Below, in pieces: positions 1 through 64,000 of a stretch of DNA of 64,000 nucleotides. Position numbers and translations under genes: made by a program. The notes beneath the pieces are model-generated. The model did not search any database. It was not told where the DNA came from and was given only the letters and a program-made list of their open reading frames with translations. Position 1 is the first letter of the stretch; each line of letters opens with the position of its first letter. The stretch is from Pichia kudriavzevii (taxonomy: Eukaryota; Ascomycota; Pichiomycetes; Pichiales; Pichiaceae), in contig NC_042507.1 of the NCBI RefSeq assembly GCF_003054445.1, forward strand, positions 62,001 through 126,000, written 5' to 3'.

Positions 1-36
1 TGACAGAGGCAAATATCAAAATAGAATAATCGTGAC

Positions 37-3000
37 ATGAGTCCAGTGGAGCAGGATCTAAACGAGATAGTAGTGAACGATGAGGGTATAGAAAGCAGCA
101 CTATAGAAAATGGAGATCATTCCGTGTCAGAACAAGAAGTGTCCACTATTGGGGCAATTGATAAATTGTCGGATGTCAAGCCCAATCAGGACAACGAAAC
201 TACTGATGCTTTATCGGTTTTAGATATCAAAATGATGGACCAGGCACATTTGGAGAAGGAAGTTGCAAATGATGCCGATGTGGCGATTTTAAGACAAGAG
301 CTTGAGATGGAGCAAAAGAGATTATCAAAGGCCAATGATAGGTACCTAAAGTATAAAGGGAAATTGTTGACATTAGAGAAAAAACTTCAAGGCCCAAATT
401 TAAAGATATCAGAGAAAACCAGATTGGAAGTACAGATTGAAGAACTTCAGGATAATGAAATTGTGACTTCTTTACGTGACGTCAATGAGATCAAGACTCG
501 TATGAGAGATATTGAACTAATGCTTCATTCGAAATACGATGATGTAAATGATGCAACAGAAAAACTTCCAGACGAAACTAAAGAGGAGTTTCTTATAAGA
601 ATAGGTAAAATTACAGCTTTTGGTACTAGCAACGCGTTTATTGAGGAAGCGTCAGACGTACAAGCCCCAACGCATAAAAATCTAGTAATGCCCGGTTTCA
701 ATAGCGTGCAAGTAATAGATAGTGAGTCAGCGAAAGTGATTGACATTGCAAACATGTACGGGAAAAATCCGTCAAATGATGAAGAAAATGATCCAGATTT
801 TAAGATCGATTACGATGAAATCAATAGTGACGGCGTAGTAGATGACAGTGAGGAGCTTGATGAAATTTTGAACCGTGAAGGTGAAGGAAAGGTTAAAATG
901 GGCAAGAATAATAGGAAAGGATTCAAGCGGAAGTCGTTGGACGAAGAAGAAGATCGAAATATTGATGACGGCGATGAATTTGCCTACAAACGAAGACTCA
1001 ATGAATGGATCTCTCAGAGGTCCTACTTACGGAGAAAACATATGCCTGAATATGTTGAAGACCCAAGCGTTCCAGAATGGGAAAAACCTCATCCCACCAT
1101 CAGGGATGCAATCTTGAATGATAGCTTCAAATTACCTGGAGATATACACCCGAGTTTGTTTGACTACCAGAAGACCTGCGTCCAATGGTTAGCTGAGCTA
1201 TATAACCAAAAGACTGGTGGAATAATTGGAGACGAAATGGGGTTGGGTAAAACAGTTCAGATTATTTCATTTCTTGCGGGATTGCACTATAGCGGGAACA
1301 TGAAACACCCTATTCTAGTAGTATGTCCGGCAACTGTTTTGAAGCAATGGTGTAATGAATTCCATCGGTGGTGGCCACCATTCCGGGCCATTATTTTACA
1401 TTCAATTGGTGAGGGGATGAACAGACATAAAAGAAGTAAACATAACCGCAGTGATCTAGAAGAGCTAGAATTGAATATCGAGAATGAGGAATATGGTTCT
1501 GTTCAGACTTTAGCTAAAACCAAAGATAACAAAACTGTTCAAGAGTTGGTGGATAAAGTCGTCAAAGAAGGGCATGTAATTATCACCACATATGCAGGTG
1601 TCAGAATATATGCAAAGTATTTGTTACCCGTAAGATGGGGCTACGCTATTCTCGATGAAGGGCATAAAATCAGAAACCCAGACAGTTTCATCACAATTAC
1701 ATGCAAGCAATTGAAGACACCCAACAGAATAATCTTATCAGGTACACCAATACAAAATAACTTGGTCGAACTATGGAGCTTGTTTGACTTTGTTTTCCCG
1801 GGAAGATTAGGTACATTGCCTGTATTTCAAAAACAATTTTGTGTGCCTATAAATCTTGGTGGATATGCCAATGCTACTAATGTTCAAGTACAAGCTGGAT
1901 TCAAATGCGCAACGGTTCTAAAAGATTTGGTCTCACCGTACTTGCTCAGAAGAGTTAAGGCAGATGTTGCAAAAGACTTACCTAAAAAGACAGAAATGGT
2001 TTTATTTTGTAAATTAACAGAAGAACAGAGAAAATTATACCAGAGGTTTCTTGATTCAGGTGATTTTAAAAAAATCTTATCAGGTAAAAGAAACGCATTA
2101 TATGGAATAGACATGCTTAGAAAGATCTGCAACCACCCACAGCTTGTTGACTTAAACACGAAAGACAAGAAGATAATAAAACTGCCAAAAGTTAAAGAAT
2201 TGGCGTCAAAGTCGGGGAAAATTCAGGTTGTATTGGCTTTATTGGAGCTATGGACAAAGGAAGAACGCAAGACTTTAATTTTCACTCAAACTAAACAGAT
2301 GCTAAACATTTTGAATCAGCTGTTAGATAGCTATAATAAAGAGAACGGACAAAGGTATAACTACATGCGAATGGATGGCTCTACCCCAATAATTCAAAGA
2401 CAAGAACTGGTTGACCAGTTTAACAAAAATCCAGTTTACAATGTATTCCTACTAACAACTAAAGTAGGTGGGTTGGGTGTAAACTTAACGGGAGCATCAA
2501 GAGTCATTATTTATGATCCAGACTGGAATCCATCAACCGACATGCAAGCTAGAGAAAGAGCATGGAGACTAGGTCAGAAGCAGGATGTTGCAATATATAG
2601 GCTTATTATGGCAGGTTCCATTGAAGAGAAGATATACCATAGACAAATATTCAAGCAATTTTTGACAAACAAAATTTTGAAGGATCCCAAACAAAAGAGA
2701 TTTTTTAAAATGACCGACATGTACGATCTATTTACCCTTGGTGATGACCAAGTCAAAGGTACTGAGACTGCAGATTTATTTGGTGCTGAAGAAAAAACAT
2801 TTGATGGTATTAAAGAGCGGAAGACAAAATTCAGGTCAAGAAATTTAAACAGGTCTGGAGCTCAGAACTTAGACGAAGGTGATATAGATTTCATAGAAGC
2901 AACGAAAGCTGCCGGTGTTGCATCATTGGAAGAATATGATGAAGAGCAAGTAAAGGAAAAGACAATGTTCGAAGATGATGACAGCAGGGTCTTGGGAGAG

Positions 3001-3606
3001 TCACATCGGCAACCAAATGCTAATATCATGTCTGAAATATTCCAAAAATCGGGTATTCATTCAGCTGTTGAACATGAGTCAATATTGGGGCAAGGTGATA
3101 TCAGAACATCAGCTTCCCAACTTTTAGTGGATAATGAAGCTACGCGGATTGCCAACGAAGCCGTTAGTGCACTAAAGGCATCACGAAAGCAAGCAAGGAC
3201 AAAAAAGATTGGTGTGCCAACATGGACGGGTAAATATGGTGTAGCAGGTAAACTTGCTTCTGGGGGAAACAGGACTCGAGCATTCAGTTCAGCCTTACCG
3301 AATGGCGTCAGTGGTCGAGGTGGTTCGACCGCCCAGTCATCTGCTACAATTCTTTGGAATCTGAAGCGAATGGATAAATCAAAATCTAGGAAGCAAGAAC
3401 CGACATCACAAGTGTTGATAGACAAATTGGTGGAATATATGGCTAATGTAGAAGGCAACTTCAGCAAATCCAGGGATATATTGGAAAACCTTGACATCGA
3501 TGTTGGCGATAAGAAAACTGTTGATGTTATCAGAAGCATGATCAAAGGGGTCTGCACGTGGGATAGAGATAGAAAGGGGTGGATTCTAAAGACGGAATTC
3601 AAGTAA
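37..3606 (+). CDS. RAD26: Rad26/CSB-type SNF2 DNA-dependent ATPase
   Basis: Swi2/Snf2-family ATPase of 1189 aa, the yeast counterpart of human CSB/ERCC6, which in known biology remodels stalled RNA polymerase II for transcription-coupled repair. The sequence shows an acidic, coiled N-terminus (about 75-165), then the helicase core: Walker A GDEMGLGKT near residue 398, DEGH Walker B near 540, the SGTPIQNNLVELWSLFDFVFPG block, and C-terminal motifs ending in QARERAWRLGQ near 836. A basic, Ser/Gly-rich linker precedes a conserved C-terminal segment ending in WDRDRKGWILK, typical of Rad26 orthologues. It is slightly longer than the S. cerevisiae protein (about 1085 aa). The first ATG of the open frame is used; only 36 bases of upstream sequence are visible. 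It converges on PRC1. Confidence 0.95.
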   Translation: MSPVEQDLNEIVVNDEGIESSTIENGDHSVSEQEVSTIGAIDKLSDVKPNQDNETTDALSVLDIKMMDQAHLEKEVANDADVAILRQELEMEQKRLSKANDRYLKYKGKLLTLEKKLQGPNLKISEKTRLEVQIEELQDNEIVTSLRDVNEIKTRMRDIELMLHSKYDDVNDATEKLPDETKEEFLIRIGKITAFGTSNAFIEEASDVQAPTHKNLVMPGFNSVQVIDSESAKVIDIANMYGKNPSNDEENDPDFKIDYDEINSDGVVDDSEELDEILNREGEGKVKMGKNNRKGFKRKSLDEEEDRNIDDGDEFAYKRRLNEWISQRSYLRRKHMPEYVEDPSVPEWEKPHPTIRDAILNDSFKLPGDIHPSLFDYQKTCVQWLAELYNQKTGGIIGDEMGLGKTVQIISFLAGLHYSGNMKHPILVVCPATVLKQWCNEFHRWWPPFRAIILHSIGEGMNRHKRSKHNRSDLEELELNIENEEYGSVQTLAKTKDNKTVQELVDKVVKEGHVIITTYAGVRIYAKYLLPVRWGYAILDEGHKIRNPDSFITITCKQLKTPNRIILSGTPIQNNLVELWSLFDFVFPGRLGTLPVFQKQFCVPINLGGYANATNVQVQAGFKCATVLKDLVSPYLLRRVKADVAKDLPKKTEMVLFCKLTEEQRKLYQRFLDSGDFKKILSGKRNALYGIDMLRKICNHPQLVDLNTKDKKIIKLPKVKELASKSGKIQVVLALLELWTKEERKTLIFTQTKQMLNILNQLLDSYNKENGQRYNYMRMDGSTPIIQRQELVDQFNKNPVYNVFLLTTKVGGLGVNLTGASRVIIYDPDWNPSTDMQARERAWRLGQKQDVAIYRLIMAGSIEEKIYHRQIFKQFLTNKILKDPKQKRFFKMTDMYDLFTLGDDQVKGTETADLFGAEEKTFDGIKERKTKFRSRNLNRSGAQNLDEGDIDFIEATKAAGVASLEEYDEEQVKEKTMFEDDDSRVLGESHRQPNANIMSEIFQKSGIHSAVEHESILGQGDIRTSASQLLVDNEATRIANEAVSALKASRKQARTKKIGVPTWTGKYGVAGKLASGGNRTRAFSSALPNGVSGRGGSTAQSSATILWNLKRMDKSKSRKQEPTSQVLIDKLVEYMANVEGNFSKSRDILENLDIDVGDKKTVDVIRSMIKGVCTWDRDRKGWILKTEFK

Positions 3607-3836
3607 CGGAAGAATAGTAAAATATTGTGTAGAAGTTTGTTAGATTGATATAAACTTATAGATTCGACTTTCAAAACCGAAATAAAATAACAACAGAAAA
3701 CAAAAATTGAAAGTACCCACAAGAATGGTGGTAAAAAAAGACGGGTAAAATAAGGAGTAGATGTTACGGTACCTTTACCTTGAGTCTATTTCAAATGGGT
3801 CAAAATAAAAAAAAAAGAAAATCCAGAGAATCAAAA
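3607..3836. terminator. Convergent 3' region RAD26/PRC1 with Reb1-like site
   Basis: Short intergenic region between two convergent genes. It holds A-rich tracts on both strands and one CGGGTAA (3742-3748), the reverse complement of the Reb1 core TTACCCG. Reb1 is known to act as a roadblock terminator in yeast, so a termination role is possible but inferred. Confidence 0.4.
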
Positions 3837-5477
3837 TTATTTTGTGCCTAATGCATAATCACCTGAAATCCATCTGTTGAACATGGTCAATGAAGCTTCT
3901 GGTTGATCATAAGGAACCATATGACCACCATCAAACATTCTCGCAAATGTAAAGTGTTCGAAATTCTTGACCTCACCAATTTGAGTTTTGCCACTATCGG
4001 AGAACAATTTCTTGATTTTTGCATCCTGGAAGTCTTCCTTTCCAGACCATACCAATTCGTTAGTCCATGCCTTATTTCCCAACCAATTGCAGATAAAATC
4101 CTTATCTCCAGCATAGATTAAGACTGGTATCTCCTTTTCAAGTAAATCAATTACGTTCTTATGGTATGGTTTCATCCAATCTCCAGCAAATAAAAAGTTT
4201 CTGTTAACGTCGAAATTACATGATTCATAGGTCTCAACTTCAGCACCTAACTTTTCTTTAACAAAGTCTTGATTTAAGTATTGGTCAATATATTCCAAGC
4301 CTTTATAACATAAGGAAGATCCTTCGCACATCTTCCGGACATCATAGACATTTCTTCCGGTCTTTTGATAAGGTCCAATCTGACCATTGTTACAGTAAAT
4401 GGAAGCAGGAACACAAGAGAATACGGACTCAGACTCATAACATGATTCGATAAATGACAAGCACCTTGGCAAATTAGCGAGCATGCCTTCACATTCTGTT
4501 TCATCTAGGACAGGCTTGTATCCAGATTCTTCAGTACATGCCATCTTTTCATATTCTGGATATTGAGTTAAAGGATCGGTTAGACCGTTACCAATCAAAA
4601 CAGAAGTTAAGTCAAATGATCTGTCTGCATGTGACAAAATCTCTGATGCAAAGACAGGAACATAATGACCACCATAAGATTCGGCGGCAATATGGAATGG
4701 TAGGCCGTTATATTCGGGAAATTGTTGGAAGAAAAGCTCAAGGAAGGCGTAAACGTCTTTCCCTGCAGCCACTGTATCTGATACTGAAGCTGAAGAGTAG
4801 GAGTAACCTACATTAACTGGTTGATCAAGGAAAATCACAGAGGCGTTACTATTCCAAGAGTAAGGGTTGTAAACAGGATTCAAATTTTCATCGATTGCAG
4901 ACGAACCTAATTCAAAGAACAACCCAGTTAAGGAAGAACAACCTGGACCGCCGTTCAGCCAAAGAACAACAGGATCATTCTTTGGGTCATTTCTAGATTC
5001 AAAGAACCAATAGAAAAAGTGTTTGTCTTCACTTTCAACATCCAAATATCCAGAGTACTGTTTGGTATGGTCAATACCTAATTCTCCAGGTTCTGTTTTC
5101 TTTACCCTCAATTTATAGTCAGTGAGTTTCTCCTTGTTTTCAACTAAAAAGTCCCAAAACTCAGCAGGCCTTTTGGAGATCTTGAACTGTGGCTCCGAAC
5201 TCATTTGGAATTGTTTGATGGTATTGGGGAACTTGAATTCCATCTCGGCCCAAACTTGCTTGATATTATCATCCAAGTCGTTGAGGTTTTGGCCGGTGAT
5301 ATCGGCCGCCTTCTCCAAGAAAGTCGTTGCCTTGCCAACGACATTCTCGCCAATGGAATCCTTTAACTTCAAGGGATTCTGCATCGAGTCTCTGAGAGTG
5401 TCTGGCAAAATTAAAGCGGCATTGGTTGTTGACAAATAAGCACCAATAAGTAGTGCAGTTATGTTGGTAAGTTTCAT
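3837..5477 (-). CDS. PRC1: Carboxypeptidase Y precursor (vacuolar serine carboxypeptidase)
   Basis: Serine carboxypeptidase of the S10 family, 546 aa, made as a secretory pre-pro-protein and matured in the vacuole. A signal peptide is visible (residues 1-20, ending TTNA), followed by a propeptide of about 115 residues and a mature enzyme starting near the KQYSGYLD segment (about 139). The oxyanion/substrate motif NGGPGCSSL lies at 175-183. The catalytic triad is present: Ser267 in ESYGGHY, Asp in GDKDFICNW (about 458-460) and His519 in [11 protein letters not shown]. Many cysteines match the disulphide-rich family. The QRPL sorting motif of S. cerevisiae CPY is not obvious in the propeptide, so vacuolar sorting may use another sequence. 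Its promoter is the 5478-6055 interval. Confidence 0.95.
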
Positions 5478-6055
5478 TTTGTTTGTTTAACGATTGCAGA
5501 GATTATTGTTTCCTCTTATCTGACTGGAAGCTCCTTCAGGTAAACTCTGTATTTTTCTTACGTTTGATTACCAAGTGTAAATGGGTGTTTGGATTCTCAA
5601 TTACTCTAGAAATGCAGTTCAGCAATAGCTACTCTATATTAAACCAAATAAAACAAAACAAAAATCCAATTAAAAGAAAGGAAAGGACAGGAACAAGGAG
5701 AACAAAAGACAAGGCACAAAGTACAATATGCAGCCAGCCACCAGAACGGTATCGGATGACGACAACACCGACAATCCACTTCTTATAACTAAAAGAGCAA
5801 AGAAAAAAAAATCGCCTCCGCGCGAAACGGCACATTTCCCGGGGTTTATATATTCTGTGTGTGTTTATTTATTATAAATCCCCTTTACAGAATTAGTTTT
5901 TTTTCTTTTTCTTTTTCTTTTTTTTTCTTTTTTTTTTTTTCCCCTACATTTCTGTTCTACTTGTACTGCCGTAAATGGAAATTCTATAGATAAGAAGGGT
6001 CTCTCTTTCTTTGTTTACAAATATTTCACAAAAGAGATATGGAAAAATACAACTA
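5478..6055 (-). promoter_or_regulatory. PRC1 promoter and RTC1 3' region
   Basis: Gene-free interval between two tandem minus-strand genes. A long polypyrimidine run on the + strand (about 5898-5942, T tracts broken by single C) is a poly(dA:dT)-type, nucleosome-excluding element near the end of RTC1. An AT-rich TATATA element at about 5847-5852 could serve PRC1, although it lies rather far from the ATG (5477). No coding signal was seen. Confidence 0.4.
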
Positions 6056-9000
6056 TTAGTGTATACAAGTTGTGCCACAGGAGGGACACTCTGTCTCTCC
6101 CTGTTCAAGAAACCATGTCCGGAAACACCCAAAATGGCCCTCGTGGCCGCATCCAATCAGAGCAACGGCATTCCCCTTGATTGGTTCGACACAGTAACAA
6201 CACTGTCCTTGTAATCGGCGACATCGATCGCAGTACCAAAACCCAAAGTCGACCCTGTACACATCGGCGTCGCCGCTGTCTAATTGCCTGTTTAGGTTCT
6301 TTTTGTATTTTTCTCTGCTCCTCTCGTTTAAAAGCGGCTTCTGGCAATGACAACATAACAGTCTTACGGAGGTTTTCGTCTGTCCGATCTTCTTGAAACT
6401 CTCGTGGCTCTCACATGCAATCCTGAGAATTGTGGCAGCATTGTTGAAGTATCCGCATCTTAGAAGATACTCGTGGTAAGTGTAAATCCACTCTTCAGCT
6501 TGCATTTTGGAAAATGCTGCCGGATAGCTTCTCTCAAATAGCAATGACAAGGTGGCACACATCAAGACATCGCCCTGCTCTGAACTATACTCACAGGCCT
6601 TCTTGATCATGTCCGTTGGGTTCCAAGGAACAACCAATCGGTCCTTCTGGCCGCTGCTAGCGTCATCGCCATCTTCTTTGCTAGTAGAGGCCACCTGCGT
6701 TGAGGTAAGAGTCGAGTTTTGCTCTTCCTTCATGATGGCCGTTAGTTGACTTTTGGCATCGGAAATCTTGCTTGCCCTTGTATCGACTTTGTTAATGTGT
6801 GGCATAATGGTTTCCTCAATATTGCGTGCGTTGAAGTTCTGCAGGATTAACCTGGACCTAGATCTACTCAATATGGGAGATCCCCCAAGAGACAACGGTG
6901 AACCATGTTTCTCGTCATCCAGATCAATCGAAGACCCTGTAAATGAATATCTGTATCTGCTAATCGCCGCATGCGAGCCACGTCGGCTCGCTTGGGGAAA
7001 TGGTAAGCTGGGTGTCCCAAGATTTACTTGGTCAAGTTTCTCACGGACACTACCTACCTTACTTCTCGTCGACTGTGATTCACTTGTATTACCTTTATCA
7101 GTATGGTTTTCGTCTTCCCCACCGTTTACAAGCTTCCGACCAGAGTCTTCCCTCCCTTCGGTGTCCGTTTGAACTTCATTCTTGGCATCTTCTTCATCAA
7201 TAATCGCACTCTCATCTCCCCTTGTGAACTCATACGGCTCGCTACCGTACGTCATGGATAGTTCGCTTTCCTTGAAACTACATCCACTGGTATCTTTACT
7301 TTCTCTCCTCCTATGGCCCACCAATTCGCTGGCAGAATTGAAGGAAGAGCCGAGTTGACTATCTGAACGACTGTACGGCACCTTATTGCTATTTTCAAAA
7401 GTAAAGTTTTTCAGCTTCTCCTCGGCAATAATACTGTGTTTAACCTCTTCGTCCAAATTAATGGCCATTTGAATTGACTTCCAGGTTTGCGAGTCTCGAA
7501 AAAGGCCAACTGATGCCGCCACCATGGAATTAAACTCACAAACTTCAGTTATGTCAGAACTAGGGGGTACTCTGATTAGATAGTTGGTGGACAGAAAATG
7601 GAGCTTCTCCAGATCGTTAGATAAAAGTGGGACATGAACAGGCGTTATCCATGCAGGTGGCGGTAGATTCTTGGGTGTGGGAATTTGTGCTTTGTTTATG
7701 TACGACGGCTGCCTTGATAAACCTTGTTTGTGTTTCTGCAGAGAGGATGATCCGCCCACGGAATTCCCATTTCCGGGTGATTTGCTTAGCATCTCATATA
7801 ACTGCATACCGCTGTTCTCATTTGTAGCTGTATTTATGCCTATATTACCTACATTCTGGTTGGAGTTGTTGCTACTACCCACGCTCACATTTGATTGGTC
7901 GGCTTCATCCACAGGATTCAACTCATTAGTGGCAGCTCTAGAAGCATTGGCAGACATGTTGAATGGCCCTTGGAATTGGGCCTTGGTTTGTTTAACAAAG
8001 GCAAAGTCCACTGTATTAGTGGGACTCCATGCAATTGCCCCATTAGGTATGTTTTCTATAAACTCTTTTTCCTTGGTAACATCGTACTGAATAAGGGTCT
8101 TATCCTTCGAACAGCTGATCAAATGCTTAGGAGTTCTCCATAATATTTGAGTGATTTGAGCAGAATGCCCATCTATTATTGATTTCGGGATAAACTTTCT
8201 ATTCAGGTTCCAGATATGAACATTTGGATCATCATTGAAATAAGATACGGCAATATCCGTGTTCATAATCGATCCATTTCCTCTGCCTTTACACCATCTC
8301 GCCTTTGATATTGGACCTGTAGTATTTATCACATGAGACGGCTCTCTGATATCGTTTGAGCCTTCCAAATTCCATACCTGTAGTTGCTTATCTCTACCAC
8401 CGGTGACAATGTAGTCTAGCTCAGGATGCCAATGCACTGTTAGTGCAGGGCCGGTGTGGGCATTTATCCTTCTCTCCCAAGTATTTGTCTTTCTTAAATC
8501 CCATTTTTCCACAACGCCGGAATCAAAAACAGCAGCTAATGTGTTTTGCTTCTTATTATGAAAGCTGCAGCATCTAACTGCATCTGCATTGCAATTCAAA
8601 GTCATGGCCGGTTTTGAGCTACTTGTCTTAATATCCCAAATGTGTATTTTACCATCCTGTGATCCGCTGGCAAGCAAACTGGAATTGATATGGTTGAAAT
8701 CTATGGTATTGACAGCACGGTTATGACCACTCAATACTGTCTTCACTCTTGTACCTCTATCAAAATGATAGATAGATATGGAGCCAGTTATTGTGGATGC
8801 TGCAAGGTACCTTCCGTAATTCTGGTGTCCAAAGGCCAAATCGCTGATTGTACTGATTTTCTTTCTACCATTCTGTTTAATCACTAAATCCGTCTCCAAA
8901 CTTATATCTGTGGTTGACACTTTCAATAATTGGAGATTCCTTGGTGTCGCTATAGCTATCAGGTTGGGAGTTTCCCATGATCTATCACAAGCTAAAATTT

Positions 9001-9451
9001 CACTTGAGGCTTGGAAATACATCCGTTCTGTCGGTACCAATGGTTTGACAAAGTGCGGTGCTGTTGGTATTTGTGGAGATGTTGAAGTTTGTCGGGAATG
9101 GTTGTATTCATTATTTATACCCTGTAAATGGTAAGTATTGTTTGAGCCTGTTGAATTGAGCAAAGAATTATTGTACATATGGGAAACTCTGGATTGGTTC
9201 CCACTTGGACGCCGAGTTGAATCTAAGGGACTTCCTAACTGTTGTTGATTAGAATTGTGATACGATGAAAATGATAAACTCGGGAAACTAGATTTCGAAG
9301 GAGATCCAAAGGAGAATCTAGACATAATATCGATGTTGCTGGATGTACTTTCACTCGGAATCATGTTGGTACTGGCCATGGCATTTAAGTTTGTAGATGA
9401 CTGCGTCCATCCACCATTGTTCTCCCCCTTGTTATTTATAAAGTTTGACAT
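6056..9451 (-). CDS. RTC1: SEA complex WD40/RING subunit (Rtc1/Sea2, WDR24 type)
   Basis: Protein of 1131 aa with an N-terminal WD40 propeller (about residues 140-490; clear GHNRAVNTIDF, LASGSQDGKIHIWD and VTGGRDKQLQVWNLEG blades), a long Ser/Asn-rich disordered middle, an alpha-solenoid stretch (about 950-1040) and a C-terminal zinc-binding RING-like domain (CCHCQKPLL, CDRC, CCYC, GCGHEGH, CPSC at the very end). This architecture is that of Rtc1/Sea2, the yeast WDR24 homologue and part of the SEACAT (GATOR2-like) complex that relieves inhibition of TORC1 at the vacuole. The S. cerevisiae protein is longer (about 1340 aa), mainly in disordered parts. It is divergent from PRI1 across 298 bases. 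Confidence 0.9.
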   Translation of the reverse strand: MSNFINNKGENNGGWTQSSTNLNAMASTNMIPSESTSSNIDIMSRFSFGSPSKSSFPSLSFSSYHNSNQQQLGSPLDSTRRPSGNQSRVSHMYNNSLLNSTGSNNTYHLQGINNEYNHSRQTSTSPQIPTAPHFVKPLVPTERMYFQASSEILACDRSWETPNLIAIATPRNLQLLKVSTTDISLETDLVIKQNGRKKISTISDLAFGHQNYGRYLAASTITGSISIYHFDRGTRVKTVLSGHNRAVNTIDFNHINSSLLASGSQDGKIHIWDIKTSSSKPAMTLNCNADAVRCCSFHNKKQNTLAAVFDSGVVEKWDLRKTNTWERRINAHTGPALTVHWHPELDYIVTGGRDKQLQVWNLEGSNDIREPSHVINTTGPISKARWCKGRGNGSIMNTDIAVSYFNDDPNVHIWNLNRKFIPKSIIDGHSAQITQILWRTPKHLISCSKDKTLIQYDVTKEKEFIENIPNGAIAWSPTNTVDFAFVKQTKAQFQGPFNMSANASRAATNELNPVDEADQSNVSVGSSNNSNQNVGNIGINTATNENSGMQLYEMLSKSPGNGNSVGGSSSLQKHKQGLSRQPSYINKAQIPTPKNLPPPAWITPVHVPLLSNDLEKLHFLSTNYLIRVPPSSDITEVCEFNSMVAASVGLFRDSQTWKSIQMAINLDEEVKHSIIAEEKLKNFTFENSNKVPYSRSDSQLGSSFNSASELVGHRRRESKDTSGCSFKESELSMTYGSEPYEFTRGDESAIIDEEDAKNEVQTDTEGREDSGRKLVNGGEDENHTDKGNTSESQSTRSKVGSVREKLDQVNLGTPSLPFPQASRRGSHAAISRYRYSFTGSSIDLDDEKHGSPLSLGGSPILSRSRSRLILQNFNARNIEETIMPHINKVDTRASKISDAKSQLTAIMKEEQNSTLTSTQVASTSKEDGDDASSGQKDRLVVPWNPTDMIKKACEYSSEQGDVLMCATLSLLFERSYPAAFSKMQAEEWIYTYHEYLLRCGYFNNAATILRIACESHESFKKIGQTKTSVRLLCCHCQKPLLNERSREKYKKNLNRQLDSGDADVYRVDFGFWYCDRCRRLQGQCCYCVEPIKGNAVALIGCGHEGHFGCFRTWFLEQGETECPSCGTTCIH

Positions 9452-9749
9452 AAAGTCAATATTGTATCCTTATAGCCACAGCTCTGGCTATACACAGCTA
9501 CACTATGTTTTTTTCTCCTCTGTTAGTAGGGTTCCTAACTTATCAATTGGTCAGACAACAGATTTTGACAAAAGTACGTTAAACAATCGTCGCGACTTAC
9601 AAAGTTCAATTTTGTTCTTCATCTTGTTCTGTTGAACGGAACGCGTCAATACGAATTTGCAGCTCCATAAACGTGTTTGAACAGGATAGCTAACGGGGAA
9701 CTGCCGAAACACAACATAGGAACTAACGAGCCCTAGTATAAAATCAAAC
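9452..9749. promoter_or_regulatory. Divergent RTC1/PRI1 promoter with MluI cell-cycle box
   Basis: This 298-base region separates two divergent start codons. It contains one perfect MCB, ACGCGT at 9641-9646, about 105 bases upstream of the PRI1 ATG, and a related TCGCGA at about 9591-9596. In yeasts MBF (Mbp1-Swi6) binds ACGCGT to drive G1/S transcription of DNA replication genes, including primase. The motif is seen; MBF control is inferred. Confidence 0.65.
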
Positions 9750-10958
9750 ATGTCTGAAGAAAATGCAAAAACGATAAAGATGTACAAACCGACGGAAGCG
9801 GATATGAAACACTACTATGAAAATTTTCTTCCCTTTCCTTCAATTTTCACTTGGTTGAATCATTCTAAGGTTCCGAATAATGATTTCACACATCGGGAAT
9901 TTGCATTTGAGCATCAAAATGGAGCTTACCAACGTTATAACTCTTTTCAGGATGCTGCAGAATTTAAAAAGAAGGTTGTCAAGTATAACCCAACTCGTTT
10001 TGAAATCGGTGCAGTGTATCCTGTCGAACCAAAAGATCGTAAAACTGTTGCGAAAAACATGATGAAGCCTTTATCGAAGGAAATGGTTTTGGATATTGAC
10101 TTGACTGATTATGATGAAATTAGAACTTGCTGTAAAGGTACCTCGATTTGTGATAAATGTTGGAAATTCATAACCTTGGCCATTAAGGTTGTAGACGTTG
10201 CAATTAGGGAAGATTTTGGAATTGAAAACAGAATTTGGGTTTTCTCTGGTAGAAGAGGTGTCCATTGTTGGATGAGCGACTCAAAAATCAGATTTTTAAA
10301 GGAAAACGGAAGAAGAGCATTTATTGAATATTTGGATATTCTGAATGTCAAGGGTAAAAGTAAAAAGGGGATATTTGGACTTAAAAAACCTTACCATCCG
10401 CACATTGAAAGATCCTTGGATATTTTGAAAGATCATTTTGTTGATATTATCCTAGAGGAGCAGGGCTCTTGGGATTCTATAGAATCTGGCAGAGAGTTAG
10501 CTCTGTCAATTCCGGATATTAAATTGAGAAATGTATTACTTCAGAAGTGGAAAGATAACAACATATCCAGTACAGACAAATGGGTCGATATTGGCGATCT
10601 ATATAAAGAGCTAGGAATAAATTCATTTGATTTAGTCGACTGGAGAAAGGAAATGATTTTGCAAATGTTATATCCAAGATTAGATGTGGAAGTCTCCAGA
10701 CAGATGAACCATTTGCTAAAATCACCATTTTGCGTGCATCCAGGTACAGGTAATGTTTGTGTTGTATTTGATCCGAATGAAAGAGAATTCAATCCGTTTA
10801 CGGATGCCCCAAATCTACAACAAATTTTTTCTGCTGACGAATTTGAGTGGAAAAATACACCTTTGAAGGATAGTATATTACTTTTTAGAAACTATGTTGA
10901 CAAACTCTTGAAATGTGAAGGTCCAACGAAGAGAGAAAATGACGAGCTGGACTTCTAG
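9750..10958 (+). CDS. PRI1: DNA primase small (catalytic) subunit
   Basis: Catalytic subunit of DNA primase, 402 aa (S. cerevisiae about 409), which makes RNA primers for DNA polymerase alpha at origins and on the lagging strand. The catalytic acidic pair lies in the VLDIDLTDYD segment (Asp115 and Asp117). The zinc-site cysteines are in RTCCKGTSICDKCW (Cys127, 128, 134, 137), and the invariant SGRRGVHCW block is at 166-174. A further conserved HPGTGNVCVVFDP motif lies in the C-terminal third. The start is the first ATG, supported by the conserved N-terminus and the short distance to an MCB site. Confidence 0.96.
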   Translation: MSEENAKTIKMYKPTEADMKHYYENFLPFPSIFTWLNHSKVPNNDFTHREFAFEHQNGAYQRYNSFQDAAEFKKKVVKYNPTRFEIGAVYPVEPKDRKTVAKNMMKPLSKEMVLDIDLTDYDEIRTCCKGTSICDKCWKFITLAIKVVDVAIREDFGIENRIWVFSGRRGVHCWMSDSKIRFLKENGRRAFIEYLDILNVKGKSKKGIFGLKKPYHPHIERSLDILKDHFVDIILEEQGSWDSIESGRELALSIPDIKLRNVLLQKWKDNNISSTDKWVDIGDLYKELGINSFDLVDWRKEMILQMLYPRLDVEVSRQMNHLLKSPFCVHPGTGNVCVVFDPNEREFNPFTDAPNLQQIFSADEFEWKNTPLKDSILLFRNYVDKLLKCEGPTKRENDELDF

Positions 10959-11225
10959 TTATAAAAAGGTCCAACTAAAACTATACAAAGCACAGTGCTG
11001 CATGTTTGCGCACTGATCTGTAGGGTGGAAAAAGAAGAGGTATAAGAGCCTTGTATAATACTACTGGTGACGATTTATATGAATCAGTTTCAGAATCGCA
11101 AATCGCATTAAAGTTCGGTGAATGAACTTTTAGGTGTTTTTGGGTCATATACAAGATAAATACAATTCCTAACCTAATTCGTATTTGGAACATCCAAAGA
11201 TAGTTTTCAAAGAAAAAACATGCTT
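10959..11225. other. Convergent 3' region PRI1/ADH
   Basis: Intergenic sequence between convergent stop codons. No gene, repeat or strong motif was seen; it probably holds both polyadenylation regions. Confidence 0.5.
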
Positions 11226-12308
11226 CTATACTTTAAAATAGTTGTCATAATTGGTTAAAACAAATCTAAATCTCACGTCTCCCTCGATCATTCTTCTCCA
11301 AGCTCTCTGAACGTTTTCCTCTGAAATATCGAGTGTTTCAATCCATGGCTTAATCTGATTCTCGGAAGCAACCTTCAACATGTACTCAATTTCTTTTGGT
11401 GAACCAATTGTCGAGCCTCCAATAGAAATATTATTAGCAAGAAATACTGCTGAATTTAGAACCAGTCTTTCGTCGCTTGGTGGAGCAGTAATGAATGTCA
11501 TGTTGCCTCCAACGGTTAATAAAGATAGAATTTCTTGAATCGAACCTTCTGAAAAGGAGGAGCCAGTATTAACAATTAGATCCAAAGAATCGACATTTTT
11601 CCTGATTGACTCCTTATCGTCGGTCGAGATATAATTATCGGCACCTAATTTGAAAGCAAGATCTCTTTTTGCGTAGCTTCTAGAAATGGCCGTAACCTCA
11701 GCGCCCAATGCCTTTGCAAATAAAATAGACATATGCCCAATGCCTCCAATTCCATTTACACCTACTTTGCTTCCTGGTTTTACACCTGCAGAAAGTAGGG
11801 GTTTGAATCCAGTTATACCACCACATAGAAGTGGAGCGGCGTCTACAGAGGATAAATTTTCTGGAATCTTGAATGCAAACTCGGAGTTGACCCTGACATG
11901 AGAAGCATATCCACCTTGAGTGGGTTTACCAGAAGGGTAAGAACTTAAATAAGTACCAACAACATTGTGACAATTGTTTTGGTGGCCTTTTATACATCTA
12001 TTGCATTCATGGCAAGAATCACATTGTGCACCAACTCCAACTCTATCACCTACCTTAAATCTAGCACTTGGACCTGCATTAACGACAATACCAACAATTT
12101 CATGGCCAACGGCAAGTGGGGCATACGGTTCACCCCAATCACCATTGGCAGCATGTATATCCGAACCACAAATACCACAAGCTTTGACTTGGATATCTAT
12201 ATCATAAGGTCTTAGCTGTTGGGGTACGTATGCAAATTCCTTCGGGTTCAACCAGTCGCTGTAGTCCTGGACACCTATAGCTCTGATTTCCTTTATCTCA
12301 TTGCACAT
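11226..12308 (-). CDS. ADH6/ADH7-type NADP(H)-dependent zinc alcohol dehydrogenase
   Basis: Medium-chain zinc alcohol dehydrogenase of the cinnamyl-alcohol group, closest in memory to S. cerevisiae Adh6/Adh7, which reduce many aldehydes with NADPH. Visible features are catalytic-zinc CGICGSD and GHEIVG, the four structural-zinc cysteines in CDSCHECNRC, and the cofactor loop GIGGIGHM. The C-terminus GDVRFRFVLTNYD matches Adh6. The start is taken at MCNEIKEIRAIG (ATG at 12308), giving 360 aa like Adh6; an in-frame ATG at 12371 would add 21 residues without family support. It lies head to head with the first sulfonate dioxygenase gene across 522 bases holding three GCCACA motifs. A role in reducing the aldehyde released by sulfonate oxidation is plausible but inferred. 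Confidence 0.9.
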   Translation of the reverse strand: MCNEIKEIRAIGVQDYSDWLNPKEFAYVPQQLRPYDIDIQVKACGICGSDIHAANGDWGEPYAPLAVGHEIVGIVVNAGPSARFKVGDRVGVGAQCDSCHECNRCIKGHQNNCHNVVGTYLSSYPSGKPTQGGYASHVRVNSEFAFKIPENLSSVDAAPLLCGGITGFKPLLSAGVKPGSKVGVNGIGGIGHMSILFAKALGAEVTAISRSYAKRDLAFKLGADNYISTDDKESIRKNVDSLDLIVNTGSSFSEGSIQEILSLLTVGGNMTFITAPPSDERLVLNSAVFLANNISIGGSTIGSPKEIEYMLKVASENQIKPWIETLDISEENVQRAWRRMIEGDVRFRFVLTNYDNYFKV

Positions 12309-12830
12309 TGTAGTTGTTAGTTTTGCCCTTAGCTTTGGTACCTCCACGAAACTAAGTTGATTATGGTGCAATTTTTTTTATATCGAATCTTCTCTATTAT
12401 GTAACAGCTGCATTTGCTCTGAAAAAGTGGTCCAACTCAGTGAGAGAGCCACAAAAGATAATCATCTTAGGAGGAGCAAAAGCCACAGAAATGCCCAAGA
12501 TACTTTTCAGGATAGGAATTGCCTTTTTAGGTAGTTGCCAAAGCTCGAAAAATATTGAAAAGGAGTTGAAACAGCAATTTTGTTTTTCACGAGGTACAGG
12601 AGTTTCTGAGCCGTTTATCAAAGACACCAGGTGCCACACTGTTGGAAACACGGCATGAGATTCTTTCTTGTCAAAACAGTCCTGTAGAAATCAGACCATT
12701 ATGAATTATGTAGAGCTCAAATATGGCTGATGATTCAATGTTATAAAGATGAAGGAAATCCATGAAACGTAAAGACCTACACTTGTATAGTCAATATAAA
12801 CATTTGCAAGGATTGCAACACAAACCCACA
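12309..12830. promoter_or_regulatory. Divergent ADH/JLP1-A promoter with GCCACA motifs
   Basis: Shared upstream region of the alcohol dehydrogenase (minus) and the first dioxygenase (plus). GCCACA, the core of the Met31/Met32 site (GCCACAGTTT in S. cerevisiae), occurs at 12448-12453, 12482-12487 (as GCCACAG) and 12633-12638 (GCCACACTGTT). No CACGTG was seen here. A TATAAA lies at about 12742. Control by the sulfur regulon is inferred from these motifs and the neighbouring genes. Confidence 0.5.
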
Positions 12831-14030
12831 ATGGCAACTTTCCAAAGACTAGATCACGACGCAGCAATCCATTTTGATAAGGATGCAAGCACTGAAACCA
12901 AAGATTATCTGACCATCTCAGAGGACCGCCTCAAGGAATTGAAGTACCCGGAGTGGGCTCCAACCTGGGAGAAAAAGCACGATCACCAGTTTGACCATAT
13001 TCCCGTGTTCAAGCATATTGACAGAGGCTTTTACGGTGATTCTGAGTTCAAGTCCCTTAAGGATGCAGATGGAGTTACTTTCAAGCATGTTTCTCCAAAA
13101 CTAGGCTTGGAAGTCGATGGTATTCAGTTGAGCGATTTGTCGGATAAGCAAAAGGATGACTTGGCCCTATTGGTTGAGACCTACGGTGTTGTTGCCTTCA
13201 GAAACCAAGATTTCAAGAACCAATCTTTTGAAGAGATCAAGGACTGGGGTAGATACTTTGGCCCACTCCATATCCACCCAACATCGGGTGCTCCGCTTAA
13301 CCAACCAGAATTTCATTTGACGTTCACCAAAGGCAGTATTTCTGAGCAAAAGAAGTTGTTCAAAACAAAACTAAATAATATCAGCTGGCATTCAGATGTT
13401 GCTTATGAAAACCAACCACCTGGAATTACGGCTTTTGCTATGTTACAATCTGGTCCTTCTGGAGGTGACACCCAATTCTTGGATATGTTTGAAATATACG
13501 ATAGGTTATCACCATTAATGAAGTCCATTCTTGATGGACTGAGGGCACTAAACACGTCCAGAGATCAAGCAAACGATGCTATTGCGTCTGGTAGTATACA
13601 GAGGAAAAATCCAATTGATTCCATACACCCTGTTGTCAGGTATCACCCGGTTTTGAAAAGAAAATGCTTGTTTGTTAATAGGGGGTTCACTAGACAAATT
13701 TTGGGATTAAAAACAGAAGAAAGCGACTACTTACTATCTTTTCTATTTGATCATATTCAATCATGTTTGGATGCTCATGTTAGGCTTTCGTGGGATGAAA
13801 ATACCGTGGTTGTCTGGGATAACAGAAGAGTCTTACATACACGTACAACTGACTGGGATACAGATGAAATCAGACATGCCTTTAGGGTAACCACTGTAGC
13901 TGAAAGACCTGTTAGTACAAAGGAAGAATACGAAAGCTGGACTCCTGAACTCGAGAAGTCGAATATTAATATCAATGATTTTGTTATTAGTCTCGGACCA
14001 GAAGAGTATTATGAGAAGTTCTATACCTAA
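12831..14030 (+). CDS. JLP1: JLP1-type Fe(II)/2-oxoglutarate sulfonate dioxygenase, copy A
   Basis: TauD-family dioxygenase of 399 aa, like S. cerevisiae Jlp1 (about 412 aa), which oxidises alkylsulfonates such as isethionate and taurine to an aldehyde plus sulfite, so they can serve as sulfur sources. The iron-binding facial triad is visible as His187-x-Asp189 (in WHSDV) and His336 (in RRVLHT); Arg352 in HAFRV is the likely 2-oxoglutarate ligand. The start at 12831 (MATFQRL) is chosen because it aligns with copy B and similarity between the two genes begins exactly there; an in-frame ATG at 12762 would add 23 unsupported residues. The first 503 bases are nearly identical to copy B, after which the two diverge abruptly. 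Confidence 0.9.
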   Translation: MATFQRLDHDAAIHFDKDASTETKDYLTISEDRLKELKYPEWAPTWEKKHDHQFDHIPVFKHIDRGFYGDSEFKSLKDADGVTFKHVSPKLGLEVDGIQLSDLSDKQKDDLALLVETYGVVAFRNQDFKNQSFEEIKDWGRYFGPLHIHPTSGAPLNQPEFHLTFTKGSISEQKKLFKTKLNNISWHSDVAYENQPPGITAFAMLQSGPSGGDTQFLDMFEIYDRLSPLMKSILDGLRALNTSRDQANDAIASGSIQRKNPIDSIHPVVRYHPVLKRKCLFVNRGFTRQILGLKTEESDYLLSFLFDHIQSCLDAHVRLSWDENTVVVWDNRRVLHTRTTDWDTDEIRHAFRVTTVAERPVSTKEEYESWTPELEKSNININDFVISLGPEEYYEKFYT

Positions 14031-15000
14031 TGGAAATTTTCTCATATTTAACATTATCTAACTCCTTGTGTTTTTTTTACTTTCTTGGTCTAAGCTAGGC
14101 CACCTACATCCAAAATGGTTATAATGTTTGGATTACTCTCTCTCTGAGAGATTGATTGATTTCCTTTTTTACTCTTTATGACTTAAAATCTTAACCTTAG
14201 TATATAGAAGAAAAAACTTCTCAACTATAAATACCGCTCTAAATAAAAGCATAACTAGTTATTGATCCTATACCACAGGAGCGTATGTTCACTTGGTTGA
14301 CTGTACAAGGCTACATGACACTTTTTGCGAAAATGGATGGTTGGTGAGGCCATGTCACTACAAGTAAGTGGCTACAGCTTACGTTATCTCTCATTAAAAC
14401 TGGCACGTGCAGTTCTCTCACATATACAGGACCAAACATGTACCTTTTTCTCGGATGTGTGAAAAACCATCTATTAATAAGAGCAACGTGTTTTAAAGTT
14501 TAATTCTGTATGACCGTTGCAACTAAACTTTCCATGGCATTTTTCTCGTCGCCCAAATCCATATGTATGCTACGATTGTTCCCCTGGTATGTTAGAAGGG
14601 GACTTGATGGTTTCAAATGTATATCATGACAAGCTTTCTATAAGACCCTTTTTAGTTAAATAACCATAATTTGATGCCACAGCTCTTCAATAATTTTTTA
14701 AAAAAAAAGAAAAACTGATAACAAGTCGCAACCGCTTTTTTTGGCACATGTGGCTAATATGCCACACTTCCTGATAAGGTAAATGTGGACACTGCTGATA
14801 CAGAACAACTTTGGCTTTATATCCAACGGGGTTTGATGATTATTGAAAGAGAACATAGAACATATGTTTCTAACGAAACAAGAGAATTATAAATAGGGGG
14901 GGGGGGGAGGTGTTCCAGCAATCTAAATTGAGGAAAGGGTATTGCGAGACACTTCTAGGTGCCAGAAAGCAACCTTCGCAAAGGAAGATTAACATACCAA
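14031..15000 (+). promoter_or_regulatory. JLP1-B promoter with CACGTG and paired GCCACA sites
   Basis: This 970-base region between the tandem dioxygenase genes shows no coding signal. It contains a Cbf1-type E-box CACGTG at 14404-14409, GCCACAG at 14676-14682, and a perfect inverted repeat TGTGGC-TAATAT-GCCACA at 14749-14766 formed by two Met31/32-type cores. A TATAAATA box (14888-14895) is followed directly by a run of 12 G (14896-14907). This is the motif set expected of a Met4-dependent sulfur-assimilation promoter; binding is inferred. Confidence 0.55.
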
Positions 15001-16197
15001 ATGGCAACTTTCCAAAGATTAGAATACGACGCAGCAATCCATTTTGATAAGGATGCAAGCACTGAAACCAAAGATTATCTGACCATCTCAGAGGACCGCC
15101 TCAAGGAATTGAAGTACCCGGAGTGGGCTCCAACCTGGGAGAAAAAGCACGATCACCAGTTTGACCATATTCCCGTGTTCAAGCATATTGACAGAGGCTT
15201 TTACGGTGATTCTGAGTTCAAGTCCCTTAAGGATGCAGATGGAGTTACTTTCAAGCATGTTTCTCCAAAACTAGGCTTGGAAGTCGATGGTATTCAGTTG
15301 AGCGATTTGTCGGATAAGCAAAAGGATGACTTGGCCCTATTGGTTGAGACCTACGGTGTTGTTGCCTTCAGAAACCAAGATTTCAAGAACCAATCTTTTG
15401 AAGAGATCAAGAACTGGGGTAGATACTTTGGCCCACTCCATATCCACCCAACATCGGGTGCTCCGCTTAACCAACCAGAATTTCATTTGACGTTCACCAA
15501 AGGTGGGGTTGACGAATATAAAAAGCTCTTCAAAAATAAGTTGCATAATATCGGCTGGCATTCAGATGTGACTTATGAAAACCAACCACCTGGAATTACT
15601 GCTTTCGCTATGTTACAATCTGGTCCTTCTGGAGGTGACACTCAATTCTTGGATATGTTTGAAATATACGATAGATTATCGCCATTAATGAAGTCCAAAC
15701 TAGATGGGCTAAAAACTTTGCATACATCAAAAGACCAGGCGATTAATGCAACCAATTCTGGTGGAATTGAAAGAAAAAACCCTATTGACTCCATCCATCC
15801 TTTAGTTAGGTATCATCCAGTCTTGAAAAGGAAATGTTTGTTTGTTAATAGAGGGTTTTCGAGAAAAATTCTAGGACTAAAGACAGAAGAAAGTGATGCT
15901 TTGCTTTCCTTCTTGCTTAACCATATCGAAGCATGTTTGGATGCACATATTAGGTTGTCATGGGATGAAAATACAGTTGTTGTTTGGGATAACAGGAGAT
16001 TACTACACACCGCTACTGTTGATTGGGACAGTGATGAGATTAGACACGCCTTTAGAGTTACCACTGTTGCTGAAAGACCCGTTGGTAGCGAGGAAGAATA
16101 CGAAAGCTGGACTCCGGAACTAGAGGAAAAAAACATCAAGCTCACAAATTATATTGCAAGTCTGGATCCAGAAGAGTACTACGAGAAATTCAAATAA
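15001..16197 (+). CDS. JLP1: JLP1-type Fe(II)/2-oxoglutarate sulfonate dioxygenase, copy B
   Basis: Tandem paralogue of the preceding gene, 398 aa. The iron ligands are kept (HSD in GWHSDVTYENQ, His in RRLLHTATVDWD) and so is the 2-oxoglutarate Arg in HAFRVTTVAERP, so the enzyme looks functional. Bases 15001-15503 differ from copy A at only about four positions by eye. From 15504 on there are many synonymous and replacement changes, concentrated at about residues 168-185, 235-258 and the C-terminus. Two genes may cover different sulfonates or conditions. The start at 15001 aligns with copy A; an in-frame ATG at 14959 is disfavoured because it is not shared. Confidence 0.9.
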   Translation: MATFQRLEYDAAIHFDKDASTETKDYLTISEDRLKELKYPEWAPTWEKKHDHQFDHIPVFKHIDRGFYGDSEFKSLKDADGVTFKHVSPKLGLEVDGIQLSDLSDKQKDDLALLVETYGVVAFRNQDFKNQSFEEIKNWGRYFGPLHIHPTSGAPLNQPEFHLTFTKGGVDEYKKLFKNKLHNIGWHSDVTYENQPPGITAFAMLQSGPSGGDTQFLDMFEIYDRLSPLMKSKLDGLKTLHTSKDQAINATNSGGIERKNPIDSIHPLVRYHPVLKRKCLFVNRGFSRKILGLKTEESDALLSFLLNHIEACLDAHIRLSWDENTVVVWDNRRLLHTATVDWDSDEIRHAFRVTTVAERPVGSEEEYESWTPELEEKNIKLTNYIASLDPEEYYEKFK

Positions 16198-16663
16198 AGC
16201 TGATTAATCAGTGACTTCTTTGTGAATCATACTCTTTGATATCCCTTTGTGTGTTTATTTTTTTTATAATTTTGCTTAACGAGAATCTGGTATTTTTTTA
16301 GTTTATGTTGTATGTTTTATAATGTCAGCAACCTTTTTATTAGTCGGTCTGATGGGAAAACGTTAATTGAAAAGGTCTTTTTGCGTTTTAAAACTTTATT
16401 TATTTATGGAAAAACCTTATAATTTGTCTCTTTATTTGGGCTCCCGTATAGTTTGACAAAAAAAAAAAACAGCGTGTTGGTAATTATATCTTGATTTTAG
16501 CCATGGGAAAGAAGAATTACTGTTTTTCAGAGATTTCCCTTGATAGCATCAGTTGCAGTAGTATGTGATTTTAAATTCGATATACTAGGCAAAAGTTATA
16601 AACCTATACTTTGGATAAAAAAAGCAGGATAATATTAAATTAAAAAATTAAAAGAATAATAAA
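16198..16663. other. Convergent 3' region JLP1-B/SOA1-like
   Basis: AT-rich interval between convergent genes with several T- and A-tracts suitable for polyadenylation on both strands. No gene or repeat was recognised. Confidence 0.5.
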
Positions 16664-18334
16664 TCAATGGGCATATCTAAAGTCTAATCTATTTGATCCC
16701 TTATCGGTTGTGGTTGCAATATACTCGTCCCGTTCCTCATCAGACATTGCATTCCAAATTTTCTCCCTCTTAATGTTTAGGTAGTGGTAAAAGTATTTGG
16801 TTGCAAGTAAGGTAGGTATCATTAATAATGCAAACGCAAATAAAACTGAATTACCTTTATGATATAGAGGCTTATCATTGGTCCGGTAGACATTTGAAGA
16901 AATAATGGAGCCGGCCTGAACAAACATATTGTAAAGCGAGGCACTAACTGTCCTAGTTTTAATACTTTTAGAATTCCTGGAAGTTGCAGACACCATCATT
17001 GCATGAATGTAGGGAACACTTAAGAGCACAGTCAAAAGTGCATAAGTTTGCCACTTTTCGTAGTAGTTTCCACCCCAGAATCTCAAAACACCGAAACAAA
17101 CTACAGACCATAATGGTTGAATGAGGGCAACACCAAAAATATTATTAACTCGTTCACTGACCCACGTTGTTGACAATAACGTAATAATTTTCAAGACATT
17201 GTAAGGAATACAAAGCAAGTTAGTGTGGAAAGTGCTAAATCCCATGTCCCTAAGTAACAACGTCATATAACTTCCCACTGTACCTTCAGGAATATACGCA
17301 ACAATTCCGATAAAGTACATTGGCCACAAATGCCAATCACTTATAGCCTGAAACAACATTTTAAAGTCCAAACCTTGCCTATTATGCATATCGCCCTTGG
17401 TAGGATCGTCTCTAAGCACTTTATTAACAACAATTTTTTCTTCCCTCTCTGTGAACCAACCTCTTGGATTCCAAGGTTTTTTTGTTTGAACTGGAGAAGG
17501 AACCATCAAAAAGAAGGCAGAAATACCAATCCCAAGTGTCAACAAACCTTCAATCAAGAATAACCACTGCCAACCTGCATGTCCGTGTATTCCCCTCATA
17601 TGTAAAATTCCGTAAGCAATTAGATAGTTAATAATGGTTGTGACATACATGGCTGTCCAAAAGAAAGAAAGTCTAATCGATAGTTCGGCAGAAGTGTAGA
17701 AATACGATAACCACAAGACTAAATCTGGAATGAACCCACCTTCACATAACCCTAACAAGGCTCTGCATGCATAGAAGCTGTGCTTACCATCAAGTTTAAA
17801 CTGACAAATGGTAATGATTGACCATAGGGTCATTTGAATCGGAATCCAAACATCTGCACCCAATCTTTTGGAAACCAACTGGGAGGGCAATTCGGCACAT
17901 AGAAAGCAGATATAGAAAATGGTGTTTCCCGTATTATAGTTGTCTGTAGTCATGTGTAGATCTTTCAACATATTGTCCGAAACAGCCTGGGCCAAATTGC
18001 TTCTATCCATATTCAAGGAAGCAAAGAAAAGGCATGCCATGGCAGTGACAATGAAGTCCAATTTCCACGTAATTCTTCTCTGTTCCTGCTTGGTCCACTT
18101 GAAAGTATGGTCAAGTCTTGACCGACACTCATATTGCGTCTCTTCATACAATTGCACATATTTTTCTCTGAAATTGGCATTCAGGAAAGGATTATTTATA
18201 GACTCTTCCGCTTCATCAGATTCAGATATCACCGATTCATCATAACTTTTAATGTCACCATTCTTGTTGATATCATTGAATTCTGTGAAACTCTCACTCG
18301 AGTGAATGGATACTTGTGATATTCCGTTGACCAT
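16664..18334 (-). CDS. SOA1: Dal5-family anion:H+ symporter, SOA1-like (probable sulfonate/sulfur transporter)
   Basis: Major facilitator of the Dal5 (anion:cation symporter) family, 556 aa, with about 12 hydrophobic segments and an acidic hydrophilic N-terminus of about 90 residues. Family blocks are visible: LDFIVTAMACLFFASLNMDRSNL at the first membrane segment, ELPSQLVSKRLGADVWIP, and ALLGLCEGGFIPD. The long N-terminal tail and overall sequence recall S. cerevisiae YIL166C/Soa1, a transporter of sulfonates and inorganic sulfur anions; within this family, function cannot be read from sequence alone. Its position beside two JLP1 genes and the Met-type motifs in its promoter (18335 on) support sulfonate uptake. 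Allantoate, nicotinate or another anion remains possible. Confidence 0.75.
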   Translation of the reverse strand: MVNGISQVSIHSSESFTEFNDINKNGDIKSYDESVISESDEAEESINNPFLNANFREKYVQLYEETQYECRSRLDHTFKWTKQEQRRITWKLDFIVTAMACLFFASLNMDRSNLAQAVSDNMLKDLHMTTDNYNTGNTIFYICFLCAELPSQLVSKRLGADVWIPIQMTLWSIITICQFKLDGKHSFYACRALLGLCEGGFIPDLVLWLSYFYTSAELSIRLSFFWTAMYVTTIINYLIAYGILHMRGIHGHAGWQWLFLIEGLLTLGIGISAFFLMVPSPVQTKKPWNPRGWFTEREEKIVVNKVLRDDPTKGDMHNRQGLDFKMLFQAISDWHLWPMYFIGIVAYIPEGTVGSYMTLLLRDMGFSTFHTNLLCIPYNVLKIITLLSTTWVSERVNNIFGVALIQPLWSVVCFGVLRFWGGNYYEKWQTYALLTVLLSVPYIHAMMVSATSRNSKSIKTRTVSASLYNMFVQAGSIISSNVYRTNDKPLYHKGNSVLFAFALLMIPTLLATKYFYHYLNIKREKIWNAMSDEERDEYIATTTDKGSNRLDFRYAH

Positions 18335-19795
18335 GGTAGTTTTCTTGTCCGTGGATAGCTACAATATAAATACGCATCAATAGACATTTCTTCAAAAGTG
18401 AAACTCAAAGATATTTATATGACAACTGGTTACAGAACAATTCTGTCCCAATATCTCGAGAGGGTTGTTCAAACACCGAGGTTGGAGTGTGGATTCTTAA
18501 TCTATACACACAAACACCCTCTGAACCTCTCAATTGGGTCAATTGCTCCTTCGCATACACCTTGCAGGATACTTGTGTTCATCTCTCACGTGTCTCTAAT
18601 GAAACTTTCAGCCATAGTAGCCGTCATTGTGGCATTTTTCACTGAGCCACGTTTTACCCTTCGCGTAATATTGTGGCTCCCATTTCAGGAGATCATCATA
18701 TTTCTACCTTGAATACCCTGATAGCAAGAACCAAATCATGCATCTCCTTCAAAACCCTTTCCTTTTATTAGAAGGCTATCAAAGATAATGACCCAGACCC
18801 TCTTTGATGAAATATTAGAAAGACAAGAGGTCCTGCGCCATTATCCACAAGGGAAGTTTAAACTAAATCCACGTGATGAGGTGGGAATCGTCCACACTTC
18901 CCGTGCACCTACTGAAACGATGTAAAACCGTATATGGATAGAAGTGACATAGTTGTCAACTATATCACTTACATATTAATCTGCTCCAAAAAAAACTCAC
19001 TCACATGTCTGATAGACCTACCCGTGTATCCAATAATTGGAAAACTACCAACATGCCGTTCCACCAACCGTTCCTCTGTCAATAAACTCAATGTATCGTC
19101 TTATAGGTTTCAGTTGCAGAGCTGACTGTTCAGCAATGAAATTTACCCTGCTCCTTGCCTGTTTTTCAAGACCCTCAGGACAACTACTGGAGCATCTACT
19201 GAGGTTCCAACAACTTGCCTATTCAAGCAAGATTGCGCAACTACTTTAAATTTTGCCTTATTTTCCCCATGTTTCGCAAAGAGGAAGAAATTAAGGAAGA
19301 CTTTTCCCTTTAGAGACTCTTTCAATAGTCCTCTACATCATGTTGAATATCTTACATAATACGCGTTATCCTTCTCTTTCTGGCAGTTTGTTAAGTTTTG
19401 CCATTAACGGTCAGAAAACGTCCTTTTTCGCAGGGGGGGAGTTTCCGCGAACTGTTTCTATTTGCAGCGTTTCACGATAAGAACAAACAGAGGTGAAACA
19501 ATTGACAAGCATTGGGATTTATCCGTGTATCTCCCTCTCTACAGTACAAGAGTGTCTTAATGGAAGGTGTTGAACATTACCTGTACTTAAGGAACAGAGA
19601 GCTGGCTTCTTTGAGGGGTATGGCACTGCTTCAATTAGAAGCTTATCGATTTTTCCCTTCAAAAGCTTCGGCGCTGTCTATATAAATACCCTCCTGTATC
19701 CTCAAATAAGTGTACTTTATATGCCATCATATTGGTCCCCCCCCTTCAATATATAAAAACAGGAACCAAACTATAAAAAAAAAAAGAAGAAAAGC
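18335..19795. promoter_or_regulatory. Long divergent region SOA1-like/CAR1
   Basis: This 1.46 kb region holds no convincing gene. Close to the transporter lie CACGTG at 18587-18592 and, further out, CACGTGA from 18870, plus TGTGGC at 18628-18633 and 18672-18677 (GCCACA in the transporter's direction), matching a Cbf1 and Met31/32 arrangement. Near the arginase gene are a GATAAG (19476-19481), a candidate Gln3/Gat1 site, and a TATATAAATA box at 19679-19688, about 110 bases before the CAR1 ATG. Small open frames in it lack coding character. Confidence 0.55.
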
Positions 19796-20761
19796 ATGTC
19801 AAGCCCAGTCTATAACCACACAAACAATAAAAGACTAACCCTTATTAAGGCGCCATTCTCTGGTGGTCAAGGTAAAGGTGGTGTTGAAGATGGTCCTGCT
19901 AAATTGATTGAATTTGGCCTGCTAAAGGATATAGAAGCCCTTGGATGGGAGTATACTGTTGAAGATCCACTGTCGGATTTCGATACTGAAGAAATGAAGG
20001 CAGATAAAAGTGACGTTTTCGGGAACTGTAAGAGACCAAGTATGGTTTCCAAGTGTTGTGAAAAGATCTACAAATCTGTCTCAGATGCATATGCTACAAA
20101 GAGCTTCCCATTAACAGTTGGTGGTGACCATGCAATTGGTATGTCGACCATCTCTGCATTTATCCACAACAACCCGGACGGTGGTATCATCTGGGTGGAT
20201 GCCCACGCAGATATTAACACTCCAAGCACGACTGAATCGGGTAACTTGCACGGGTGTCCTGTAGCCTTTGCAATGGGCTTAGAAATTGAAACTTGGCCTC
20301 CACACTTTAAGTGGTTGGCGGAGCTCTCAAACTTTGTCAAGCCAGAACAGATCACATATATCGGTCTCAGAGACGTTGACGCCGGCGAAAAGAAAATCCT
20401 TAGAGACCTCGGTATAACTGCATTTTCAATGTACCATGTCGATAAGTATGGTATTAATGAAGTCGTCCAAAGGGCGATGAAGGCTGTCTGTCCAACAGGT
20501 AAAACCCCTATCCATTTGAGTTACGACGTCGATGGTATTGATCCAATGTACGTTGTAGCAACCGGTACCCCTGTCAGAGGAGGACTCACTCTAAGAGAAG
20601 GTTTGTTCCTTGTTGAAGAAATTGCCCAATCCGGTAATTTGGCTGGTGTTGATATCGTCGAAGTCAACCCTGCACTAGCGTCAACAGAAATGCATATCGT
20701 CGATACCGTTAACACAGGTCTCTCTATTGCCAGATGTGCCTTAGGCGATACGTTGTTATAA
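19796..20761 (+). CDS. CAR1: Arginase
   Basis: Cytosolic arginase, 321 aa (S. cerevisiae 333), splitting arginine into ornithine and urea as the first step of arginine use as a nitrogen source. The binuclear manganese signatures are all present: GGDHAIGMST (about 108-117), WVDAHADINTP (about 133-143) and SYDVDGIDP (about 242-250). The N-terminal FSGGQGKGGVEDGP motif is typical of fungal arginases. CTG at codon 42 (in GLLKD) sits at a conserved leucine, supporting a standard genetic code. The next gene in the same direction is a mitochondrial carrier that may handle ornithine or related amino acids. Confidence 0.97.
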   Translation: MSSPVYNHTNNKRLTLIKAPFSGGQGKGGVEDGPAKLIEFGLLKDIEALGWEYTVEDPLSDFDTEEMKADKSDVFGNCKRPSMVSKCCEKIYKSVSDAYATKSFPLTVGGDHAIGMSTISAFIHNNPDGGIIWVDAHADINTPSTTESGNLHGCPVAFAMGLEIETWPPHFKWLAELSNFVKPEQITYIGLRDVDAGEKKILRDLGITAFSMYHVDKYGINEVVQRAMKAVCPTGKTPIHLSYDVDGIDPMYVVATGTPVRGGLTLREGLFLVEEIAQSGNLAGVDIVEVNPALASTEMHIVDTVNTGLSIARCALGDTLL

Positions 20762-21118
20762 GAAATTCATCAATACCCTCTCCTCCCTCCACCCCCCTTT
20801 AGTTCACACCCTGTAATGAATTGGTATATAGACCTCCGTGTAATTTTACAACTATTAGATATTAGATTTGAGCAGCCGGAGTAAATACTGGTAACGGTAT
20901 TCACCATGCCAAAAAAAAAAAAAAATATTGAAAAATGAAAAACGAAAAATCCTGTATATCCGGTACCGGTTTTTAATTGACTCACCGCGTCGCCGATGGA
21001 GTTTATGATTTCACCAAATTCCATGCTTGATCCAGTTAGGCACTTTACTCTTTCAATCGGTTCCTTGAATTGCCCTCTCCCACTGTATCAATTGCTGGAA
21101 CTGAGTGGATGTCTTGAG
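20762..21118 (+). promoter_or_regulatory. CAR1 3' region and carrier promoter with Gcn4-type site
   Basis: This interval holds the arginase terminator and the carrier promoter. TGACTCA at 20978-20984 is a perfect Gcn4 (AP-1 type) site, 135 bases upstream of the preferred carrier ATG (21119). In-frame ATGs at 20996 and 21023 would place the site within about 45 bases of the start, which argues for the downstream ATG. An A-run lies at about 20911-20924. Confidence 0.5.
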
Positions 21119-22018
21119 ATGTCGGATAATAAAGCAGCTCATACAAGACCAACAGAAAATAACAAAAAACATCCGCCTAGATACGCTGGATTTATAGCTG
21201 GTGTGTTCTCTGGAGTGATGAAGAATGCAGTTGGTCACCCTTTTGATTCAGTTAAAGTCCGTTTGCAGACATCCTCTGGTAGATTTACGGGTCCATTAGA
21301 TTGTACCTTGAAGACTTTGAGGAATGAAGGTGTCCAAGGTCTTTATAAAGGCTTTACACCGCCATTGGTTGGATGGGTTTTAATGGATTCTGTGATGCTT
21401 GGTTCATTGACCGTTTATAGGAGGTTGGTTAAGGAGAATATCTATCCAGACGAGAAAAAGATGCCCCTTTTTGGCCACTGTCTTGCCGGCTTGCTATCAG
21501 GATGGACTGTTTCGTTTGTTGCTGCGCCTATTGAAACGTTGAAGGCAAGATTACAGGTTCAATACGACGCAAAGAGCAAAATATATTCCGGACCAATCGA
21601 CTGCTTGATAAAGTTGTGGAAACACGATGGTATCAGAACACTCTATAAAGGGCTGATACCGACCATGATCTTTAGGACGAATTTCATTGTCTGGTGGGGT
21701 TCATATGAGATAATTACAAATTATTTCACAGAGCATACCAACCTAAGTAAGGCGGCTACAAACTTTTGGGCAGGCGGACTGAGTGCCACATGTTTTTGGA
21801 TCACTGCTTACCCTGCAGATGTTGTTAAGAATGTCATCATGATTGATGGTGTCTCGAATCCTAGGTTCCACAAGTATTCAGATGCAGTTAAATATGTTTA
21901 TCGTGAAAGAGGGGGTCTTAGGGGTTTCACTAAGGGGTTCTTACCCAGTATATTGAGAAGCTTCCCTGCTAATGCTGCCGCTCTAGCTGCTTTTGAATTT
22001 GTAATGAGATTGTTTTAG
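21119..22018 (+). CDS. Mitochondrial carrier family (SLC25) protein
   Basis: Inner-membrane carrier of 299 aa with the three tandem repeats of the SLC25 family. The Px[DE]xx[KR] signatures are visible as HPFDSVKVRLQ (residues 40-50), APIETLKARLQ in repeat two and YPADVVKNVIM in repeat three, and a carrier-like ending FPANAAALAAFEFVMRLF. The third signature resembles the amino-acid branch (Ort1/Ymc-like), but the substrate cannot be fixed. Context gives a hint: it follows arginase and has a Gcn4-type site upstream, which would suit ornithine or another basic amino acid. The start MSDNKAAH (21119) is preferred; an in-frame extension to 20996 adds 41 residues without carrier similarity. Confidence 0.85.
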   Translation: MSDNKAAHTRPTENNKKHPPRYAGFIAGVFSGVMKNAVGHPFDSVKVRLQTSSGRFTGPLDCTLKTLRNEGVQGLYKGFTPPLVGWVLMDSVMLGSLTVYRRLVKENIYPDEKKMPLFGHCLAGLLSGWTVSFVAAPIETLKARLQVQYDAKSKIYSGPIDCLIKLWKHDGIRTLYKGLIPTMIFRTNFIVWWGSYEIITNYFTEHTNLSKAATNFWAGGLSATCFWITAYPADVVKNVIMIDGVSNPRFHKYSDAVKYVYRERGGLRGFTKGFLPSILRSFPANAAALAAFEFVMRLF

Positions 22019-22379
22019 ATCCCACTGATAGACAACCATAAGCATAGAATACCAGCATCCAGCATGACAGGTGCAATGGCATTAGTAAACCACCCAGTTG
22101 TCAAAATAGTCATTTTGCCTTTTAACTAATTTATTCCACAGATCAAACTAAGGACCTTCGGAGAATATCTTTGAGGTATTACACTCTGTTTACCCCCCAA
22201 TTTAGACTATCTACTATGTAAAAGTTCATGTAAATCATAAGCGTCGTAACATTTCGCTCATTTTGGATTTCATTGAGGCAGAAACAAAAATCCCATCTGT
22301 TCATTAAATTTCGTGCTGGGATGCAGTTTTAGGAGGTTTCTTTGCAACGGCGACAAACATCATAAAGTCAAGAAAAGCT
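22019..22379 (+). other. Tandem intergenic region
   Basis: Interval between the carrier and the large disordered-protein gene. It should hold a terminator and promoter, but no specific motif was recognised. Confidence 0.4.
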
Positions 22380-25300
22380 ATGTCGGACAAGAAGAAAAAT
22401 AGGCTTTCTATCTACAATCTTTTCGGAAAAGCCCCTTCACCAGAGCCTTCTGCAAAACCGCAAAAAAGAAAATCACGTCCAACTCCTTATTCAAAAATAA
22501 ATAGGTTGTCATATGTCCTCCCTAATGATGCGAGCTTGAAGAAGGCAGACTACTCATCCATTCCAAAGCTCCCAAAAAATGACAATAAACTAAACCCATC
22601 AAATAGAAATCTAGAAGTAGCAAATAAAAGTTCCAAATCAACATCCCCTAGTCCGTCTAATAATAACAACAATCTAAAAATATCATCAACGGTAACGCCT
22701 CCAGCTAAAGAATCATTACCCTTGGTGAATAGCAATTACAATATTGATTCATCCAAAGAGAATGAAATTCACTCTTTAGGGCAAATACCAAACACACCGT
22801 CTAAAGCCAACAACGTCGGAAGTACGTCGAGTCTTTCGTCATCGATTTATCCCAATGATTCATCATCTAAAAATTTAAGCAATTCTACACTACCTGATTT
22901 TGCCAGAAAATCATCATCTATTTATCCAGAATCAATGTTTTCTCCAGAAAGGCGAAATACACAAAAGCTTGGTAATTTAAGGTCTAGTCAAAGCGTTAAA
23001 AGGACAGATTTACTAAGGAAACGTAAGCCGCCTCCAACACTGTCGCTAAACACAGAGTCTGTTTCTGAGAATTTGGAGCCCACAAGTAGGATCAAAGCAG
23101 AAGAAAATGAGATTTTGTCTGATAGCTCATTAAAAAGCTCAGAAAGTGAATTTTCACCTCTTAAGTTAATGCCTATAATTTCAAATTCCTCTGAGCAAAA
23201 TCAACATAAAAACCTATTATCCTCGGATACAAAGCTAGATCCGGCAAATAATGTTATGTTTGCCCCTTCTAGTATGGATTATGATCCACCCAAATTTCAA
23301 AGTCCAGAAAGTAATGACTTAAATACGAACAATCATAAACATTCGAGAACATTATCAAGCATTGAAGAAATAACAAGTGCTTTAGAAACTTTCCAAAGGG
23401 AACAAGAGCGATCATTTCTACATAACAATGATAGAATGGAATCAATCAATGGGCAAATTGAAGATCATAGTAGTGAAATATACAACACGAGCCAAACTAG
23501 CGATAAGCTTACCTTCGACCATGATGAGTCTTTAAATCTTGAGAGTTGTGAGCATGAGGATTACCCTGAAAATTCTGAAGAGCTTTTAGATGACGAATCA
23601 ATGAATAAACAAACAAAACATTATGATCCTGAAGGAATGGGTGGTGGCGGTCTGTTTATGAAAGTTAAAGATCTTCCATCATTAGAAACTGGAGAAAGTT
23701 TGCCTGAGTATATCGAAAAGTTAAAGTGTACTAAGCTCAATATACCCGAAGATAATAAAGAAGATTTTTCCATTGAGTTGACCAAACCTAAAACCTTGGG
23801 TTCCGACTACTCCAGCTCTTTTGAGATTTTTTATGATGTGCCAGAGAGTAACTCAAAATCCTCACAGGTTACTCCTGTCCTTTCGGCAAACCAACAATTC
23901 GAAGAAATAGCTAGAAAAAATGAGGAAACTGAAGACACAACTAAAGAAAATCTATCAACTTCAGTAGAAGGGGAAGGCAACGCTCCTACAGAGGTGCACT
24001 CCTCTGCCGCTGATGAAGAAGGAGTCAATGATGAAACTGAAGGCCGCGTTTCTCTTGCTGATGTAAACTTGGTACGTCCAGTGGATGAATATTCTGAATC
24101 CTCTTCCAGAAGTAGAGAAGAAAATAGCAAAACTCACTTTTCTACTGAAAAGATGGTCGACCACAGGGAGTCTGTATCTACAGAAACAGTTGATGATGAA
24201 TATGGAGTAGAAAATTGGAAGCGATATAGCACTGAAACTGACTTTTTCCCCAATGTCGAAGAATTGAAAGACGATATGAGTTTTTCTGAAGTCTCAAAAA
24301 CTTCAGAGGATCAGGTTATGATAACACCAACCGAAGAGATAGCTCAAAGGGAACTCGATTTGGATGATGAAATTGAAAACAGCTTTAATGAAATGAAAAT
24401 TTCCGATCACTGTGCGAATGGTGAGGCAGTTCATGCAGAAAGAAACGGTAGCATTAACGATTTGTATCCAACTTACACAAGAGAGTCTGATAGTGTAGAG
24501 GCTGACAAAGATACTAGTAAGAGTAATAACTTCCACACCTATGCCAATTTTGACCGTTCCCCACTGCTCTCTCTAGACGCCTCCTCATCTGATGATGTTG
24601 AGGGAGATAATGAAGGGTTCGACAGTGATGCCCTACAATTTTCACCGAAAACAACCGAAGTTCCATTATACAGACACAACTCAATGCTAGCAAAAGGCGT
24701 TTTAGCAGAAAACAAGGACATAACTACTTCGGCAAGTTCCCGCTTTAAAGGGAAAGGTGGTTTGCATGTGATGAACGAAGATAGAGTGAGTCCATCTGTT
24801 TCAGGAAGTTTAAGTTTTGGGTCTAGTGAACATAAAAGCGAAACTGCTATCTCTGATGATCACTACAGTGGAAGTTATGCCCACGAACTCGAGTATTCGG
24901 ATAGAATTGTTGCACCTATTCCTGATTTTAATTCAGGTACTTCGTCTATAGATGAAGAATCTCAAGATGCTGTAGGGGACTTCGACTCGGAGCATAATTT
25001 TGAGCCTATTCTGACATATGACAGGAGGGAAGATTTACAAGTAGCCCCTATTCAACACTCCCAGTTAACTGCTTCTACACCACCTGTTCCAGGGGCTACC
25101 CATAAATCAAAAAATAGACGGCCGCCCCCTGTATATCCATCTGCTGGAAGAAGGCCTCGAGGACTATCCGAAAGTACGGCCAACCCAGAGCTTTTCAAGA
25201 ATGGTATCAGTAAACCAGCTGAATTTTTAGACAGAGATAAAGTAGCGGAAAAGAATGCCGATTTCAATGAAGAGAAGAGCTCTCATGATGAAGTCCAAAG

Positions 25301-25778
25301 CGAAGGTGTCATCAAAAAGGGAGAGAAGTGTAGCTACATAGAAACTCTCAGACAGAAAAAGGGAAAAACCAACATCAAATCCAATCCTTCACCTCAGATA
25401 CTGCCAATTTCAATCAAACAAAATGGAACAATCTCTCATAAGAAAATACCCTCTCAGCAGTTACGAATGTCCAACAAAGGTAGAGCCTTCCGTCATGGAC
25501 ATGTCACTGTTAAACCGAGAACGAGACTGCTGGCTAGCGAAATTGACGATGGCGAATTGCCTGATGCCACATTATTCCACTCATCCCAAAAAACCAAAGT
25601 TCCAGTTCATCCAGATGCAGATGTAATTGCCGCTTCAGAACGTTTCACGCAACTTGCAAAGCAGAATTCTCGCAATAACGGAGATTTAGGACGTATAAAT
25701 AGTGTTCTTAGTGTCAGACCCCATTACGGAACTGGCATGACATTGTTTGTCGCCAATCCTGACAGCGACGACGAATAG
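22380..25778 (+). CDS. Large Ser/acidic-rich disordered protein, unrecognised
   Basis: Protein of 1132 aa that I do not recognise. It begins with a basic patch (KKKNRLSIYNLFGK, then several KR/RP clusters) and is otherwise dominated by Ser, Asn, Asp and Glu with no membrane segments or catalytic motif, so it is probably mostly disordered. Short conserved-looking islands stand out: GMGGGGLFMKVKDLPSLETG (about 420-440), a proline-rich TPPVPG/RRPPPVYPSAGRR stretch (about 898-925) that fits SH3 ligands, and a C-terminus GMTLFVANPDSDDE. Repeated short FxP/SxP phospho-type sites suggest a scaffold at the cell cortex, cytoskeleton or eisosome, but that is only inference. Codon use resembles its neighbours. 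Confidence 0.8.
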   Translation: MSDKKKNRLSIYNLFGKAPSPEPSAKPQKRKSRPTPYSKINRLSYVLPNDASLKKADYSSIPKLPKNDNKLNPSNRNLEVANKSSKSTSPSPSNNNNNLKISSTVTPPAKESLPLVNSNYNIDSSKENEIHSLGQIPNTPSKANNVGSTSSLSSSIYPNDSSSKNLSNSTLPDFARKSSSIYPESMFSPERRNTQKLGNLRSSQSVKRTDLLRKRKPPPTLSLNTESVSENLEPTSRIKAEENEILSDSSLKSSESEFSPLKLMPIISNSSEQNQHKNLLSSDTKLDPANNVMFAPSSMDYDPPKFQSPESNDLNTNNHKHSRTLSSIEEITSALETFQREQERSFLHNNDRMESINGQIEDHSSEIYNTSQTSDKLTFDHDESLNLESCEHEDYPENSEELLDDESMNKQTKHYDPEGMGGGGLFMKVKDLPSLETGESLPEYIEKLKCTKLNIPEDNKEDFSIELTKPKTLGSDYSSSFEIFYDVPESNSKSSQVTPVLSANQQFEEIARKNEETEDTTKENLSTSVEGEGNAPTEVHSSAADEEGVNDETEGRVSLADVNLVRPVDEYSESSSRSREENSKTHFSTEKMVDHRESVSTETVDDEYGVENWKRYSTETDFFPNVEELKDDMSFSEVSKTSEDQVMITPTEEIAQRELDLDDEIENSFNEMKISDHCANGEAVHAERNGSINDLYPTYTRESDSVEADKDTSKSNNFHTYANFDRSPLLSLDASSSDDVEGDNEGFDSDALQFSPKTTEVPLYRHNSMLAKGVLAENKDITTSASSRFKGKGGLHVMNEDRVSPSVSGSLSFGSSEHKSETAISDDHYSGSYAHELEYSDRIVAPIPDFNSGTSSIDEESQDAVGDFDSEHNFEPILTYDRREDLQVAPIQHSQLTASTPPVPGATHKSKNRRPPPVYPSAGRRPRGLSESTANPELFKNGISKPAEFLDRDKVAEKNADFNEEKSSHDEVQSEGVIKKGEKCSYIETLRQKKGKTNIKSNPSPQILPISIKQNGTISHKKIPSQQLRMSNKGRAFRHGHVTVKPRTRLLASEIDDGELPDATLFHSSQKTKVPVHPDADVIAASERFTQLAKQNSRNNGDLGRINSVLSVRPHYGTGMTLFVANPDSDDE

Positions 25779-26099
25779 GACTGATCTCTTAGTTGTCTGT
25801 TCTCCCCAGTGTAGCATCCAATACTCTATAGACTTTAATCTATTAATCATAGGCACATGCGCCACTTGATATGTTACGTGGAATCTCGCGACTGCGCCAC
25901 TTGTATGTGCTTTTTTCTATCCTTTCTCTGTTCATTATTTTTGGAATTGTGGGTTTTTTGCAAAATGCTCTGGTGGCCGTCGCTGACGCCGTGAGTTGTT
26001 ATTGTAAATGAGAGCCCATTTGCTGGAACAGTTGAGTTTGGTGACCATTTTTGCAGAGAACCAATTTGCCACAAATCACAAGCAACAGGTGCATTTACA
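25779..26099 (+). promoter_or_regulatory. SEC26 promoter with direct repeat
   Basis: Upstream region of SEC26. The 11-mer TGCGCCACTTG occurs twice in direct orientation (25858-25868 and 25893-25903), 35 bases apart, about 200 bases before the SEC26 ATG. The repeat is seen; a regulatory role is unknown. Confidence 0.4.
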
Positions 26100-29000
26100 A
26101 TGTCTGTAGATTCTGCAGCTTACACATTGATCTATGAGGTATGTTGTTGCAAGCTCCCCCCTATTGCGGGCCTACTAGTTTTCTTGTTTGTTTTGCCTGT
26201 TATTATTGGAAGACTTCAAACACGTGAATATATTCAATGAACAATCCACCAAATTGTAGACTGAAATACTAACTGGGTTCTGGTAAACTGCCTTTTATTA
26301 TTTTTTTTACTCTAGCCGTCAACTACTCAGAAGTATAGTGTCAATGAGTTCAAAACTCAACTTGAAAAGGGTGATGACGAATCTAAACAAGTCACCATGA
26401 GGAACATTTTGATCACAATGATCAATTCCGATCCCATGCCTGAACTTTTGATGCACATCATTAGATATGTGATGCCTTCCAAAGATAAGAAACTAAAGAA
26501 GCTATTATACTTTTACTGGGAAATTTGTGAAAAGTATGACTCGGAAGGGAAGCTTAGACATGAAATGATTTTGGTTTGTAACGCTATTCAAAGAGATTTA
26601 CAACATCCTAATGAATTTATCAGGGGTAATACATTGAGATTTTTGAACAAGCTGAAGGAGCCAGAATTGTTGGAAACGTTGGTTCCAAATTGTCGATCCT
26701 GCTTAGAACATCGTCACGCTTACGTTAGAAAGAATGCTGTTTTTGCAATTTACTCCATCTATAAAGTCTCTGATCATTTGATTCCAGATGCTCCTGAATT
26801 AATTCTTGATTTCCTCAATATTGAAAACGATGCTACTTGTAGAAGAAATGCCTTTGTTTGTTTGAGTCAGTTGAATAGAGAAGCTTCTTTGTTGTATATT
26901 CAAGAACAACAGTTGGAATCTTTAGATCCATTGATTCAACTAGCAATCATTGAATTTATTCGTAAAGATGCGTTACAACACAATGAATTAAGACAGCAAT
27001 ACTTACAGATTGTCACCGCATTACTCGACTTTGGTAATACGGCTGTTGCCTATGAAGCAGCCACTACATTAAGTGTGCTGAGCTCTTCCCCTGCTTCAGT
27101 TAAAAATGCAGCTAATAAGTTTGTTGAGTTGGCTATCAAGGAGTCAGATATTAACGTCAAATTGATTGCGCTGGAAAGAATCAGTGAATTGCATTCTGAA
27201 AATGAGGGGGTTCTAGACGATGTTTGTTTGGATATCTTGAAAGTATTATCTTCCCCATCCGTTGATGTTAGAAATAAAGCCATTGAAATTGGTTTGAAAC
27301 TTGTTTCATCAAAAAATGTTGAGGATGTTATCAAATTGTTGAAAAAGGAGTTGCAAAGAACCACAAACTCCAATGAGGATAAAACAACTGAATACAGACA
27401 AGCTCTAATCAGTGCAATTCATTCTATTGCAATCAAGTTTCATGAGATTGCCTCCTCTGTTGTTGACTTACTATTGGAATTCATTGGGGAATTGAACACA
27501 TCGGCAGCCACTGAAGTGATAACTTTTGTTAAACAGGTAATTGATAAATACCCAGACTTAAGAAGTAACATCATCAATAGACTATTGGTTTCCTTATCTA
27601 ATGTAAAATCAGGGAAAGTGTATAGAGGCTCTCTCTGGATCCTAGGTGAATACTGCATTGAAGAACCCGACGTTCAGGCTACTTGGAAACACATCAGAAC
27701 TAATATTGGTGAGATTCCTATACTTGGAGCAGAAAAAAAAGCAAATGGGTTTGAAGCTGAAGAGGATGATCTTGAGGCTAAGAGTGAAAATAGAAGTGCA
27801 ACAAAACCAAAAGTCCTAGCTGATGGTACTTATGCAACAGAAAGTGCATATGATGAGCCAAAGAAGGATAGCACAGTCGCATCTTCCAAGCACTATAAAA
27901 CCCCAATTAGAAGTTTCATTTTAGATGGTGATTTTTATTTGGCCTCTGTTTTGGCATCAACATTAGTCAAATTATTACTGAGACTAAACAAACTTTCAGG
28001 TAGAAAAGATTTATTGAACGCCTTAAAAGCCGAAGCTATGCTTATAATGGTTTCTATTCTAAGAGTTGGTGAGTCCTCCTTTGTTAAAAAGAAAATTGAT
28101 GAAGATTCATCTGAGAGAATCATGTCCTGTATTAGGTTTTTATCTGAAGAGGAAACCAATGTTAAACTGCTTGAAGATGCATTTTTGGACAGTACCATCG
28201 AAGCCTTCCACCAGCAAGTTGATGGTCAGGTCGAAGCAGAAATCGAAAAACTGAGCTCTACACATCTAAATGCAGAACAAGTTGATGATCCTATTGCTTT
28301 CAGACAGTTCAGTAATAAGGATGCTAAAGTCATTGGGGATGATGAAAAGGAGCTGATGGCCGTTCAAGGCGGATCTACTCAAAAGGAAGATTTGTCTTCC
28401 AGGTTGAACAAGATTGTTCAGTTAACTGGTTTCTCTGATCCTGTTTATGCAGAGGCATATGTTAAAGTTCACCAATTTGATGTCACTTTGGATGTTCTGA
28501 TTGTCAACCAAACTACGACTACATTGCGTAACCTAAGTGTAGAATTTGCAGCACTTGGTGACTTGAAGGTCATTGATAAACCATCTTCCAGTAACATTCC
28601 TCCACATGGCTTCCATAGGACACAAACTACTGTTAAGGTTTCAAGTGCGGATACCGGTGTGATTTTTGGTAACATTGTATACGATGGTCAGCACGCTGAC
28701 CAGAGTACAATTGTTATTTTGAGTGACGTCCATATTGATATCTTGGACTACATCAAGCCAGCTACCTGTACAGAAGCTCAATTTAGAAAGATGTGGAACG
28801 AGTTTGAATGGGAGAACAAAATTAGTGTTAACTCTTCTTTGCCTACTCTAAAGGAATACTTGGACGAATTGTTGAAGAGCACCAATATGAATAACCTAAC
28901 CCCAGGCTCGATCATTGGTGATTGCCAATTTTTGTCTGCTAATCTTTATTCTCGATCTACATTTGGTGAAGATGCGCTTGCTAACTTGTGTATTGAAAAA

Positions 29001-29129
29001 AGCGTAGACGGTCCTATTGTTGGACATGTGAGAATCAGGTCCAAGGGACAAGGACTTGCCCTCAGTCTGGGTGATAAAGTTGCTGCGGTTGCAAGAAAGA
29101 ACAGCAATATAGCTGTCACAGAAGTATAA
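26100..29129 (+). CDS. SEC26: Coatomer subunit beta (beta-COP), spliced
   Basis: Beta subunit of the COPI coat, which drives Golgi-to-ER and intra-Golgi vesicle traffic. The uninterrupted open frame starts only at 26397, inside a conserved region. A short first exon (26100-26138, encoding MSVDSAAYTLIYE) joins in frame to 26316 after removal of a 177-base intron, restoring a 950-aa protein (S. cerevisiae 973) whose N-terminus matches beta-COP. The N-terminal two thirds is an adaptin-like HEAT solenoid (MPELLMHIIRYVMPS, KLLYFYWEICEKYD), followed by an acidic linker (about 465-505) and C-terminal appendage domains (from about 700). Delta-COP lies about 31 kb away in the same window. Confidence 0.95.
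26139..26315 (+). other. SEC26: Spliceosomal intron in SEC26
   Basis: A 177-base intron with a perfect yeast 5' splice site GTATGT (26139-26144), perfect branch point TACTAAC (26267-26273) and a 3' TAG at 26313-26315 preceded by a T-rich tract. Splicing joins codon 13 (Glu) to codon 14 (Pro) in phase 0. Confidence 0.93.
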
Positions 29130-29380
29130 AACTCCCCCTTTTTTTTTGTAAACTTTAAAGTAAAACATTTAAAACTTTGATATTATCCTATTTAGTATTT
29201 TTTCCCCTCATTATGTAAACAGGAATACATGAATAAAATCGCGTTAGTACAGCAACTGACTAAAGTTCTGTTTTTTTTTTTCCAGATACGAGAGTTGTTT
29301 CGTTGATAGCACCCACATACTATTTCTTTGTTGTATACAAACGGTATTTCGATACATAGTACAGGTTGAAGTGAACCAAG

Positions 29381-30274
29381 ATGCAAGCCCTTTACCAGTT
29401 TAGGGAAAAGTACTCGTACGATGATCCTTTGGCTTGGATGAAGCCTTTTGTTGACGAACATATCGTTCCACATGTTCCGCAGAAGTTCCAAAATACCGAA
29501 ATTGTTAAGGAAAACTTGCACACTCTAATATTTGGAATCACTCTCTATACTACTATATTTCAGTTCTCGAAACTCATCTTTATGTTCCCGACTATTTCAA
29601 ATGCGTTGAAATCGAAAAAGAACAGGCTGGACGGGTCTGTTAGAGTTGTTTCCTTTATCCAAGCAATTATAATTTGTGTTTTGGGTATACCAGTATTCAA
29701 GAATGAACACTTATCCAAGGATCATGTATTTGCATCAACACCATACGCCAGATTTTATGCAAGTATGGCATTGAGCTACTTTATCTGGGATACTGTCATC
29801 TCTACTATCTACGTTAACTTGTTTGGAGTCGGATTTTTGGTACACGGTATCGTCTCCACTATTGTGTTTGGCATTGCTGTTGAAAAAAACTTCATTCTGT
29901 ATTACTCAGCAGCATTTCTATTATTTGAAATTTCAACTCCCTTCTTGGATATAAGATGGGTTGGTTTGAAATTTAAAGTGTTGCCTGATTTTGTCAAACT
30001 GCTAAACAATATAATTCTAATTCTGATTTTCTTTTTTGTTAGAATCTGCTGGGGATGGTATCAAGTTATAAAACTAGCTAAGGATCGATATGTGGCCAGT
30101 GATGAGCCAGGCTTTACCACATTCGGTGCGTGTGTTATTTTGGGTTGCAACTTTGTCTTGGATGTTTTAAATGTCTTTTGGTTCAGTAAAATGATGACTG
30201 TTGCTGTTGTCACAATTAAGCAAATGGTAGGCTTCTCAAAAAAGGCAGACGATGAAAAACTGAAATTAATGTAA
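29381..30274 (+). CDS. TLC-domain ER membrane protein (YPR114W-like)
   Basis: Multi-pass membrane protein of 297 aa with seven or so hydrophobic segments, most like S. cerevisiae YPR114W (315 aa) and the TMEM56/TLCD group. The TLC-type region runs from about residue 80 (RVVSFIQAIIICVLGI) to 265. The segment YFIWDTVISTIYVNLFG matches the conserved Asp-containing helix of the family, and the short loop EISTPFLDIRW is characteristic. TLC proteins include ceramide synthases and lipid-composition regulators; the S. cerevisiae protein has no firm function, so none is assigned. Confidence 0.8.
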   Translation: MQALYQFREKYSYDDPLAWMKPFVDEHIVPHVPQKFQNTEIVKENLHTLIFGITLYTTIFQFSKLIFMFPTISNALKSKKNRLDGSVRVVSFIQAIIICVLGIPVFKNEHLSKDHVFASTPYARFYASMALSYFIWDTVISTIYVNLFGVGFLVHGIVSTIVFGIAVEKNFILYYSAAFLLFEISTPFLDIRWVGLKFKVLPDFVKLLNNIILILIFFFVRICWGWYQVIKLAKDRYVASDEPGFTTFGACVILGCNFVLDVLNVFWFSKMMTVAVVTIKQMVGFSKKADDEKLKLM

Positions 30275-30534
30275 ACAACCATTTTGAAATTCCACACAAA
30301 GAGAAAAAATTAATGGGATCCATACTTTCATCCTGTTTCCATTTTTTTTTCTTCTCGTTCCCCAATATAAACTGATTCAATCAACTCATATACTATTAAA
30401 AACATTTGAAAACATAAAACGTAGCATTAATTATCCAAAAATTCTTACATAAGTGATCGACATTTTTTTTTTCTTTTGCTAAGATGTACGGAGAATTTGT
30501 AGTGTATAGTTAACCTATTTACTTTATCTATAAC
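30275..30534. other. Convergent 3' region
   Basis: AT-rich region between the TLC-domain gene and FMN1, with T-tracts at 30342-30350 and 30463-30472. No gene seen. Confidence 0.4.
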
Positions 30535-31104
30535 CTAGTTCAAAAGATACTTGCATTTCAAGTATCCTTCTTTCTTGAGGTTTTGTAGGCCAATATCCAC
30601 ATCAAGTTGGATGTCCTTCTTCAACGCATCAATTCCTTCGTAGTTAAGTTCAGGTCGGAGGTATCCACAAATAACGGCAGACATATCAGCACCATAGAAG
30701 CTGTCAGAAAACTTATGAATGATATATATTTCGCATGTTTTCTCCTTATTTCCATAATATGGGTTCCAGCCGAGTGACATAACCATTGGTAAAATTTCAA
30801 GTTCTTCATCTTGTAAATGACGACCATAATTTAAAACAACTGACGACTTTCTATCCACTCTTTCAACTTCAACATCCTTGATTCCATTCTTCAATTTATC
30901 AGATTTATATAGTTTAGCATAACCAAAATAGACACCGGGATTGATATCGGTCAAGAGCTTGTTATTAGCCACATTGATGTTGGCTGTTGGAAATCCTAAA
31001 TCGGTAGATCCACGGCCAAATCCAGGAATGACCTCTGTTCTTTCAATGTAAATTGGATATGGACTCTCTGGTGAGTCTGGAATATGGACTTCCGGTCTGA
31101 CCAT
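30535..31104 (-). CDS. FMN1: Riboflavin kinase
   Basis: Flavokinase of 189 aa (S. cerevisiae 218) that phosphorylates riboflavin to FMN. The family motif GFGRGSTDLGFPTANI (about 28-43) carries the PTAN nucleotide/metal-binding element, and NPGVYFGYAKL and MVMSLGWNPYYGNKEKT complete the conserved flavin-binding face, with EIYIIHKF as the following strand. A short N-terminal RPEVHIPDSPESPYPIYI segment is typical of fungal forms. The start is the first ATG of the frame. It is tandem with GLE1 upstream on the same strand. Confidence 0.95.
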   Translation of the reverse strand: MVRPEVHIPDSPESPYPIYIERTEVIPGFGRGSTDLGFPTANINVANNKLLTDINPGVYFGYAKLYKSDKLKNGIKDVEVERVDRKSSVVLNYGRHLQDEELEILPMVMSLGWNPYYGNKEKTCEIYIIHKFSDSFYGADMSAVICGYLRPELNYEGIDALKKDIQLDVDIGLQNLKKEGYLKCKYLLN

Positions 31105-31336
31105 ACGGTTATACGATGTTATGTTTGGCTTTCACGTGCACTGCCGCCCCTCAAAGAATAAAAGGATATTTCTGGTACATACACGACTGATAACTATAAT
31201 TAAACGAGACACAGAAATTTTATTTGAGAACAAGCACATTCACATGCACATCAACGTTATCGTGGTTAATTATTTAGCTAGTAAAGTACAAATTTTTCTT
31301 CTTTCCTCATTCTATACAGTTTCACATCTATTTCAT

Positions 31337-32998
31337 TTACATTTCCATTTCAGGGAATGATTTCACTACTCCCTTTGACCACTCTTCGCCTAGGAGTTGT
31401 AATCTAACTCTGCCTGCTGAAGATTTCCCATTGATTCTTGTCCACTTTTCGACAATCAATCGAAGAAGTTTTGCACTTTGTCTTCCATAAGCTTGAAGAA
31501 ATTCTCTAGAACAGGCATCCCACCATGATCCAACTATCACAAAGTGTGTCTCTGTAACTAGAGCGCTTGGGGTATCAACCATTCGTGCAAGAAAAATCCA
31601 AGAGTGAGAAATTGGAAGTGGATGTTTCATTGAAGAAGGATCGTAACCAAGGTAAGACTGATCAACCTTTAGTCGAGTTATCACGGAATATAAAGTGGAA
31701 ATACCAGACAATCTCTCATTATGTTGAACTTCATTTTCCCATTTTCCAGTATCTTCATCTCTCATCCAACCCATACGACCTCTTCCCTCTTCTGTATCTT
31801 CCGAACAAGAATAACCTATAAGCATAGGACAGGATCTGTAAAACTTGCAAAGCATATAGTGTCGAAGTGCAGGAAATAGCAGCATTAAATTCAGAGTAAG
31901 TTTAGCTAACGGTAGCGACGATTTGGGTTTTACTGAAACTTCTGTTTCAGCCTGTGAGATGATGGCATCTGAAACAAAATTAAGGATCCATTTATATGCT
32001 AGCTCATTCGACTGTGTCTGTAGGATTAAGTCTCTTATTTCAGTAACTAACCTAAAATATTGTTGTTGGCTATTTGTTAATTGACCAAATTTTGGGTTGA
32101 TTTTACGTTTATGAGTTCCGACAACCTTTTTCAATTCCTTATCCTCCCTGACTGGATTTAGAATAGTCTCTTCGATTACTTTGATATTATCCATATACTT
32201 CATGTACAATTTTTCAATCTCACTAGGTTTGACGATGGAATTTTTGGCTTCCTCTAGAGCCTTCTTCTCCTCTTCTTCTTTCCTTGCTGCATCTAGTTTT
32301 CTTTTGGCTTCATGCTCTGCCTCCTTTTGCTTTTTCAGGGCTTCTTCCTGTTCCCTCCTTGCTTTTTCAAGTCGTTCAACACGTCGTTTCTCCTCTTCTA
32401 AGGCTTTCCTCTTTTCCTCCTCCTCACGACGCTTACGTTCTGCTTCCTCTCTTGCCTTTTTCTCTGCTTCTTCCTTAATACGGCGTGCCTCGGCTTCCCT
32501 CCGTCGCCTTTCTTCTTCCTCCTTCCTACGACGTTCCTCCTCTATTTTCCTCTTTCTCTCCTCTTCCTCTTTGATCAGAAAATCAAGTTTCTGTTTTCTT
32601 TTCAGTTTCTCCTCTGTAAATCTTGATACAAAATACGACTCCAAATTGTCGTCTCTATTTCTCTCGACTTGAGTTTGAGCTGACTCAGATGTGGGTAAAC
32701 GAGAAGACGGCTTCAGATTAGGCGAATATTGACGTATAGGAATGAGCTCTTTATGATCTGCTAATTTACAAGCAAGGTCGAAACGTTTGTTCAACCCCTG
32801 TTCAGAGAGAAACTCGGGTAATTGTTCTAACTCTTCTAAAGGAAGGGTGACATCCGAATGTAAGATATTTCCCTCAGTGTCCTCCAATTCTGTGTTAAAA
32901 CCATCATCTGAATCGTAGTCTGAACTGAAATCAGTGAACGTGTCGTCGTAAATATCTGCAGTTTGAAATCCGGGATTTCGATGCGGAACAAACCTCAT
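31337..32998 (-). CDS. GLE1: Nuclear pore mRNA export factor Gle1
   Basis: Gle1, 553 aa (S. cerevisiae 538), the IP6-dependent activator of the DEAD-box helicase Dbp5 at the cytoplasmic side of nuclear pores. The N-terminus is acidic. A long, highly charged coiled coil spans about 130-265, rich in EEERRRR/KEEAEKK blocks. The C-terminal HEAT-like domain begins at GTHKRKINPKFGQLTNS and contains SDAIISQAETEVSVKP, LLLFPALRHYMLCKFYR and THFVIVGSWWDA, all strongly conserved in Gle1, ending in SFPEMEM. It is divergent from MRPL7 across a region with a Reb1 site. Confidence 0.96.
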   Translation of the reverse strand: MRFVPHRNPGFQTADIYDDTFTDFSSDYDSDDGFNTELEDTEGNILHSDVTLPLEELEQLPEFLSEQGLNKRFDLACKLADHKELIPIRQYSPNLKPSSRLPTSESAQTQVERNRDDNLESYFVSRFTEEKLKRKQKLDFLIKEEEERKRKIEEERRRKEEEERRRREAEARRIKEEAEKKAREEAERKRREEEEKRKALEEEKRRVERLEKARREQEEALKKQKEAEHEAKRKLDAARKEEEEKKALEEAKNSIVKPSEIEKLYMKYMDNIKVIEETILNPVREDKELKKVVGTHKRKINPKFGQLTNSQQQYFRLVTEIRDLILQTQSNELAYKWILNFVSDAIISQAETEVSVKPKSSLPLAKLTLNLMLLFPALRHYMLCKFYRSCPMLIGYSCSEDTEEGRGRMGWMRDEDTGKWENEVQHNERLSGISTLYSVITRLKVDQSYLGYDPSSMKHPLPISHSWIFLARMVDTPSALVTETHFVIVGSWWDACSREFLQAYGRQSAKLLRLIVEKWTRINGKSSAGRVRLQLLGEEWSKGVVKSFPEMEM

Positions 32999-33320
32999 AT
33001 TACCCTAAGAGCTGAAAACGTTAGTATCAAACCAACCGGTATGTACAATGAGCAAAAATTCAATGGGTAACGTCCTCTATAGATGATTAACATAATGCAA
33101 TCCTAGGCAGAAAAACATGAATGTTACAGAGACCTTGAGAATTTTGTTACCCGGCGTGATTTATTGTTTTCCCCTTGTTTTTTCTACTCTCGACATTTTT
33201 CACCTCTAGACATGAATTGTAGAGGGTCAAGAGCTGGAATAATATTTTGAGCACATTGAGAGAGAGATCAAGTTGTTAGGTAGGCTGTCTTTCCATTAGC
33301 TTTCATTCAGACGAAGAAAG
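32999..33320. promoter_or_regulatory. Divergent GLE1/MRPL7 promoter with Reb1 site
   Basis: Shared upstream region containing TTACCCGG at 33147-33154, a strong match to the Reb1 core, about midway between the two start codons. Reb1 commonly opens nucleosomes in divergent yeast promoters; its role here is inferred. Confidence 0.5.
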
Positions 33321-34241
33321 ATGTTCATCCAATCTATCCGTCAGTTTTCTTCTACTTGTGCTGTCTCCAAAGTTGGTTGTGCACAAGTCAAACCTGTTCA
33401 TCACAAGGTGAAAATCATCAAAAAGTTCCTTTCACCACGATTCCCTGAGCTCAAACTGGATCCATATGATATCAGATCACCAAAATTCAAACCATATTTG
33501 ACACATCCAGATAGAGTGGAAGATCATTATTTCAATAGCCTCCAATCTGACCTGTTATTGATCAACTATAGACATGGTCAGCAACCAGTGTATGGTAATA
33601 AGAGAAGACAGTGGGATATGACCTCTCCATATCATTTAAACAGACCGTTGAGGAAACCAAGAGGCCAGGTTGTTCCCTCTGCCACTATTCATCCAAGAAC
33701 ATACGACAATGTGCCTGTTTTAGAAGGTGTTACATTGAACTGTTTTGTTAAAGATGCAAAACTTTATCCAGCACAGGCAATATCAGCTGCTTTGCAATTG
33801 CAGCAAATAACAGGTGTTAAACCAACTCCAATTTATGCTAAGACTAACGTTCCAAACTGGAAATTAAGACCAGGTATGAAAATGGGTGCTAAAGTAACCC
33901 TTCATGGTAGGGATGCTTCCCAATTTGTCTCCACTTTGACTGAACTTGTTCTACCAAGAATTAGAGACTTTTACGGCATTTCCAACAAATCAGGTGATAG
34001 ATACGGTAACATTGCGTTTGGTTTATCAGGAGAACATGTTAAACTGTTCCCAGAAATAGAAAATAACCAAGACTCCTGGCCACAAAGTTTTGGGTTTGAT
34101 ATTACTCTGCATACAAGTGCCCAGACAGATGCAGATGCAAGGATACTTTTGAGTGGTTTAGGTTTCCCATTCACTGGTTCTGAAAGAGTTCCTAAGATCT
34201 TGTTGAACGATCTAGCCAATCCAGAAGAACAATCTGCATAA
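33321..34241 (+). CDS. MRPL7: Mitochondrial large-subunit ribosomal protein uL5m
   Basis: Mitoribosomal protein uL5m, 306 aa (S. cerevisiae Mrpl7 292). An N-terminal Arg/Ser/Thr-rich presequence ([17 protein letters not shown]) suggests mitochondrial import. The uL5 fold is visible in the C-terminal half: [16 protein letters not shown], the [15 protein letters not shown] segment and [12 protein letters not shown], followed by [17 protein letters not shown] and a [20 protein letters not shown] ending typical of L5 proteins. The fungal N-terminal extension ([18 protein letters not shown]) is present. Confidence 0.93.
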
Positions 34242-34587
34242 TGGTGCTCCCCCTTTCTTGTACACGTCTACCTACATGTAAATATATCATCTATAGTCTA
34301 ATGACCCCCTTAGAGAATAAGCTCTAGGTAAACAGTAAACATTGACATGCATCAAATAGTGCTGGAGTTTCTGCTATTTATTTTATGTTTTTTTTTGTTT
34401 TTTTTGTTTTTTTTGTTTTTTTGTATTTTTCCCTTTTGTGCGGCTATTTGCGGATTTTTTATCTTTTCAAAGGAACTTCTATTGCATTAGCAACTATGAT
34501 TCAGATTAGCGTTATGTAGGGAATGCTTCAGCTATAAGTTTTAAGCTCCTTCCTCTCTATAAAACTAAACACACCATATCCTTAGAC
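34242..34587 (+). promoter_or_regulatory. Promoter region with periodic T-rich tract
   Basis: Between MRPL7 and the exchanger gene. A T-rich array at about 34387-34424 consists of T runs of seven to nine bases each followed by a single G, giving a roughly 9-base period. It is probably a poly(dA:dT) nucleosome-depleting element and an unstable microsatellite. No other motif was recognised. Confidence 0.5.
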
Positions 34588-37026
34588 ATGGGATGGATAC
34601 ATGATCCGGTTGCGATTTTTGGGGATCTTAAGCTTTTCTCGGAGTGTGAACCTCCGAAGAACGGGACTGCTTCTGAAATGTGTCTTTACTTGACTAACAA
34701 TTGTCCGGATTTAAGCTACCTTTACCAAAGGCAATACTACTGTATGAATGTGGACTATCCAATTATGTCGAATGTTTTGTTATGGGTTACGAATTCGATC
34801 CTAACTGGGCTGTTGTTTTTGATCTTAGGTTTGTTGGCTTCGGATTACCTTGTTCCCAATCTTTCCTCGTTGTCTGACTTACTCAAACTAAATGAAAAGT
34901 TGTCCGGACTAACATTGCTAGCTTTTGCCAATGGTTCTCCTGATGTCTTATCCACTTATATTGCAATGAAACAGGGAATGACTTCAATGGCCGTAGGTGA
35001 ATTGCTTGGTTCGGCTAATTTTGCATTGACCGTCGTTATTGGTGTTTTGGCTATTTATAAACCTTTCAGAGTGAATGAAACTACTTTCATGAGGGACTTG
35101 ATTGTGTTTTTTCTACTGATGGTCGTTTCTTTGTTTATCTTGTTTGACGGCAAAATTTCAGTTTCAGAGTCGATTACGTTGTGCATATTATACATTGTTT
35201 TCATAGTGCTGAATTTTTTATTTACCGATGATGATGGAAACGAAATAATCGAAGGATACGACAAAAACAATACAGACAATAAATGCCCCATGAATGTCGG
35301 AGATGATTGTTTGAATCCTTCACCTATAGGTGAAACTTTGAGTGATAGGCCCGAAAACTCCAGTACGAATTCCATGGCTTCAAATGAATCTAATACAAGT
35401 GTCAATGATTATTACTTTGCACATAACGTTGATAATCTAGAAAGAGGTAGAGGTTACAAGATTGCACTAATTGATTCGCTTCGTTTGGCATGGTTGTGGA
35501 AACGTAAAGAAATAAAAAATATACCCCTCCATAGTCAAAGTATTAATATCAACACAGACATCGAGAACCAGAGTGAGGCAGATGAACTTGCCCCACTCCA
35601 TTCCCCTTCTTCTCAACAAATCAAAATTACACAGCATGTTTCAAAAGATGACGAAGAGGATATAAATAAATTAGACGAGCCTCTTCAACTAAAAACAGAC
35701 ACAGATAAGAAAAAGTCGGAAATTCATAAGTGTGCTATCGAAGATTCTACAGCTAATTCACTTAATGATAGAACTATCTATAGCAGTGCCTCTTTAGGTC
35801 TAAATAGAACAAATTCTACAAAGAAAATTCGCAACAAGGATGAGTATCAAATTCTCTATCCATGCAAGGCTTATGATCCTTCGAGAAATAACTCCCTCAT
35901 CAATATAAAACAGTACTTTCAAAACCAAGACAAACCGACATCGTCGACCCCTCCTCTATCTGACGTTGAACCTTTCAGAGGTAAATTTCAAATAATTGAA
36001 GAAAATGATGTTGGTTCATTTGCAAGTGAAGTACATAGAGTTGGTGCAAGAGAATCAATGAGTGAAGGTTACCTAAGTCCGCACAGTTACACTAAAAACA
36101 TCACAGGTAATGATGATACCATGACATGTTCTAGAAGCCCAAGCCCAATGATCAGGGCTAACCCACCGTCACTTACATTAATACCTTATGTCGAATATAC
36201 AAAGAACAGCATGTTTACAAAATTGTGTCCTCTTCAAATCTATACGAGTTCACTAGCGCCTCACGAAACAATTTTATCCTTTCTTATTATCCCATTAAGT
36301 AGCATCTTGAACCTGATTGTTCCTGTGCCTTTACCATCAGAACTACAGGGAGATATTTTGAAGCATGAATTAGAAATCTCAACTAATTTATTCCACATAC
36401 AAATCGGAGTTTTCCCTTTAATATTATTTGATTTTGATATGTCATTTACTGTTATAGCAGCTGCAATAACGTTACCACTGCTTTCCATACTCTTCAAGAA
36501 GGTTGTACCTAGTATTTATCAAATTTCATTCACCCCAGTCTCTTCGGTAGTCGGATTTTTTGTGGTCTTGAAACTCATAACATTAACGGCAGCAGGAATC
36601 ATTGCTATTCTTAAAGATATTGCAGAAATCTATTCATTAAATGAATCGATTTTGGGATTGACTGTACTTTCATTAGGAAACAGCATCGGTGATGTCGTCA
36701 CCAATCTGGCATTGGCTGGTTTGGGTAGGCCTTTAACTGGATTACATGCATGTTTTGGAAGTCCTCTGCTCTATATACTTTTTGGTATTGGCGCTTGCTC
36801 TCTAATCATTCAGCTATCTAATAATCACAATTCATACATTGAGTTCACTGTTGATGGAAGTTTACAATTAACCGCTTTAAGTATAATTATGATGTTGTTC
36901 TTTTACAGTGTCATGATACCCTTCAACGGGTGGATGTTTAAGAGGTGGATGGGGTTTGTCGGAGTTGCACTATGGTTTATTCTTACAATTGCGAACTTTG
37001 TTATTAATGGACATAAAGGGATATAG
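34588..37026 (+). CDS. Sodium/calcium exchanger-family membrane protein (YDL206W-like)
   Basis: Cation/Ca2+ exchanger of the CaCA superfamily, 812 aa, similar in layout to S. cerevisiae YDL206W (762 aa). Both alpha repeats are clear: the first has GLTLLAFANGSPDVLS near residue 112, the second GLTVLSLGNSIGDVVTN near 695, each with the Gly-Asn/Ser-Pro-Asp ion-binding signature. About eleven membrane segments flank a large hydrophilic loop (about 215-540) rich in Ser, Asn and acidic residues. The first ~50 residues are Cys-rich and likely lumenal. Such proteins probably exchange Ca2+ or Mn2+ for H+/Na+ at an internal membrane; the exact ion is unknown. Confidence 0.88.
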   Translation: MGWIHDPVAIFGDLKLFSECEPPKNGTASEMCLYLTNNCPDLSYLYQRQYYCMNVDYPIMSNVLLWVTNSILTGLLFLILGLLASDYLVPNLSSLSDLLKLNEKLSGLTLLAFANGSPDVLSTYIAMKQGMTSMAVGELLGSANFALTVVIGVLAIYKPFRVNETTFMRDLIVFFLLMVVSLFILFDGKISVSESITLCILYIVFIVLNFLFTDDDGNEIIEGYDKNNTDNKCPMNVGDDCLNPSPIGETLSDRPENSSTNSMASNESNTSVNDYYFAHNVDNLERGRGYKIALIDSLRLAWLWKRKEIKNIPLHSQSININTDIENQSEADELAPLHSPSSQQIKITQHVSKDDEEDINKLDEPLQLKTDTDKKKSEIHKCAIEDSTANSLNDRTIYSSASLGLNRTNSTKKIRNKDEYQILYPCKAYDPSRNNSLINIKQYFQNQDKPTSSTPPLSDVEPFRGKFQIIEENDVGSFASEVHRVGARESMSEGYLSPHSYTKNITGNDDTMTCSRSPSPMIRANPPSLTLIPYVEYTKNSMFTKLCPLQIYTSSLAPHETILSFLIIPLSSILNLIVPVPLPSELQGDILKHELEISTNLFHIQIGVFPLILFDFDMSFTVIAAAITLPLLSILFKKVVPSIYQISFTPVSSVVGFFVVLKLITLTAAGIIAILKDIAEIYSLNESILGLTVLSLGNSIGDVVTNLALAGLGRPLTGLHACFGSPLLYILFGIGACSLIIQLSNNHNSYIEFTVDGSLQLTALSIIMMLFFYSVMIPFNGWMFKRWMGFVGVALWFILTIANFVINGHKGI

Positions 37027-37154
37027 GTATACTAATTTTTCTTGTGGGCTTTTGCTGTGCATCTATCAATAATTGTAGTCCTTTTGTTTCGACCAATAGT
37101 AATACACGATCGAATAATATACATGTGATTCAGATTTCCTCTTATTTAGTAGAA

Positions 37155-38669
37155 TTAGAAATATTCACAACACCAACCATCTTTTTTAGCCTCTACTGTG
37201 TGTTTGGAACCAGAATTTTCGTAAAGTTCAGTAAACATAGTTTTCGCCTTGATATAGTATGTGCTTTTTTTTCTGTTGAAATGTTCAAATATTTTTCGCA
37301 GCCGAGAGGTTGGAATACATGAGTAATCTAGCATTTCAATGAATAAGTAGTCAAATTGGTTTTCCAAAAGAGCATTTTTACTCTTAGATATTTCCGTGAG
37401 TTTGTTCATTATTAGCTTCTCGACATTCGACGGTAGAGTGAAATGTTCGACTTGTAACATCTTACAAAAGATCTCTAGATTATTAGGTAGTAATTGTAAC
37501 AACTCGTAAATGATTGCCTTTGCCTTATCGAATTCCAGAGTAATTGTGTACAAATCAATCAGACGTATCCGTAGCTTCAAATTCCTGATAGGGTTGGCAT
37601 AAATACCTCTTAGTAAAGTTTCCTTTGCTAAATCTATATTGTTATAGTTTAGATAATAATTTGCCAACTTGATCCAGAAAAAATGATAGTTACCTGTGAC
37701 AACAAGGCACCTCTCATATACAGATTGGATCAGTGCTTGGTTATTTTTGATCAAAGAATGCTCTCGCTCTTTCGTAGCAATTTTTAGATTAAGAACCTCA
37801 ACATATTCAATATATGAGTTCCAAGTATTAAGCTCAAGTCTACTTAATTCATGGTGTGGCTTGAAGTAGTTGGTTTTGAGCCTTTTTTCAAACTCGTAAA
37901 ATTTCCATGTATAATATTGAGTGGTGATGTAAAGGTCCACAAACTTTTTCCTAATGTCAGTTTTGAGTTTAGAGAATGTATCTTCATTTAAAAGATCCAC
38001 CCAGCTTAAATTAAAGTCATTTTTTAAATCATTGCCGGATAATATATATTTTATTGTATCTAAATTGGCATTTTCGATTAAAGAAAAGTAAGTTTTGAAG
38101 TACTTGAGATATTCATGTTGCGGAATTTCTATTATCCTTCTCAAAATAAAATGGTAATTTTTTTCTAGTTTGTTCTTCTTTAAAAAAATTAGATACTTAT
38201 CAAAAAAAATGGAGCAGTAATAATGATATCCGATTGAAATTCTTGCCCGTTCAAAATACTTGATCATGGTCTCATGGTCATAGTAATATACTTTCATTAG
38301 TATCTCGAGATAAGCAATCCAAATAACTAGAGATGAAGGGATGATTTTGAGGGCCCTTTCAAATGTTTTCATACAGTTACTCAGATCATTAAATTTATAA
38401 TGCCATTCGGCGTAATTGATCCAATATTGTTCTAATAGCGGGAAATTTATCACCAAATTTTCATGGGTTATCAGAACCAGTTGTTTCTCAACTTCTTTTG
38501 AATGAGCCGTTATTGTGTTTTTAGTCTTGTGGTTAATTGAAGGTAAAATTTCAGTCAATTGAACCAGCTTTTCCCAATTTTTAAAGTCGCTTGGATTTTC
38601 AGTAGCTTGTCTAGCTGAACTTATCCATGCCTCTTTGTTGGGTATGCTCGCAAAATCTAAATCAAACAT
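37155..38669 (-). CDS. U1 snRNP HAT-repeat protein (Prp39/Prp42 family)
   Basis: Protein of 504 aa made largely of HAT (half-a-TPR) repeats. Repeats with the W...Y/F...A/E pattern are visible from NWEKLVQLTEILPS through YWINYAEWHYKFND and FERALKIIPSSLVIWIAYLE. The stretch FILRRIIEIPQHEYLKYFK is a hallmark of the Prp39/Prp42 pair, which form the alpha-solenoid heterodimer of yeast U1 snRNP. The length is closer to Prp42 (544 aa) than Prp39 (629 aa), but I cannot decide between them by eye. The start MFDLDFAS is the first ATG of the frame. It is head to head with FMC1 across 287 bases. Confidence 0.8.
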   Translation of the reverse strand: MFDLDFASIPNKEAWISSARQATENPSDFKNWEKLVQLTEILPSINHKTKNTITAHSKEVEKQLVLITHENLVINFPLLEQYWINYAEWHYKFNDLSNCMKTFERALKIIPSSLVIWIAYLEILMKVYYYDHETMIKYFERARISIGYHYYCSIFFDKYLIFLKKNKLEKNYHFILRRIIEIPQHEYLKYFKTYFSLIENANLDTIKYILSGNDLKNDFNLSWVDLLNEDTFSKLKTDIRKKFVDLYITTQYYTWKFYEFEKRLKTNYFKPHHELSRLELNTWNSYIEYVEVLNLKIATKEREHSLIKNNQALIQSVYERCLVVTGNYHFFWIKLANYYLNYNNIDLAKETLLRGIYANPIRNLKLRIRLIDLYTITLEFDKAKAIIYELLQLLPNNLEIFCKMLQVEHFTLPSNVEKLIMNKLTEISKSKNALLENQFDYLFIEMLDYSCIPTSRLRKIFEHFNRKKSTYYIKAKTMFTELYENSGSKHTVEAKKDGWCCEYF

Positions 38670-38841
38670 GTTTTAAGCTAAAACAGTACCACAATACTCT
38701 GTTGTATTTTCTATGCGGATAATTCTGAATAGTATAGTTAATACCTGTCAACTTCTTTTCCTCTTGTATGGGAAACCTTACATCTCTGGCTTGTTGCCAA
38801 AAGTATTTTGGTCTTTTCAAAATTGCAGCGAAGATTTCCAT
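38662..38841 (-). CDS. Possible small ORF overlapping the Prp39/Prp42 start
   Basis: A 59-codon frame starting MEIFAAILKRPKYFWQQ that overlaps the first bases of the HAT-repeat gene in another frame. The composition (aromatic, basic and Gln-rich, no low-complexity) looks protein-like, but I recognise no family. It may be a real short mitochondrial-type protein, an upstream ORF that damps translation of the HAT gene, or chance. I infer no function. Confidence 0.25.
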   Translation of the reverse strand: MEIFAAILKRPKYFWQQARDVRFPIQEEKKLTGINYTIQNYPHRKYNRVLWYCFSLKHV

Positions 38842-38956
38842 TTTAGGGTTTGTAGCTTTTAAAATCCACCTAATATTATAACACAACAATCCTCTGCTCA
38901 AAAGTATCTTCTCCGTGCAGAGATATCGTTGCCAAGCCAAAGAAGAAACATCAGAA

Positions 38957-39379
38957 ATGTCGGGGAAGGTTATATTTAAGAAGATGTATGCAGCTCTTGA
39001 GAGGAATGTTGCTGCGAGCCACGAGACTCACATGAGGGAAATTTTGAAAAAACAGGATGCACTGGTACAATACAAGCGTATGCAATACGTAAACGCTGGT
39101 AAACAACTCAGTAAAGAAGAAGATGAGGCACTTGTGGAAGAAGTGAAGAAAACATTTGCTTCTCAGATGCCCAAGCTTGACATTGGATTACTCAAGTACT
39201 TAGATAAGGAACAGCACCATCCTGTTGAGGAAGAACATTTACGAAACTTGGCTACCTTCCTTGACTCCCAAAGAGAATATGTTGAGCTTCTCGAACGTTA
39301 CAACCCTGGAATCAGCATGAAGCAGACTGACAAAGTCAGGAAAACTGCTAGACGTGTGGGTCTGGATGTTCCAGAGTGA
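38957..39379 (+). CDS. FMC1: F1-ATP synthase assembly factor Fmc1-type protein
   Basis: Small protein of 140 aa of the FMC1/LYR-like family; in S. cerevisiae Fmc1 helps assemble the F1 part of mitochondrial ATP synthase with Atp12. The family signature is the C-terminal region: ATFLDSQREYVELLERYNPG followed by TARRVGLDVPE at the very end. The N-terminal half is a basic amphipathic helix (FKKMYAALERNVAAS). The start MSGKVIFKK at 38957 is chosen over an in-frame ATG at 38915, which would add 14 residues lying in the short divergent promoter. Confidence 0.75.
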   Translation: MSGKVIFKKMYAALERNVAASHETHMREILKKQDALVQYKRMQYVNAGKQLSKEEDEALVEEVKKTFASQMPKLDIGLLKYLDKEQHHPVEEEHLRNLATFLDSQREYVELLERYNPGISMKQTDKVRKTARRVGLDVPE

Positions 39380-39661
39380 TGCTCGGGACTTGTATTAATA
39401 TGTATATATCTGTATGTTGCATATGTATGCCTATTGTTGGCTGTCTAGTTGTTTTTTGTAAATAGGCTAATCGATGCGTCGATTTTGAGGTTTTCTTTTT
39501 GTACCCAGATGGGGAAGTTTAACTTTTCTTGCAATTTTTAATCTTAGATATTTTTTTTTTTTTTTTCATCATGTTTTCTTCGATTTTTCTTGGTGGAATT
39601 TCAAACCGGAAAAGTATCATCTATTGGATTATACAACTAGCAACCCTTTAATATATCAGAG
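39380..39661 (+). promoter_or_regulatory. NHP2 promoter with T16 tract
   Basis: Intergenic region with a run of 16 T (39551-39566) about 95 bases upstream of the NHP2 ATG, a poly(dA:dT) element common in ribosome-biogenesis promoters. No exact RRPE or PAC motif was found. Confidence 0.45.
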
Positions 39662-40126
39662 ATGGCTAAGAAAGATTCCGTTAAAGATTCAGCAGAGGCT
39701 GAAAAGGATAACTATGACCTCAAACTTCCTTACGTTCTTCCATTTGCACAACCTCTTGCCTCCAAAAAACTGAATAAAAAAGTACTAAAGACTGTCAAAA
39801 AGGCAGCAAAGGCAAAGCACGTTAAAAGAGGTGTTAAGGAAGTCGTCAAAGCTTTGAGAAAGGGAGAGAAGGGTTTGGTCATTATTGCCGGCGATATTTC
39901 TCCTGCAGACGTTATTTCCCATATACCTGTTCTGTGTGAAGACAATGGTGTACAGTACATTTTTGTCCCAAGCAAGGAGGATCTAGGTGGTGCAGGCGGT
40001 ACAAAAAGACCAACCAGTTGTATTATGATTGTCCCTGGTGGTGGTAAGAAAGGTGACAAATCCGGCAAGTCTGAAGAATACAAGGAAAGTTACGATGAAA
40101 TTTCAAAGGAAATCAAGAATTTATAA
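39662..40126 (+). CDS. NHP2: H/ACA snoRNP protein Nhp2
   Basis: Core protein of H/ACA small nucleolar RNPs, 154 aa (S. cerevisiae 156), needed for rRNA pseudouridylation. It is a member of the L7Ae/L30e RNA-binding family: a Lys-rich N-terminus (LKTVKKAAKAKHVKRGVKE), then EVVKALRKGEKGLVIIAGDISP with the family's K-G-x-x-x-V-I-A-G-D pattern, HIPVLCEDNGVQYIFVPSKEDLG, and a TSCIMIV strand. Residues match Nhp2 rather than Snu13 in the VPYVLPF-like N-terminal segment LPYVLPFAQPLASKKLNKK. Confidence 0.95.
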   Translation: MAKKDSVKDSAEAEKDNYDLKLPYVLPFAQPLASKKLNKKVLKTVKKAAKAKHVKRGVKEVVKALRKGEKGLVIIAGDISPADVISHIPVLCEDNGVQYIFVPSKEDLGGAGGTKRPTSCIMIVPGGGKKGDKSGKSEEYKESYDEISKEIKNL

Positions 40127-40306
40127 ACGGTCTTTATAAGTTGTACTTTAAATCTTCTGTGGTTCTAAATAATCAATAAATCTCATATTTTTAGTAGAAA
40201 ACAACCGTCTTTGACAGCATTTAGTTGAGTTACATTCGCTTTCATGTAATACTCTGTTTAGTTGCAGCATTATTTATTTATGTAATCTATAAGGGAAAAA
40301 AAATAA

Positions 40307-42382
40307 CTAAGCATTATTTTCCTTTTTCAATTGTGCTCTGACCCAGCCTTCCAATCCACCTTCAATGATGATTTCTTGCAAGTTGGTTCCTAGCTCTCCA
40401 ACCTTGTTAGTCAATGCCACCTCGCCTGTTTCATTGGTAACAGTAACGGTTGATGTTGGAATGTCCCATTTGAGTCTCCATCCGGTTCTTCTGGTCAATT
40501 CAGGCTCTGATCCTGCATATTTTTTCCTTAGTAGCTCAATAAGCTCAGGTAGTTCTAATGTTAGCAATGCATTGTTTATAGAATTACGACCAAAAATGTT
40601 ACTGAACGAACCTGCAGCAACAAGCTTAATGTCCCGAGCTAAGATCGCTGTAGCTGCCTGTTCTCTAGATGAGCCTGTACCGAAGTTAAAACCTGACACA
40701 ATAATGTCACCTGCCTTAGTCTTCTTGCCAAATTCAGAATCGTAGTTTTCCATACAAACTTCAGCCATTTTTTCTCTTGTTACATCATCCTGATATGTAT
40801 ATTTTCCAGGATATATACCATCTGTGTTGACGTTATCAGCATCACAGAAAACTATTTCACCCTCAATACATTCTGGGAAACCGTCCAATGTTTTTGAACC
40901 TGATGGTGCGCTAGCAATCGAGTCATCACCGGCTGGTTTTTCATTGATTATGATAGTCTTCTTAACTTCAGTAGCTGTTTTACATGGAGCACCGGAAACT
41001 TCCTCCGGTGCACCAATCTTACCTAAAACTGCCGATGCCGCAACAACTTCTGGCGATGCTAAATAAGCCAACGCATCTTTGGAACCCATTCTACCCTTGA
41101 AGTTACGATTAGTTGCTGAAATACCAACTTCACCTTCCTTTAAAAGACCGGCACCTAAACCGATACATGGTCCGCATCCAGCAGGTAATGGAATACAGCC
41201 TGCATCAATCAGTGTCTTCCATGCACCATCTGCTTCAGCGTCGTTTTGAACTTCTGAAGACGCAGCAGCGATATAGAATTCGACGCCAGGTGCAATCTTA
41301 TTTCCCTTCACAACCTCAGCAGCAGCCTTAATATCCGATAACCTAGAATTTGTACAGGAAACTAAGTACGCCTTGTTTACTTTCTTATTCTCTGCACTCA
41401 ATTTTTCAATGGACGTACCTATTTTGACTGAGTTCGGACCTGCAACATAAGGGCTTAGACTTGATAGATCGATTTTAAGGGTTTTGGCGTAGTATGCATC
41501 ACTGTCTGCTAAAACCTTGTTATTCCTTAAATTTTCTAAAGTTTGATTATTAATTCTAGGATGGTTTGGACCAACTCTTAATAGCCTTTTAGTGTACCAA
41601 TTGATGAGGGTGTCATCGATAGGGAAAACACCCGACAATGCGCCCCATTCGGTAGTCATATTGGCTATTGTCAATCTGTAGTCAACTGGTAAGTGTTTAA
41701 TAGCATCACCGGTGAATTCGATCGCGTGATTGAGAACCTCATCGTTATTGAATAGACCACACAAAGCAACGATGATATCTTTACCAGTAGTACCCTTTGG
41801 TAACTCACCTTCTAAAACAACATTTGCTACTGGCGGTATTTGCCACCATGTTTGTCCCGTAGCCCAAATGGCGGCAGCATCTGTCCTAACGACAGGAGTA
41901 CCAAGAGCACCTATACCACCATAAGTATTTGAATGGGAATCTGAAGCAACAGTTAGGTTACCTGGAAATGCATAGCCTTCTTCAATCATAATTTGGTGAC
42001 CTATACCTCTTCCCGCTGGGTAGAAATCAATACCCTGTTCCTTCGCAAAGTTTTTTATGTTTTCATATTTGGTTAAATTAGCTTCAGATTTATTCTGAAC
42101 ATCATGATCCAAGGTATTGACAATTTGTCTGTTGTTTTTGACTTTCTTAGCTCCTAAACCTTTGAACTTCAAAGCAACTGGCCAAGAATTGTCGTGAGAC
42201 ATAACATGAGCGGGACTAATAGACACATAATCTCCTGAATGGACTATTTTACCTTCTGGTAAGCCAACTGCATATTTTTGGACGATTTTTTCAACCAAAT
42301 TTTGGCCAGCCAACCTGTATGTTGCTGTAGAGAACCTTCTCTTGGAAGCCTGAAATCTTAACCTTGTGTTTAGGGTAAACAT
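40307..42382 (-). CDS. LYS4: Homoaconitase, mitochondrial
   Basis: Iron-sulfur enzyme of the fungal alpha-aminoadipate lysine pathway, 691 aa (S. cerevisiae 693), converting homo-cis-aconitate to homoisocitrate. An N-terminal presequence ([22 protein letters not shown]) fits mitochondrial import. The [4Fe-4S] cysteines lie in [10 protein letters not shown] and [10 protein letters not shown]. The large-subunit motifs [17 protein letters not shown] and the small-subunit (swivel) motif [18 protein letters not shown] are intact, so both aconitase halves are present. It is tandem downstream of the beta-alanine synthase gene. The promoter contains a perfect Gcn4 site. Confidence 0.97.
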
Positions 42383-42643
42383 GAGTTCTTGGAATGTTGT
42401 GGTAACAATAGATATAAACAGAGGATATGATATAAAGCAAAGAAGTTAAGAAGCTACGGTGAAGAAACACCATCGAAGCCAATCATCTACAAGAAGATTG
42501 ATATGACTCAGTGAAAAAACAATAAATTTCTATTTTTTCAGGCCAGCTCCGTCGCCGGTTTCCGTATGCGGAAATTTCATTGTTATACTGTATCGACATT
42601 TATTTAAAAGGTCTAAAACACACAGCAGATAGTTACTAGTAAC
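42383..42643 (-). promoter_or_regulatory. LYS4 promoter with Gcn4 site and CCG-N4-CGG element
   Basis: TGACTCA at 42504-42510, a perfect Gcn4 site, lies 122 bases upstream of the LYS4 ATG, as expected for general amino-acid control. Further upstream, TTTCCG-TATG-CGGAAA (42559-42574) is an inverted CCG pair spaced by four bases, typical of a Zn2Cys6 factor. S. cerevisiae LYS genes use Lys14 on TCCRNYGGA, which differs in spacing, so the cognate factor is unknown. Confidence 0.65.
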
Positions 42644-43960
42644 TTACAGATCGGATAGACGGGCATTGTCATATCTCAGAATAGACTCAAGAAGAACCCG
42701 GAACCCTATTTCGAGCTCTTCCGGTTTGGTGTGTTCTCTTGGATTATGAGAGACACCATCGACAGATGGGACAAAAATCATCACTGTTGGAACAACCAAG
42801 TTAGTTGCACATGAATCATGGCCAGCACCACTTACCATTTTATGCTTTCCCTCATCGCCAACAATAACTGTTGCCGATTCATCGACAATATTGATCAGCA
42901 TTTCGTCAAAGTGGGTGGCCTTGATCGGGTATGGATCTTCAATGGTGTATGGTAATCTAACCCCATTGCCATCTTCATTTAACGAAGCTCTTTCAATGAG
43001 TTCAATGCAATCCTTTCTAATCTTAGTTAATCCTTCATCAGTTTCATGGCGAATATCAAGAACAAATTCAACTTCACCTGCTATGACGTTGACAACATCA
43101 GGTGACACGGTCATATGCGCAATGGACGCTAAACCGCCATATTTCTTTGCAATTTGGTTAACACCGGTAATAACTTTTGAAGTTGCTAATAGGGCATCCC
43201 TACGAAATTCCATTGGTGTTGTGCCGGTGTGTTGAGACATACCTTTCATTTTGACAATTAGCCAGTTGTAGGCTTGCGCTCCTGTTAGTACTCCAACGGG
43301 CTTTCCGTACTTCTCTAAAACAGGACCTTGTTCAATGTGAATCTCAAAGTGACAGTCCAAAGGATTGGTTTTGTATGAGCACTCAACGTCTCCTAAATAT
43401 CCAATTCTTTTTAGTTCCTCCAACACGGTTGTTTCGTTGTCGTACACATCTTTTAAAGCATATACTTCATCTTTTGTTTTGATACCAGCCCAAACACTGG
43501 AAGCCATTAAACTCATCGGAAAGCGTGCACCTTCTTCATTACACCAATTGATGACAGTAATAGGAAAATTCGGAGTGATTTTATTTGCATGTAAAGTTCT
43601 CAAAACTTGTAGACCGGATAAAACACCATATATACCATCGTATCTGCCCCCAGTTGGTTGTGTGTCAAGATGGGACCCAATCCCAGTTGGCTTGTGGTCA
43701 TTATATTTTCCTGGGTACGTTGCGAAAATATTACCAACTTCATCGATTTTTATTGTGCATCCCAATTTCTTTGTTTCTGAGACAAACCAGTCTTTAACTT
43801 GTTTATCGATATCACTGAGTGCCAATCTACAAACACCTGTTTGCGTAGGCTCGGACCCCCAGACACCCTTTGCTCCAAACGTAGCAGCAGTAGAATGGAT
43901 AGTTTCAACTAAGTCTTTAGAATTGATCTTCAGATTTTGGGAGAATGAAGTAATTGTCAT
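42644..43960 (-). CDS. Beta-alanine synthase / N-carbamoyl amidohydrolase (PYD3-like)
   Basis: Metallo-amidohydrolase of the M20 fold, 438 aa, most like Lachancea kluyveri Pyd3 (N-carbamoyl-beta-alanine amidohydrolase, last step of reductive pyrimidine breakdown). Di-zinc and substrate motifs are visible: GSHLDTQPTGGRYDG, NEEGARFP, HFEIHIEQGPVLE, GAQAYNWLIVKMKG in the dimer domain, and VSGAGHDSC near the C-terminus. The start MTITSFSQNL (43960) is preferred; an ATG at 44023 adds 21 residues. Related enzymes hydrolyse allantoate or other ureido compounds, so the substrate is not certain. It sits directly downstream of uridine nucleosidase on the same strand, which supports a pyrimidine role. 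S. cerevisiae lacks this gene. Confidence 0.82.
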   Translation of the reverse strand: MTITSFSQNLKINSKDLVETIHSTAATFGAKGVWGSEPTQTGVCRLALSDIDKQVKDWFVSETKKLGCTIKIDEVGNIFATYPGKYNDHKPTGIGSHLDTQPTGGRYDGIYGVLSGLQVLRTLHANKITPNFPITVINWCNEEGARFPMSLMASSVWAGIKTKDEVYALKDVYDNETTVLEELKRIGYLGDVECSYKTNPLDCHFEIHIEQGPVLEKYGKPVGVLTGAQAYNWLIVKMKGMSQHTGTTPMEFRRDALLATSKVITGVNQIAKKYGGLASIAHMTVSPDVVNVIAGEVEFVLDIRHETDEGLTKIRKDCIELIERASLNEDGNGVRLPYTIEDPYPIKATHFDEMLINIVDESATVIVGDEGKHKMVSGAGHDSCATNLVVPTVMIFVPSVDGVSHNPREHTKPEELEIGFRVLLESILRYDNARLSDL

Positions 43961-44189
43961 GTTTGTTTTTGTCACAATAAGAAATAATAAAACTTCCTTA
44001 GTTTGTGGAACATCTATAATCACTACAGTTTGGGATGTATTAAAGCGGGATTTTACCTATTTTTTATACTATTGCTCTTGAATGACAAAACATATGATAA
44101 GGACAACGATAATTCCATTTTAGGAAAAACTTTTCGCTCAGATTACATCCGATCGCTTCTACTATCGGCTTTTAGTTTTTCTACAGTTT

Positions 44190-45248
44190 CTATGCAACTG
44201 ATAAGCCAGCATACTCTTGGATTAGTTTTTCTCTAGGCACACTGTTCATGTATGCATGTTTGTCTGCTTCATCATATGACTTCAAAACGAAATCCCAAAA
44301 CTCCTCAACATCGATGTCTGTAAGCACATAGATACCACCTTTATTGTCGGGTCTAACTGATTGAATAGCTCCATAAGAACCTTCCGCAACACCAATACCA
44401 AATGATCTCCTATCAAAAGAAAGGTTCAATTTAGAAGTTATGTTTTCAAATTGTAATAAAGCCACCAATGCAACAGGATCATGAATTATCGGACCTTTGT
44501 AATTGGGGACATTCTGCGCTATCATTCTCCTATTGTAAGAATCGATAAATTCATACATCATTGCTCTGAAATTAGAAGTAGAATTGAAATCTTTACCTTG
44601 CAATATGCGTTCTTGAACAGTTTTGGACAAGTAGACTTTGCTAGTAATGTCCAAAGACGCCTGGATCATTCTCTTTGACAAAATTTCATCCTCCACCACT
44701 TTTCTAGCTGCAAATGGATCACAGTAGTAATTGAATTCAGCGTTACCTCCTATGTTATATACGTCAAAACCTCCGCCCATGATGGAAATCCAGTTAATCC
44801 TATTCTTCAGATGAGGGTATTCCTCAAAAAATACAGCTATATTGGTTAATGGACCTGTAGCAACAATATTCAGTTTACCTTCATATTTTATTATATTGTG
44901 AGCCAAATGCCTGTGAAAATCTTTGTGTTTTTGAGGTTGCATTTGAGCGATAGGTAGTAAACATGAACCGTCTAATCCAGTCTTACCATGGACGTTTGCC
45001 GCAAATACTTCATTGTAATTATTCAATGGTTTCGGTTCACCAGGATATACCGGTACTTCAGTTTTGCTAATAGCTGTCAATACCCTTAATGCATTCCTTG
45101 TAGTATTTTCCAGAGACACATTTCCATGAACAGTGGAAATCCCTACCAAATCAAAATACTTACAATAGCATGCAACAATAATTGCAACTGTATCATCTTG
45201 GCCAGGGTCGCAATCTAACCAGACAGGCACCTTCTTTTCTATAGTCAT
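44190..45248 (-). CDS. URH1: Uridine nucleosidase (ribohydrolase)
   Basis: Nucleoside hydrolase of 352 aa (S. cerevisiae Urh1 340), cleaving uridine (and related ribosides) to base plus ribose in salvage. The N-terminal calcium-binding signature DCDPGQDD is at residues 12-19. The ATGPLTNIAVF motif, IMGGGFDVYNIGGNAEFNYYCDP and the C-terminal HDPVALVALL aspartate complete the active site of the family. It is 229 bases upstream of, and parallel to, the PYD3-like gene, so uracil release and later pyrimidine-ring breakdown products are handled by neighbours. Confidence 0.94.
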   Translation of the reverse strand: MTIEKKVPVWLDCDPGQDDTVAIIVACYCKYFDLVGISTVHGNVSLENTTRNALRVLTAISKTEVPVYPGEPKPLNNYNEVFAANVHGKTGLDGSCLLPIAQMQPQKHKDFHRHLAHNIIKYEGKLNIVATGPLTNIAVFFEEYPHLKNRINWISIMGGGFDVYNIGGNAEFNYYCDPFAARKVVEDEILSKRMIQASLDITSKVYLSKTVQERILQGKDFNSTSNFRAMMYEFIDSYNRRMIAQNVPNYKGPIIHDPVALVALLQFENITSKLNLSFDRRSFGIGVAEGSYGAIQSVRPDNKGGIYVLTDIDVEEFWDFVLKSYDEADKHAYMNSVPREKLIQEYAGLSVA

Positions 45249-47577
45249 TTCTGTGTATTTATGGTTTTGGTGGGTTTAACGATGATGGAGATCGAGAAAA
45301 GGGGGGGAAGAGAGAGAATTAAAAAAATATTAAAAGTAAGATCAACAGTACCCCTCTGTTAACGGCAGCTGTCACTTTGAACCCTCATAATTACCATATT
45401 GAAAATAAATATGAAAAAGAAATGCGCAAGCCCGGAATCGAACCAGGGGCTCAACGATGGCAACGTTGAATTTTACCACTAAACCACTTGCGCTTTATAA
45501 AAGTTTGGGAGGAATTTTTCAGATTCTGTTCCAAAAAAGAAAGCGCCAGTAGATAGACGATAATATACTGATGTTAAGGTTTCGATTTTAAAATAGGGAA
45601 GTTAACAAGGGTCAAGTATTCGGAGTAGGAAGCAAAGAAAGTTTGTCCCGTTGATCATGTAGAGCATAGGCATAGAGAAGCTGTCGAAGACACTGTTGTT
45701 GGCATAGAATTAATATAGCCGATATAGCTCCTAATCGGGAGTGAAAGGAGGAGAAGAAGGAGTAATGGCGGAATCGATCATTATTTCTGCTATGACTAAC
45801 TTCCATTATGCCCATGGTTTATTCGTGCGATTATACACGTATTAGTACGTACGCAATAGGTGTATCATAGTTATTATTTTTATCTACAATATTATAGTTA
45901 TTGATAATATTAGTGATTATTCTTAAAAAGATTCAACCGTCGAAACATCCCAAATTAGAAAATAAATTTGAAACCTTACCCCTGGTCTTCTACAAAAAAA
46001 TTCTCTGACCAAGAGGGTGGTGTTTTGATAATTCCGAAGTGACAAATTTTCATTGAATTAAGTTAAATTAAGAGAAGGTGAATTTTATGTTAATAGACAT
46101 AAGTGTCGCTGGATGATAATAATGAACACATACTAACTGCTGTAATATACTTGCAATCACTTACTGGGTCTATTAATTCACAAATAGATGGTTTACCCAG
46201 TGGAAACTAATAATCTCCATTGAATTTCCTTGTACTATTTCAGCTCCCAACAGCGGTTGTACAAATTATATCTTTTTTTCCCAATACGACAGGATATTGG
46301 CTGATTAATACCCAACGCAGGTGAGTTGTAACCTCATAAATCAAACATCAAAGTAGTAAGTTTGACATTTTGCTTTGATGATGATTCTAGACTTTTTATA
46401 TTACTGGACCAATCTCTATAATTGCCTTTTTGGTAATTTGTAGACAAAACATGTCGACAAAATGGTTGCCAGCATTCTCTTCTTCCTCTTTGTCGACATC
46501 ACTAAGGTCATGGGCAGTCTTTGCCTTTTCTTCGGGATACTTAATCCCTATCAACTTCTTTGCTATATAACTAAACTTTATTGCAAAAATGCAGGCCTTC
46601 TTCTACTGTTATTTCTAAATCTGAAACATATCCCAAATAACTTCTTCTAAGAAACAAAGCGGGGATTTTCAGGAGTTGTGACTCACCATATTAACATTTA
46701 GGGAATAATCAGTATTTGTTCAAAGAAAAGGCTGGTAAAAAAGCAGACTGGACAGTCTCAAGGATGCTACTATTTGTATCTAAACAAAATTTGAATAAAC
46801 TTATACAACAAAAAGGGTTTTATGAACTAAGTTTTGCATGTTGTTACTTGCTTTGAGATGGTAACCTTTGATACATTTTTCATCAACATTTTTTATGTAT
46901 CAATCTCGAAGAGCATCAGTTTACTTTTTTGAGCCAAAAACTGTAGACGTAAATCAGCTGAATTAGGAAAGACCCTCCATCTCTCTGGAAAATTGTGTTG
47001 TCATTCTTGAAAACCAATTTCTTACATCGTGCTATGTACCTAAGTTTTGTAAATTATCCTTAGAATATGTGCGCCAAACCCTCATCTCATACGAAAGATT
47101 TCATATACAGCTATATAAAACAGATATAGTTTGTATATTGAATTATACACTCACCCACAACGTGTCAACAGAAAAGTTAACCGGTTGCAAATAATCTTAA
47201 TGCAAAGTAATTGTTGTTTTATTGGACCGTTCCAACACGCAAGACTATGAAAGTTCATTGTGTAATTTTGCTACTCACAAACAAACTCGGAGAAGAAAAA
47301 TTAATATATCCATTACAAATCGAAGAATAACGTGGTCTCAGAAGGGATAGTAATTTACAGAAAAAATATAATTAATGCAGACAAACCTATTTGTAAAAAG
47401 AGAAGTGCACAAGTATATTGCTTCTAATTTATATTTGTCTAGGTCACGCGAGTGAGAAACAGCTACTCTTTTTAATAACAAGCATAATTGTTGGTGTAAT
47501 ATCTTATCAATAATTATCAAGTGTGATTTAGTTAAAATAGTATAAACGTGCCAGGGGTTTGTTCTGAACTTTGTAGT
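45249..47577. other. AT-rich gene-poor interval with tRNA-Gly
   Basis: About 2.3 kb with only a tRNA-Gly gene. A short G-run (45301-45307) lies near the URH1 start. Open frames are short and of AT-rich composition (for example the hydrophobic 62-codon frame at 46462-46650) and are not credible genes. One TGACTCA occurs at 46679-46685. No recognisable transposon remnant was found despite the tRNA neighbourhood. Confidence 0.5.
45423..45493 (-). tRNA. tRNA-Gly (GCC)
   Basis: A 71-base intronless tRNA gene. The acceptor stem GCGCAAG pairs with CTTGCGC; the A box TGGTTTAGTGG and B box GGTTCGATTCC are intact; the anticodon loop TTGCCAT gives anticodon GCC. A T-rich pol III terminator (TCTTTTTC) follows on the minus strand just below 45423. 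Confidence 0.95.
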
Positions 47578-48030
47578 TTAAGAAGATGGTAGCCGCTTAT
47601 AAATGACCTTGTCTGCAAAAACCCCAACCTTGCAATATAGTAATTGTGCTCTATGGTTACTGGTCGATGTACACCAATAAACCTCCGGTGTCTCCATGGA
47701 ATCTGCCTTAGCATAAACATAATCAATGAGAGCTTTACCGACTCCCTGAAGACGTTGTGACTCATCAACGTACAAATCATTCATATAAATCTTATCTTGT
47801 GTAGACCATGTTGAAACATGTCTGAGATAATTAACTAACCCAATTGGTCTCCCAGTTTCAGAGCTAATAGCAATAGCAGACCACATTGGAACATTGTAAT
47901 CTAGAGACCTGTAAAACGTTGACTTCTTCACCTCTTCAGGTAATGAGGAATTATAAAATTGGAGATATAAATCAAAGAGTCTTAACCACTCCATGTAGTC
48001 TGTTTCGGTAACGTCACGAATTTCAATCAT
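47578..48030 (-). CDS. GNAT acetyltransferase, HPA2/HPA3-like
   Basis: GCN5-related N-acetyltransferase of 150 aa. The acetyl-CoA loop is QRLQGVGKALIDYVY; upstream IYMNDLYVDE and downstream VYWCTSTSNHRAQLLYCKVG match S. cerevisiae Hpa2/Hpa3 almost motif by motif. Hpa2 acetylates histones and polyamines in vitro and Hpa3 acetylates D-amino acids, so a small-molecule or D-amino-acid N-acetyltransferase is most likely here. It is the only protein gene in an AT-rich stretch of about 5 kb. TGACTCA at 48131-48137, about 100 bases upstream of the ATG, is a possible Gcn4 site. Confidence 0.88.
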   Translation of the reverse strand: MIEIRDVTETDYMEWLRLFDLYLQFYNSSLPEEVKKSTFYRSLDYNVPMWSAIAISSETGRPIGLVNYLRHVSTWSTQDKIYMNDLYVDESQRLQGVGKALIDYVYAKADSMETPEVYWCTSTSNHRAQLLYCKVGVFADKVIYKRLPSS

Positions 48031-50507
48031 CTTCTCTTTGTCTAATACAATAAACTTTTAACCGCAGTGGCCATTAATCTCTTTATCCTCGTATGGTAAA
48101 TTACTCCTGTTTTATAGTTCTCTAACAAATTGACTCATAGTTTTATTTCTTTGCGGCAAGCGAACCCCGCCATTTTGCTATTGTTAAAAAGTATGTTCAA
48201 AAGATATTTCCTTAGCGGCTAGGAACAAAAAAAAACTCCGATACCCTGGTGTAAATGCTGTTTACCTCTGGATCAACATATCTCACTTCAAGAAGACTTC
48301 TCATCTTTGGTGGCTGTATTTAATTTATGCAACCACTTTACTATTCAGATAGAAGGACCTCTGGATTTACTGATGCTAAACGCATTAAACGGTCGAGCTA
48401 GTGTACCGAGATGGTTTTGACTCAGTAACATTCCATTGTCTAGATCGTGTGGCTTGCCTTTCTCATCTACCTGGCATTATTACTACAACTGAGAAGTATT
48501 TCAATTTTACATGCAAAGATTAGTAATGTGCTTTCAAATAAATTTGAAACTATCGATTTATTACCTTGACATCAAATTACAGTACAGTTTTAAAGTACTT
48601 CTTAACAAAATTGGCCCGTTGAATTTGTACAACTCCTGGAGCCAACTGTATTAATTTCTTAAAAAAAAAGGGTTCAATATTAAGTTACACTCAAAATTTT
48701 TAGTTTTACTTAAAAAAATTTAGCTAGCTAACTTCTTTTAATAATCCGAATAGTTTTATCTATTCTTTCCATGGTATAGTACTCTACGGGAAAAAATAAA
48801 GGTAATTTTAAAAGTACTCAAATGGATAGTATATTCATAGATATTGGAATTAAAATATAAATAATTAATTCGAATATGGGATGTTTGAAACCAAAAAAAA
48901 ATGAAAACAAAAACCTTAAATGCAAAAGATTGCTGGAACAATATTATATATTCCAATTTTAAAGTCATTTGAAATCCAAATTGAGCGTTAACGACCTCTG
49001 GTTTTTTAAAAAAGATTATACGAAAGTGTATATAGTATCTAGGTTTGCGTTTGTAATTTAATATCAAACAATACACCTGCAAGTAAAAAAAAGTAACGAA
49101 TATAGAAGGGAAGTTATTCAATGAAACTTTCGTGTTTAAGCAGAAAACACATTAGTAAGGCTTTATTTTAGAAAAAAGACCAATAATTAAATTCATTCTC
49201 CAATCATTCAGTTTGCTATTATTATACACAGTGACAAGAGCAGCTGAAAACTTCCTTTACCAACTCTAATTGGAATCCAATCGGTCAAATTGAAACCATT
49301 AATACATACGTTGACTATAAAAACACAACAAAAGTGGAAATTCCCTTGGTATAGAATATCATGACTCGACATAATCAGATATAGCGACCAGGTTGAAGCA
49401 TCTTCCTATTTCTTCAATTCTTTATAGTTACATGGTAATAGGTGCTTATGTACTAGGAGGATGCAACCTTTGGACAACAGATATGACATCTTTTTACGTC
49501 TATTTTTGGTTAAATATAATTCATTCTCATTTCCTTATTTGAAAAACAAATAAAAACATTATTATTTTTTTACCCTTGCAAGTAATTTTTGGTCTTTTAA
49601 TATTAACAAAACCTTTTACTTTTTGTATAAGATTTGGCTTTAACATAACAAGCGTGTCATAAATATTTTTTTGTTTGCACTGATGAATTTCAGTCTAGAA
49701 TATCACATTATATTTCGTTTGTCGAACTAGGAGTCTGTCTAATATATATATATATATAATATTTTTATAAGCAAAGTAGTATAAAATTTTAAAACCCCAA
49801 TAAAGAAAGAAAAGAAATGTTTGTTGAATAAAAAGAAAACTAATCTCTGTCATACGGCAGTTTATGATATTTTTTTTTAAAAAAAAGTGAGCTTACTTTT
49901 CACCAACGAATTCAACACTAGCTTTTGAAAAAGTTAATTGAAAGTTTAGTTGATCGGAACTGTAAATAAGCATGCCATTCCCCAAAGTTGCTAACTATAC
50001 CTAATTGGACGAGCTGCCAGCATTTCGGAACTTATAAATTTATAATTTGAGAGGTTCAAGTTTGGGGTTCTTACCTATCAAAACTAAAGTTTTCCTTCTA
50101 TGTTTAGTATTAGTAAAAATTTGTATGTTCATGTGTATTAGGCTATTTTCTTTTCCTCAGTTTTTTTTAATATATTTTTACACAGCTTTTTTAAACAATT
50201 GTTAAGTCTATAGCTATTGATAAATGTATTTGAAGTGGAATTAATATATCTCATGATTACAGGTATTTTGTTACTTGAAAAAAAAGTTTCTAAAAAAACT
50301 AAAAATTTTTAGATTTAAAGGCTCAAATTTTGCTGATCTAAGTATCCCAGGGTCGTCGAATCTTAATGTTGGGGCTATGGCTCAATGGTAGAGCTTTCGA
50401 CTCCAGATCGAAGGGTTGCAGGTTCGATTCCTGTTGGCCTCAAGCATTTAATTTTTTTAACCCAAAAAGATAAAAATTGAGACTAGTATATTAAAAGAAA
50501 TTACAAA
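48031..50507. other. AT-rich gene-poor interval with tRNA-Trp
   Basis: About 2.5 kb of strongly AT-rich sequence with a single tRNA gene. Features are TGACTCA at 48131-48137 and 48418-48424 (the first close to the acetyltransferase), many A/T homopolymers, and a short (TA)n run at about 49742-49758. Open frames such as 48756-49121 are Phe/Ile/Asn-rich and look non-coding. No repeat family or clear centromere consensus was recognised. Confidence 0.5.
50371..50442 (+). tRNA. tRNA-Trp (CCA), intronless
   Basis: A 72-base gene with acceptor stem GGGGCTA/TGGCCTC, D arm GCTCAATGGTAGAGC, anticodon stem-loop TTCGA-CTCCAGA-TCGAA giving anticodon CCA, and T arm GCAGGTTCGATTCCTGT. A T-run follows at about 50450. 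Unlike the S. cerevisiae tRNA-Trp genes, the anticodon stem closes directly with no intron after position 37. Confidence 0.93.
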
Positions 50508-52265
50508 TCATTTTTTACTTCGTTTATTTTTTTTCACTTTAGAAATAGGGGCAGCGTGGCCTGTGCTATTGACATGTTGAAACAGCTTATTACGAGAAGA
50601 AAACGTTTCCTTACAAACTGAACAAGCTTCCGTATTTGTAGTGGCCTTATTCCGGGTGTTGTTAATCTTAGGTTTTGTCTTTCCCTTCTTTGCTTTCACT
50701 TTTTGATTACACCATGCTTCCTCATCATCATCAGATAGAACTGCACCATTCAGAAGGTTAGATAACTCTTCTAATTTCCTTTCAGTCTTATTTCTTCGTA
50801 GCTCTTTCTGAGATCTACGTTCTTCGTTGTGGTTCGAATCATAAAGATCATCATTCAGCAAATAGTCGATTTCTTCCTCGGACTCACATACTATGTTTTG
50901 TGATTCATTGTCTTTATGTTTCGCTTCATCACAAACAGCATTTTCCTCAAGTGTTTCCTCACCAAACAGGGCTTCTTGAACTTGTTGTTCTTCCAATTGA
51001 CTCTGAATCATCGCTTCGAGTTCTTCATTGGTTAACTCATCTAAATCACTTAGAGTCTCCAAGGCATCATCAAACTCATCACTGGCGCCTAAATCCTCAT
51101 CATCCAGACCTTCATTGATGTAGCCATCTTCATCTATTCCAAGCTCAATTCCTTCTTTTTTCATTTCCCATTTCAGTTGCTTCAGTAACTTTAGGTGCTT
51201 TTTAGATCTTTCATGATCTTCAAATTGTTTTTCACTCTTGAAGACCTTGTTACAGATAACACACTCAAAAATGTCAGCATTTGCCTCATCTGCAGATGCA
51301 TCGTCAATATCTTTCTCCTCTGAATAGATTTTGTCAAGCTGAGCCTCAATTTCTGCTAAATCATCTGGATCGATGGCCTGCCAATCTTGCTCCTCGAAAA
51401 GTTGTCTCTGTCTTTGCCTTTCCTGCTTTTCAATTTCCGCCTGTTTCTTGAGTTCTTCTCTTTGCTTAGAAAGTTTCTGCCTTTCATATTGTCTCCTAAA
51501 TTTGGGATCCATTCTCGGATCGAGTTTTTTGATATATGCAACAAATTTCTTCACAGCATCGTTATAATTCTTTTTGGCAGTGTCTCTTAATTTCTTGTTT
51601 TCTTTTTCCATGATTCTTCTTGTCCTTCTGTCTGGTGCAGTCGAATATCTGTACTCATCACACCAAGCAAATGTTTTCACACTCTGAAAACCGGACCAAA
51701 CTTTATAAAACATTCTAGTATCTTCAAAGTCGTTTTTTGAATTGCCTATCCTGGGGTAAAGTAGCTCCTTTGGGTCACAAACCGTCGCAAAAGAAGTATC
51801 ATCTTTATACTTTGCAAATTCTGGAATCTTCTGTTGTTTACCTGCAGTCACTTCTTCTGAAGCAATCTTATCAAACAGTACGCTGACTATGCTATAGAAC
51901 CCATTAATCGAATCATCAAAATTTTTATATAAATTGCTATTCATATATTTTTCGATGTCTTCAACAGTTGTCCCCGCATAATACATGTTGGTTTCGTCTT
52001 CATAATAGCAAGCTGAACTGCTTTGCTCATCACCATCTTCCATTAAGATCTGGAACTTATGGGAGTCATACCATGATCTTTCCTGTGGGTCAGATAGGGT
52101 TTCATATGCCACTCTCACTTCATTGAACAATCTGGTAGTGTGTTCAATGTCGTCTGGATTTTTATCTGGATGGAGAAGTAATGCCTTCTTTCTGTAAGCC
52201 TTTTTCAGTTCAACAGAAGTGGCAGACTCGGATACTCCCAAAAGTTCATAGTAATCTGTCTTCAT
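50508..52265 (-). CDS. JJJ1: J-domain ribosome-biogenesis co-chaperone Jjj1
   Basis: J protein of 585 aa (S. cerevisiae Jjj1 590) that stimulates Ssa Hsp70 to recycle Arx1/Alb1 from pre-60S subunits. The J domain is N-terminal with HPD at residues 32-34. A charged coiled coil follows (about 225-330), then a C2H2 zinc finger [25 protein letters not shown], an acidic region, and a second finger [23 protein letters not shown] at the C-terminus with a basic tail ([10 protein letters not shown]). The start is taken at [11 protein letters not shown] (52265), the normal J-domain start; an ATG at 52325 would add 20 residues. Confidence 0.95.
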
Positions 52266-53021
52266 TGAAGATTGGCGTATCAATGCCTTAGTATCCCAAT
52301 TTGGAAAACTGTTCACATAGATCAAACAAGTTAATATTTCATGAAAAAAGAAAAAAAAGTCTTGCTAAAAAAATAGAACCGCTTGAACACTGAGGAAAAA
52401 AAAAAAAGAAAAAAAAAAAGCTACTATTTGCAATAAAAGTTCGTAAGCTAACAAAACATATGTCCACAATGTGATATTCTCTTCTCTCTCCTTTCCATTA
52501 GAGTCTGGAGTGAACTGTCAGATAAGAACTACAAAAATAACATATTACCTTATCAGTAATAGTTTAGTGAGTTATGGATACTGCACTTGTGGCAGAGAGA
52601 TAATTCCATGAGATTAATAACTACTGTGGACAGTTCTAGACCTACAGAACAATGACAATGTTATCGTTGAGGAAAGATAGTCCATTTGCTAAAATACCTG
52701 CCCAGATAAACACAATCAGCACAGCTTTTACAAGGATGTGCCACACTCCCAATTAGGTAATCTATCCGGTATTCTCGAATCTGATAGCGACTTACGATTA
52801 TCCGGCTGCAGCTGATAAGATAAGAAAAGAAAAAAAAAAGAAACAGGCTAGAGCCTTAAATAGTATTCCTGTTTTCTGTTCTTATATCACACGGGCACGC
52901 TACGATACCATAATATACTTAGACTATAAGCCAATACATTATCAACTACCAGGCCATTTACTAATATTGTGTCAGTTATTTCATTTGAATAGCTAAAAGA
53001 AAACTATTATTTAGATAAATA
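52266..53021 (+). promoter_or_regulatory. JJJ1/UGA4-A divergent region with GATA sites
   Basis: Divergent promoter region. Several GATAAG motifs are oriented toward the permease: 52521-52526, CTTATC at 52549-52554, and an overlapping pair GATAAGATAAG at 52814-52824, about 200 bases before the permease ATG. Such clusters bind the GATA factors Gln3/Gat1 in S. cerevisiae UGA4 and other nitrogen genes. A purine-rich tract occurs near the JJJ1 start (about 52394-52420). Confidence 0.55.
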
Positions 53022-54686
53022 ATGGAAGCCATAAAATCTGCGACTGGGTTTGCACCCATCACTTCGACAGCATCGAGGTTTCACGAAATATCAGCATTAG
53101 CCTCACCTATTAGAGAGATCGATGCAGTACACGCAGAAGACGACGATGATTTGCTTGCTGAAATCGGATACAAGCCGGAATTGATGAGACGATTCTCCAC
53201 TTTCCAAATTTTCGGTATTGCTTATTCAATTATGGGCATTTTGCCATCAGTGGCATCGTTACTAGGAGACGCGTTGACATCAGGTCCCGCTGGTGCTGTT
53301 TGGTCGTGGGTGATTGCATCATTCTTGATCTTGACGGTGGGAATTGGCATGTCGGAGCTTGCATCTGCTATTCCTACATCAGGAGGATTATACTACTGGA
53401 CATACTATTATGCACCAGATTCTGTTGCCGTTCCGTTGTCTTTTGTTATTGGCTTATCCAATACACTAGCCCTTTGTTCAGGTACGGTTTCTGTGTTTTA
53501 TGGATGTGCACAAGAGGTCCTTGCGGCTGTGTACTTGACCAACAATGATTTTGTTATTACAGATGGTAAAACGTATGGAGTGTTTGCAGGCTGCATATTT
53601 ACAGGTGCATTGGCAACTTGCGTCTCGTCAAAGAATGTTGCGTTCCTACAAACATTGTCGTCTGCATGCCACACAGGATTGCTAGTTTTGTTTCTCATTG
53701 CATTACCAATTGGTACCAAGATCAACAGAGGCGAGTTTAACAGCCGTGGATTCATCTTTGGCGATGTTCAAAACTATTCTGATTGGACTACAGGATGGCA
53801 ATTCTGTCTATCTTTCATGACAGCCGTTTGGACTATTGGAGCCTTTGACTCATGTGTCCATATGTCAGAAGAGGCGAAGAATGCCACGCACGGTGTTCCA
53901 ATTGGCATCTGTGGAGCAATATCTGTGTGTGGGTTATTAGGATTTGTTATTTTGATTTGTGTGTGTGCATGCATGAATCCAGATATTGAAACTATTTTAG
54001 CTACCGATACAGGGTTCCCCATGGCACAAGTCATTTATGATTCACTAGGAAACAAGTGGGCAATTGCATTCATGTCGTTAATGGCGGTATGCCAATGGCT
54101 AATGGGAGCATCGTTAGTCACCGCATCGTCGAGGCAAATTTGGGCATTTGCAAGAGACAATGGATTACCTTTTGCCGAAATTTTTAAAGTCGTTAACAAA
54201 AGAATGAAAGTCCCACTCAGGGCAGTTGGATTAGCAGGTCTAATATCATTAGCAATTGGATGTTTATGTCTTGCCGGAAGTACCGCCGCCGGTGCATTGT
54301 TTTCACTAGGTGTTTGTGGTAACTATCTTGCATGGTGTACACCTATTTTCCTCAAATTAGTTTTTGGAAAAGATAAATTCAAGCCCGGTGCTTTTTATTT
54401 GGGTAAAATTCTTTCCTCAATAAATGGTTGGATTGCTTGCGCTTGGGGCGCTTTTATTATCATTCTTGCTTGTTTCCCCTCTTCTAAGCACGTTGATAAA
54501 ACAACCATGAACTATGCAAGCGTGATCACTGGCGGTTGTTGGATTTTGTCAATTGTTTTTTTCTTCACCTATAAATACAAATATTACCATGGCCCTAGAA
54601 GTAACTTGGAGGATCCTATTCAAGACACTAGCTCTGAATCTGAACTCATTAAGCTTTCCGCAAATGAGAAAGCTGACATGGCCTAA
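53022..54686 (+). CDS. UGA4: UGA4-type GABA permease, copy A
   Basis: APC-superfamily amino-acid permease of 554 aa with about 12 membrane segments, similar over its length to S. cerevisiae Uga4 (571 aa), the vacuolar/plasma-membrane GABA and 5-aminolevulinate permease. Matching blocks include DDLLAEIGYKPELMRRFST, IFGIAYSIMGILPS, IPTSGGLYYWTYYYAP, AVWTIGAFDSCVHMSEEAKNA and KTTMNYASVI. Bases 53022-54298 are almost identical to copy B, then the last 388 bases diverge. Its C-terminal tail (SSESELIKLSANEKADMA) differs from copy B and may give different turnover. Substrates other than GABA (choline, polyamines) are possible. Confidence 0.88.
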   Translation: MEAIKSATGFAPITSTASRFHEISALASPIREIDAVHAEDDDDLLAEIGYKPELMRRFSTFQIFGIAYSIMGILPSVASLLGDALTSGPAGAVWSWVIASFLILTVGIGMSELASAIPTSGGLYYWTYYYAPDSVAVPLSFVIGLSNTLALCSGTVSVFYGCAQEVLAAVYLTNNDFVITDGKTYGVFAGCIFTGALATCVSSKNVAFLQTLSSACHTGLLVLFLIALPIGTKINRGEFNSRGFIFGDVQNYSDWTTGWQFCLSFMTAVWTIGAFDSCVHMSEEAKNATHGVPIGICGAISVCGLLGFVILICVCACMNPDIETILATDTGFPMAQVIYDSLGNKWAIAFMSLMAVCQWLMGASLVTASSRQIWAFARDNGLPFAEIFKVVNKRMKVPLRAVGLAGLISLAIGCLCLAGSTAAGALFSLGVCGNYLAWCTPIFLKLVFGKDKFKPGAFYLGKILSSINGWIACAWGAFIIILACFPSSKHVDKTTMNYASVITGGCWILSIVFFFTYKYKYYHGPRSNLEDPIQDTSSESELIKLSANEKADMA

Positions 54687-55531
54687 CTGAATAGTGTAGC
54701 TTGATTTTTTTTATACCTGTTTCTGTCGTCTACTCATGAAATTACTGAAATGTCTGAAAAACATCAGGCATGTGTGTTTTGACGGTTTCTCACTAAAAAG
54801 GGTATTCGTTATTCTGGTAGGAAGAGACTCCAACCTAGTTCATAAAACGAGCTCACTTAGTTTTGTCCTTGTTTTTAAAAATCATATCTCTACCCTTGCT
54901 GTATTACGTTGTCCTTCATATCCTACCACGCGGAGCACAATTCTAGAGGCACATGTTCCTACTTTGCACTGTGCAGCTTCAAAATAGCCATCTTTTTATC
55001 TGTAATATCTATCTGAAATCCCTGCGCGGAATTAGCTTCCTTATCTGGATATTCAAAAATCCGGTTTGAGAAGGATAGGCACACATACCAAATTTAGCCA
55101 AATAGTTGACAGCTAGTGATGCGCATCCGTATTGTTGTTAAATGCATTCTTATCTCTTGAACAAATAACATTGCTAAATATCTTTAGGCATTGGTGGATT
55201 AACCTGTTTTCGTGAAGTCAGCGGGTAATTTTTAGTTGTTATTCCTATATGTTCTAGATAGTCGCTTAAAAATAGGTTTTACCACGGGAAATTGCAAGGT
55301 CTGGTAGCGTAGAATAAAAGTTTCTTTGATAAGATATTTCTCTGATATCTGAATGAACAAGTATGTGCAGAAATAAGATGGTTTATAATCAACCACATGG
55401 GTATTCTGGCGGCTTATAAATAACATTGGTAATATTTCCAAAGTAATTTTTCAAATGTTTCTTCGATTTATATACTGTTTCACCTTATTCGAAGCCTTCA
55501 AAATTGAGTATACTGCCATACAAGCTATAAT
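54687..55531 (+). promoter_or_regulatory. UGA4-B promoter
   Basis: This 845-base region between the tandem permeases shows no credible gene. GATA-type motifs occur as CTTATC at 55040-55045 and 55149-55154 and GATAAG at 55328-55333. A CGGGTAA (Reb1-like) lies at 55222-55228. It shows no similarity by eye to the copy A promoter; homology starts at the ATG. Confidence 0.45.
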
Positions 55532-57196
55532 ATGGAAGCCATAAAATCTGCGACTGGGTTTGCACCCATCACTTCGACAGCATCGAGGTTTCATGAAATA
55601 TCAGCATTAGCCTCACCTATTAGAGAGATCGATGCAGTACACGCAGAAGACGACGATGATTTGCTTGCTGAAATCGGATACAAGCCGGAATTGATGAGAC
55701 GATTCTCCACTTTCCAAATTTTCGGTATTGCTTATTCAATTATGGGCATTTTGCCATCAGTGGCATCGTTACTAGGAGACGCGTTGACATCAGGTCCCGC
55801 TGGTGCTGTTTGGTCGTGGGTGATTGCATCATTCTTGATCTTGACGGTGGGAATTGGCATGTCGGAGCTTGCATCTGCTATTCCTACATCAGGAGGATTA
55901 TACTACTGGACATACTATTATGCACCAGATTCTGTTGCCGTTCCGTTGTCTTTTGTTATTGGCTTATCCAATACAATGGCCCTTTGTTCAGGCACGGTTT
56001 CTGTGTTTTATGGATGTGCACAAGAGGTCCTTGCGGCTGTGTACTTGACCAACAATGATTTTGTTATTACAGATGGTAAAACGTATGGAGTGTTTGCAGG
56101 CTGCATATTTACAGGTGCATTGGCAACTTGCGTCTCGTCAAAGAATGTTGCGTTCCTACAAACATTGTCGTCTGTATGCCACACAGGATTGCTAGTTTTG
56201 TTTCTCATTGCATTACCAATTGGTACCAAGATCAACAGAGGCGAGTTTAACAGCCGTGGATTCATCTTTGGCGATGTTCAAAACTATTCTGATTGGACTA
56301 CAGGATGGCAATTCTGTCTATCTTTCATGACAGCCGTTTGGACTATTGGTGGTTTTGACTCATGTGTCCATATGTCAGAAGAGGCGAAGAATGCCACGCA
56401 CGGTGTTCCAATTGGCATCTGTGGAGCAATATCTGTGTGTGGGTTATTAGGATTTGTTATTTTGATTTGTGTGTGTGCATGCATGAATCCAGATATTGAA
56501 ACTATTTTAGCTACCGATACAGGGTTCCCCATGGCACAAGTCATTTATGATTCACTAGGAAACAAGTGGGCAATTGCATTCATGTCGTTAATGGCGGTAT
56601 GCCAATGGCTAATGGGAGCATCGTTAGTCACCGCATCGTCGAGGCAAATTTGGGCATTTGCAAGAGACAATGGATTACCTTTTGCCGAAATTTTTAAAGT
56701 CGTTAATAAGCAGATGAAAGTCCCACTCAGGGCAGTTGGATTAGCAGGTCTAATATCATTAGCAATTGGATGTTTATGTCTTGCCGGAAGTACCGCCGCC
56801 GGTGCATTATTTGCTCTTATGGTGTGTGGTAACTATCTTGCATGGTGTACACCTATTTTCCTCAAATTAGTTTTTGGAAAAGATAAATTCAAGCCAGGAT
56901 CATTTTATCTGGGCAAAGTGCTTTCCACAATAAATGGTTGGATAGCGTGTGCTTGGGGTGTCTTTATTACCATTGTTGCTTGTTTCCCCTCTTCTAAGCA
57001 CGTCGACAAAACAACCATGAATTATGCGAGTGTTATCAGTGGTGGTGTCTGGATATTGTCAATCATATTTTTCTTCACTTACAAGTACAAACACTATCAT
57101 GGTCCAAAAAGTAATTTGGATGATTCTGCTATAGATGGAAGTTCTGATGCAGAGTCTGTAAAACTCCCTCTCCATGAGAAGTCAGACATCGTTTGA
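55532..57196 (+). CDS. UGA4: UGA4-type GABA permease, copy B
   Basis: Tandem paralogue of the preceding permease, also 554 aa. By eye about a dozen base differences from copy A occur in the first 1277 bases, giving replacements such as Leu/Met and Ala/Val in the middle, Ala/Gly in TIGGFDSC, and Arg/Gln in VNKQMKV. From 56809 the two separate: GALFALMVCG versus GALFSLGVCG, several conservative changes in the last membrane segments, and an unrelated-looking acidic tail (DDSAIDGSSDAESVKL). All family motifs are kept, so it should be functional. The promoter has its own GATA sites. Confidence 0.88.
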   Translation: MEAIKSATGFAPITSTASRFHEISALASPIREIDAVHAEDDDDLLAEIGYKPELMRRFSTFQIFGIAYSIMGILPSVASLLGDALTSGPAGAVWSWVIASFLILTVGIGMSELASAIPTSGGLYYWTYYYAPDSVAVPLSFVIGLSNTMALCSGTVSVFYGCAQEVLAAVYLTNNDFVITDGKTYGVFAGCIFTGALATCVSSKNVAFLQTLSSVCHTGLLVLFLIALPIGTKINRGEFNSRGFIFGDVQNYSDWTTGWQFCLSFMTAVWTIGGFDSCVHMSEEAKNATHGVPIGICGAISVCGLLGFVILICVCACMNPDIETILATDTGFPMAQVIYDSLGNKWAIAFMSLMAVCQWLMGASLVTASSRQIWAFARDNGLPFAEIFKVVNKQMKVPLRAVGLAGLISLAIGCLCLAGSTAAGALFALMVCGNYLAWCTPIFLKLVFGKDKFKPGSFYLGKVLSTINGWIACAWGVFITIVACFPSSKHVDKTTMNYASVISGGVWILSIIFFFTYKYKHYHGPKSNLDDSAIDGSSDAESVKLPLHEKSDIV

Positions 57197-57596
57197 TTCT
57201 CATTCGAGTAAAAACCAATAGTTTGGTTAATTGTTTACCCCTTTAGGTAGAAAAAGCTTTGGGATAAATGTTGAATATCTTCTTTGTTTTATTTTATATT
57301 ATTCTATTTCATATTATCCCATATTTTTTATATTATATTTTATTATAAATCATTTTGTTATATTTTGGATGAGCTGACTTTTATAAGTGCCGACGCGTCG
57401 CTAAAGTTTTCCTGGCTGGACATCAATCTAAATTTATTCATCTCCAAATGGCGTGCAGCGTCTGTGAAAGATGTTTGTTGTTCAAAGAAGGCTGTTGTTG
57501 AAGTTGGTTGATCTGGGTGTACATTGGCTTTTCAAGGCAGAGGCATCTTCAATTAAAGCCGGCGGATAAGTACTAGTTACAAACTAAAGATATAAA
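57197..57596 (+). other. Tandem intergenic region UGA4-B/RET2
   Basis: AT-rich first half (T/A-rich stretch about 57273-57365) then the RET2 promoter. No specific motif was recognised. Confidence 0.4.
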
Positions 57597-59195
57597 ATGG
57601 TAGTATTGGCAGCTTCTGTTTGCACTCATGGTGGTAAACCTATTATTTCAAGGCAATTTAGAGATTTGACCAAGGAAAGAGTTATGACATTATTAGCCAA
57701 TTTCCCTACTCTATTGTCCGAATCTAACAACTCCCAACAGACATCAGTGGAAGATGAGTATGTAAGATATATGTACCAACCACTAGAGGAGTTCTACGTT
57801 GTTTTGATCACCAACAAGCACTCCAATATCTTGCAAGATATTGATACGTTACATTTGTTTAGCCAATCTATCACCTCAATTCTGAGACATGTAGACGAAA
57901 AGGAGATTTATGAAAATTGTTTTGAGCTTTTGAGTGCATTTGATGAGATTATTTGTTTAGGCTACAAGGAAAATCTAACATCCAGTCAAGTCATCAACTT
58001 CCTAGAAATGGATTCTCACGAGGAAAGAATCCAAGAAATCATTGAAAGAAACAAAGAATTGGAAGCAGCAGAAGCAAGTAAGAAGAAAGCAGTTGAGTTG
58101 CAATTCAAGGAAATGATGAAGAAATCTAATCCGCATGCACTAGACCAATTTCAACAGCAACAAAATTTCTATTCTCCGCCACCTCCTCAAAACGTTTATA
58201 CCGAGCCGGAACCAGAGTTGCAACATCATCATTCTACTCTTGCAAACAATAACAAGAGATCAGGCGGTACGCAATTGGGCAGAAAACAGTCTGCATTTGG
58301 CGACAATCAACCATTATTAGTCAATCCTTCAGCTTCAACAAGAAGAATTGAGCAACCATTATACCAAGAACAAGACTCGAGAACGCAATCATCATCTCTA
58401 ACACCAGCAAACAAACAACCTCAAATTGAAAACAACGGTATCCTACTTACTGTGAATGAGAAGTATTCTGCACAGATATCAAGGGAAGGTACTGTTACTT
58501 CTGCAGAAGTGAAAGGTGATTTACAGATTAGAATCAGTAATCCCGAATTGGCAAAGGCACAAATCAAATTATCTCTCAATGATAGTAGTGAATTTTCGAC
58601 CCAATATAAGACGCATCCAAATGTCGATAAAAAATTATTCAACTCTAACTCAATCATTGGCCTGAAAGATCCAACAAAACCTTTCCCATCAAATGATCTC
58701 AACTTGGGAGTCTTGAGATGGAGATCAACTTTGAAGAAGACAGATTCTGAAGATGCATCTGGATTATTACCAATAATATTGACTACATGGGTAAATAACA
58801 ATAATGATGGTACCATTGGTTTGACATTTGAATATGAAGTTAATACAGCTAAAAATGTTGATGAGGTCATTATTATTATACCTATTGTAAACGCATCTCT
58901 TGAATCTAGTGAAAATGATAACGCATCTTTACAATTTACAGATGATGGTGTGTATATTAAGCTTACGAACCTACTAGAAACTCAATCAGGGTCTTTTGAA
59001 ATATTATGTAAAAATACCGACGATGAGGAGGCACTATTCCCAATGGAAGTTTCATTTTCAGAATTGAAAGAGATCGATTCTCTAAAGCAAGGTTCAGGAC
59101 TCGTTGTCGAATCCGTTATAAGCACTGACTCTCAAGACGCATTGCCATACGATATTTATATCAATGCATCGAATGAGAGCTATTATATTGTTTAA
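57597..59195 (+). CDS. RET2: Coatomer subunit delta (delta-COP)
   Basis: Delta subunit of the COPI coat, 532 aa (S. cerevisiae Ret2 546). The N-terminal longin-like domain begins MVVLAASVCTHGGKPIISRQFRDLTKERV, a near-invariant start in delta-COPs. It is followed by a helical stretch with the conserved SHEERIQEIIERNKELEA, a Gln/Pro-rich linker (about 185-280), and a C-terminal mu-homology domain (from about 280: GILLTVNEKYSAQISREGTV). Delta-COP and beta-COP are subunits of the same F-subcomplex; beta-COP (SEC26) is encoded about 31 kb to the left. Confidence 0.96.
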   Translation: MVVLAASVCTHGGKPIISRQFRDLTKERVMTLLANFPTLLSESNNSQQTSVEDEYVRYMYQPLEEFYVVLITNKHSNILQDIDTLHLFSQSITSILRHVDEKEIYENCFELLSAFDEIICLGYKENLTSSQVINFLEMDSHEERIQEIIERNKELEAAEASKKKAVELQFKEMMKKSNPHALDQFQQQQNFYSPPPPQNVYTEPEPELQHHHSTLANNNKRSGGTQLGRKQSAFGDNQPLLVNPSASTRRIEQPLYQEQDSRTQSSSLTPANKQPQIENNGILLTVNEKYSAQISREGTVTSAEVKGDLQIRISNPELAKAQIKLSLNDSSEFSTQYKTHPNVDKKLFNSNSIIGLKDPTKPFPSNDLNLGVLRWRSTLKKTDSEDASGLLPIILTTWVNNNNDGTIGLTFEYEVNTAKNVDEVIIIIPIVNASLESSENDNASLQFTDDGVYIKLTNLLETQSGSFEILCKNTDDEEALFPMEVSFSELKEIDSLKQGSGLVVESVISTDSQDALPYDIYINASNESYYIV

Positions 59196-59519
59196 TATAG
59201 AGTTCTTAAGCTGTATTGTTCCCCTTTATAGGCACATCTAAATCAAGTATTTGTATTTTTCAGTACCGTTATTTTACCTTTGGTTCCAGTAAACTTGCGA
59301 CTATGCAAAGAAGCGTTAAATGTCATCCAAGATTAAAATGTGTATGAATAAAAAAAAAAAAATAACAAAAAATATGTGTGCATAGTCGTGTGCACTGCTC
59401 AAGTTAGAAATTAGTGAAATGATGCATACATCTATGTAGAAATGTTCCAATGCCCTAAATTTTTCCTTTCTAAGTGGAATCGTTTCTCAATAGCAGTATA
59501 TATGTACTTATAAGCACTT
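59196..59519 (+). other. Tandem intergenic region RET2/SEN15
   Basis: Contains an A-tract at about 59349-59361 and TATATA near 59497-59505 upstream of SEN15. No other element seen. Confidence 0.4.
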
Positions 59520-59897
59520 ATGATAAATACATTGGGGTTAACAAGTAAGGTGAAACTACACCTTACACATTCCGTGATGTGGTCCAACATTATTACTCTA
59601 AATATTGAGAATTTAGATTTGCAGAGGCGACAATCAACTCCGCCAATTGATGCCGATGGGATGAATCAATTGACTTATGTACTTCGAGGAACAAACCCGA
59701 AAAACCACAAGACTGAATATGTCATTCCCATTTCTAAAAGGTCGGTATTAACTTTAGAGATGATCAGCTTGATATTTGAAAATATTCAAATTTTGGAAGA
59801 CGACATCCTTGACAAGATGCTCGTAGCAGTTGTTGACCATGACAGTTCTATACTATACTACTATGTGCACAAAGGAGTTAAGAATTACACAGATTAA
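59520..59897 (+). CDS. SEN15: tRNA-splicing endonuclease subunit Sen15
   Basis: Small structural subunit of the tRNA-splicing endonuclease, 125 aa (S. cerevisiae 128). The N-terminal VKLHLTHSVMWSNI aligns with the yeast Sen15 segment VKNNLLYFQMWTEV. The C-terminal fold ends in MLVAVVDHDSSILYYYVHKGVKN, the Sen15 pattern of a hydrophobic strand, D-x-S/T, and a YY-V-x-KG-V strand. The first ATG is used because it gives the family length and the pre-Met20 region aligns. Its stop is 10 bases from the SAM37 stop on the other strand, so the transcripts must overlap at their 3' ends. Confidence 0.82.
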   Translation: MINTLGLTSKVKLHLTHSVMWSNIITLNIENLDLQRRQSTPPIDADGMNQLTYVLRGTNPKNHKTEYVIPISKRSVLTLEMISLIFENIQILEDDILDKMLVAVVDHDSSILYYYVHKGVKNYTD

Positions 59898-59907
59898 ATC
59901 CAACTAC

Positions 59908-60840
59908 CTACAGAAAGGAGGTTAACGTTTTTTTTAAAGCTGTGGACAGCGGAACTTTCTCTGTATTGTTATCAATAGGAATAATTTTCAAGTCTGTCAC
60001 TTCTTTGTAAAGTTTTGGGTATTCTCTCTGTAGCCACATCGAAATAAACTTTTCAGGTAGTTGATCGAAACTATTTAGTTTCATGTAGTAATTTACGATT
60101 AGCTCGAAAACTGGATCATTTATCTTCGATTTAAAATCCTCAAATTTAGCTAAAAGAGTTTTCAATCTATTTAAGCATTGCATATTTGAGACCATTGTTT
60201 TTCTTTCAGCCAAAACAGCAAGTTGTTGGTCCATTTGCGATTTCTGTAACTCATTGATTACAGGAGTATCCCTTAGTTTTTTTTCCTCAGAGTTTAGGTT
60301 TTCCAACTCATCCTCTAAATTGGAGTTAAAATAAGTTGCTTCACCATTAGGTACTGACTCTTGATTGATTATTCCATTTTCCAGACATATTTCTATTGCA
60401 TGGTTGCGAAGATCAACCGGTGGTTTATATTGCATTGGCCATGTTAGATAACTTTGAAATATACCTCTTGTAAATCCTTCATAGTTTTTTTTCAAAAAGA
60501 AGAAATTGTACATTGTGATGAGTTCTAGATTTTCAACCAAGTCATCCAAGAACGCAAGATATAGGAGGTTTAATTTAGGTGATGTATGTTGATTACTTTT
60601 AGCTGTATGATCTTTGATAATCTTCAGAATCTCAACAAATCCCGTAGCTTGCTTATTTGGACAGTCTTCGTCCACCAAATAAGGTAGTCTACCTGAGTGT
60701 GACTGGAATATATTAGAATTTACGATCAACTCAAAATCTTTCAAATTATTTTCTTGAATTAAATGGTTTAGGATATGAGATGAGACATCAAAAGGTGCAA
60801 TTGATTTGCCATCTCCCCAAGCATAGATTTTATATGTCAT
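59908..60840 (-). CDS. SAM37: SAM complex subunit Sam37 (metaxin-like)
   Basis: Outer-mitochondrial-membrane metaxin-like subunit of the sorting and assembly machinery, 310 aa (S. cerevisiae 327), which helps insert beta-barrel proteins. The thioredoxin-like N-terminus (KIYAWGDGKSIAPFDVSSH) is followed by the GST-type SGRLPYLVDED and FVEILKIIKDH motifs typical of Sam37/Tom37; the C-terminal half is helical and charged (EELENLNSEEKKLRD). The start MTYKIYAWG (60840) is chosen; an upstream in-frame ATG at 60948 adds 36 hydrophobic residues from the divergent promoter. Confidence 0.8.
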   Translation of the reverse strand: MTYKIYAWGDGKSIAPFDVSSHILNHLIQENNLKDFELIVNSNIFQSHSGRLPYLVDEDCPNKQATGFVEILKIIKDHTAKSNQHTSPKLNLLYLAFLDDLVENLELITMYNFFFLKKNYEGFTRGIFQSYLTWPMQYKPPVDLRNHAIEICLENGIINQESVPNGEATYFNSNLEDELENLNSEEKKLRDTPVINELQKSQMDQQLAVLAERKTMVSNMQCLNRLKTLLAKFEDFKSKINDPVFELIVNYYMKLNSFDQLPEKFISMWLQREYPKLYKEVTDLKIIPIDNNTEKVPLSTALKKTLTSFL

Positions 60841-61109
60841 AATACTATCAAATAGGAGATATAAAATTAAATATTTTCTATAGAATAGAAATGTATATGT
60901 ATACTTATGTTTCAAATCTGACTTGATAATACCAACGATCAAGGGCAATGTAGTGTCTCAGATTCCTCACAAAGTGCACGCATTGGTGGAAATCTGTAAA
61001 TTTACATTTTTTTTTTCATTATCACTGCTGGCAAAGATATGGTGTTTTCGTTAACCATTATTTTTTACTCTTCAAGTAACCAGTTCTACCAAATACACTA
61101 AATTCGATC
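60841..61109. promoter_or_regulatory. Divergent SAM37/RNA14 promoter
   Basis: Short shared upstream region with a T-tract (about 61007-61016). No specific site recognised. Confidence 0.4.
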
Positions 61110-63023
61110 ATGTCCATACCAGAAAAGAGAAAAGTAGAAAATGAGGATCCTGACGAATATACGCCAGAGCCAAAAAGGACACAAGTGGAGGCACCTGGAG
61201 ATGAGAATGAACAGGATGCCGCTGAGAAAGACATAGTTTTAGATGATTACCGAGCATGGGAGAAACACCTCAATTACATAATATGCCAAGGAAATGAAGA
61301 AGAAATAAATAGGTCGTTTGAAAAGTTTCTTTCACAGTACTGCAACGATGGAGAAAAATGGGCAGATTATATTGAATTTAAAATGAAGGATAAGACATTA
61401 GAGACGGTGGACAGAATATGGATTGAATCGAAATTTGCAAAAGTTCTACCGAAAATTTATAGTATCAAGTTGTGGAGAAGATATGTGAAGTATGTTGAAT
61501 TTATCAATCCAATTACACCAGATAATGGGGAGAAAGCACGCAGTACGGTTTTCAAAGCATATAAATTTGCGATTGATACAGTTGGTAACGATTTTTTCAA
61601 GAGTGATGAACTGTGGGGCGATTACTTGAGGTATCTATACAATTGGCAAACAGTTAATTCCAACGAGAGCACGACCAAGGAAGGTATGATCAGAAGTGTA
61701 CTAAAAAAGATGATTAGTTATCCTAGTTTGAAATTAGAAGAAAATTGGAATATTTTCATAAAATTTGAAGCTGATTTGAATATTAACAAATCACGTAAGA
61801 TAATTGCCGATTGTACACCTGAATATTTGAAAATCAAGAGTATCAATGACGAGCTGAAAAAACTCACCAAGAATATTACTGAACTCAAGGATAGGAGATA
61901 CGTCAAACGTCAACTAGTTAAATGGCAAAAATGGATTGAATGGGAGAAGGAGAACCATTTAAAGATAAGTCCAGAGGATGTTGACAGGAGGGTCAACTAT
62001 GTGTATAATCTGTCGGTCCAGTATTGCCGTTTAATTCCTGAAGTTTGGTTCAATTACTATTATTACCTTATCTTAGAAAGGAATGACAAGACCAAGTCAA
62101 TTGATATACTAGAGATGGGACATTCCGTTAACCCAACCAGTTTACTATTGTGCAACGAGATGTCTAGATATTATGAGAGTAAAGGCGACTTGGAAAAGGT
62201 GAGAAAAGTGTGGCTAGAACTGATTGAAAGGATTGAGAAAAGCAAGACCTATTCTAATAAGGATGAAATCGTATCATATCTTTATTGTGATTTGTTGAAA
62301 GTAGTGAACAGAATTTCCAATATCAAAGAGGTTCGGAACATCTTCAAGCTTGCCAGAAAATATATGAATATAAAATGGAACGTGTACGTCACATATGCAA
62401 TGATTGAATATTATAACAATGAGGCCAAAATTGCCAATAGATCATTTGCATTAGGAATGCAATACTTCAAGAGAGAAGTTCACTTTGTTGAAAAATACCT
62501 GGATTTCTTAATCGACACACGGGACATGGCCAATTTCAAGAAAGTGATTGAAATATCAATTGAAAACTTTAAAGAAGTTAGTGACGATCGGGCACTGAAG
62601 ATACTATTCAATAAGTACTACGAAGTTGAGGAAAGAATTGGTGATTCTGAGAGCATGAATTCACTGATAACTCGGTATAGCGCGTTATTTGGAAAGGCCA
62701 AGATATCTAACTTCATTAGAAGTGGACTCAAGAACAATTTTAATGGTGTTGATGTTGTCAGGATACTCGATGAGTACAAGGAGATAGCGGAGAGTAACGA
62801 TAGTGACGTTGAAATTACGGGAAGTGGAAGTGTTACGTCTGTTATCGAAGGCTTGAAGGAGGAGACACGGCCTGCTGAGGAGAACAAGAGAGAAGCCAAT
62901 GAAGAAAATGAACTCATGGCCAAACTACAAGGGTTCCTCCAGGCCTTGCCAAAAGATGCACAAATCCAAGAACAGATCAAGGTGTTGAGCATTGGACAAT
63001 TAATGGACCATTTTGGTGTATAG
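61110..63023 (+). CDS. RNA14: mRNA 3'-end processing factor Rna14 (CstF-77 type)
   Basis: Scaffold of cleavage factor IA, 637 aa (S. cerevisiae 677), acting with Rna15 in pre-mRNA cleavage and polyadenylation. HAT repeats fill most of the protein: KLWRRYVKYVEFINP, FKAYKFAIDTVGNDFFKSDELWGDYLRYL, VKWQKWIEWEKEN, VWFNYYYYLILERND. The N-terminal acidic leader (EDPDEYTPEPKRT) and the C-terminal monkeytail-like region (AKLQGFLQALPKDAQIQEQI, ending LMDHFGV), which binds Rna15, are both present. The HAT pattern resembles the Prp39/Prp42 gene at 37-38.7 kb, but the two are distinct families. Confidence 0.93.
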   Translation: MSIPEKRKVENEDPDEYTPEPKRTQVEAPGDENEQDAAEKDIVLDDYRAWEKHLNYIICQGNEEEINRSFEKFLSQYCNDGEKWADYIEFKMKDKTLETVDRIWIESKFAKVLPKIYSIKLWRRYVKYVEFINPITPDNGEKARSTVFKAYKFAIDTVGNDFFKSDELWGDYLRYLYNWQTVNSNESTTKEGMIRSVLKKMISYPSLKLEENWNIFIKFEADLNINKSRKIIADCTPEYLKIKSINDELKKLTKNITELKDRRYVKRQLVKWQKWIEWEKENHLKISPEDVDRRVNYVYNLSVQYCRLIPEVWFNYYYYLILERNDKTKSIDILEMGHSVNPTSLLLCNEMSRYYESKGDLEKVRKVWLELIERIEKSKTYSNKDEIVSYLYCDLLKVVNRISNIKEVRNIFKLARKYMNIKWNVYVTYAMIEYYNNEAKIANRSFALGMQYFKREVHFVEKYLDFLIDTRDMANFKKVIEISIENFKEVSDDRALKILFNKYYEVEERIGDSESMNSLITRYSALFGKAKISNFIRSGLKNNFNGVDVVRILDEYKEIAESNDSDVEITGSGSVTSVIEGLKEETRPAEENKREANEENELMAKLQGFLQALPKDAQIQEQIKVLSIGQLMDHFGV

Positions 63024-64000
63024 AGGAAGCAGGAGAAGATACTATGATATTGGGCATAATAGTGTAAGTTGAAACACCAGCATGCTTTAGGGGATTCTGC
63101 CATTGACGAACATTATATAGCGAGTGTGTATATGTAGTTCTTACTTGTGGAACATGTTACTATTGTTATAATCATGAGAATCTTAACCGAGTCGGGTTGG
63201 CGGCTCGTCAGTGTATGCGAGCCATTAGAAGCGCGGGAATAAGAGCAAAATTCCCCAATAGAGGAAGGGGGGCAAGAGTATATAAATACTTGAAGTGACC
63301 TATTCAATGGATGTTGTCTATAGAGGTAGTCAAGGGGAATACATAATTAAACACCATTATCGCTACGGAATAGGTATGTATCAAGCCGAAGGAGGTTAAG
63401 AACAGCTTATGTTTCAAAGAGAGATAATCATTGACATCAGGAGATGTGTTTTGGAGGTGCCTATTGGATTGGATTGGACATATTTTGTGCTCAGCAACTA
63501 TAGGCGGTTCCATTGACATATTTAGCATCATTTATCAAATCATTGAGTACAAGGCAAGAACTGCGAGAATCTGTTTTTGAACGGGTTAGCAGAGAGCGGA
63601 TCCACAACCTGGGTCTTCGTCCAATGACAATGGCTGCAAGCTACGAGTGAATCAATAGTGTCTTCTCTTTGCCTCATGCTACATATATGATTGCATAGGG
63701 TCAAATTAGAACACATCACTTGATAGCGAACCAAGTGGAAGTTACGAGGTTGGCATATACGAGACATGGAAAACTACAAAAGAGCCCAGTATAACATATT
63801 TCACGCTATACAATTCACATTGTACAATATACAATATACAATATACAATATACAATATCATATGTTGTATTGCTAGTGTTTCAGGGCCTTTTCCATTTTT
63901 TTTCCTCATTTCCCCAATCGGCTCCGGGATTCCTTTGTGAGTTTTTGGGGTTTTCTTTTGCTACTGGAAATTCCAAGAGTTTTTTTTCTCACTTTTCGCG
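63024..64000. other. Right-end intergenic region with TATA box and heptamer repeat
   Basis: No credible gene is visible in the last ~980 bases. A hairpin GGCTCG-N10-CGAGCC lies at 63202-63223, followed by a TATATAAATA at about 63278-63290. The 30-codon frame after it (from 63308) is not supported. Near the end are five copies of TACAATA (63823-63857) and several T-rich tracts (63896-63904, 63980-63988). This is probably the upstream region of a gene beyond the window. Confidence 0.45.
63823..63857. repeat. Tandem heptamer (TACAATA)x5
   Basis: Five perfect head-to-tail copies of the 7-base unit TACAATA. A minisatellite of this type is likely length-polymorphic. Confidence 0.9.

Follow-up and report, generated by a model that had tools for sequence, protein, structure and literature searches.

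Convergent Jlp1-type dioxygenase and Soa-type transporter genes with candidate sulfur-regulon promoters, and an Adh6-type neighbor, in Pichia kudriavzevii

Four adjacent genes in Pichia kudriavzevii, encoding an alcohol dehydrogenase (ADHa), two dioxygenases (JLPa and JLPb) and a transporter (SOAa), raise the question of whether they act together in sulfonate use, and whether the dehydrogenase is part of the arrangement. They lie within the window analyzed here, a 64,000-nucleotide stretch (C2:62001-126000); own-genome searches covered five contigs (10.79 Mb). Open reading frames and Pfam families agreed on all four genes where the original prediction had put them. ADHa and JLPa are divergent, while JLPb and SOAa are convergent (Table 1).

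Table 1. Features of the locus (window positions) and of a second gene pair on the same chromosome (C2 positions)
Feature	Position	Strand	Basis or content
Primase small subunit gene, flank on ADHa side	9750-10958		
ADHa, Adh6-type medium-chain zinc alcohol dehydrogenase	11226..12308	-	Pfam ADH_N + ADH_zinc_N; NADPH type by sequence
Divergent promoter common to ADHa and JLPa	12309..12830	.	GCCACA at 12448, 12482, 12633
ORF as called for JLPa	12762-14030	+	
JLPa, Jlp1/TauD-type Fe(II)/2-oxoglutarate dioxygenase	12831..14030	+	Pfam TauD; start probably 12831
JLPa side of tract matching JLPb	12856..13333	+	478 bp, one mismatch at 13242
JLPb promoter	14031..15000	+	GCCACA/TGTGGC at 14676, 14749, 14761; CACGTG at 14404
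JLPb, second Jlp1/TauD-type dioxygenase, slower-evolving copy	15001..16197	+	Pfam TauD
JLPb side of tract matching JLPa	15026..15503	+	DNA comparison
JLPb/SOAa convergent gap	16198..16663	.	466 bp; zero GCCACA, zero CACGTG
SOAa, Dal5-family MFS transporter, Soa1/Soa2 clade	16664..18334	-	Pfam MFS_1
SOAa promoter	18335..18900	-	TGTGGC at 18628, 18672; CACGTG at 18587, 18870
Arginase gene, flank on SOAa side	19796-20761		
SOAb, 84% identical to SOAa	C2:536829-538502	+	Own-genome search
JLPc, 71% identical JLP copy	C2:538857-540062	-	Own-genome search

Both dioxygenases matched Pfam TauD (E 3.1e-60 for JLPa and 3.5e-58 for JLPb). Their best NCBIfam model was taurine dioxygenase, at 149.7 and 148.2 bits, respectively, far under its cut-off of 313. 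Among solved relatives of JLPa, TauD (E 4.3e-29) was ahead of AtsK (E 1.1e-17). In a 20-sequence alignment including three JLP1-type and five more distant copies from the same genome, the H-x-D...H Fe(II) triad of JLPa (H187, D189 and H336, corresponding to TauD H99, D101 and H255) was invariant in 20/20. The same was true of JLPa T214, R348, H149 and R352, which correspond to TauD T126 and R266, presumed 2-oxoglutarate ligands, and H70 and R270, presumed sulfo-group ligands. Retention of all metal, 2-oxoglutarate and sulfo-group residues bears out the predicted catalytic fit to JLP1-type enzymes. The taurine amine pocket (TauD Y73, D94 and N95) was, in this alignment, not conserved across JLPa, JLPb and JLPc. 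At the Y73 position JLPa and JLPb have S and JLPc has R, and the D94 position is N in JLPa and H in JLPb and JLPc; N95 is retained in JLPa and JLPb and is K in JLPc. With the Y73 and D94 positions changed, taurine is possibly a poor substrate. The enzymes are likely to act on some other compound or on a wide range of them, and the ranges of JLPa and JLPb probably differ. Non-conservation of the amine pocket speaks against enzymes strictly specific for taurine, but leaves their membership of the Jlp1/TauD family unaffected.

SOAa was 52-84% identical to 119 of the 120 homologues listed, and 100% identical to the remaining one. These matches include the S. uvarum 'Soa1-like' protein P0030 (59%) and K. 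marxianus 'YIL166C' (55%). No solved relative was found at E 0.001. The 18 other family members scored from the same genome were 21-28% identical to SOAa, and the eight of these used in the tree were separated from the SOAa clade at 100. Transporter trees drew on 46 of the 120 matches, with a more careful tree of 29, own-genome copies being added; no tree in this work includes S. cerevisiae Soa1 or Jlp1. In the 29-match tree SOAa fell inside a Pichia clade (100/100) within Pichiaceae. P0030 was the only named Saccharomyces protein among the 120 matches listed. In the study by Holt et al., Soa1 and Soa2 constitute groups 2 and 3, and SOA2 is reported to be intact within Saccharomyces only in S. 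uvarum, S. eubayanus and S. arboricola (PMC5303821). Together with the lone S. uvarum match, this distribution points indirectly to Soa2 as the closest Saccharomyces counterpart, so that SOAa is probably nearer Soa2 than Soa1. The predicted 'SOA1-like' identity thus stands for the Soa1/Soa2 clade, on the matches listed and the tree split, but probably not for Soa1 itself. Uptake of sulfonate, sulfite, sulfate and choline sulfate has been demonstrated for members of the Soa family, and on taurine the orthologues assayed in that study generally gave no or poor growth (Holt et al., PMC5303821).

These families would also accommodate dioxygenases that act mainly on alkyl sulfate esters, freeing sulfate as AtsK does, with a carrier that imports sulfate esters or inorganic sulfur. 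Sulfate esters can be TauD-family substrates (PMC5857272), and choline sulfate, sulfate, sulfite and thiosulfate are all accepted by Soa-family carriers (PMC5303821). We consider this unlikely: taurine dioxygenase is the leading NCBIfam model for both enzymes, though sub-threshold, and TauD precedes AtsK among the solved relatives of JLPa.

The convergent arrangement recurs on the same chromosome, where SOAb and JLPc face each other across a 354-bp gap. When the two pairs were compared as DNA, detectable similarity was confined to coding regions. SOAa grouped with SOAb, and JLPa-b with JLPc, each at an SH-aLRT of 100 in separate trees, the dioxygenase tree comprising 60 of 120 matches plus own-genome copies. 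Since both genes form sister groups at this level, the linked pair was probably copied as a unit in this lineage.

Synteny beyond this genome was assessed by eye from locus tags and equal contig sizes, with 120 matches listed per family. P. inconspicua carries consecutive tags CANINC_004330 (JLP), 004331 and 004332 (both SOA) among the matches listed, together with an extra SOA (004154) and JLP (004959) away from this set. Contigs of 405279, 61475 and 9355 bases each showed a SOA and a JLP match among the 120 listed per search; sequences from the 9355-base contig grouped with Brettanomyces in both trees. Linkage is thereby indicated in P. inconspicua and on three other contigs. Among the matches listed, SOA/JLP adjacency was absent from P. 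californica, Ogataea philodendri, [Candida] arabinofermentans, B. nanus and B. naardenensis. Two B. naardenensis contigs (1746572 and 579175 bases) were rejected as cases of linkage, their SOA and JLP tags being 632 and 82 apart, respectively. Linkage of ADHa to the pair was found in none of the relatives among the matches listed.

The convergent genes for the JLP1-type dioxygenase and the SOA-type transporter form a real linked module. Yeast genes are mostly unclustered, and the region is flanked by arginase and primase genes, as might be expected of a chance neighborhood of genes without a common function. The convergent pairing is nevertheless repeated in the same genome and indicated in other Pichiaceae, and the cluster promoters have a motif enrichment in common (see below). 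For the four genes as a whole we regard chance as highly improbable, and for the JLP-SOA pair we reject it on the strength of the second pair, the co-duplication and the motifs.

The original prediction held physical clustering to be notable given that JLP1 and SOA1 are unlinked in S. cerevisiae. The S. cerevisiae genes JLP1 and SOA1/SOA2 represent the same enzyme and carrier families as this locus, and JLP1 and SOA1 indeed lie on different chromosomes (PMC5303821). Clustering is notable against that yeast, but similar clusters are already on record from Eurotiomycetes, Basidiomycota and Cryptococcus (PMC5303821, PMC6901960). JLP1 orthologues linked with Soa-type transporters were described in Basidiomycota and Eurotiomycetes (Kensche et al. 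2008, via PMC5303821 and PMC6901960), where a Jlp1-type dioxygenase likewise adjoins a Soa-type transporter. Going by the title of that study, those pairs are divergent, whereas the P. kudriavzevii pair is convergent, belongs to a Pichiaceae yeast, is duplicated and has an ADH alongside. A chromosome 11 cluster of Cryptococcus neoformans (CNAG_01498-01542) also combines a sulfonate/sulfur transporter with two taurine dioxygenases; it contains an arylsulfatase and a ChaC gene, and the passages on it mention no ADH (PMC6901960). With linkage published for filamentous fungi and Cryptococcus, the P. kudriavzevii case is therefore a variant of a known arrangement. The pairing has been stated to be lost in Ascomycetes (PMC6901960, citing Holt). 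Our literature search, to which most subscription journals were external, found no published description of JLP1-transporter linkage in Pichiaceae. It likewise gave no paper on P. kudriavzevii with sulfonate and taurine or on O. parapolymorpha under sulfur limitation, and, judged by title, nothing on this linkage under metabolic gene clusters with sulfonate.

Regulatory motifs were counted in the three upstream regions of the cluster. GCCACA, presumably a Met31/32-type site, occurred three, three and two times (12309-12761, 14031-15000 and 18335-19795, respectively), and CACGTG zero, one and two times, in agreement with the prediction of GCCACA in all three regions and CACGTG in two. Relative to 24.3 kb of other intergenic DNA, and with the SOAa promoter taken as 800 bp, GCCACA was found 8 times in the cluster promoters against 0.60 expected, ranking first of 1148 hexamers; 0/500 dinucleotide shuffles reached 8. 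CACGTG enrichment was weaker (3 observed, 0.41 expected, rank 21), with 3 copies reached in 1/500 shuffles. The convergent gap, where no promoter is expected, contained neither motif. Nine promoters of paralogous loci, representing every paralogous JLP, SOA, C3 and C1 gene with none dropped, again had GCCACA at rank 1 of 1595 (17 observed, 1.46 expected, present in 9/9), with CACGTG at chance level (1 against 1.01). At least two GCCACA copies were present upstream of 0/11 other ADH and 3/16 other Dal5-family genes in the genome.

Eight sulfate-pathway promoters served as a control. GCCACA numbered 10 against 1.71 expected in this set (rank 3, present in 6/8), with two copies at MET14 and none at MET16 or one sulfate-family permease, and CACGTG numbered 5 against 1.18. 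A first control set of MET3 and two permeases, in which GCCACA held rank 1, had omitted two permeases, MET16 and MET5/10; the full set, with MET14 added, lowered it to rank 3, making the control an imperfect one. Like the other ADH and Dal5-family upstream regions, these promoters were taken as fixed 800-bp stretches that may enter neighboring genes; the control genes are named by Pfam family, such that the sulfate-family permeases need not all carry sulfate. The cluster, paralogous and first control sets were chosen with motif counts already known. Met32 binds the C. albicans genes JLP11, JLP12 and SOA1, which respond to sulfur deprivation by induction (PMC13170222), and in Komagataella a shortage of sulfur induces JLP1-1 by as much as 35-fold (PMC5504661). 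Two further reports support sulfur control of such genes in general rather than this linkage (PMC11502921, PMC7441637). The predicted sulfur-regulon character of the promoters is supported by the GCCACA enrichment; GCCACA is also present in most of the sulfate-pathway promoters. The cluster promoters appear from their motifs to carry sites of the Met4/Met31-32 regulon type, in common with MET and sulfate-uptake genes.

We consider it fairly probable that the four genes form a module for scavenging organosulfonates under sulfur control. When sulfur is scarce, Met31/32-type factors at GCCACA would turn the genes on, with Cbf1-type CACGTG sites at two of the three promoters. SOAa would import sulfonates by proton symport, and JLPa and JLPb would hydroxylate the carbon adjoining the sulfur using Fe(II), O2 and 2-oxoglutarate. 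The hydroxylated product would yield sulfite, destined for the sulfite reductase branch, and an aldehyde that ADHa, on the promoter of JLPa, may reduce with NADPH. Transport and desulfonation are assignments that we infer from the protein families. E. coli tauABCD similarly couples import to 2-oxoglutarate-dependent desulfonation for sulfur, with an ABC importer and an operon in place of the MFS carrier and separate promoters seen here. The joint pathway of the original prediction gains from the JLP/SOA pairing, the catalytic fit and the sulfur-type promoters, but among the matches listed no linkage of ADHa was found beyond this locus. Two results from C. albicans speak against such a module: inactivation of Soa1, or of one or the other of two transporters related to it, left taurine use unimpaired, and under hypoxia just one of the five JLP mutants failed with taurine (PMC13170222).

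The position of ADHa was considered separately. Its best solved relative was 1piw (333 bits), a zinc-type ADH-like protein of the PRE5-FET4 region. This protein is Adh6, making S. cerevisiae Adh6/Adh7 the nearest type among solved structures. ADHa retains the Zn-ligand and SRSYAK motifs, presumably the zinc ligands and the SRS..K segment marking NADPH-type Adh6-type enzymes, and by these motifs is an intact enzyme of that type. Adh6/7 is not known to have a tie to sulfonates or the sulfur regulon. In a tree of 65 of 120 matches plus own-genome copies, ADHa was sister to a tandem pair on C4 (74%; SH-aLRT 99), and is therefore a lineage-specific duplicate. It was faster than the C4 pair in 5/5 outgroup comparisons, with p<0.05 in three. 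No ADH is present near SOAb/JLPc. The sole P. inconspicua ADH among the 120 matches listed is on a 65764-base contig, and the linked JLP/SOA genes of that species on one of 227356 bases. With the P. inconspicua ADH elsewhere and none at the second pair, the four-gene set looks recent.

These same features would be expected if JLP and SOA alone made up the functional module and ADHa were an unrelated Adh6-type duplicate of the P. kudriavzevii lineage, its promoter common by position only; general reasoning adds that flux through a sulfur source yields little aldehyde. Against this stand the retained catalytic motifs of ADHa and the three GCCACA copies in the 453-bp ADHa/JLPa region, a density matched by none of the other ADH upstream regions, though the copies are not assignable to either gene. 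Two Brettanomyces species also have, among the matches listed, an ADH and a JLP match separated by 8 and 15 locus tags. This proximity gives weak support, because in the tree those enzymes fall among Brettanomyces sequences rather than beside ADHa. We judge the chances of an unrelated ADHa to be about even. An aldehyde reductase role is plausible as chemistry and no more, with little to support it. An ADH on a 313248-base jgi contig may share its organism with the 405279-base JLP/SOA contig.

In the JLP1-type alignment rows, the first residue of most Pichiaceae homologues coincides with the MATFQ methionine at 12831. This makes 12831 the more probable start of JLPa; position 12762, unlikely as the start, is probably just an in-frame ATG lying upstream. 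The P0149, P0179, JLPc, Komagataella and Wickerhamomyces rows extend upstream of this level, and the predicted start of metagenomic P0121 corresponds to 12762. JLPa and JLPb are near-identical over the 478-bp tract. On its 3' side, identity drops to 24/40 in the block directly before the metal-binding WHSD, returns to 37-39/40 beyond it, then falls to 21/40 across the stretch corresponding to TauD 149-166. Silent codon changes number 77; 76 of them are found past codon 160, and the remaining one right at the beginning. This pattern is gene-conversion-like. Assembly error as the source of the tract is unlikely, given that P. kudriavzevii entries P0122 (98% identical to JLPb over 380 residues) and P0170 (identical to JLPa over 271 aligned residues) bear JLPb-like and JLPa-like N-termini, respectively; both lack internal stretches and look mis-spliced. 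P0121, from a 1991-base contig, joins the N-terminal part of JLPa to the C-terminal part of JLPb; it may represent either a fusion that exists in nature or a chimera introduced by assembly. Relative-rate counts with three outgroups showed that JLPb is slow, and JLPa and JLPc fast: 20-22 for JLPa against 6-9 for JLPb over the C-terminal part, and 50-53 for JLPc against 8-13 for JLPb, with all three outgroups.

On C3, a third locus groups a flavin monooxygenase with four TauD-type dioxygenases and a pair of Dal5-type carriers. GCCACA occurs upstream of all these genes, as it does for one further paralogous gene on C1. A growing catabolic cluster is a possible but doubtful interpretation, in which the pair was copied, JLP tandemly doubled with gene conversion and ADH recruited within an organosulfur toolkit of at least eight dioxygenases. 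Conversion would keep the 5' parts alike while the segments before the metal site and at TauD 149-166 diverge. The lineage-specific Adh6-type duplicate would have been recruited under the divergent sulfur promoter for an aldehyde or sulfo-aldehyde, and the C2, C3 and C1 loci together would constitute a distributed toolkit with divided substrates.

The core of the finding, the JLP-SOA pair, is well grounded, whereas a part for ADHa is tentative. A pairing said to be lost in Ascomycetes occurs twice in one Pichiaceae yeast and is indicated in others. The P. kudriavzevii locus offers a compact test bed for yeast sulfonate use and for asking which substrates the paralogous Jlp1 enzymes accept, and also bears on whether aldehyde clearance forms part of the pathway.

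A cluster on contig C3 would be the third organosulfur-like cluster of this genome. Its four TauD-family dioxygenases are 36–37% identical to JLPa, the first of the window's two Jlp1/TauD-type dioxygenases, and the upstream region of every gene in the cluster carries one to four copies of the Met31/32-type hexamer GCCACA.

Loci outside the window and the permease pair within it
Feature	Coordinates	Content
Third cluster (L044, L045)	G000:C3:377794-391043	Flavin monooxygenase gene (-), 4 tandem TauD-family dioxygenases, 2 Dal5-type MFS carriers
Further dioxygenase	C1:1567549-1568886	Single gene, same type as C3 set
Tandem ADH genes (L047)	G000:C4:889759-893604	Proteins identical, DNA sequences differ
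2 tandem AA_permease_2 genes	window 52266-57196	Preceded by GCCACA-bearing region

The C4 ADH tandem is another sign of homogenisation. Separately, metagenomic protein P0121 joins the N-terminal part of JLPa to the C-terminal part of its neighbor JLPb (window 12831-16197), possibly an unequal-crossover fusion or an assembly chimera.

In the Soa-type transporter tree, the S. uvarum Soa1-like protein, probably Soa2, and Zygotorulaspora mrakii proteins (P0030, P0019, P0036) fell inside Pichiaceae (97/98). Their union with K. marxianus YIL166C as one clade, picked after the first tree was seen, was rejected (AU p 0.0001). Either horizontal transfer or hidden paralogy would account for this placement.

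The 756 bp ahead of the AA_permease_2 pair, which we take to be possibly of methionine-permease (MUP) type, contain two GCCACA copies. Three other Dal5-family carrier genes (L023, L026, L027) have two to three upstream, and may encode additional carriers of sulfur compounds.
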